DNA of 33,752 bases from Candidatus Woesearchaeota archaeon (lineage in GTDB: Archaea > Nanobdellota > Nanobdellia > Woesearchaeales > JAADFO01), in the NCBI GenBank assembly GCA_016926055.1, contig JAFGPE010000046.1, forward strand, positions 1 to 33,752, written 5' to 3'. Below, in pieces: positions 1 to 33,752 of the stretch. The notes under the pieces are model-generated. The model had not been told where the DNA came from and did not search any database. It saw nothing but the letters and a program-made list of their open reading frames with translations. The first letter of the stretch is position 1. Each line of letters opens with the position of its first letter. The translations under genes were made by a program, and so were the position numbers.

Positions 1-77
1 AAAATTCCCGAAAGGAATTTTTTAGTGCAACAGAATTTCACGCCAACCGCTCATCCGAGATGAGTGGAATTCCGTTG
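1..77. ncRNA. Structured RNA-like element (possible 3' or 5' end of an ncRNA or a terminator), strand unknown
   Basis: Perfect 8-bp hairpin AAAATTCC-CGAAA-GGAATTTT (1-21). Then 28-40/65-77 pair (11 WC, 1 GU, 1 mismatch) around hairpin CTCATC-CGA-GATGAG (50-64). Confidence 0.4.
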
Positions 78-156
78 TTTAAAGAATAATCCGTTTTCCA
101 GCAAAAACTATTTTAAATAATATATAAAAACTGATTAGTTATGACTGAAAAAACAT

Positions 157-351
157 ATGAAAAACTTATTGAATATTTTAATAAGAACAATGCAGATTGT
201 GAAGGATATCAATCCAGATGATGTGATATTTTTTGCATGCGCCCTTGCTTACGACAATTCAATTCTTTGGTCAGATGATAAAAAGCTGAAAAATCAAACC
301 AAAGTAAAAGTCCTCAACGCGCAGGAAATGAATGATGTTTTGAGTGAGTGA
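157..351 (+). pseudogene. C-terminal remnant of a PIN-domain (VapC-like) protein
   Basis: The tail DDVIFFACALAYDNSILWSDDKKLKNQTKVKVLNAQEM resembles PIN-domain C-termini (D..FFA.A.......WS.D..L). The N-terminal part is missing. Confidence 0.45.
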
Positions 352-380
352 ATTAGATTCATTTAAGACAAATCATCAAT

Positions 381-1703
381 CTATAATCTAACATTAGAGC
401 CGTTATGCATCAGATGTACAGACCTATCTGCCTTATATCCCATGTCCTCTGCCAACCCATTCATTGCCGCTGTCATCTTCCTTGTGCCGTGTGCAGGAAT
501 TATATGTTCCGGCTTTACAAGGTTAATTAAGTCCCTTAAGTCCTCCCTAGCTGCATGCCCGCTCTGGTGAATGTCTTTGAAAATCCTGACACCGTCTTCT
601 GCAAGTACTCTTTCGATATAATCCCTGTTTGCAATATTTGTAGGAGTGGGAATTGTCTTGCAGGAAAATATCACATGGTCTTCTGACCTGAACTTAAAGT
701 CCATCTTGTTGTCAACCATCTTTGCCAATGTTGATTTTGGCTCCCCCTGGTGTCCTGTAACAACAAGAAGATATTTATGAACGCCGTCACGCTGAATGTG
801 CTTTAATTTTCTTTTTATCTTCTTGCTATACTTCACAATCTCGACTTCCTTTGAGAAATTAACCAAACCAACAGATTCCGCAGCATGAGTATATTTACCA
901 AGGCTTCTTCCGAGAAAAACAATCTTTCTTCCCAGCTTTCTGCCAAAATCTATTATTGAATTAAGCCTTGCAATATGTGAGGCAAATGTTGTAACAATCA
1001 TCGCCTTTCCCTTTGAGTTTGTGCCAAGCATCACATCCTTCAGCATCTGCTTTGCAACAGACTCAGAAGGCATCTTCATTGCATATTCAGCATAAGTGGA
1101 ATCGACAATTAATGCCCTTACCCCTTTTTTTCCAAGCTCCTCCAATCTCTCGAAGTTCGGCTTTTTCCCGAATGTTGGATAGAGGTCGAACTTGAAATCA
1201 TTTGCATAAAGGATTATGCCTTCCCTTGTATGGACAGCAACCATTGCCGTCTGCGGAGTAGAATGGGTTACATTTATGAGCTCTACCTTGATGTTGCTGG
1301 AGAGAGGATGGACTGAATGATGGGTAAGAGTCTTTATCTTGTTCTTCAGCTTTATCTTCTCATTGACCAAGGTACTATTCAGGACAGCGGTTGTATAGGG
1401 TGTTCCAAGAACATCCGCATCAAAGTTCTGTGACTGAAAAGGTATCGCTCCAAGATGGTCAAGATGCGCATGAGTCGGAATTATCCCCTTGACGTTAAGA
1501 TGCCTTATTCCGGCAATATCAGGAATTGCCCCGGCATCGACAAGCTCCTCGGGGTTTATGTTGAGGATGTCTTCATCCTCTGTATACTTAATATAGTTTT
1601 CAAGATGGATGCCCATGTCAAGGATAACTGCCTCTCCGCCCACCTCCACACAGGTCATATTCTTGCCAACTTCATTGTATCCGCCCACTGCATGGATTTT
1701 CAT
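381..1703 (-). CDS. Ribonuclease J-like MBL-fold/beta-CASP nuclease
   Basis: 440 aa; GGYNEVGKNM start, THAHLDHLGAIP metal motif, C-terminal HQSGHAAREDL and PAHGTR. Confidence 0.88.
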   Translation of the reverse strand: MKIHAVGGYNEVGKNMTCVEVGGEAVILDMGIHLENYIKYTEDEDILNINPEELVDAGAIPDIAGIRHLNVKGIIPTHAHLDHLGAIPFQSQNFDADVLGTPYTTAVLNSTLVNEKIKLKNKIKTLTHHSVHPLSSNIKVELINVTHSTPQTAMVAVHTREGIILYANDFKFDLYPTFGKKPNFERLEELGKKGVRALIVDSTYAEYAMKMPSESVAKQMLKDVMLGTNSKGKAMIVTTFASHIARLNSIIDFGRKLGRKIVFLGRSLGKYTHAAESVGLVNFSKEVEIVKYSKKIKRKLKHIQRDGVHKYLLVVTGHQGEPKSTLAKMVDNKMDFKFRSEDHVIFSCKTIPTPTNIANRDYIERVLAEDGVRIFKDIHQSGHAAREDLRDLINLVKPEHIIPAHGTRKMTAAMNGLAEDMGYKADRSVHLMHNGSNVRL

Positions 1704-1742
1704 AAGAGAAAAGAAGATATTTGATTAGTATAAAAAGGTTTG

Positions 1743-4700
1743 TTATTTGTAATCATTCCACGCCCTGATTTCAAGGTCATCCATCTTTGTCTCAAGAAGC
1801 GCATCAACAAATACCTTCGTTATCTGAATGTTTGTGAGCAAAGGTATTGAGTAATCGACAGCATTCCTCCTTATCAAGTAATTGTCCTCTGTCACACTCC
1901 TATCAAAATCGTCGGGAATATTTATGACAAAATCGAGCTTCTTTTTCTGCATCAGGGTGATTATATTATCTTGCTTTTGGGAATTGTGGGCTTTATACAC
2001 CATTTTGTTTGGAATATTCTTTGATGTCAGGAATTCTGAAGTATGCTTCGTTGCAAATATATTGAAGCCGGCAGACGATAATGATTTTATTGTGGGCAGC
2101 AGTTTATGTTTGTTCTCATCGCCGCCAAGGCTCACAAGGACATCCTTTTTAGGCAACTCCATCCCGACAGAAAGTATCGACTTCAGGAATGCCTCGTTCA
2201 AAGTCGTACCTATTGTTGCAACCTCTCCAGTGGATGCCATCTCGACAGAAAGAACAGGGTCTGCTCCCCTAAGCCTTGAGAAAGAGAACTGCGGGGCTTT
2301 TACTCCAACCCAATCGAGGTCAAGCGTGTTAAAAGTACCTCTCGGCTTTTTTCCCATTATTGCCTTTGTTGCCAAATCAATAAAGTTTATCTTTGATACC
2401 TTTGAGACAAAAGGAAAGCTCCTTGAAGCCCTCAGGTTTAATTCAATAACCTTGATATGATTCTCTTTTGCAATGAACTGCATATTGAAAGGGCCCGTAA
2501 TCTTCAATCTCGAAGCAACATCCTTCGCAATCTTTTTTATTCTCCTGATTGTCTCGATATATGTCAGCTGGGGTGGAAACACCATTGTTGCATCTCCAGA
2601 ATGAACCCCTGCATTTTCTATGTGCTCGCTTATGGCATAGATTATGATTTTGCCATTATCTGCAACTGCATCAATCTCTATCTCCTTTGCATTTGTTATG
2701 AATTTGGAAATCACAACCGGGTGCTCGCTTGAAACATCAGTTGCTTTCTTCAGGAACTGAGCAAGGTCTTCGTGGTTGAATGCAACACTCATAGCTGCGC
2801 CTGAAAGAACATAGCTTGGCCTTATAAGAACCGGATAGCCCGCCTTGTCGGCAAACCGTTTTGCCTCTTCCACAGTCGTCAGCTCTTTCCATTCTGGCTG
2901 GTCGATGCCAAGCTCGTCAAGAAGTTTTGAGAACTTGTGCCTGTCCTCTGCATTGTCTATTGAAAGAGGGCTGGTCCCAAGAACATTCAATCCTGATTCA
3001 TGGCATTTCATCGCAATGTTATTTGGAATCTGGCCTCCTGTGGAAAGTATCATTCCATAAGGCTGCTCCTTTAAGTAAATCTCGTTGACTGTTTCGAAGG
3101 AAAGTTCGTCAAAATAGAGCTTGTCGCAGATATCATAGTCTGTTGAAACAGTCTCGGGATTGTAGTTTATCATTATGGTGCCATAGCCAAGCTTTCTTAA
3201 AGCGAATACTGAGTTAACGCAGCACCAGTCGAATTCAACAGAACTTCCAATCCTGTATGCTCCTCCTCCAAGGACAACAACAGCATTTTTATTTGCTTTT
3301 GAATAATCAATATCATCTTCCGCTGCATTGTAGGTCAGATAAAGGTAATTTGTCTTTGCAGGGTATTCTGCAGCCAATGTATCAATCTGCTTCACGAACG
3401 GATGGATGTTGTATTTTTTCCTCAAATCAAGAATGTGATTTTCGCTTGTATTGTAAATCAGGGAAAGCTGCCTGTCTGAAAAGCCAATCTTCTTCGCCTC
3501 AAGCAATAGCTCTCTTGTCTTTGGATTTGATTTGAGTTTTTTCTCCATTTCGACAATGTTTTGCATCTTGTAGATAAACCACTTGTCTATCCTTGAAAGC
3601 TCGTAAATCCTATCAACAGAGATTCCCTGTTTTATCGCCTGTATGACAGCAAAAGCTCTTTTGTCAGTCGGATTCTTCAGTTCATGCTCGACATCATCGA
3701 AGCGTATCCTGCCATTATTTGCGACAACGCCATTCATCCCCTGACCAAGCATCCTTATCGCCTTCTGGAAAGTTTCCTCGAAATTCCTGCCTATAGCCAT
3801 CACTTCTCCAACGGATTTCATCTCCGAGCCAATCTGCTTTGACACTTTAGTGAATTTCTCAAGGTCCCATCTTGGAATCTTGACAACAATATAATCCAGC
3901 GCAGGCTCGAAACATGTGCTTGTGATTTTTGTGATTGAGTTTTTAAGCTCCATTATGGAATGGCCTAGAGAAAGCTTTGCAGCAACAAAAGCAAGAGGAT
4001 ATCCTGTTGCCTTTGACGCAAGGGCTGAGCTTCTTGAAAGCCTCGCATTTACCTCTATAATTCGGTAATCCTCGCTAGTTGGGTCTAAAGCAAACTGTAT
4101 GTTGCACTCGCCGATTATTCCAAGATGCCTTATAACCCTTATGGAGATTTCCCTAAGCTTGTGGTATTCTGAATCTGTAAGAGTCTGGCTTGGAGCGACG
4201 ACAATTGACTCTCCAGTATGGATGCCAAGAGGATCGAAGTTTTCCATGTTGCACACAGTAATACAGTTGTCATGGCAATCTCTCACAACCTCATATTCAA
4301 CCTCTTTCCAGCCCGCAAGGCATTCCTCAATGAGGATTTGCTTAATATATGTAAAAGCTTTTGTTGCCATTTCAAAAAGCTGATCCTTTGTCCTTGCAAC
4401 ACCTGAACCCCTGCCACCAAGAGCGTATGCAACTCTTACCATCACAGGATATCCTATCATCGCCGCCGCCTTCAATGCATCCTCAACATTGTTAACCGCT
4501 TCACTCTTGGGTGTTTTTGCATCAATTTTGTTTAATTCATGGACGAATAATGCTCTGTCCTCTGTGTTGATAATGGTCTCGACCGGGGTTCCAAGAACCT
4601 TAACACCATATTTCTTGAAGGTACCGCTATTGAACAACTCAACGCCGCAATTAAGCGCTGTCTGGCCGCCAAAGCTAAGAAGGATTCCATCAGGCTTTTC

Positions 4701-4952
4701 CCTTGCAATCACCTTCTCGACAAAAAAAGGGGTCACCGGAAGGAAATAAATCCTATCTGCCATTCCTTCGGATGTCTGTATTGTAGCAATGTTAGGATTA
4801 ATCAAAACAGTTTTTATTCCCTCTTCCCTGAGGGCTTTCAGCGCCTGGGAGCCGGAGTAGTCGAACTCGCCAGCTTCACCAATTTTTAACGCGCCTGAAC
4901 CCAGGACAATTACTTTTCTTATTTTATGCTGACGGAGATTTTTATTTTTCAT
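1743..4952 (-). CDS. carB: Carbamoyl-phosphate synthase large subunit
   Basis: 1069 aa with duplicated ATP-grasp halves (VLGSGALKIGEAGEFDYSG..., VVLGGGAYRIGSSVEFDWC...). Confidence 0.97.
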   Translation of the reverse strand: MKNKNLRQHKIRKVIVLGSGALKIGEAGEFDYSGSQALKALREEGIKTVLINPNIATIQTSEGMADRIYFLPVTPFFVEKVIAREKPDGILLSFGGQTALNCGVELFNSGTFKKYGVKVLGTPVETIINTEDRALFVHELNKIDAKTPKSEAVNNVEDALKAAAMIGYPVMVRVAYALGGRGSGVARTKDQLFEMATKAFTYIKQILIEECLAGWKEVEYEVVRDCHDNCITVCNMENFDPLGIHTGESIVVAPSQTLTDSEYHKLREISIRVIRHLGIIGECNIQFALDPTSEDYRIIEVNARLSRSSALASKATGYPLAFVAAKLSLGHSIMELKNSITKITSTCFEPALDYIVVKIPRWDLEKFTKVSKQIGSEMKSVGEVMAIGRNFEETFQKAIRMLGQGMNGVVANNGRIRFDDVEHELKNPTDKRAFAVIQAIKQGISVDRIYELSRIDKWFIYKMQNIVEMEKKLKSNPKTRELLLEAKKIGFSDRQLSLIYNTSENHILDLRKKYNIHPFVKQIDTLAAEYPAKTNYLYLTYNAAEDDIDYSKANKNAVVVLGGGAYRIGSSVEFDWCCVNSVFALRKLGYGTIMINYNPETVSTDYDICDKLYFDELSFETVNEIYLKEQPYGMILSTGGQIPNNIAMKCHESGLNVLGTSPLSIDNAEDRHKFSKLLDELGIDQPEWKELTTVEEAKRFADKAGYPVLIRPSYVLSGAAMSVAFNHEDLAQFLKKATDVSSEHPVVISKFITNAKEIEIDAVADNGKIIIYAISEHIENAGVHSGDATMVFPPQLTYIETIRRIKKIAKDVASRLKITGPFNMQFIAKENHIKVIELNLRASRSFPFVSKVSKINFIDLATKAIMGKKPRGTFNTLDLDWVGVKAPQFSFSRLRGADPVLSVEMASTGEVATIGTTLNEAFLKSILSVGMELPKKDVLVSLGGDENKHKLLPTIKSLSSAGFNIFATKHTSEFLTSKNIPNKMVYKAHNSQKQDNIITLMQKKKLDFVINIPDDFDRSVTEDNYLIRRNAVDYSIPLLTNIQITKVFVDALLETKMDDLEIRAWNDYK

Positions 4953-6019
4953 TTCTTCACCAGTTCTGCAAATTTATCAAAAAGAAAGTTAGTATCAACT
5001 GGACCAGGAGTTGCCTCTGGATGGAACTGAACAGACATGAATGGTTTTTTCCTGTGCCGTATCCCTTCGTTTGTCCCATCGTTAGCATTAACGAACCATT
5101 CTTCCCAGTCATTTGGAAGGGATTTTGCATCTACTGCAAATCCATGGTTCTGGCTTGTGATGAAGCAGCGCCTTGTTCCCTCCAGCACGCAGGGCTGGTT
5201 CTGGCTACGGTGGCCGAACTTTAGCTTATATGTGTTTGCTCCTGCAGCAAGAGCAAGAATCTGGTTTCCAAGACAAATACCGAATACTGGCTTATCCTGA
5301 CTTAGTGCTTTCTTTATATTCTCTATTGTTACCTTGCAGGTCTTCGGATTACCGGGACCGTTGCTTATGAAGATCCCGTCATAGCATTCCTCACTGAAAT
5401 CATACTCAAACGGCACCCTCTTGACATAAAGATTTCTTTTCACTAGCTCCCTCACAATGTTATTCTTTGCACCTGTATCGACGAGTATGATTTTAGACTT
5501 CGCCCCCTCGTTATATTCCAGAGGTTCTTTTATTGTAACTTCAGCAACGAGATTTCTTTTGTTCTGGTCCTCAAAAGGGATGTCTTTTTCGAAAATAATC
5601 TTTCCAAGCATCACTCCATTATGTCTTAATTTTTTTGTCAGAGCTCTTGTATCCATTCCTCTCAAGGCCGGAACTCTGTTTTCCTTTAGCCACTCTGAAA
5701 GTGTTTTCTTGCAACCCCAATGGCTGGGCTTCTCACAATAATCATCTATTATTAATCCTGAAATTTGAATCCTGTCAGATTCGAAATGAGAAAGAAGAGC
5801 ATAATCATCCTTTTCTGCTCCTGGGACACCATAGTTTCCTATCAGCGGATAAGTCAAGACAAGGATTTGCCCTCGATAAGAAGGGTCTGTAAAGGACTGG
5901 GGATAACCGACCATGCCTGTGTTAAAAACGACCTCCCCCGATATAGAGTTCTCATGCCCGAAAGAGAAGCCCTCAAACTCTGTACCGTCCTCAAGAACAA
6001 GCTTTGCTTTTCTATCCAT
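4949..6019 (-). CDS. carA: Carbamoyl-phosphate synthase small subunit
   Basis: 356 aa; GVPGAEKDDY, glutaminase motif PVFGICLGNQILALAAG; overlaps carB by 4 nt. Confidence 0.97.
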   Translation of the reverse strand: MDRKAKLVLEDGTEFEGFSFGHENSISGEVVFNTGMVGYPQSFTDPSYRGQILVLTYPLIGNYGVPGAEKDDYALLSHFESDRIQISGLIIDDYCEKPSHWGCKKTLSEWLKENRVPALRGMDTRALTKKLRHNGVMLGKIIFEKDIPFEDQNKRNLVAEVTIKEPLEYNEGAKSKIILVDTGAKNNIVRELVKRNLYVKRVPFEYDFSEECYDGIFISNGPGNPKTCKVTIENIKKALSQDKPVFGICLGNQILALAAGANTYKLKFGHRSQNQPCVLEGTRRCFITSQNHGFAVDAKSLPNDWEEWFVNANDGTNEGIRHRKKPFMSVQFHPEATPGPVDTNFLFDKFAELVKK

Positions 6020-6146
6020 CCTAAAAAAAGAAGATGATTAGCAACCATTTATATTGTTTGCGGTTTCTGAAACAAAATTGTTGTCATTATCAAATACTAC
6101 ACAAAGTTTTAATACTCACCAACTTTTTTACCCGGAGGGGTGAAAT

Positions 6147-6866
6147 ATGGGACTATTTGGTTTGAAGAAAAAGCCAAAAACAGAAATAGGTTCAGCTGAC
6201 CTGCCTCCACCTGTGCCTCCCGGAGAAGAGCTAGATGGAGATATTCCTGCACCGCCTTCTGATTTTGATTTGAATATGCCGCTGCCACCAGGCTCTGTGG
6301 ACCAAAATAACGACAGCTTTCCTGAACCGCCGGAAATAAATGAAGATCAGCCGTTCGAGATGCCGAGCTTTCCTGAACCGCCGCAGGAAAATATGGATTT
6401 TAGCCTCCCGCCGATGGGCGATGATTCAACATTCTCTCAGGGCAATATGCCTCCCCGCAAAGAGGAACCGATTGCTTCTCCTAAACAGGAACCTGTGCCA
6501 ACTTCACCTCAACCAGCAATAAAACAAAGCTCTGTCCAGCCGAATCGACAAGAACCGGTGCAAGCAAAGCAACCACCAGAGCAGACTCCACAACAAACCG
6601 TTCAGCCGCAAGAAGAGCCGAAACCTGTGGAACAAAAAAGAATTGATTTTTCAAACCCGTTGTTCGTTCCGATAGAGGAATACAAAGAAACTGAAAAGAA
6701 TGTCAATAATGTAAATGCTGATGTAAAAAGAGCAGAGGACAACCTCGAGAGATTAAGCAGCATTGAATCTGAAGGGAGCGTTGTGATGGAGAGAATCACA
6801 AAGAATGCTGATTTCGTCTTGAAGAAATTAAGCATAATCGATAAGAAGCTGTTCAAAAAAGGGTGA
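6147..6866 (+). CDS. Proline-rich low-complexity protein with C-terminal coiled-coil module
   Basis: 239 aa; SD-like GGAGGGGTG upstream. N-terminus MGLFGLKKKPK, repeated [F/L/I/M]PxPP-type motifs, P/Q-rich linker, then LFVPIEEYKE...KKLF. Confidence 0.8.
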   Translation: MGLFGLKKKPKTEIGSADLPPPVPPGEELDGDIPAPPSDFDLNMPLPPGSVDQNNDSFPEPPEINEDQPFEMPSFPEPPQENMDFSLPPMGDDSTFSQGNMPPRKEEPIASPKQEPVPTSPQPAIKQSSVQPNRQEPVQAKQPPEQTPQQTVQPQEEPKPVEQKRIDFSNPLFVPIEEYKETEKNVNNVNADVKRAEDNLERLSSIESEGSVVMERITKNADFVLKKLSIIDKKLFKKG

Positions 6867-6870
6867 TTTC

Positions 6871-7092
6871 ATGAAAGAGTCCCAGTTTTTCGTTAAGATA
6901 AACGAGTTTAAGGAGATATTTGATATTGTCAACACGATAAAAGCCAAGCTGGATGAAGCACACAAGAGCTTCGAGAAGATATATGGCCTAAAAGCTGAGG
7001 AAGAAAAGTTTTTGGAACAGTGGAAGCAAGACATTGACGAGGTTGAAAGAAAAATCGGTTTTGTCGAAGGGGTATTGTTTACCCGGGAATGA
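6871..7092 (+). CDS. Small coiled-coil protein, related module FFVKINEFKE...
   Basis: 73 aa ORF immediately downstream of 6147-6866. It aligns without gaps to the modules of both neighbours. Confidence 0.75.
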   Translation: MKESQFFVKINEFKEIFDIVNTIKAKLDEAHKSFEKIYGLKAEEEKFLEQWKQDIDEVERKIGFVEGVLFTRE

Positions 7093-7099
7093 GGTTTGA

Positions 7100-7498
7100 G
7101 TGATGAAGGAAAAAACAGAGGCAGATTTTTTCGTGGAACTTAAGGATCCTGTTGAGTTGAGGAGAGCTGTACTTGAAGCTTCAAAGAAATCGATAAGGTT
7201 TTTGCAGAATTACGAGAGCATAAAGAAAAACAGGACAGAGAAAAGCGAGGAGATTGAGAGATTAAAGGCCACAATAAAAGAGATAAGTCTCCTTTTCACA
7301 AGACTGAAGGCAGAGCTTCCTAAAGTGAAGGACGTTCTGCCGCCTGAGTTCAAGAAATTCTTCCATTCAAGACCTGTAACTGTAAAAGTCGTAAAGCCGC
7401 CCATTGCCTCGGTTGAAATAAGACCTAGGGAGAAGGAGATAAATAAGCTGGAGCAGGAACTAAAGGACATTGAATCGGAGCTTGAAAGGCTAAGTTAA
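7100..7498 (+). CDS. Coiled-coil protein, related module FFVELKDPVE...
   Basis: 132 aa ORF in the same tight gene string, with an N-terminal module similar to the two preceding proteins. Confidence 0.75.
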   Translation: MMKEKTEADFFVELKDPVELRRAVLEASKKSIRFLQNYESIKKNRTEKSEEIERLKATIKEISLLFTRLKAELPKVKDVLPPEFKKFFHSRPVTVKVVKPPIASVEIRPREKEINKLEQELKDIESELERLS

Positions 7499-7542
7499 TT
7501 CTTTAGATTTTTTCACCTCATTGATTTTCTTCAGCAGTAACA

Positions 7543-7570
7543 TTTTTAAAACAGAGTTAATTCTCCTTGC
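7543..7570 (+). promoter_or_regulatory. Putative archaeal promoter for tRNA-Leu copy 1 (TATA TTTTTAAAAC plus TTAATTCTCCTTGC)
   Basis: TATA-like 7543-7552. TTAATTCTC-TTGC is shared with the promoter region of the second tRNA-Leu. Confidence 0.5.
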
Positions 7571-7630
7571 ATCGAGGGGATGCCGGAGAACATCTGGCGT
7601 TCCGGCGCCGGTGTCTGGACTGGCCAAAAT

Positions 7631-7794
7631 GCGGGGATGCCGGAGTGGCCAAACGGGATAGATTTCCGACGTCAAGGCGCTAGAAAATCCAAACTCAAGT
7701 TATTGAGTGATGAGGTCCTAAAAGGATCGATGAAATGCTCTATGGGCCATCTATTGGCTTAGTGCCTACGGGGGTTCAAATCCTCCTCCCCGCA
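7631..7794 (+). tRNA. tRNA-Leu (class II), interrupted in the anticodon loop; anticodon not resolved (CAA is a candidate)
   Basis: Acceptor GCGGGGA/TCCCCGC with A73. D-arm CCGGAGTGGCCAAACGG. AC stem ATAGA (7658-7662)/TCTAT (7750-7754). Long variable arm TGGCTTAGTGCCTAC; T-arm GGGGG-TTCAAAT-CCTCC. About 80 nt extra inside the AC loop. Confidence 0.85.
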
Positions 7795-7857
7795 TATTTT
7801 TAATTTCCTAGAAAGTTATATAAACAAATCTTTAACTATTTTTTGTTATCAACGATA

Positions 7858-7930
7858 TGTCAAAAACCACCGGTCAAAGACCAGCGGCATGTTGCTTCGT
7901 AAGCGACAGAAGATGTAATGGTTTTTGACA
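7858..7930 (+). repeat. 12-bp inverted repeat upstream of the endonuclease ORF
   Basis: TGTCAAAAACCA (7858-7869) and TGGTTTTTGACA (7919-7930), a perfect inverted repeat enclosing two further hairpins. Confidence 0.7.
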
Positions 7931-7962
7931 CCTCGGAATTCTACGAATGACCGGTAGTTTAA

Positions 7963-8724
7963 ATGAATAGTCAAAAAATAGAAAATAAAGATTTGTTAAT
8001 CAATTCGGAAATTGCTGAACTCTTAGGTGTGTTTATAGGAGATGGCTGGATTGAAAGGGATAAAGACGCACTTTACATAACTGGAAGCCAAACTGAAGAT
8101 AAAGATTATTATGATTATCACCTAGGACCATTATTTTCTAAGCATTTCTCAAAGGTAACTCCTAAGCAATTTGATTATTGGGGAGTTTATGGAATTGTAA
8201 CCTATAAAAAAGAAGCCATTAACAAAGCAATAAACCTCGATTTCCAAGTGGGACGCAAGTCTTTAGTTACAAAAATTCCTCGATACATAATGGATGCAGA
8301 AAATAAAGATATTTTTAAAGCTATTTTAAGGGGTTTATTTGATACAGATGGTTGTTTTTGGTGTGAAAAGTCAAGAGCTAAAACATCTACAAAATGGAAA
8401 AGAACACACAATTATCATCCTGAACTGAGGATTACTTCGTGTTCCAAGATGTTATTAGAGCAAGTTCATTGCTTATTAGACAGACTAGATATTGATTCTA
8501 AGGTTATTCAAAAAAGCAGAAGGGGTTTCAAAAGCGGAAGAAACGTACATGATTCTTACGCTTTGAATATCAGAAAGATTGAGGAAATTGAAAAATGGTT
8601 CAAGATTATTGGAACTAATAACCCCCGACATAAAACAAGATGTGGTGTCTGGAAGAAACTCGGTTATTTGCCATCAAACACAACAATGGAGATGAGGAAA
8701 AAGTTGTTAAACGTTAATAGGTGA
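7963..8724 (+). CDS. LAGLIDADG homing endonuclease-like protein
   Basis: 253 aa with two LAGLIDADG-type motifs: AELLGVFIGDGWI and AILRGLFDTDGCF. Confidence 0.88.
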   Translation: MNSQKIENKDLLINSEIAELLGVFIGDGWIERDKDALYITGSQTEDKDYYDYHLGPLFSKHFSKVTPKQFDYWGVYGIVTYKKEAINKAINLDFQVGRKSLVTKIPRYIMDAENKDIFKAILRGLFDTDGCFWCEKSRAKTSTKWKRTHNYHPELRITSCSKMLLEQVHCLLDRLDIDSKVIQKSRRGFKSGRNVHDSYALNIRKIEEIEKWFKIIGTNNPRHKTRCGVWKKLGYLPSNTTMEMRKKLLNVNR

Positions 8725-8824
8725 GGTCCCATCCCCTCAGTTTACGAATGGGATGAATTAATCATTGTTTCCCGTTAAACTGGGCCATTGAAAATAGAGG
8801 ACAAGAAATTTTTTAAGCAATAAT

Positions 8825-8861
8825 TATTTAAATAAAACCGAAACACTATTAATTCTCTTGC
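8825..8861 (+). promoter_or_regulatory. Putative archaeal promoter for tRNA-Leu(CAG)
   Basis: TATA-like TATTTAAATAA 8825-8835. TTAATTCTCTTGC 8849-8861 is shared with the other tRNA-Leu promoter. Confidence 0.5.
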
Positions 8862-8922
8862 GAGGATGCCGGTAGTGGAAATCTGTGATTTCCGGACCGT
8901 CATCTTCTCAACCCGAAGGTCT

Positions 8923-9025
8923 GCGAGGATGCCGGAGCGGCCAATGACAGAAATGTCGGCCATACGGGCTAGGTTCAGGGCCTAGTGGCTTAGTGCCTAC
9001 GGGGGTTCGAATCCCCTTTCTCGCA
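8923..9025 (+). tRNA. tRNA-Leu(CAG) with predicted 19-nt D-loop intron (8945-8963)
   Basis: Acceptor GCGAGGA/TTCTCGC with A73. AC arm CTAGG-TTCAGGG-CCTAG, anticodon CAG at 8976-8978. Long variable arm; T-loop TTCGAAT. Removing 8945-8963 gives the canonical D-arm CCGGAGCGGCCAAACGGG. Confidence 0.9.
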
Positions 9026-9066
9026 TTTTTTCTTTAGTAACCTATTTAAATAAGTATAAACTCTAG

Positions 9067-10445
<1,379 letters not shown>

Positions 10446-10483
10446 ACCGCAACATATATTAATCCCTCTGTAAACACAAAAAT

Positions 10484-11371
10484 ATGCTTAAAACAACATT
10501 TTTTGGAAAGGGGCTGAAAAATCCGTTGGTTCTTGCATCTGGCATTCTTGGAACAGGCTCAGATATCCTCAACAGGGTCGGAAAATATGCGGGCCTAGTA
10601 ACAACAAAGTCGATAGGCCCTGTTGAAAGACTGGGAAATAAAAATCCCTGTGTTCTTGAGGTGGCTGGCGGCATTATTAACTGCGTTGGCTTGCCGAGTC
10701 CGGGATATCTTCACTTAGAAGAGGAAATTCATGGAATAAACACGCCCTGGATTGCAAGCATATATGGTCATTCTGTCGGGGATTTTGTCAAAATAGCTAA
10801 GCACGTTTCCGGATTTAATCCTGATTTCATAGAGCTGAACATGTCCTGCCCGAACACTTCAGACGGAATGGCCTTTGCAACAAATAAGGATGCTTCAATC
10901 GAACTTGTGAAAGAGGTAAAAAAAACCACAAAGATAAGGGTCATCGCGAAATTGACTCCCAATGTGACAAACATCGTTGAGATTGCGAAGTCTGTTGAGA
11001 GCGCTGGAGCTGATGCAATCACTGCAATAAACTCTGTCGGCCCGGGAATGATAATAAACGCGGATGTTAAAAAACCTGTTCTCTCGTTCAAGACAGGCGG
11101 CCTTACAGGACCAATGATAAAGCCTATTGCACTAAGATGTGTTTATCAGATTTATGAGAATGTAAAGATTCCAATTATCGGTACAGGCGGGATTTTAACA
11201 GGAACTGATGCTGTTGAAATGATGATGGCTGGAGCATCATTGGTCGGGATAGGTTCAGCAACTTATAAAGAAGGGGTCAACGCCTTTGCAAGAATCGCAA
11301 AGGAGCTTGAATCATGGATGAAAGCTAATGGCTACAAAGAGGTGAAGGAGCTCGTAGGGATTGCTCACTAG
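10484..11371 (+). CDS. pyrD: Dihydroorotate dehydrogenase catalytic subunit (PyrDB type)
   Basis: 295 aa; LNMSCPNTSDG, GTGGI, class 1B-like; followed by a pyrK-like gene. Confidence 0.94.
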   Translation: MLKTTFFGKGLKNPLVLASGILGTGSDILNRVGKYAGLVTTKSIGPVERLGNKNPCVLEVAGGIINCVGLPSPGYLHLEEEIHGINTPWIASIYGHSVGDFVKIAKHVSGFNPDFIELNMSCPNTSDGMAFATNKDASIELVKEVKKTTKIRVIAKLTPNVTNIVEIAKSVESAGADAITAINSVGPGMIINADVKKPVLSFKTGGLTGPMIKPIALRCVYQIYENVKIPIIGTGGILTGTDAVEMMMAGASLVGIGSATYKEGVNAFARIAKELESWMKANGYKEVKELVGIAH

Positions 11372-12148
11372 ATGGACCAACCAAAAACTTGCAGAATAAA
11401 AAGAATAGTTGAGGAGAACCCGCTTACAAGAACCTATTTTCTGGATTGCAACATGAAGATATCTCCGGGGCAATTTCTGATGCTCTGGATTCCGGGAGTG
11501 GATGAGAAGCCTTTCGTATGCTCGTATTCTGGAAAGGAAACAGGAATAACAGTTGAGAAAAAAGGAAAATTCACAGAGAAGCTTTTCATGATGAAAAAAG
11601 GTGATTTGGTTGGAATAAGAGGGCCGTATGGAAACGGCTTCACAAAAAAGAAAAACGCAATTGCTTTGGGGGGAGGTCTTGGAGCCGCTCCAATCGCGTC
11701 GCTGATAGATGAGTTTGGCTGTGACGGAATAATCGGAGCGCATACCAAATCAAATCTTCTTTTCCTTAGCAGATTTAAGAAAAAGGTGCAATACTCAACT
11801 TCAGACGGAAGCTATGGCTTCAAGGGAAGGCCCACTGCGTTGCTTGAGAAGAAGCTTTCCGAGAAGAAATATGATGTGGTGTACTGTTGCGGACCAGAGG
11901 GAATGATGAAAGCGGTAATTGAGATTTGCAGAAAATACAAAGTAGAATGCGAGGTTTCTCTTGAAAGATACATGCGCTGCGGCTTTGGAGTCTGCGGTGC
12001 CTGCGCATGCAATGACAGATTAGTCTGCAAGGACGGTCCTGTCTTTAACTCAAGGCAATTATCAGGGATGAGCGATTTCGGCAACAAAGGGATGATCAAG
12101 TCAGGAAAAAAGGTTCCATTGAGTGAATATTTTGCGTGGAGAGAATGA
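11372..12148 (+). CDS. pyrK: Dihydroorotate dehydrogenase electron-transfer subunit
   Basis: 258 aa; FAD/NAD module plus 2Fe-2S motif CGFGVCGACACNDRLVC. Confidence 0.9.
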   Translation: MDQPKTCRIKRIVEENPLTRTYFLDCNMKISPGQFLMLWIPGVDEKPFVCSYSGKETGITVEKKGKFTEKLFMMKKGDLVGIRGPYGNGFTKKKNAIALGGGLGAAPIASLIDEFGCDGIIGAHTKSNLLFLSRFKKKVQYSTSDGSYGFKGRPTALLEKKLSEKKYDVVYCCGPEGMMKAVIEICRKYKVECEVSLERYMRCGFGVCGACACNDRLVCKDGPVFNSRQLSGMSDFGNKGMIKSGKKVPLSEYFAWRE

Positions 12149-13311
12149 TAATAACCGATGCAAGGATTCTTGAAAATGGTGTTTTAGTAAAGAAAGATAT
12201 TCTTATTATCGGCGGCAAGATAAAGAAGATTGCGCAAGGGATTGATTCTGATGAAAAAATAATTAATGCTGAAGGGTTAATTGCAATTCCGGGCATTATT
12301 GATTCTCACGTCCACTTCAGGGACTTTGAACAGAAGTACAAGGAGGACTTCTTCACAGGAAGCTGCGCTGCAGCAGCAGGAGGAATTACATCTGTCCTTG
12401 ATATGCCGAACAATAAGCCGCCTGTGCTCAGTGTTGATGATTTGAATAAAAAAAGAGAGCTTGCGAAGAAATCTGTTGTTAATTATGGATTTTATTTCGG
12501 CACAGACGGAAATAATATTCCTGAGATAAAAAAAGCAAAAAACATTGCAGCTGTGAAGGTCTACATGGAGAGGACAACTGGCAACCTTGCTGTTGAGAAT
12601 GTTGAAAATGTTTTCAAGAACTGCAAAAGAATTGCTGTCCATGCAGAAGGGAAGAATGTCAGTAAGGCGATAGAATTAGCTAAAAAATATAATAATTATC
12701 TTTATCTGTGCCACATCAGCACAAAGGAAGAGATTGAAATAATTAAAAGAGAAAAATCAAATAAGATATTTGCCGAGGCGACACCTCATCACCTGTTCCT
12801 GAAAAGCAACAATACTCCATTCTGCTTGATGAAGCCGGAATTAAAATCTGCTGCAGATGTTAAAGCATTGTGGGATGGAATTGATTTGGGAATAATTGAC
12901 ACAATCGGCTCGGACCACGCTCCCCATGCTGTGGAAGAAAAGAAGTCCGGAGGATGCTATGGTATCCCTGGAGTTGAAACGTTATTGCCATTGTTATTAA
13001 ATGCCATTAATGAAAAAAGATTAACACTGAAAAAAGTGATTCAACTATGCTGCGAGAACCCTGTGAGGATTTTCGGGATAAAGAACAAGGGATTTTTGAA
13101 GGAAGGATATGATGCTGATATTGTTCTTGTTGACATAAACAGGATAAAAGAGGTCAAGAATTCAGGGCTTTTCACAAAATGCAAATGGTCTCCGTTCGAT
13201 GGGATGAAGCTAAGAGGATGGCCAGTAATGACGATTGTGAACGGGAATGTTGTGTTTGACAATGGGAAGATAAATGATATTAAAGGTAAAAAGGTTGTGT
13301 TTTCTAGATGA
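12145..13311 (+). CDS. pyrC: Dihydroorotase
   Basis: GIIDSHVHFRD, metal-binding HAEG, GSDHAPH. ATG at 12145 overlaps the pyrK stop, preferred over the GTG at 12136. Confidence 0.93.
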   Translation: MIITDARILENGVLVKKDILIIGGKIKKIAQGIDSDEKIINAEGLIAIPGIIDSHVHFRDFEQKYKEDFFTGSCAAAAGGITSVLDMPNNKPPVLSVDDLNKKRELAKKSVVNYGFYFGTDGNNIPEIKKAKNIAAVKVYMERTTGNLAVENVENVFKNCKRIAVHAEGKNVSKAIELAKKYNNYLYLCHISTKEEIEIIKREKSNKIFAEATPHHLFLKSNNTPFCLMKPELKSAADVKALWDGIDLGIIDTIGSDHAPHAVEEKKSGGCYGIPGVETLLPLLLNAINEKRLTLKKVIQLCCENPVRIFGIKNKGFLKEGYDADIVLVDINRIKEVKNSGLFTKCKWSPFDGMKLRGWPVMTIVNGNVVFDNGKINDIKGKKVVFSR

Positions 13312-13481
13312 AATTCAAAGATGATGAATGGTTAATTATTTCATAAAGGCAGGAAGAAAAAAAAGTTTGACAGAAGAATATTTTGAAGAGAATCAGATTA
13401 AAAATATTTCGAGAATTTTTTACGAAAAGATAAATCATATTGAATTATTCAATATTCAAGTTCCTGCTGAAAAAAGTTACT

Positions 13482-14486
13482 TTATCCTGTGCACTTGCAA
13501 CCATACGTTTGAAATTCATTCAAGTCCATTATTTTGTGAGGAACATTAAAGCCCCGAGGAGCTGAAACAAGAGCATTTCTTCCACAATAACCAAAAGGTC
13601 TATATTGCTCGTCTCTGAACGAATCAAAATTTTTTTCCCAAATATCCTTAAGTGATTCTTTATCAAGATTCCCAACAACAAAGTTTGCTGAAGGACAAGG
13701 CGTTACATCTCCATTGAATCTTAAGAATGCAATCGAATTACCGGCTGAACATCTATAAACATCCGGTCCGCCATCGCAGTCAAAAACATAAGGTATTTGT
13801 TCTGCTGCCACTCTGCCTCGATATTTTGAATTTAAAACTATTCCCTGAATAATCCTTATCAAATCTTCTTCTTTTACAAACAAATCAGGCCTCGATTCTG
13901 CTAGACCCTCTCTAACCAGACGCCTTAGCTTTATTTTATCATCAGGAAAATAATCGACCAAATCTTGGATACCGGCAACATTCTTGGCAGTAAGGGTGGT
14001 TGATATTTGCAACGGTACATGATATTTTTTACATAGGTTTATTGCATTCATTGCTGCCGAATATGCACCCGGCTCTCTAAGTTCATCATTTATCTTTATA
14101 TCCAATGAATCTAGGCTAACCTGTATCGCCACCCCCTCGTATTTCTGAATTTGACCTAAAAAAGCAGGTGTAACTTCACTACCATTTGTTGCAATTAAAG
14201 TCTTCAAGTCTTCATCAGAAATGGTTTTAACTATATCAACTAGATCTTCTCTTAAGAATGGTTCCCCTCCCGTCAAAACAATCTCCGCTGCACCCAACTC
14301 TTTTGCCTGTTTAACCAATTTCTTCACATATTCAAGAGAATGAATCATATTATCGGTGGGAGCAATAGTATCGTTTTCTCTTTGAAAATTTCTACAATAA
14401 TCGCAGGGCTTTATTCGATAGTTACAATTAGGAGTTACTTCAATGAATGCTCTATGTAACTTAGGTATTTTAGGTATTCCTTTCAT
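13482..14486 (-). CDS. Radical SAM protein with SPASM-like C-terminal region
   Basis: 334 aa; TPNCNYRIKPCDYC, LTGGEPFLRED, QVSLDS, C-terminal RCSAGNSIAFLRFNGDVTPCPS...IW. Confidence 0.85.
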   Translation of the reverse strand: MKGIPKIPKLHRAFIEVTPNCNYRIKPCDYCRNFQRENDTIAPTDNMIHSLEYVKKLVKQAKELGAAEIVLTGGEPFLREDLVDIVKTISDEDLKTLIATNGSEVTPAFLGQIQKYEGVAIQVSLDSLDIKINDELREPGAYSAAMNAINLCKKYHVPLQISTTLTAKNVAGIQDLVDYFPDDKIKLRRLVREGLAESRPDLFVKEEDLIRIIQGIVLNSKYRGRVAAEQIPYVFDCDGGPDVYRCSAGNSIAFLRFNGDVTPCPSANFVVGNLDKESLKDIWEKNFDSFRDEQYRPFGYCGRNALVSAPRGFNVPHKIMDLNEFQTYGCKCTG

Positions 14487-14521
14487 TCTAAACAGTTAAT
14501 AAGAAAACATTTTTAAACCTA

Positions 14522-14544
14522 TGTGGTGAAGACCATTCACCACA
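14522..14544. promoter_or_regulatory. Candidate operator, 9-bp inverted repeat between divergent genes
   Basis: TGTGGTGAA-GACCA-TTCACCACA. Confidence 0.6.
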
Positions 14545-14556
14545 AAACTTAAATAG

Positions 14557-15321
14557 ATGGATGGATTTTATCAACGCATGAGTCAAGAAGAGCTTGAAAA
14601 GCTAGGATTAAGCCCCAATGAGTCAAAGATATATCTTGCTTTGCTTGAGATTGGCTCATCCACTGCAGACAAGATATCACAAAAATCTGGAATCCACAGA
14701 AGAACTGTATATGACAATATTGAAAAGCTCATGAACAAGGGGCTGATCAATTACATAATCAGGGCAAACAAGAAATACTTCGAGGCAACAGATCCCAATA
14801 AACTAAATGACATTCTCAAGGAAAAGAAGGAGATGATTGAAGACCAGGAGAATATTTTGAAGAGAATCATGCCTGAGCTTATTCTTGCGCAGAAAATGTC
14901 TAAAGACAAGCAGGAAGTAAATGTCTACAAGGGAAAGGAAGGGATAAAGACAATACTGTGGGACATTCTAAGGGAAAGAAAGCCTAATTGCGTGATAGGC
15001 GCCCATTCAAGAGAGGAATTCAAGGACATGCTCGAAAAGTTCCATGACGAGAGAATCAAATTAAAAATCCCGAATAGAATGATATTCAAAAAAGAGGATA
15101 TTGAAAGGGCAAAACACTTCAGAGAAAGATCCTTCACAGAAGTAAGAGTAATTCCAACAGAATACAGTTCTCCAATCGCGATAAATATCTATGACAACAA
15201 GGTAGCATTTCTGATTCGCTCTGTGAAAAATCCATTGGGAATCCTGATAAATAATAAGGATACTTCAGATGAATTCAGGACATATTTTGAGATGCTTTGG
15301 AATAATTGTGAAAAGATTTAA
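14557..15321 (+). CDS. TrmB-family transcriptional regulator
   Basis: 254 aa; N-terminal wHTH LGLSPNESKIYLALLEIGSSTADKISQKSGIHRRTVYDNIEKL; TrmB-like C-terminal effector region. Confidence 0.88.
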   Translation: MDGFYQRMSQEELEKLGLSPNESKIYLALLEIGSSTADKISQKSGIHRRTVYDNIEKLMNKGLINYIIRANKKYFEATDPNKLNDILKEKKEMIEDQENILKRIMPELILAQKMSKDKQEVNVYKGKEGIKTILWDILRERKPNCVIGAHSREEFKDMLEKFHDERIKLKIPNRMIFKKEDIERAKHFRERSFTEVRVIPTEYSSPIAINIYDNKVAFLIRSVKNPLGILINNKDTSDEFRTYFEMLWNNCEKI

Positions 15322-15346
15322 AAATCTCCAGGATATCCAAAGAAAT

Positions 15347-15991
15347 ATGGGGGGAGATACGGCAGAAACTGTTGCAAAGATACTTCTTGAGATAAATGCT
15401 GTTACCTTAAACTATCAAAAGCCGTATCGTTACGCCTCAGGGATACTGAGCCCGATTTACTGTGATAATCGTCTGTTAATGAGCTATCCTGAAAAGAGAA
15501 AAAAGATTATTGAATTCTTTGCAGAGGCTGTGAAAAACATTCAGTTGGAAATAATCTGTGGTACAGAATCAGCAGGAATTCCACATGCAGCTTGGCTTTC
15601 TGAAAAGCTGAACAAGCCGATGATATTCGTAAGAAAAAAAGCAAAGGGTTATGGAAAGGAAAATCTCATCGAGGGAAAGCTTGAGAAAGGCCAAAAAGTT
15701 GTTGTAATTGAGGATTTAATCTCTACAGGAGGGAGCTCTGTTGCAGCAGTACAGGGAGTAAGGGACCAGGGAGGCACAGTTGAATATTGCATTGCGATAT
15801 TCACGTACGAAATGGAAAAGGCAAAAAAGCTGTTTGAAGAATCAAACTGCAAACTCATCACCTTGTCTAATTTCTCGACTCTTGTCAGTGTTGCTGAGAA
15901 GATGGGAAAGATTACTGAAGAAGAGAAAAAGAAGATACTTGAGTGGAACAAAAATCCATCGGAATGGGGAAGACTGATGGGGTTTGAATAA
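15347..15991 (+). CDS. pyrE: Orotate phosphoribosyltransferase
   Basis: PRPP motif VVVIEDLISTGGSS. ATG at 15347 (MGGDTAETVAKILLEINAV) fits better than the track start 15269, which lies inside the trmB-like gene. Confidence 0.93.
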   Translation: MGGDTAETVAKILLEINAVTLNYQKPYRYASGILSPIYCDNRLLMSYPEKRKKIIEFFAEAVKNIQLEIICGTESAGIPHAAWLSEKLNKPMIFVRKKAKGYGKENLIEGKLEKGQKVVVIEDLISTGGSSVAAVQGVRDQGGTVEYCIAIFTYEMEKAKKLFEESNCKLITLSNFSTLVSVAEKMGKITEEEKKKILEWNKNPSEWGRLMGFE

Positions 15992-16136
15992 CGGAAATTT
16001 CCGATAATAACAATCTTGCAAAAAAAGAGGGATTAAAGGTCATTGTCAGGGGAGAGGACTCACAAGGGTATCTCTCCTCGGATAATGGCTACATTCCATC
16101 AAAACAAATAAAAACCCCCTGACGTTTTCTGCGAAT

Positions 16137-16676
16137 ATGAAATTAAAGATAGGGGTAATGGCTGCGGCAGGCAATGTAAGCGACAGCCTGAAAAAGCTTG
16201 CTTTTAAAGTGGGAGAGGAGATTGCAAAGCAAGGCTGCACACTAATTACAGGCGCCACGACAGGATTGCCTTATGAGGCGGCAAAAGGCGCAAAAAAGCA
16301 AAATGGTCTTGTCATTGGCATAAGCCCTGCCAATAATGAAAGAGAGCACGCAGAAAGATATAGGATGCCCACTGACAACCACGACGCCATAATCTACACC
16401 GGGTTCGGCTATAAGGGTAGGAATGTTCTAAATATCAGAAGCAGCGATGCCATAATAGTAATCAATGGTTCTGTCGGAACACTGAATGAATTTACAATAG
16501 CGTTTGCAGAAGAAAGGTCCATCGGGGTGTTAGAGGGCTCTGGAGGGATAGCAGACATAATAAAAGACATAAGAAAACAATTTAATAATCAATTTAACAC
16601 GCCCATAATCTACGAAAAAGAACCCGAAGTGCTTGTAAAAAAACTTGTTAATCATTTAAATGGTGATGTAAAATGA
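16137..16676 (+). CDS. LOG-family (SLOG superfamily) protein
   Basis: 179 aa; IGVMAAAGNVSD, GATTGLPYEAAKGAK, GSVGTLNEF. Confidence 0.82.
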   Translation: MKLKIGVMAAAGNVSDSLKKLAFKVGEEIAKQGCTLITGATTGLPYEAAKGAKKQNGLVIGISPANNEREHAERYRMPTDNHDAIIYTGFGYKGRNVLNIRSSDAIIVINGSVGTLNEFTIAFAEERSIGVLEGSGGIADIIKDIRKQFNNQFNTPIIYEKEPEVLVKKLVNHLNGDVK

Positions 16677-17302
16677 GAATAAAAATAGCACCGTCGATAT
16701 TGTCAGCGAATTTTGCCCATCTGCAGGATGATGTAGACAAGATAAGCAATGCAGATGTTCTCCACATTGATGTGATGGATGGCCATTTTGTGAACAACAT
16801 CACCATAGGGCCTGTTGTGATAAAGGACATCAAAACAAATCTGCTTAAAGAGTCACATCTCATGATTCAAAATCCTGGGAAATACATAAAGCCGTTTGTA
16901 GAGGCTGGCTCCCAAAGAATAATCTTTCATGCGGAAACTGTAAAGGATACTGAAGCGCTGATTGAGGAAATAAAGAAGCACAATGTGGAGGTGGGCGTTT
17001 CTTTGAATCCTGACTCGCCACTCTCGATGATAAAGCCCTACCTTGAAAAACTCGACATGGTTCTGCTGATGACTGTCTTCCCGGGATTTGGAGGTCAGAA
17101 ATTTATTGATTCTGTTGTACCGAAGATAAAGGAATTAAGAGGAATCTTTGAGAAAGACATTGAAGTGGATGGCGGGATAAACTTCGAGACAGCGAAAATC
17201 GCAGCAGAGGCAGGAGCCAATCTTCTTGTTGCAGGAAGCTTTGTCTTCAAAAACAAGGAGCATCTGCCTGCAAAAGTGGTGGAAATGCTAAAAAATATCT
17301 AG
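16673..17302 (+). CDS. rpe: Ribulose-phosphate 3-epimerase
   Basis: 209 aa; IAPSILSANFAHL, LHIDVMDGHFVNN, MTVFPGFGGQKFI, EVDGGIN. Confidence 0.94.
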   Translation: MRIKIAPSILSANFAHLQDDVDKISNADVLHIDVMDGHFVNNITIGPVVIKDIKTNLLKESHLMIQNPGKYIKPFVEAGSQRIIFHAETVKDTEALIEEIKKHNVEVGVSLNPDSPLSMIKPYLEKLDMVLLMTVFPGFGGQKFIDSVVPKIKELRGIFEKDIEVDGGINFETAKIAAEAGANLLVAGSFVFKNKEHLPAKVVEMLKNI

Positions 17303-18720
17303 TTTTTCCTGTACTCCCAGATTTCAACTCCCGAAATGCCATACCTTTTCTCAAAGGTTTCGTTGTTGTTGAAAAGGAACAATAATCCCTCTTCTGTATC
17401 CTCCCAGACAAGGCCTTGCTTCATGCTCCTGTCTATAAAAATATACTTGATGAAATATTTGTCAAGAAGGGATTTTGTGCGCTTGAGGTTTCTTGAATAA
17501 TAAATCTGCAGGGTTTCATTATAGGCTGCCTTGTTATGTTCATTATTTCTGCTCAGGGGATCGAAAAGAACCTTGCTCCTTCCCACAGTTTCTATCCAGA
17601 AGCCATTGTTCAAATGAGAGAAAACAAAACCATTCTTGTCAGAGTTTTCAGAGAACCATGCAAGGCTCTGCATAACAGGATAATCTGGCTTTGATTCTGC
17701 AAGCCTCTTTGAATAAGCCACAGCTGAGAACATAATCCCGCAGACAAACAGGATAAGAACAAAGGACTTTATAATACCCAGTTCCCATTTTCTTCTTGAT
17801 GTTTGGATAAAGCCGAATGCCGCAAGAGGCGCAAGACCAAAACAGAGCAGGATGTTAAAATCGGAACTTACAAATGTGCCTAACAACAAAAAGACCGCGA
17901 TAAACGCATAGGAATATCTTATCGCTCTTGAATCAGACTTGAAAAACATTCCTGAAATGGCAAGTATCAGGAAGAAAGGAGAAAATCCTGATTTCCCCCC
18001 GAACTCAGAAATGCTCTCATTAAGATAATTTGAACCTGCAAGAACAGAAGCCGATAAGGGAACATCTGCAGTGGTGTGGAACAACAGGCTTGAAATCAGG
18101 ACAACTGAAATAAAAGCTATGCTTTTTTTTAGCCTCTTGACAGAAATCGAATAAAGAAGAAGAACAAGAACAATCGGCAATACATACGTGAAACCGAATG
18201 GTATTATGAGCAGCGCCAAGAAGAAAGAGAAAATCCTTTTTTCTTTTATGAAGAAATAGAAGCACAACAAATCAAGCAGTATCCAAAGCGAAAGGGATGT
18301 TGTTGTTGTGAAAGTCCAGATAAAAAGAGGCGACAAAATCATGAGAATCGAGGCTATTGTTGCCTCCCTTTTTTTTAATGAAAAATGTTTGAGTATTAGG
18401 ATAAACGTGAATAACGAAGCAATGCCGAAGATAAATGGAAGGATTCTTGCTGAAGCCCCGATACCGAATATTTTGGACGAAAGAAAAAGAAGCACATGAA
18501 ATGGATTGGCGACAGTCTGCCTTGAGCTTAAAACAAGATTGTCCCTGAAAATCAATCCTTTTTCAGCTATTGACTCAGCAACTCTGATGTTATAGTATGG
18601 CTCTGAACCCTGCAATGTGCCGCCGGAGTAAAAAATCCTGAGCAGAAAGACTAAAGAAAGCACAATAACTGCAACAAAAAGGGGAATTAAAAAATCTACC
18701 CTTGATATTTTTTTTCTCAT
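17299..18720 (-). CDS. Multi-pass membrane protein, AglB/STT3-like GT-C family
   Basis: GSEPYYNIRVAE near the N-terminus, many TM segments, C-terminal WFSENSDKNGFVFSHLNNGFWIETVGRSKVLFD. ATG at 18720. Confidence 0.65.
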   Translation of the reverse strand: MRKKISRVDFLIPLFVAVIVLSLVFLLRIFYSGGTLQGSEPYYNIRVAESIAEKGLIFRDNLVLSSRQTVANPFHVLLFLSSKIFGIGASARILPFIFGIASLFTFILILKHFSLKKREATIASILMILSPLFIWTFTTTTSLSLWILLDLLCFYFFIKEKRIFSFFLALLIIPFGFTYVLPIVLVLLLYSISVKRLKKSIAFISVVLISSLLFHTTADVPLSASVLAGSNYLNESISEFGGKSGFSPFFLILAISGMFFKSDSRAIRYSYAFIAVFLLLGTFVSSDFNILLCFGLAPLAAFGFIQTSRRKWELGIIKSFVLILFVCGIMFSAVAYSKRLAESKPDYPVMQSLAWFSENSDKNGFVFSHLNNGFWIETVGRSKVLFDPLSRNNEHNKAAYNETLQIYYSRNLKRTKSLLDKYFIKYIFIDRSMKQGLVWEDTEEGLLFLFNNNETFEKRYGISGVEIWEYRKN

Positions 18721-20234
18721 TCTGACATCGCCACCCTGCACTCAACTTTATATATTAATGGCTCTTCATCGTATACCAGCTTGAAGCAATTGTCGCCTTC
18801 CGATGGAATAAATCTTAATCCAGACTGGCCCAACTCGAACAAGGTATTCTCTGAGAGATATATGTAACCGACATCAAATTTTTGGCAAAGAGATACTGCC
18901 TCAATCTCTGATATTGCTGAAAATATAGTGTTCACGTCCTTGAAGCGCTGCTCAGGATTGTTCGCATAGTTGTAGTTAGAATCCATGACATTCTTTCTCC
19001 CTGCAAGAAAGGAAATCTTATGGCCCTCGCCCGGTGAAGCAAGCACCACTGAACCAGGCTCTGTATTTTCCTTGAGCCAGAGTATTGCCTTTAACTCGTC
19101 CTCCTTTGGCGTGTTAGCCCTGTTCTTAATGAAGCTCAAATCAAGAGAGGGTATGATTGACATCATGAGCATAAGTATGAAGATTAGAACGACAAGGGCG
19201 TTGCCATGCCTCGAGAACTTTGTTTTTTTCAACCAGGTTGCAAAATTCCTGAAGAAATCTGCTGAAAGCACACAAAGAATCGCACCTGCAAGCATAAGGC
19301 CGATTTTGTCCTCAATAATCCTAAACCAGGAAGCAAGGCTTATTGATATGAGAAATCCTATGATTACGAAAACATCTTTTCTTCTTTCCTCGAAAATCCT
19401 TATATATGCCACATGTATCCCGAAAAGAAGAGGTAGTGCACCAATGGAATATATCGCAAAAACGGGGTTGACCCCTGCAAAATATTCAGAAACAAGTTGT
19501 GACGGAACGCTCTTCCAGACAAAAGACGTTCCTTCTGTGAGAAGCGTATTCTTGAAGACGACAAACATCAGCCAGAGGTAAAAGATTAAAGAGAAGAGCG
19601 ATATCTCGTATTCCCTTTTCAGCACCATTTTTCTCTCAAGCTGGCAAAGCAGCAAGTAAAACAGCAGCCCTATTATGAAAACGACAGTAATTGGGCTTAG
19701 AAGAATCAGTAGCAAAAGCACAAATGCAAAATGAGCAGCATATTTCTTGTGGTCGAGAAGCCTTATATAGTAGAAAATCAGCATCAAAGAAAGAGGAACA
19801 AAAAGCGAACTCGAGGAGCCGGAGTTTACTGTTTCGCTCATAAATATGGGGATAAAACCTGCAAGGATAGATGACAGCAGCGAGGCAACTCTGTTCTTAG
19901 TTATCTCATAAGAAAGAACAAAAACCACCACCATAAGCAAGGATGCAAAAATATTGGGCAGCAGCTTCAAAAGAGTGTAAAGCGGGATGAAAAGGCTGAA
20001 GAATGCCAGCACATAATGATACAACGGGAGAAAGATATAGGTTCGGCCACCGTAACTAAGTTCATCAACATACAGGGGAAGGCCTGTTTGCCTTATGTGC
20101 TCGACCTGGCGAAGTATAAAATAAGCATTATCATCATTAAATTCAGAGTACCTAAATGCCATGTTAAACCTTATTCCGAGAACTACTAAGAACAAAGCAG
20201 CCAAACCGATGATGTATTTGTGTTTTTCTTCCAC
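18717..20234 (-). CDS. Multi-pass membrane protein, AglB/STT3-like GT-C family (second copy)
   Basis: 505 aa; FNDDNAYFILRQVEHIRQTGLPLY..GGRTYIFLPLYHY, C-terminal WLKENTEPGSVVLASPGEGHKISFLAGRKNVMD. Confidence 0.65.
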   Translation of the reverse strand: MEEKHKYIIGLAALFLVVLGIRFNMAFRYSEFNDDNAYFILRQVEHIRQTGLPLYVDELSYGGRTYIFLPLYHYVLAFFSLFIPLYTLLKLLPNIFASLLMVVVFVLSYEITKNRVASLLSSILAGFIPIFMSETVNSGSSSSLFVPLSLMLIFYYIRLLDHKKYAAHFAFVLLLLILLSPITVVFIIGLLFYLLLCQLERKMVLKREYEISLFSLIFYLWLMFVVFKNTLLTEGTSFVWKSVPSQLVSEYFAGVNPVFAIYSIGALPLLFGIHVAYIRIFEERRKDVFVIIGFLISISLASWFRIIEDKIGLMLAGAILCVLSADFFRNFATWLKKTKFSRHGNALVVLIFILMLMMSIIPSLDLSFIKNRANTPKEDELKAILWLKENTEPGSVVLASPGEGHKISFLAGRKNVMDSNYNYANNPEQRFKDVNTIFSAISEIEAVSLCQKFDVGYIYLSENTLFELGQSGLRFIPSEGDNCFKLVYDEEPLIYKVECRVAMSE

Positions 20235-20317
20235 AGAAAGGTGTGATATGGTGTAGTATAAATATCTTTTTTTCTTTTCCTATAAGTATATAAAGAAATA
20301 TTCATTCACCGTGCAAT

Positions 20318-21004
20318 ATGAAAGAAGAAATAAAGGTATCCAGCGGCTCCCCTGTAGTTGATAAATTACTGGAAGGTGGCTTTGAAACAGGTGTCCTGAA
20401 TACAGTATATGGACCTGCAGGAAGCGGAAAAACCTGCTGTTGCCTTATCGCAGCAATACTGCAGTCAATGGAAGGCAGGAAGACTGTGTATATAGACACG
20501 GAATCGAATTTTTCGCTTACACGATTAAAGCAGCTGGCAGACGACTATAAAAGAGTTCTTAACAATATGCTTTTCTCGAGGCCTGGCTCAATGGCAGAGC
20601 AGAAAAAATCTCTTCTTAAACTAAAGGAATCGCCTGTCAAGAATCTTGGCCTGATAATAATTGACTCGATAGCAACCCCATACAGGGTTGAGATGGGGAT
20701 GACCAAGGAGAAATATGATGTCAACAGGGAGCTTGGCTTTCAGCTTTCCATACTTCTTGACATTGCAAGGGCAAGAAACATTCCTGTGCTGCTTACTGAC
20801 CAGGTATATTCTGATTTTGAGAACAAGGGAACAGTGAAGATTGTGGGAGGGGATGTGATAAGCTACTCCAGCAAATGCCTTGTAGAGCTGAAGAAGTTCG
20901 CTGGAGGCAAAAGAGCGGCAATAGTAAAGCGGCACAGGTCCCTGCCTGAAGGAAAAAGCATCATGCTCGAGATAACCGAAAAGGGGTTTCAGGAAGTATA
21001 TTGA
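20318..21004 (+). CDS. radB: DNA repair and recombination protein RadB
   Basis: 228 aa RecA-like core; Walker A GPAGSGKT, LIIIDSIATPYR, short archaeal RadB architecture. Confidence 0.9.
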   Translation: MKEEIKVSSGSPVVDKLLEGGFETGVLNTVYGPAGSGKTCCCLIAAILQSMEGRKTVYIDTESNFSLTRLKQLADDYKRVLNNMLFSRPGSMAEQKKSLLKLKESPVKNLGLIIIDSIATPYRVEMGMTKEKYDVNRELGFQLSILLDIARARNIPVLLTDQVYSDFENKGTVKIVGGDVISYSSKCLVELKKFAGGKRAAIVKRHRSLPEGKSIMLEITEKGFQEVY

Positions 21005-21077
21005 AAAAGATGTCAAGCAGTTTAAAGCACATTATGACAAAGAAAGTTATTCCGGTACTCAAATAAATTCATTATTC

Positions 21078-21094
21078 TTTACGAATTTCGTAAA
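21078..21094. promoter_or_regulatory. Candidate operator upstream of lysC
   Basis: TTTACGAA-T-TTCGTAAA, a perfect 8-bp inverted repeat. Confidence 0.5.
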
Positions 21095-21148
21095 AATATC
21101 CTGTTTTCCAATAAATTTTTATATGTGATGTTGTTTCCCAACGCTAAA

Positions 21149-22465
21149 ATGATAGTGATGAAGTTTGGCGGCTCATCTGTAAAGGATGCTGTTATGTTCA
21201 AAAGAGTCGCATCTATTGTAACAGAAAGGCTTGATAAAAAGCCGTTGGTTGTTCTTTCGGCAGTCAAGGGAGTGACTGACATGCTGATAAAAAGCCTTGA
21301 TGAATCGCTTTTAGGAAACTATGCTTCTTATGAAAAGATTGCTGAGATGCATAAAAAGATAATTGAGGAACTCGGACTTTCATTCGATATGATAAGCCCT
21401 GAACTGATAGAACTAAAAAAAGCATTGGAAACAAACTCGAAGGTTAAGGAAAACACTGCTGAGTTTCTCGACTACATTTCGTTTTTTGGCGAAAGAATGA
21501 GTGTAAAGATTCTTGCACAACTACTGAACAAGCAGGGAATAAGCTCAGAGTCATTTGTTTCAGGGGACATTGGTCTGTTGACCGACTCTGCATTTGGCAA
21601 TGCAACAATCCTTCCCCACTCCTACAAGAAGATGAAGGAGTTCCTGTCAAAAGTCAAGGCTGTTCCCGTAATAACGGGTTTTGGAGGAAAAGACGCTAAT
21701 GGACGATTCACAACATTCCAAAGAGGGGGCTCTGACTATGTGGCTTCACTGTTCGGAGCAGCAGTCCATGCAGCTGAAATACAGATCTGGACAGATGTCA
21801 ACGGAATAATGTCGGCCGATCCAAGGATCGTGAAGAACGCAAGAACAATCCCTGAACTGAGCTTCGACGAGGCATCTGAGCTTGCATATTTCGGCGCAAA
21901 GGTTCTTCATCCAAAAACAATAGTCCCTGCAATAGAGAAGAACATCCTTGTCATCGTGCTGAACACTTTCGAGCCTGAACATAGCGGTTCAAGGATAGTC
22001 AAGGATGCGAAAAAATCATCAGCCATCATGAAGGCCGTATCTTTTAAGAAAGGAATAACTGTTATCGAGGCGAAATCCACAAGAATGCTCAACTCGCACG
22101 GCTATCTTGCAAACATGTTCGCGGTATTTCAGAAATACAAGAAGCCGGTCGATATGGTGTCTACATCTGAAATCAATGTGTCGATGACTGTCGATTCATT
22201 GGAAAACATGGATGAGATTGTAAAAGAGCTTTCGGAAATTGCAAGCGTAAAGATTCACAAGCACAGGGCAATTGTTTATGCTGTAGGTGAAGGGATGAAA
22301 GCCCATGCAGGAACAGCGGCAAGAATTTTTTCGACAATAGGTAACAGAGGCATTAATCTTGAGATGATATCCCAATGCTTTGACGAGCACTCTGTCGGCT
22401 TTGTCGTTAGAGAGGAACAGGCAGAGAAAGCCATGATAACATTGCACGAGGAATTCATAAAATAA
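21149..22465 (+). CDS. lysC: Aspartate kinase
   Basis: MIVMKFGGSSVKDA, FQRGGSDYVASL, C-terminal ACT domains. Start 21149 preferred over 21125 because of a TATA box at 21116-21125. Confidence 0.95.
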   Translation: MIVMKFGGSSVKDAVMFKRVASIVTERLDKKPLVVLSAVKGVTDMLIKSLDESLLGNYASYEKIAEMHKKIIEELGLSFDMISPELIELKKALETNSKVKENTAEFLDYISFFGERMSVKILAQLLNKQGISSESFVSGDIGLLTDSAFGNATILPHSYKKMKEFLSKVKAVPVITGFGGKDANGRFTTFQRGGSDYVASLFGAAVHAAEIQIWTDVNGIMSADPRIVKNARTIPELSFDEASELAYFGAKVLHPKTIVPAIEKNILVIVLNTFEPEHSGSRIVKDAKKSSAIMKAVSFKKGITVIEAKSTRMLNSHGYLANMFAVFQKYKKPVDMVSTSEINVSMTVDSLENMDEIVKELSEIASVKIHKHRAIVYAVGEGMKAHAGTAARIFSTIGNRGINLEMISQCFDEHSVGFVVREEQAEKAMITLHEEFIK

Positions 22466-22542
22466 TACTATTTTCGTACTAAGAATGACATTATCTTACT
22501 AAAAACGAAATATTTATATATTAATTCGGATTTCTTCGAAGA

Positions 22543-22944
22543 ATGGACAACATAGACTCGACAATAATCGGTATGCTAAGCAACGATTCGAGAACCCCTT
22601 TCCTTAAGATAGCTTCCCAGCTAAAAGTGTCCGAGGGAACAATCAGAAAAAGGGTAAAGAAGCTTTTAAAAGCCGGAACAATAAGAAGATTTACGATAGA
22701 GACATCACAGCAGAGGTTCGGAATAGTAGGTATTGAGACTGAAACGAAGGTTGAGACTAAAAGAATTGTACAAAAGATTCAGAGCTTCGGGGTTCCAGAG
22801 ATATATGAGGTAACTGGAAAGTTTGACATCATCTGCATGGTTCCTGCGCTGGAGATGATAATGGTGAATGAGATACTTGAGAAAATAAGGACAACCCCCG
22901 GAGTCATGCACACGGAAACATTCACAATTCTGACAAAAGTGTAG
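22543..22944 (+). CDS. Lrp/AsnC-family transcriptional regulator
   Basis: 133 aa; HTH LKIASQLKVSEGTIRKRVKKL plus RAM domain EVTGKFDIICMV. Confidence 0.92.
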   Translation: MDNIDSTIIGMLSNDSRTPFLKIASQLKVSEGTIRKRVKKLLKAGTIRRFTIETSQQRFGIVGIETETKVETKRIVQKIQSFGVPEIYEVTGKFDIICMVPALEMIMVNEILEKIRTTPGVMHTETFTILTKV

Positions 22945-22962
22945 TTTTTTGGAGGACTCAAA

Positions 22963-23712
22963 ATGAAATTGGCTATAATAGGCTATGGAAAAATGGGAAA
23001 AGCTGTTGAGAAGATTGCAAAGGAGAAAGGCCACGAGATTATTGCAATAATCGATCCCAACTGCGACAGCTGCTTAAAGGAGATAAACGAAAATAATCTC
23101 AGGAATGTGGAGACGTGCATAGACTTCACCAGCCCAACTGCGGTGATTGAAAATATCAGGAGGATTTCAAGACTTGGAAAGAATATTGTCGTCGGAACAA
23201 CAGGCTGGTATGAAAAGATGGATGAAGTGGAGAAAATAGTGAAGGATAATAACATCGGCTTGATCTGGTCTGGGAACTTTTCAATAGGGGTTAATGCACT
23301 TTTTGCAATTGTTGAAAAGGCTGCGAAAATATTCAACAACCTTGAGGAATATGATGTGCTGGCTCACGAGCTCCATCACAGAAACAAGGCTGACTCACCG
23401 TCGGGAACAGCAAAGATGCTGGGAAAAATCCTTGTTGACAACATCGACAGAAAGAAGAAGGTTGTTTATGAGATGCTTGGCAGGAAGGTTGCAGCAGAAG
23501 AGATCCATTTCTCGAGCACAAGAGGTGGCTTAATTCCCGGGACCCATGCAATACTGTTTGACAGCGCTGTTGACACAATCGAAATAACGCATACAGCAAG
23601 AGGCAGGGAAGGGTTTGCAACAGGTGCTGTGATGGCGGCAGAGTTCATCTCTGGAAAGAAAGGATTTTACAGCATAGATGATTTGATGAAAAAGATAATA
23701 GGAGGCGGATAA
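22963..23712 (+). CDS. dapB: 4-hydroxy-tetrahydrodipicolinate reductase
   Basis: 249 aa; GYGKMGKAVE, ELHHRNKADSPSGTA. Confidence 0.96.
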   Translation: MKLAIIGYGKMGKAVEKIAKEKGHEIIAIIDPNCDSCLKEINENNLRNVETCIDFTSPTAVIENIRRISRLGKNIVVGTTGWYEKMDEVEKIVKDNNIGLIWSGNFSIGVNALFAIVEKAAKIFNNLEEYDVLAHELHHRNKADSPSGTAKMLGKILVDNIDRKKKVVYEMLGRKVAAEEIHFSSTRGGLIPGTHAILFDSAVDTIEITHTARGREGFATGAVMAAEFISGKKGFYSIDDLMKKIIGGG

Positions 23713-23713
23713 A

Positions 23714-24592
23714 ATGTTCAGAGGAGTATACACTGCAATCGTAACCCCTTTCAACAAGGATGAAAGCGTGGACGAGAAAGCGCTGAGGAAGCTTATTGAT
23801 TACAATATAAAGAAAGGGGTATCAGGAATTGTTCCCTGCGGCACAACAGGAGAAAGCCCGACACTAAGCCATGAAGAACACGACAAAGTTATTGAAGTTG
23901 CTGTCGAGCATGTCAATGGCAGGGTGCCTGTGATTGCCGGAACAGGATCAAACTGCACAAAAGAAGCAATAAGGCTGACACAGCATGCTGAGAAAGCAGG
24001 AGCTGATGGTGTGCTTCTTGTCAATCCTTACTACAATAAGCCGACACAAGAAGGATTATACAGGCATTTCAAGGCAATAGCCAACTCTGTAAAGATTCCG
24101 TGCATAGTTTACAACATAAAGGGAAGAACAGGAGTTAACGTTGAAACACCCACTTTAATGAGGATTGCAAGGGATTGCAAAAATGTTGTTGGTGTGAAGG
24201 AAGCTTCAGGCGACTTAAACCAGATGAAGGATGTGATTGCAAAAAGGCCTGAAGGCTTCAGTGTTCTTTCAGGAGACGACAACATCGCTCTTGAGCTTAT
24301 AAAGGCTGGTGGCGATGGAGTAGTATCTGTCGCAAGCAACATCATTCCAGAAGAGATGACGGAGATGGTGGCCCTGGCACTGAAAGGGGATTATTCAGAG
24401 GCAGAAAAAATAAATAATCATCTTGCCGAATTCTTCAAGATGGAATTTATAGAAACAAATCCAATACCGATAAAATACATGCTCGGTCTCAAGGGAATGA
24501 TAAATGACATCTACAGGCTGCCGTTGTGTGAGCTGAAGCCTGAGAACAAAAAGAAAGTGGAAGAGCTGATGAAGAGAATGAAGCTTATCTAG
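23714..24592 (+). CDS. dapA: 4-hydroxy-tetrahydrodipicolinate synthase
   Basis: 292 aa; GTTGESPTLSHEEH, VYNIKGRTGVN, GVKEASGDL. Confidence 0.97.
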   Translation: MFRGVYTAIVTPFNKDESVDEKALRKLIDYNIKKGVSGIVPCGTTGESPTLSHEEHDKVIEVAVEHVNGRVPVIAGTGSNCTKEAIRLTQHAEKAGADGVLLVNPYYNKPTQEGLYRHFKAIANSVKIPCIVYNIKGRTGVNVETPTLMRIARDCKNVVGVKEASGDLNQMKDVIAKRPEGFSVLSGDDNIALELIKAGGDGVVSVASNIIPEEMTEMVALALKGDYSEAEKINNHLAEFFKMEFIETNPIPIKYMLGLKGMINDIYRLPLCELKPENKKKVEELMKRMKLI

Positions 24593-24603
24593 AGGGTGGA
24601 AAC

Positions 24604-25614
24604 ATGAGAAAAGTCAGGGTAGGAATAATGGGAGCAACAGGAATGGTTGGAACTGAAATAACTGAAGTTCTGTTCGACAGGAGATTCCCGATATCAAAGC
24701 TAAGGCTTTATGCCTCTGAAAGGTCTGTAGGAAAGAAGATAAAGACAAAAATGGGAGAGATAACCGTTGAAAATGCAGACACTGCAGATTACTCTCAGCT
24801 AGATGTTGCTTTTTTTGCAATAGGCGGAGGCTGGCCAAAGGAAAATGCAAAGAAGGCAACAGATGCAGGATGTGTTGTAATAGACAACTCCTCGACATTC
24901 CGCTACGACAAAAATGTTCCTTTGGTTATTCCGGAGATTAATCCTGAGGCAATTGGAAAGTCTTTACTGATTGCAAACCCTAACTGCACTACTGCTGTTG
25001 CTGCAATTCCTTTATGGCAGATATACAAAAAGTTCGGCCTGAAAAAGGTATTTGTTTCGACATACCAGGCAACAAGCGGCGCAGGCCAGGGCGGGATGAT
25101 TGAGCTTGAGAATGAAACAAGAAACGTCCTTGATGGAAAAAATGCAAAGAATAAGGTATTCGCATATCCAATCCCTTTTAACGTCATTCCGCACATAGAT
25201 GTGTTTCAGGAGAACGGCTACACTAAAGAAGAGATGAAGGTTGTCTGGGAGACAAGGAAAATATTCGGAAACCCGGAATTGAGCATCAGCTGCACAGCAG
25301 TAAGGATTCCTACAATGAGGGCCCACTCCGAAGCAATTGTTGTTGAGACTGTAAAACCCGTCTCGCCCGATGAAGTCAGGGCAATACTTAGAAAGACAAA
25401 AGGGGTTGAAGTAAAGGACAATATGGAGAAGAAAATCTATCCCATGCCACTTACAGCAACAAAGAAATACGATGTCGAGGTTGGGAGGATAAGGCAGAAT
25501 CTTGTCTTCGGAAAAAACGGTCTTGAGTTTTTTGTAAGCGGAGACCAAGTACTTAAAGGGGCTGCATTGAACGCTGTACAGATAGCTGAAGTAATTGCAA
25601 AGAAAAGGTTCTAA
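24604..25614 (+). CDS. asd: Aspartate-semialdehyde dehydrogenase
   Basis: 336 aa; GATGMVGTE, ANPNCTT, STYQATSGAGQGG. Confidence 0.95.
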   Translation: MRKVRVGIMGATGMVGTEITEVLFDRRFPISKLRLYASERSVGKKIKTKMGEITVENADTADYSQLDVAFFAIGGGWPKENAKKATDAGCVVIDNSSTFRYDKNVPLVIPEINPEAIGKSLLIANPNCTTAVAAIPLWQIYKKFGLKKVFVSTYQATSGAGQGGMIELENETRNVLDGKNAKNKVFAYPIPFNVIPHIDVFQENGYTKEEMKVVWETRKIFGNPELSISCTAVRIPTMRAHSEAIVVETVKPVSPDEVRAILRKTKGVEVKDNMEKKIYPMPLTATKKYDVEVGRIRQNLVFGKNGLEFFVSGDQVLKGAALNAVQIAEVIAKKRF

Positions 25615-25615
25615 G

Positions 25616-26860
25616 ATGAAATATCTCCCTGAACAAAAGATATTGGAAGCACTAAATGAATTTAATACTCCTTTCCACATCTATGACGAAAAATTGATTA
25701 GGGAGAACGCAGTGCAGTTCAAGAAAGCGTTTGGCATTCTTCCAGGATTCAGGAATTATTTTGCGGTGAAAGCGCTGCCAAATCCGTTTATCCTGAAGGT
25801 TCTGGAGGAAGAAGGGATGGGTGCCGACTGCAGCAGTCTTCCTGAGCTGATGCTTGCGGAAAAAGCAGGAATTACAGGAGAAAACATCATGTTTTCCTCG
25901 AACGATACACCTGCAGAAGAATTCAAAGCTGCAAAAAAGCTCGGCGCAATAATCAACCTGGACGATATGAGCCACATAGAATTCCTTGAAAAGAACGCAG
26001 GGATACCTCGCTGTGTTTGCTTAAGATACAACCCCGGAAAGTCTAGGGAAGGGGGAAATTTGATAATAGGGAAGCCTGCTGAAGCAAAATACGGCTTCAC
26101 AAAAGAGCAGCTGTTTGAAGGGTATATGCTTCTGAAAAAAAAAGGAGTTAAGCGGTTTGGCCTCCATACGATGATTGTATCTAACGAACTTAATGAGAAG
26201 TATATAATCGGGACTGCCATCATGCTCTTCGAGGTTATTGCAGAGGTTAAGAAAAGACTGGATGTTGCAATTGAATTTGTGAATCTTGGAGGAGGAATAG
26301 GAATTCCTTATCGCCCGGAGCAGAAGGCTGTTTCATATGAAAGGATTGCTAATGGCATAAAGAAAGCATATGAAGAAATTCTTGTAAACCTCAAGCCGAA
26401 AATTTTCATGGAATGCGGAAGAGCGATAACGGGTCCTTACGGCTGGCTTGTCGCAAGAGTAAGGCACATTAAGCACACGTACAAGGACTATGTTGGGTTG
26501 GATGCAAGCATGGCTAATCTCATGAGGCCTGCCATCTATGGGGCTCACCATCATATAACTGTCGTCGGAAAAGAAAAAAAGCCGCACAACCACAGGTATG
26601 ATGTCACCGGCTCATTGTGTGAGAACAACGACAAGTTCGCAATTGACAGGATGCTTCCTGAAATCAGGGAAGGGGATGTTATTGTGATTCACGACACTGG
26701 CGCACATGGTCATGCAATGGGCTTCAACTACAATGGGAAGCTGCGAAGCGCAGAACTATTGATAAGGGAGGATGGCAGCATCATCGAGATAAGAAGGGCG
26801 GAGACAACTGATGATTACTTTGCGACACTGGATTTCAACAGATTAAAAAAGTTTAAATAA
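25616..26860 (+). CDS. lysA: Diaminopimelate decarboxylase
   Basis: FRNYFAVKALPNP PLP-lysine site, GGGIGIPY, CGRAITGPYG. ATG at 25616 follows the asd stop. Confidence 0.93.
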   Translation: MKYLPEQKILEALNEFNTPFHIYDEKLIRENAVQFKKAFGILPGFRNYFAVKALPNPFILKVLEEEGMGADCSSLPELMLAEKAGITGENIMFSSNDTPAEEFKAAKKLGAIINLDDMSHIEFLEKNAGIPRCVCLRYNPGKSREGGNLIIGKPAEAKYGFTKEQLFEGYMLLKKKGVKRFGLHTMIVSNELNEKYIIGTAIMLFEVIAEVKKRLDVAIEFVNLGGGIGIPYRPEQKAVSYERIANGIKKAYEEILVNLKPKIFMECGRAITGPYGWLVARVRHIKHTYKDYVGLDASMANLMRPAIYGAHHHITVVGKEKKPHNHRYDVTGSLCENNDKFAIDRMLPEIREGDVIVIHDTGAHGHAMGFNYNGKLRSAELLIREDGSIIEIRRAETTDDYFATLDFNRLKKFK

Positions 26861-26861
26861 A

Positions 26862-28073
26862 ATGGTAAAGAGAAACAAAAACATGGAGAAGCTTATTTCA
26901 GGGTATCTCTTCCCTGAGATAAACAAGCGGAAGAAGGCTTTGCTTGAGATGAATCCAAAAGCAAAAATCATTAGCCTCGGTATTGGAAATACGACTCAGC
27001 CATTGACTTCGCATGTTGTAAGCGCGCTTAAGGAAGCTTCCGTTGCAATGGGAACAAAGGAAGGGTATTCTGGCTATGGGGACGAGCAAGGGCTGCCTGC
27101 GCTGAGAAAGAAGATTTCTGAAACGCTGTACAATGGAACAATCGGAGCGGACGAAGTGTTTATCTCTGACGGCGCAAAGTGCGATATCGGAAGACTGCAA
27201 CTGATGTTTGGCCATGACGTGAGCATTGCTGTACAGGACCCGTCATACCCCGTCTATGTCGACGGAAGCGTAATAATCGGAGCAACAGGCAAGAGCAAGG
27301 ATGGGCAGTTTGAGAAAATCCATTACATGAAGTGCCTGCCAGAAAATGATTTCTTTCCAAAACTCGAAAAGAAAACAGACCTGATATACTTCTGCTCGCC
27401 GAATAACCCAACGGGAGCAGCATCAACCAGGGAGCAGCTGAATGAGCTTGTTGAATTTGCGAGGAAGAACAACTCAATCATTATTTTTGATGCTGCATAT
27501 TCTGAATTCATCAAGGACAAAAAAATTCCTAAAACAATCTTTGATATAGAAGGGGCAAAAGACGTCGCGATTGAGGTCAATTCATTCTCAAAGACAGCAG
27601 GATTTACAGGAGTAAGACTTGGATGGTGCATTGTGCCGAAGGGGCTGAAGTACAGCGACGGCTCTCCTGTGATAAATGACTGGAACCGTATAATGACGAC
27701 AGTATTTAATGGCGCATCAAATATTGTGCAGAAGGCAGGGCTTGCAATACTTGACAAAAAAGGATGGAAGGAAACAAAAAAATTGATCGATTATTACATG
27801 AAAAACGCAGAAATTATTAAAAAAGGTCTTGATGAGATGGGAATAGAGAATTATGGCGGAGTAAACGCACCATATGTGTGGGCAAGATTTCCAGGCAAGA
27901 AGTCGTGGGATGTTTTTTCTGAAATGCTTGATAATGCGCACGTCGTTACAACACCCGGTTCTGGCTTTGGTCCTGCCGGCGAGGGCTTCATAAGGTTCTC
28001 TTCATTCGGAAACAAGGAGGACACAATAGAAGCGATGAAAAGGGTGAAAGAAATAAAGATAATGAAAAAATAA
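26862..28073 (+). CDS. dapL: LL-diaminopimelate aminotransferase
   Basis: 403 aa; SLGIGNTTQPL, GYSGYGDEQGLPALR, FCSPNNPTGAA, NSFSKTAGFTGVRLGW. Confidence 0.95.
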   Translation: MVKRNKNMEKLISGYLFPEINKRKKALLEMNPKAKIISLGIGNTTQPLTSHVVSALKEASVAMGTKEGYSGYGDEQGLPALRKKISETLYNGTIGADEVFISDGAKCDIGRLQLMFGHDVSIAVQDPSYPVYVDGSVIIGATGKSKDGQFEKIHYMKCLPENDFFPKLEKKTDLIYFCSPNNPTGAASTREQLNELVEFARKNNSIIIFDAAYSEFIKDKKIPKTIFDIEGAKDVAIEVNSFSKTAGFTGVRLGWCIVPKGLKYSDGSPVINDWNRIMTTVFNGASNIVQKAGLAILDKKGWKETKKLIDYYMKNAEIIKKGLDEMGIENYGGVNAPYVWARFPGKKSWDVFSEMLDNAHVVTTPGSGFGPAGEGFIRFSSFGNKEDTIEAMKRVKEIKIMKK

Positions 28074-28091
28074 AATAATAAATATTCATCA

Positions 28092-29324
28092 CTATTCCTT
28101 GTATTCTAGTTGAAATTGTTTTCCGGAAGCGACGTTTCTGTATAAACCGCAGTTATTTTCGGATTTGAGCTCATCAAACTTCTTCTTTGCCAATTCATAA
28201 GTTACATAATAGAATTTTTTTGAATTATTTGTTCCTGGCTCGATGCACACTTCATAAAAGACAGGATAATCATCTGGAATCAAACGGTTCATCATAGGAT
28301 CTAGCTTAATGCCGATCTCCTCAAGTCCATTGTCTCGATAAAATGATGCTATTTCATTTATCTGGCTTGAGCTTTTCAATTCTTCTCTGTGGAAATTATA
28401 AAAGTCTGTTAAAGAAACCTTCATCTCTTCATCTGTTCTCCAAAAAATATAATCGCTACCTAGAAAATCAATAAATAACTTATAAATCGGATCTGAATCA
28501 GAGGTAGCAGTTGGTGCACTAAATTCAACACTATATTTCGGGAACCTTGTCTTATCGCTGACAATTCCTTTTGAATCATATTCAATAATCCTTGCTAAAT
28601 CTCCAAATTCAGAAGTTTTCGATGATATTGGAAACTCCCATATTGAGATTATTACTTTGCCTGTTGAATTGTTTTTCAGATTCAACAAGGCTTCAAAATT
28701 AATGCGCGCAAGGGTGTTATCCTTTTCGTCAATATATGCAAGAGTAGCACTGTTGCAATAATCACCGGTACTTGTATAATCAGTTTTGTGTTTCATATCT
28801 TTAAAAGGTATACTAACCGAATCAGATTCCAGTTTTGAGATCATATTCTCCAGCTCTTCATTTTCAGTCAATATTCCTGTTGGGAAGTTCAGCAATAAGT
28901 TCCTTAAACCTTGTTTATACGAAGTATATGGTTCTGAGATATGTGGGGCAATATCCTTCGGATTATCAAGATCTTGGATCATTTGGATAAGGGACTCCTC
29001 AAACTCTAAATCGTTTGGTTGACCTTGTTTTCTCCTTGTAGCATTCAGATGAATGCAAACATTAAGAAAGAGCTTGTCTTCTAACATTTTTGAAGTTCTG
29101 TTTTGCAGTAAAGCTTTAGTAGCACCTAGGGTGCCTGCGTGACTTAAAACAGGATAATAGTCGGTGTATACCGATACTAAACCTTCAGGATGTACTTTTG
29201 CAAGTTGTATGAGATCCAGAGCTTCGATTGCATCAGATATCGGAACTGAAACAGTTTTTTCCGGATTTGACTGGAACACATATAGGTAATCACTTGATTT
29301 ATTAGTTGTAGTTAAGGCACTCAT
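28092..29324 (-). CDS. Hypothetical protein, no family recognised
   Basis: 410 aa long ORF with TATA-like TTTATAAATAG on the minus strand just upstream. Confidence 0.75.
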   Translation of the reverse strand: MSALTTTNKSSDYLYVFQSNPEKTVSVPISDAIEALDLIQLAKVHPEGLVSVYTDYYPVLSHAGTLGATKALLQNRTSKMLEDKLFLNVCIHLNATRRKQGQPNDLEFEESLIQMIQDLDNPKDIAPHISEPYTSYKQGLRNLLLNFPTGILTENEELENMISKLESDSVSIPFKDMKHKTDYTSTGDYCNSATLAYIDEKDNTLARINFEALLNLKNNSTGKVIISIWEFPISSKTSEFGDLARIIEYDSKGIVSDKTRFPKYSVEFSAPTATSDSDPIYKLFIDFLGSDYIFWRTDEEMKVSLTDFYNFHREELKSSSQINEIASFYRDNGLEEIGIKLDPMMNRLIPDDYPVFYEVCIEPGTNNSKKFYYVTYELAKKKFDELKSENNCGLYRNVASGKQFQLEYKE

Positions 29325-29394
29325 GAAGCGCGTTAATTGTCATCTATTTATAAAGTTTTTCACATGTAGTCACTATTGAATAGCGAATTTCCAA

Positions 29395-29997
29395 TCATTC
29401 GTCTGTAAAGTCTTCAAGGGTCGCCTTGAATTCTTCGGCGCTGGCTATCTTTCCCGTCAGGAGAAGATATTCCCTTGCAAGAACGTAGAACAGTAAGCCA
29501 AGGCTTTTCTTTCCCTTGTTGTTACACGGGACAACCAAATCAATGTTGTTTGTCTGGTTGTTTGTGTCGCACAGCGCAATTACAGGAATACCTATCCTCA
29601 TGGCATCGTTAATTGCATTCCTGTCTGGCCAGGAATCTGTTACCATAATCAGCTTAGTTTCAGTGTATGTCTTAAGGACGGGATTTGTAAGTATTCCAGG
29701 AGGATATCTCCCTGCAAACACCCTTATTCCTGTCACTTCACCGAACTTCTTCACTGCCTTCCAGCTGTTCTCTCTCCTGCTAACAACCATGATATCCCCG
29801 GGATCGTAGTGGGACATGAATGTAGACATGACTCTTATCCTTTCGTCAATCTTCTGCAGATTTAAGACAGATAATCCATCCGCCCTTGTCTTGTAGATGA
29901 ATGCATCCATGTACTTTGTCCTGAACTTTGTTCCGATATGTATGCCTGATTTGAGGTATATGTCCTGAGGCACCAAAAATTGTTCTTCTGTCGCCAT
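29395..29997 (-). CDS. rps2: Small subunit ribosomal protein S2 (uS2), archaeal type
   Basis: 200 aa; SGIHIGTKFRTKYMDAFIYKTRADGLSVLNLQKIDERI, FAGRYPPGILTNP. Confidence 0.96.
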   Translation of the reverse strand: MATEEQFLVPQDIYLKSGIHIGTKFRTKYMDAFIYKTRADGLSVLNLQKIDERIRVMSTFMSHYDPGDIMVVSRRENSWKAVKKFGEVTGIRVFAGRYPPGILTNPVLKTYTETKLIMVTDSWPDRNAINDAMRIGIPVIALCDTNNQTNNIDLVVPCNNKGKKSLGLLFYVLAREYLLLTGKIASAEEFKATLEDFTDE

Positions 29998-30124
29998 ATT
30001 TTCACCTTTAACCCTTAAGCAGCAATAGAAATCCTATCGCTTGCCGTATTATCACCCGGCAGCGCACAAGAGAACTTTGCCTCTTGCTGGGTAATGTAGC
30101 ATAGAAACAGGGGTTTATTTAAAA

Positions 30125-30889
30125 ATGTATCGAAAAAAAAGATTTATAATTAAATCCAGATTGCCTTATTGCATGACTGAAGGGTTTATTGCTCCATGTA
30201 GTGAACAATATGGTTGCTCTCCGGATAAGTTAAAACTTTATTCAAGAGACACTGGTAAAGTTGATTTTGTTATATGCGAAGATTGCGGCATCATCTGGAG
30301 AGACCTAGCAACTTGCTCACAAGAAAGAACATATGATGACAATTACTTTAACAGAATGGGCTATGAGAAAGAAAGAAAACATAAAGTTAAGAGAGCTCAT
30401 CTGCTGCTTGCCTTGCTGGAGCAATTTGTTCAGCCAGGCAGATTGTTGGAAGTTGGCTGTGGGCCAGGGTATAATCTTGAGGCAGCCATGGAAAGAGGAT
30501 GGAAAAGCGAAGGGTTGGATATAAGCGAGCATGTTGTTAAACTTTGCAAAGAAAGAAGCTTGGATGTTGAAATGGGAGATTTCAGCAATAACGACAAAGC
30601 TTCTGGCAGCTACGATGCAATATTTCTAAGACACATCCTGGAACACTACAAAGACCCTTTCTCTGCCTTGAACAAAGTATGGGATTTGCTAAAGCACGGG
30701 GGATATTTGCAAATAATCATTCCTAATGCAGAACATAGAAAAGCTAGGCTTCTTAAAGACAAATACAAATTTTATAACTACGATTTTAATGGCACAGAGC
30801 ATTATGTTTATTTCACCCGGAAAACTCTGAAGAACATTCTTAAACATTGCGCTTTGAGCAAATTCAGGAAAATTACCCTGTGCTTGTAA
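30125..30889 (+). CDS. Class I SAM-dependent methyltransferase with N-terminal Cys-containing region; C-terminus probably frameshifted
   Basis: LLEVGCGPGYNLEAA, FLRHILEHYKDP. Continuation in another frame to 30999. Confidence 0.8.
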   Translation: MYRKKRFIIKSRLPYCMTEGFIAPCSEQYGCSPDKLKLYSRDTGKVDFVICEDCGIIWRDLATCSQERTYDDNYFNRMGYEKERKHKVKRAHLLLALLEQFVQPGRLLEVGCGPGYNLEAAMERGWKSEGLDISEHVVKLCKERSLDVEMGDFSNNDKASGSYDAIFLRHILEHYKDPFSALNKVWDLLKHGGYLQIIIPNAEHRKARLLKDKYKFYNYDFNGTEHYVYFTRKTLKNILKHCALSKFRKITLCL

Positions 30890-31028
30890 AGGGCGACAAT
30901 TCTCCAGCATCAATAACTCAAAGAGTTTTGAGGCATTCTTTGTCCATTCCAGACATGGATCAAGAGCTTATTGTTATTGCAAAAAAAGTAGAAAAATAAT
31001 GAAACTAATTACAGACATCATTGGATTA

Positions 31029-31094
31029 CCATTTGTTCTATTTAGAACAAATTTGTTCATATTGTGCCAAATGGGTCGATATTTTTTTAAATAG
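31029..31094 (+). promoter_or_regulatory. Operator-like nested palindromes plus TATA box upstream of lysW
   Basis: ATTTGTTCT-ATTT-AGAACAAAT (31031-31052), GAACAAATTTGTTC (31045-31058), CCATTTG/CAAATGG (31029-31035/31068-31074), TATA-like TTTTTTTAAATAG 31082-31094. Confidence 0.6.
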
Positions 31095-31135
31095 AGGCTT
31101 ACATTCAGACTTTTTTCAATTAGGAGGTATGAAAA

Positions 31136-31300
31136 ATGGTTGAATGTGAAATGTGTGGATTCGAGATAACAGTTGAAAAAAATGCAGCGGTAGGGGAACT
31201 TGTGGCTTGCGGGCAATGCGGCCAGGAGTTCGAGATTACAGGGGTTAATCCACTGAAGCTCAGTAAAGCGCCAGAAACCGAAGAGGACTTTGGAGAATAA
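31136..31300 (+). CDS. lysW: LysW-type amino-group carrier protein (54 aa; not in the supplied ORF track)
   Basis: MVECEMCGFEITVEKNAAVGELVACGQCGQEFEITGVNPLKLSKAPETEEDFGE; two CxxC pairs, acidic ED[F/W]GE C-terminus, SD GGAGGT upstream, lysX directly downstream. Confidence 0.93.
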   Translation: MVECEMCGFEITVEKNAAVGELVACGQCGQEFEITGVNPLKLSKAPETEEDFGE

Positions 31301-31366
31301 GACGCTTTTTTTAATTGATTAAAAATAAAAATGATTGGAACCTCTAACGCTTTTTAAGGGATTAAA

Positions 31367-32215
31367 ATGAAAATCGGGCTATTATATACGATAATGAGAA
31401 AGGAGGAATGCCTCATAGAGGAAGCGCTGAAAAAGCTTGGCGCTGAAGTTGAGAAGATTGACGATAAATCAGTTCTTTGCAATCCAAATCCTTTTGAAGT
31501 AAAAAAGCCAGACTTCGACCTGGTTCTGTCCAGAAATGTGTCGCAGCAGCGTGCATTTTACTCGACAAAATTTTATGAGAGTATCGGCCTAAGAACTATT
31601 AATTCAAGTGAGACATTATTTATTTGCGGAGACAAGTTTCTCACAAATCATGCCATTGCCGCAAAAAAGATAAAGGTGCCGAAGGCGATGCTTACTTTGC
31701 ACGAGGACATGGCGATGAATGTAATAGAGAAATTCGGCTATCCTTGCGTGATAAAGCCTGTTGTGGGCTCATGGGGAAGGCTAATCGCAAAGATTGACAC
31801 CAGAGATGCTGCAGAATCGATAATAGAGCACAAGGCAACACTTGGAAGCTATCATCATTCGATATTCTACATCCAGGAGTATATTGATAAGCCGGGAAGG
31901 GACATAAGGGCAATGGTCATAGGGGAAGAGGTTGTTGGCGCCATTTACAGGAACTCGAAGAGCTTCAGGACAAACACGAGCCTAGGAGCAAAAGCAACTG
32001 CCTGCCCGCTGACAGAAGAGTTGAAAGAACTTTCAACCAAAGCTGCAAATGCTGTTAAAGGCGATATTGTCTCAGTCGACCTGTTCGAGACAAAAGAAGG
32101 GTTAGTGGTAAATGAGGTCAATGGCGTTACTGAATTCAGGAACAGCATGGATGTTTATCAGGTCAATGTCGCTGAAAAGATGGCACAATATATTGTGGGA
32201 GTGCTGAAAAAATGA
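31367..32215 (+). CDS. lysX: LysW ligase (LysX/ArgX, ATP-grasp)
   Basis: 282 aa ATP-grasp; PCVIKPVVGSWGRLIAKI, FIQEYIDKPGRDIRA-like, VNEVNGVTEFRNS. Confidence 0.9.
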   Translation: MKIGLLYTIMRKEECLIEEALKKLGAEVEKIDDKSVLCNPNPFEVKKPDFDLVLSRNVSQQRAFYSTKFYESIGLRTINSSETLFICGDKFLTNHAIAAKKIKVPKAMLTLHEDMAMNVIEKFGYPCVIKPVVGSWGRLIAKIDTRDAAESIIEHKATLGSYHHSIFYIQEYIDKPGRDIRAMVIGEEVVGAIYRNSKSFRTNTSLGAKATACPLTEELKELSTKAANAVKGDIVSVDLFETKEGLVVNEVNGVTEFRNSMDVYQVNVAEKMAQYIVGVLKK

Positions 32216-33258
32216 CACTGAAGGTATCGATAATAGGGGCATCAGGGTATGTTGGAGGGGAGCTGATAAGGCTCCTGTTGCAACATCCTGAAGTTGAAAT
32301 TGTTCAGGCTACATCTCAGAGATATGCCGGAAAGTTTGTGCATAAATTGAATCCGAATCTGAGAAAAAGAACGCTGATGAAATTCTCTGATAATTCCAAG
32401 CTCGAAAGCGTTGATGTTATGTTCCTTGCCCTGCCTCACGGCATCGGGATGAACAAGATTGATGAGTTCATGAAGGCTGGCTCGAAGATAGTTGACCTGA
32501 GCTCCGACTTCAGAATAAAAAACAAGGATGAATATCCAATATGGTATGGCCATGAGCATCCAAGGCCCGAGCTATTAAATAAATTTGTATATGGCATTCC
32601 GGAGATTCACAGGGAGGAGTTGAAAAAAGCGCAGTATGTCTCGAAGGCAGGTTGCCTTGCGGCAGCATCGATTCTTGGTCTATATCCCTTGTTCAAGAAC
32701 AAGCTGGTGGAAACTGAAAACATTGTCGTTGAAGTAAAAACAGGGAGTTCTGGCGGCGGAAATAAGCCATCTCTTTCAACACATCATCCTGAAAGAAGCA
32801 ATGTCATAAGGTCATTTAGGCCGACGATGCACAGGCATACTGCTGAAATTGAGCAGGAACTAACCTTTGGCGAGAAGCCGAAGATAGATTTCTCTGCTAC
32901 CTCGGTTGACATTGTAAGGGGGATTCTCTCAACTGCACATGTCCGTCTAATAAACCCTGAGACGGCAGAAAAGGATATCTGGAAGGCATACCGCCAGGAA
33001 TATGAGAAGGAACCATTTGTAAGAATGGTCAAGGAATCTGATTCAATATACCCTTACCCTGAGCCAAAGATTCTCATGGGTACAAATTACTGCGATGTTG
33101 GCTTTGAGAAGGATTCGCGCGGAAAAAGGCTTGTCGTCATTAGCGCGCTTGACAATCTGGTAAAGGGGTCTGCTGGCCAAGCTGTACAGGCTTTCAATAT
33201 AATGTGCGGCTTCAAGGAAGAGACAGCTCTTGAATTCCCGGGCCTCCATCCGGTATAG
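32212..33258 (+). CDS. lysY: N-acetyl-gamma-glutamyl-phosphate reductase-like LysY/ArgC
   Basis: 348 aa; GASGYVGGELIRLLLQHPEVEI, SKAGCLAAAS, LDNLVKGSAGQAVQ. Confidence 0.92.
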   Translation: MTLKVSIIGASGYVGGELIRLLLQHPEVEIVQATSQRYAGKFVHKLNPNLRKRTLMKFSDNSKLESVDVMFLALPHGIGMNKIDEFMKAGSKIVDLSSDFRIKNKDEYPIWYGHEHPRPELLNKFVYGIPEIHREELKKAQYVSKAGCLAAASILGLYPLFKNKLVETENIVVEVKTGSSGGGNKPSLSTHHPERSNVIRSFRPTMHRHTAEIEQELTFGEKPKIDFSATSVDIVRGILSTAHVRLINPETAEKDIWKAYRQEYEKEPFVRMVKESDSIYPYPEPKILMGTNYCDVGFEKDSRGKRLVVISALDNLVKGSAGQAVQAFNIMCGFKEETALEFPGLHPV

Positions 33259-33267
33259 GTAAACAAG

Positions 33268-33752
33268 ATGATTGTCATAAAGATTGGCGGCGGAAAGGAA
33301 ATCAACTATGATTTTGTACTGAAGGATTTTCTCAATCACCAGGATGCAATACTTGTCCACGGCGGAAATTATGAGATGAAGGTTGTCTCTGAAAAGCTGA
33401 ATGTGCCTGTCAAGATGATAACATCTGCATCAGGCATATCGAGCAGAAGGACTGACAGGGAAACAATGAATATATTCCAGATGGTTTATTGCGGAAAGAT
33501 GAACAAGATGATTGTGGAAAAGCTCCAGCAAAATGGTGTGAACGCAATAGGTCTTTCAGGAATGGACGGAAGGATTGTGGAAGGAAAGAGAAAGGATGCG
33601 ATAATAATTGTTGAAGAGGGAAAGAGAAAAGTGCTGAGGGATGATTTGTCAGGAAAGCCTGAAAAGGTTAATACTGATTTGCTGAAGATGCTCCTGAAGA
33701 ACAAATATGTTCCTGTTCTTTGTCCTCCTGCAATAAGCCACGACAATATGCC
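33268..33752 (+). CDS. lysZ: LysW-aminoadipate/glutamate kinase LysZ/ArgB (partial, runs off window)
   Basis: MIVIKIGGGKEINYDFVLKDF...LVHGGNYEM...GLSGMDGRI. Confidence 0.9.
   Translation, partial: MIVIKIGGGKEINYDFVLKDFLNHQDAILVHGGNYEMKVVSEKLNVPVKMITSASGISSRRTDRETMNIFQMVYCGKMNKMIVEKLQQNGVNAIGLSGMDGRIVEGKRKDAIIIVEEGKRKVLRDDLSGKPEKVNTDLLKMLLKNKYVPVLCPPAISHDNM

Follow-up and report, generated by a model that had tools for sequence, protein, structure and literature searches.

The locus studied here raises the question of whether three short consecutive genes of a Candidatus Woesearchaeota archaeon encode the subunits of a single assembly and, if so, how that assembly is built and how it arose. 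The genes, hereafter named P1, P2 and P3, lie in a stretch of 33,752 nucleotides (the window), in a genome of 1.62 Mb distributed across 172 contigs. The initial annotation had described them as a cassette built on one module of about 66 amino acids, with products forming one hetero-oligomeric coiled-coil complex. It had also placed the open reading frames within 4-8 nt of each other; these coordinates and the tight packing of the operon were confirmed, 4 nt separating P1 from P2 (6866 to 6871) and 7 nt separating P2 from P3 (7092 to 7100). The features of the locus are the following.

6147-6866, + strand: P1 gene, 239 aa; a hydrophobic-basic start, an arm that is acidic, rich in proline and probably disordered, and the C-terminal module.
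6147-6179, + strand: P1 N-terminal MGLFGLKKKPK, a conserved hydrophobic-then-basic motif; proposed membrane-binding segment.
6180-6656, + strand: P1 acidic proline-rich arm, probably a disordered tether (18% Pro and 14% Glu in the family).
6657-6860, + strand: P1 module, residues 171-238; hhalign 99.6% to P2, the match spanning 6657-6857.
6871-7092, + strand: P2 gene, 73 aa; the module alone, an FV strand followed by a helix (a long helix in the AlphaFold2 model of an ortholog).
7100-7498, + strand: P3 gene, 132 aa; GTG start codon at 7100, with an ATG at 7103.
7121-7324, + strand: P3 long helix resembling the module and anchored at FV, at about residues 8-75; supported by profile register, hhalign, covariation with P2 and the AlphaFold2 helix in orthologs.
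7325-7429, + strand: P3 linker, mostly basic in the family (net positive in 35 of 41).
7430-7495, + strand: P3 conserved C-terminal helix (LExELxxIExxLxxL), with near-invariant L117, L121, I124, E125 and L128.

P1 is acidic (median net charge -13) and P3 basic (+8). The proline-rich arm of the first protein, pointed out in the initial annotation, and the basic character of the third, whose C-terminus was described there as basic, are family-wide traits. The C-terminal block of P3 is modelled as a helix in one ortholog, with a pLDDT of about 94. In most genomes P1 begins with M-G-[FL]-[FL]-x-[FK]-[LK]-K-K-K or a near variant. This MG[FL][FL]...KKK type of start was found in 101 of 135 P1 sequences under a strict ATG pattern and in 175 of 202 under a looser one, many of those failing the strict pattern being GTG or TTG starts with the same residues. 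We propose, from the type of sequence, that this segment binds the membrane. An amphipathic N-terminal helix was also considered, but the helical moment gives it no support (0.24, versus 0.31 for scrambled sequences). No transmembrane segment was seen on inspection of the P1, P2 and P3 sequences.

Comparison of the proteins showed that the C-terminus of P1 and P2 are clear homologs. Pairwise BLAST of P1 with P2 and of P2 with P3 gave nothing of note. A search of the window's genome with P2 recovers P1 at E=2.4e-4, and in several relatives the second of two adjacent matches reaches about 1e-10. Profiles of the P1 module and P2 built from 41 loci aligned over 68 ungapped columns with an hhalign probability of 99.6% and a score of 107, versus 11 +/- 2 for column-shuffled controls.

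P3 is probably a distant paralog of the same module, a reading that draws on profile statistics with no strong E-value. With profiles from 41 genomes, its similarity to the modules was no better than that of reversed profiles and stayed at the level of coiled coils. The conclusion drawn at that stage, that P3 is unrelated, was revised once profiles from 182 genomes aligned it: P2 2-69 with P3 6-73 at 69-73%, and P1 3-59 with P3 8-64 at 74-75%, versus 1-31% for reversed-profile controls. In an ungapped offset scan that took the composition of the coiled coils themselves as background, the FV-anchored register of P3 ranked first among 45 offsets in both the P1 and P2 comparisons. It ranked first or second of 52 when the FV strand was left out, and came out on top in all 40 disjoint half-samples. 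With the 182-genome profiles, the register that had been noticed by eye is the best of all offsets.

An alternative, which we consider rather unlikely, is that P1 and P2 are true paralogs within a complex and P3 an unrelated coiled-coil partner, its FV start and helix length being convergent. The nearly full-length alignment of the 182-genome profiles in the predicted register argues against convergence, although the 41-genome profiles fail to separate P3 from reversed controls. Taken separately, the two halves of the helix differ: the second half alone gives the identical offset in both comparisons (rank 1 of 67), whereas the first half has no preference for the shared register (ranks 18 and 10 of 66). 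The lack of a strand at the FV of P3 in the AlphaFold2 models would also fit an unrelated partner. The claim of one module of about 66 residues in all three proteins thus stands for P1 and P2 (99.6%), with P3 as a probable and only remote copy (69-75%, versus 1-31% reversed); likewise, similarity beyond generic coiled-coil composition is evident for the first pair and weaker for P3.

To what extent are the three genes conserved together? With the window sequences as queries, P2 was detected in 107 and P3 in 101 of 118 relatives. A profile search detected P3 in 156 of the 194 genomes of a phylum draw, all listed genomes of which belong to the class of the window. A contig scan for relatives with the window P2 alone returned none, and a profile scan of contigs found 98; the named ones are MAGs recorded as Woesearchaeota, Nanoarchaeota, Nanoarchaeia or archaeon, and in one case as Methanosarcinales. 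In all 206 distinct P3 loci, a sample collected via P2 or P3 matches and so not fully blind, a module gene precedes P3 on the same strand, no more than 1.5 kb away. Two module genes are present in 182 of them and one in 24; joint conservation of the set, an expectation of the initial annotation, was thus observed.

Most of the single-module loci (21 of 24) come from other orders of the class, where a single gene of P1 layout, with the hydrophobic-basic start, the proline-rich arm and the module, precedes P3. Among the genomes sampled, the two-module state is specific to the order of the window. In one family of the class (f99), the module is often undetectable. In a tree of 251 modules, a branch with an SH-aLRT of 94 separates the P1 copies from P2 and the single copies, whose side is unresolved. 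Because the P1 modules fall on one side and other orders have a single armed gene, the data fit one duplication of the module gene in the order of the window. The ancestral state would have been one armed module protein with P3; after the duplication, P1 would have retained the arm and P2 the conserved module.

Physical association of the products was evaluated by direct coupling analysis of 182 trios, with 45 pairing shuffles as control. Couplings between P2 and P3 peaked on the antiparallel diagonal i+j=89 with a score of 1.47. The second antiparallel peak scored 0.62 and the highest parallel one 0.88, and none of the 45 shuffles exceeded 0.61. Along this diagonal, 24 coupled pairs join P2 8-74 with P3 81-16, including K26-E61, I37-I52, L27-I62 and E54-R37. 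P1 and P3 showed an antiparallel peak at 84 with a score of 0.91 (shuffles at most 0.61), in a register similar to that of P2-P3 and mostly between P1 43-68 and P3 14-42. A pseudo-likelihood run with a reduced alphabet again placed the P2-P3 peak at 89 (1.44; shuffles at most 0.86), together with lesser peaks (parallel, 1.2), and P1-P2 couplings were raised without a clear register. These parallel diagonals and the raised P1-P2 signal show that covariation is inflated by shared ancestry. By mutual information, diagonals 85 and 91 ranked second and third, behind 118. Random half-samples were noisier, with 89 or its neighbour 88 at the top for P2-P3 in three of eight.

AlphaFold2 was run on two natural loci with in-frame genes, using literal translations in which the stop was read as glycine (fused chains), and packing was judged from pTM and secondary structure. 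The trio model of one locus (L024; P1 module, P2 and P3) had a pLDDT of 79.5 and a pTM of 0.61. In it, P1 forms a strand and two helices, P2 a strand and a 61-residue helix, and P3 long helices and the C-terminal helix. Since P1 and P2 provide the only strands of the model, one each, these should pair together. The pair model of a locus from another order, one with a single module copy (L205), reached a pLDDT of 86.4 and a pTM of 0.70, with helices at 6-70, 101-156 and 196-217; its five models were similarly confident. Taken together, covariation and AlphaFold2 make the antiparallel pairing of P2 and P3 well supported, and the place of P1 in the bundle moderately supported. The proposal that the proteins are subunits of one hetero-oligomeric coiled-coil complex is supported by the antiparallel inter-protein covariation and the models of in-frame fusions; heteromer formation remains a computational prediction. 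It is very improbable that the proteins are charged helices of a generic kind that align by chance and form no specific complex. The Pfam, NCBIfam and PDB matches are indeed generic coiled coils, but strict co-conservation and register-specific covariation contradict such a reading, and the homology of P1 and P2 already refutes it for this pair.

The mechanism that we favour, and hold to be somewhat better than an even bet, is that P1, P2 and P3 are subunits of a single hetero-oligomeric coiled-coil scaffold, made from copies of the module of about 66 residues. P2 and P3 would each contribute one long helix, packed antiparallel over most of their length into a rod. The C-terminal module of P1 would enter the bundle mainly via its second half, as suggested by covariation weaker than that of P2-P3, and the P1-P2 contact is predicted by AlphaFold2 only. 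P1 would act as a tether, possibly to the membrane: its hydrophobic-basic N-terminus may bind the membrane, as proposed from its sequence type, and its acidic proline-rich arm may provide the flexible link. The basic linker and C-terminal helix of P3 could contact a further partner, for which DNA, an acidic surface and the bundle itself are candidates.

At many of the 41 wide loci surveyed in the order of the window, the divergent neighbours encode radical SAM, lamin-tail-domain and wHTH proteins, ScpB (PF04079, E=9e-38) and GyrA, and the downstream neighbours RNase J-like proteins and PCNA. In other orders, the neighbours are TFE (divergent) and AlaRS; in the window itself, they are CarAB and RNase J. 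GyrA, AlaRS and CarAB were named by eye from sequence. This environment hints at information processing, without being specific.

One candidate role is that of a chromosome-segregation or replication accessory, with P1 anchoring the bundle at the membrane and P3 contacting DNA or the SMC/clamp machinery. The basic character of P3 and the ScpB, GyrA, PCNA, RNase J-like and wHTH genes near many of the 41 loci would suit it. However, most of these neighbours are divergent or lie at a distance of several genes, their place is taken by CarAB and RNase J in the window and by TFE and AlaRS in other orders, and core genes are frequent neighbours in small genomes; we regard this role as unlikely. Equally speculative is the broader view of a membrane-tethered, duplicated-module scaffold that, in Nanobdellota (Nanoarchaeota/Woesearchaeota), connects the membrane with the chromosome or with replication machinery; it would be phylum-specific, near-universal there and without homolog elsewhere, the look beyond the phylum being limited to one pattern-based scan. 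Slightly more doubtful still is a role as accessory of the FtsZ/SepF division ring, with P1 as a second membrane tether. The near-universal distribution suits a core process and P1 has a SepF-type layout (hydrophobic-basic start, linker, small oligomerising module), but every one of 111 genomes has SepF, making a replacement unnecessary, and no link to ftsZ or sepF was found among the annotated conserved neighbours. For the same reason, P1 as a substitute for a missing SepF was rejected, a separate SepF gene being present in all 111. The membrane-tethered scaffold remains the favoured mechanism, and it might act in segregation, replication or division.

Several other features of these neighbourhoods and of the window were recorded. 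Neighbouring ScpB and GyrA genes often occur near the trio (cluster 3, about 23 loci, e.g., L091:10262-11080), although SMC complexes of archaea reportedly lack ScpB (PMC7055376). A conserved protein of about 200 aa with a weak C-terminal winged-helix match (cluster 2, 25 loci; L062:12471-13085) lies beside ScpB in most of its loci and, at two loci from other orders, close to the module gene. A lamin tail domain protein of about 400-800 aa (cluster 5, 22 loci; e.g., L086:5094-6947) lies divergently near the trio. In the window, two tRNA genes (7631-7794 and 8923-9025; Rfam, E ~8e-6), missed by ARAGORN under bacterial settings, carry inserts resembling archaeal introns and flank a LAGLIDADG homing-endonuclease-like ORF (7963-8724; PF14528, E=7e-11). 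The minus strand holds two adjacent multi-pass membrane-like ORFs at 17299-20234 (17299-18741, without Pfam match, and 18717-20234) and a 410-aa ORF without Pfam match (28092-29324).

Because most of the genomes sampled from this phylum of small and largely uncultured archaea contain the set, it is a candidate core component of their cell biology. In addition, the series from one armed module with P3 to an armed copy and a rod copy may illustrate how a coiled-coil assembly encoded by two genes gains a third subunit.

As far as libraries and open papers were searched, the trio represents an undescribed family. No match above cut-off was obtained in Pfam and NCBIfam for P1, P2 or P3, profiles of P2 and P3 gave nothing convincing against solved structures, and Foldseek with both AlphaFold2 models returned nothing in the PDB at E<=0.001, only generic coiled coils. 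P3 was also considered as DUF4200, SMC, Rad50 or ASRP, and these matches were sub-threshold and generic. No description of the trio was found in a literature search of open papers.

Several known systems nevertheless invite comparison. Prefoldin (PF01920, PF02996) is likewise a small archaeal helical hetero-oligomer, but the P3 matches are sub-threshold (E of 0.04 and 0.6; 14.2 and 10.5 bits, versus cut-offs of 27.6 and 23.2), and its beta-hairpins form a double beta-barrel platform, whereas the AlphaFold2 models of the trio contain no beta-hairpin. The archaellum accessory FlaC (PF05377) is also a small archaeal coiled-coil protein; the FlaC_arch match lies below cut-off (E=0.84, 10.5 bits versus 27.8), and no archaellum genes were recognised among the conserved trio neighbours examined. 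ESCRT-III/PspA/Vipp1 proteins form helical membrane-associated assemblies, as proposed for the trio, but no Pfam match was obtained and the Foldseek hit to 6zvs reached only E=1.2.

SepF consists of a short hydrophobic-basic N-terminus, a linker and a small C-terminal oligomerising module, and its domain has an alpha/beta fold. P1 resembles it in this layout, whereas the modules of the trio are helical in the AlphaFold2 models and PF04472 was not among the Pfam matches of P1-P3. SepF (PF04472) is the membrane anchor of archaeal FtsZ (PMC8178401, PMC8187382). With SNAREs, no homology was found, and no transmembrane anchors were seen in the trio sequences. The SNARE core is a parallel bundle of several small proteins, one of which gives two helices, with a link to the membrane. 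The trio would similarly bring several small proteins into one helical bundle with a proposed membrane link, its P2-P3 couplings being antiparallel where the SNARE core is parallel.
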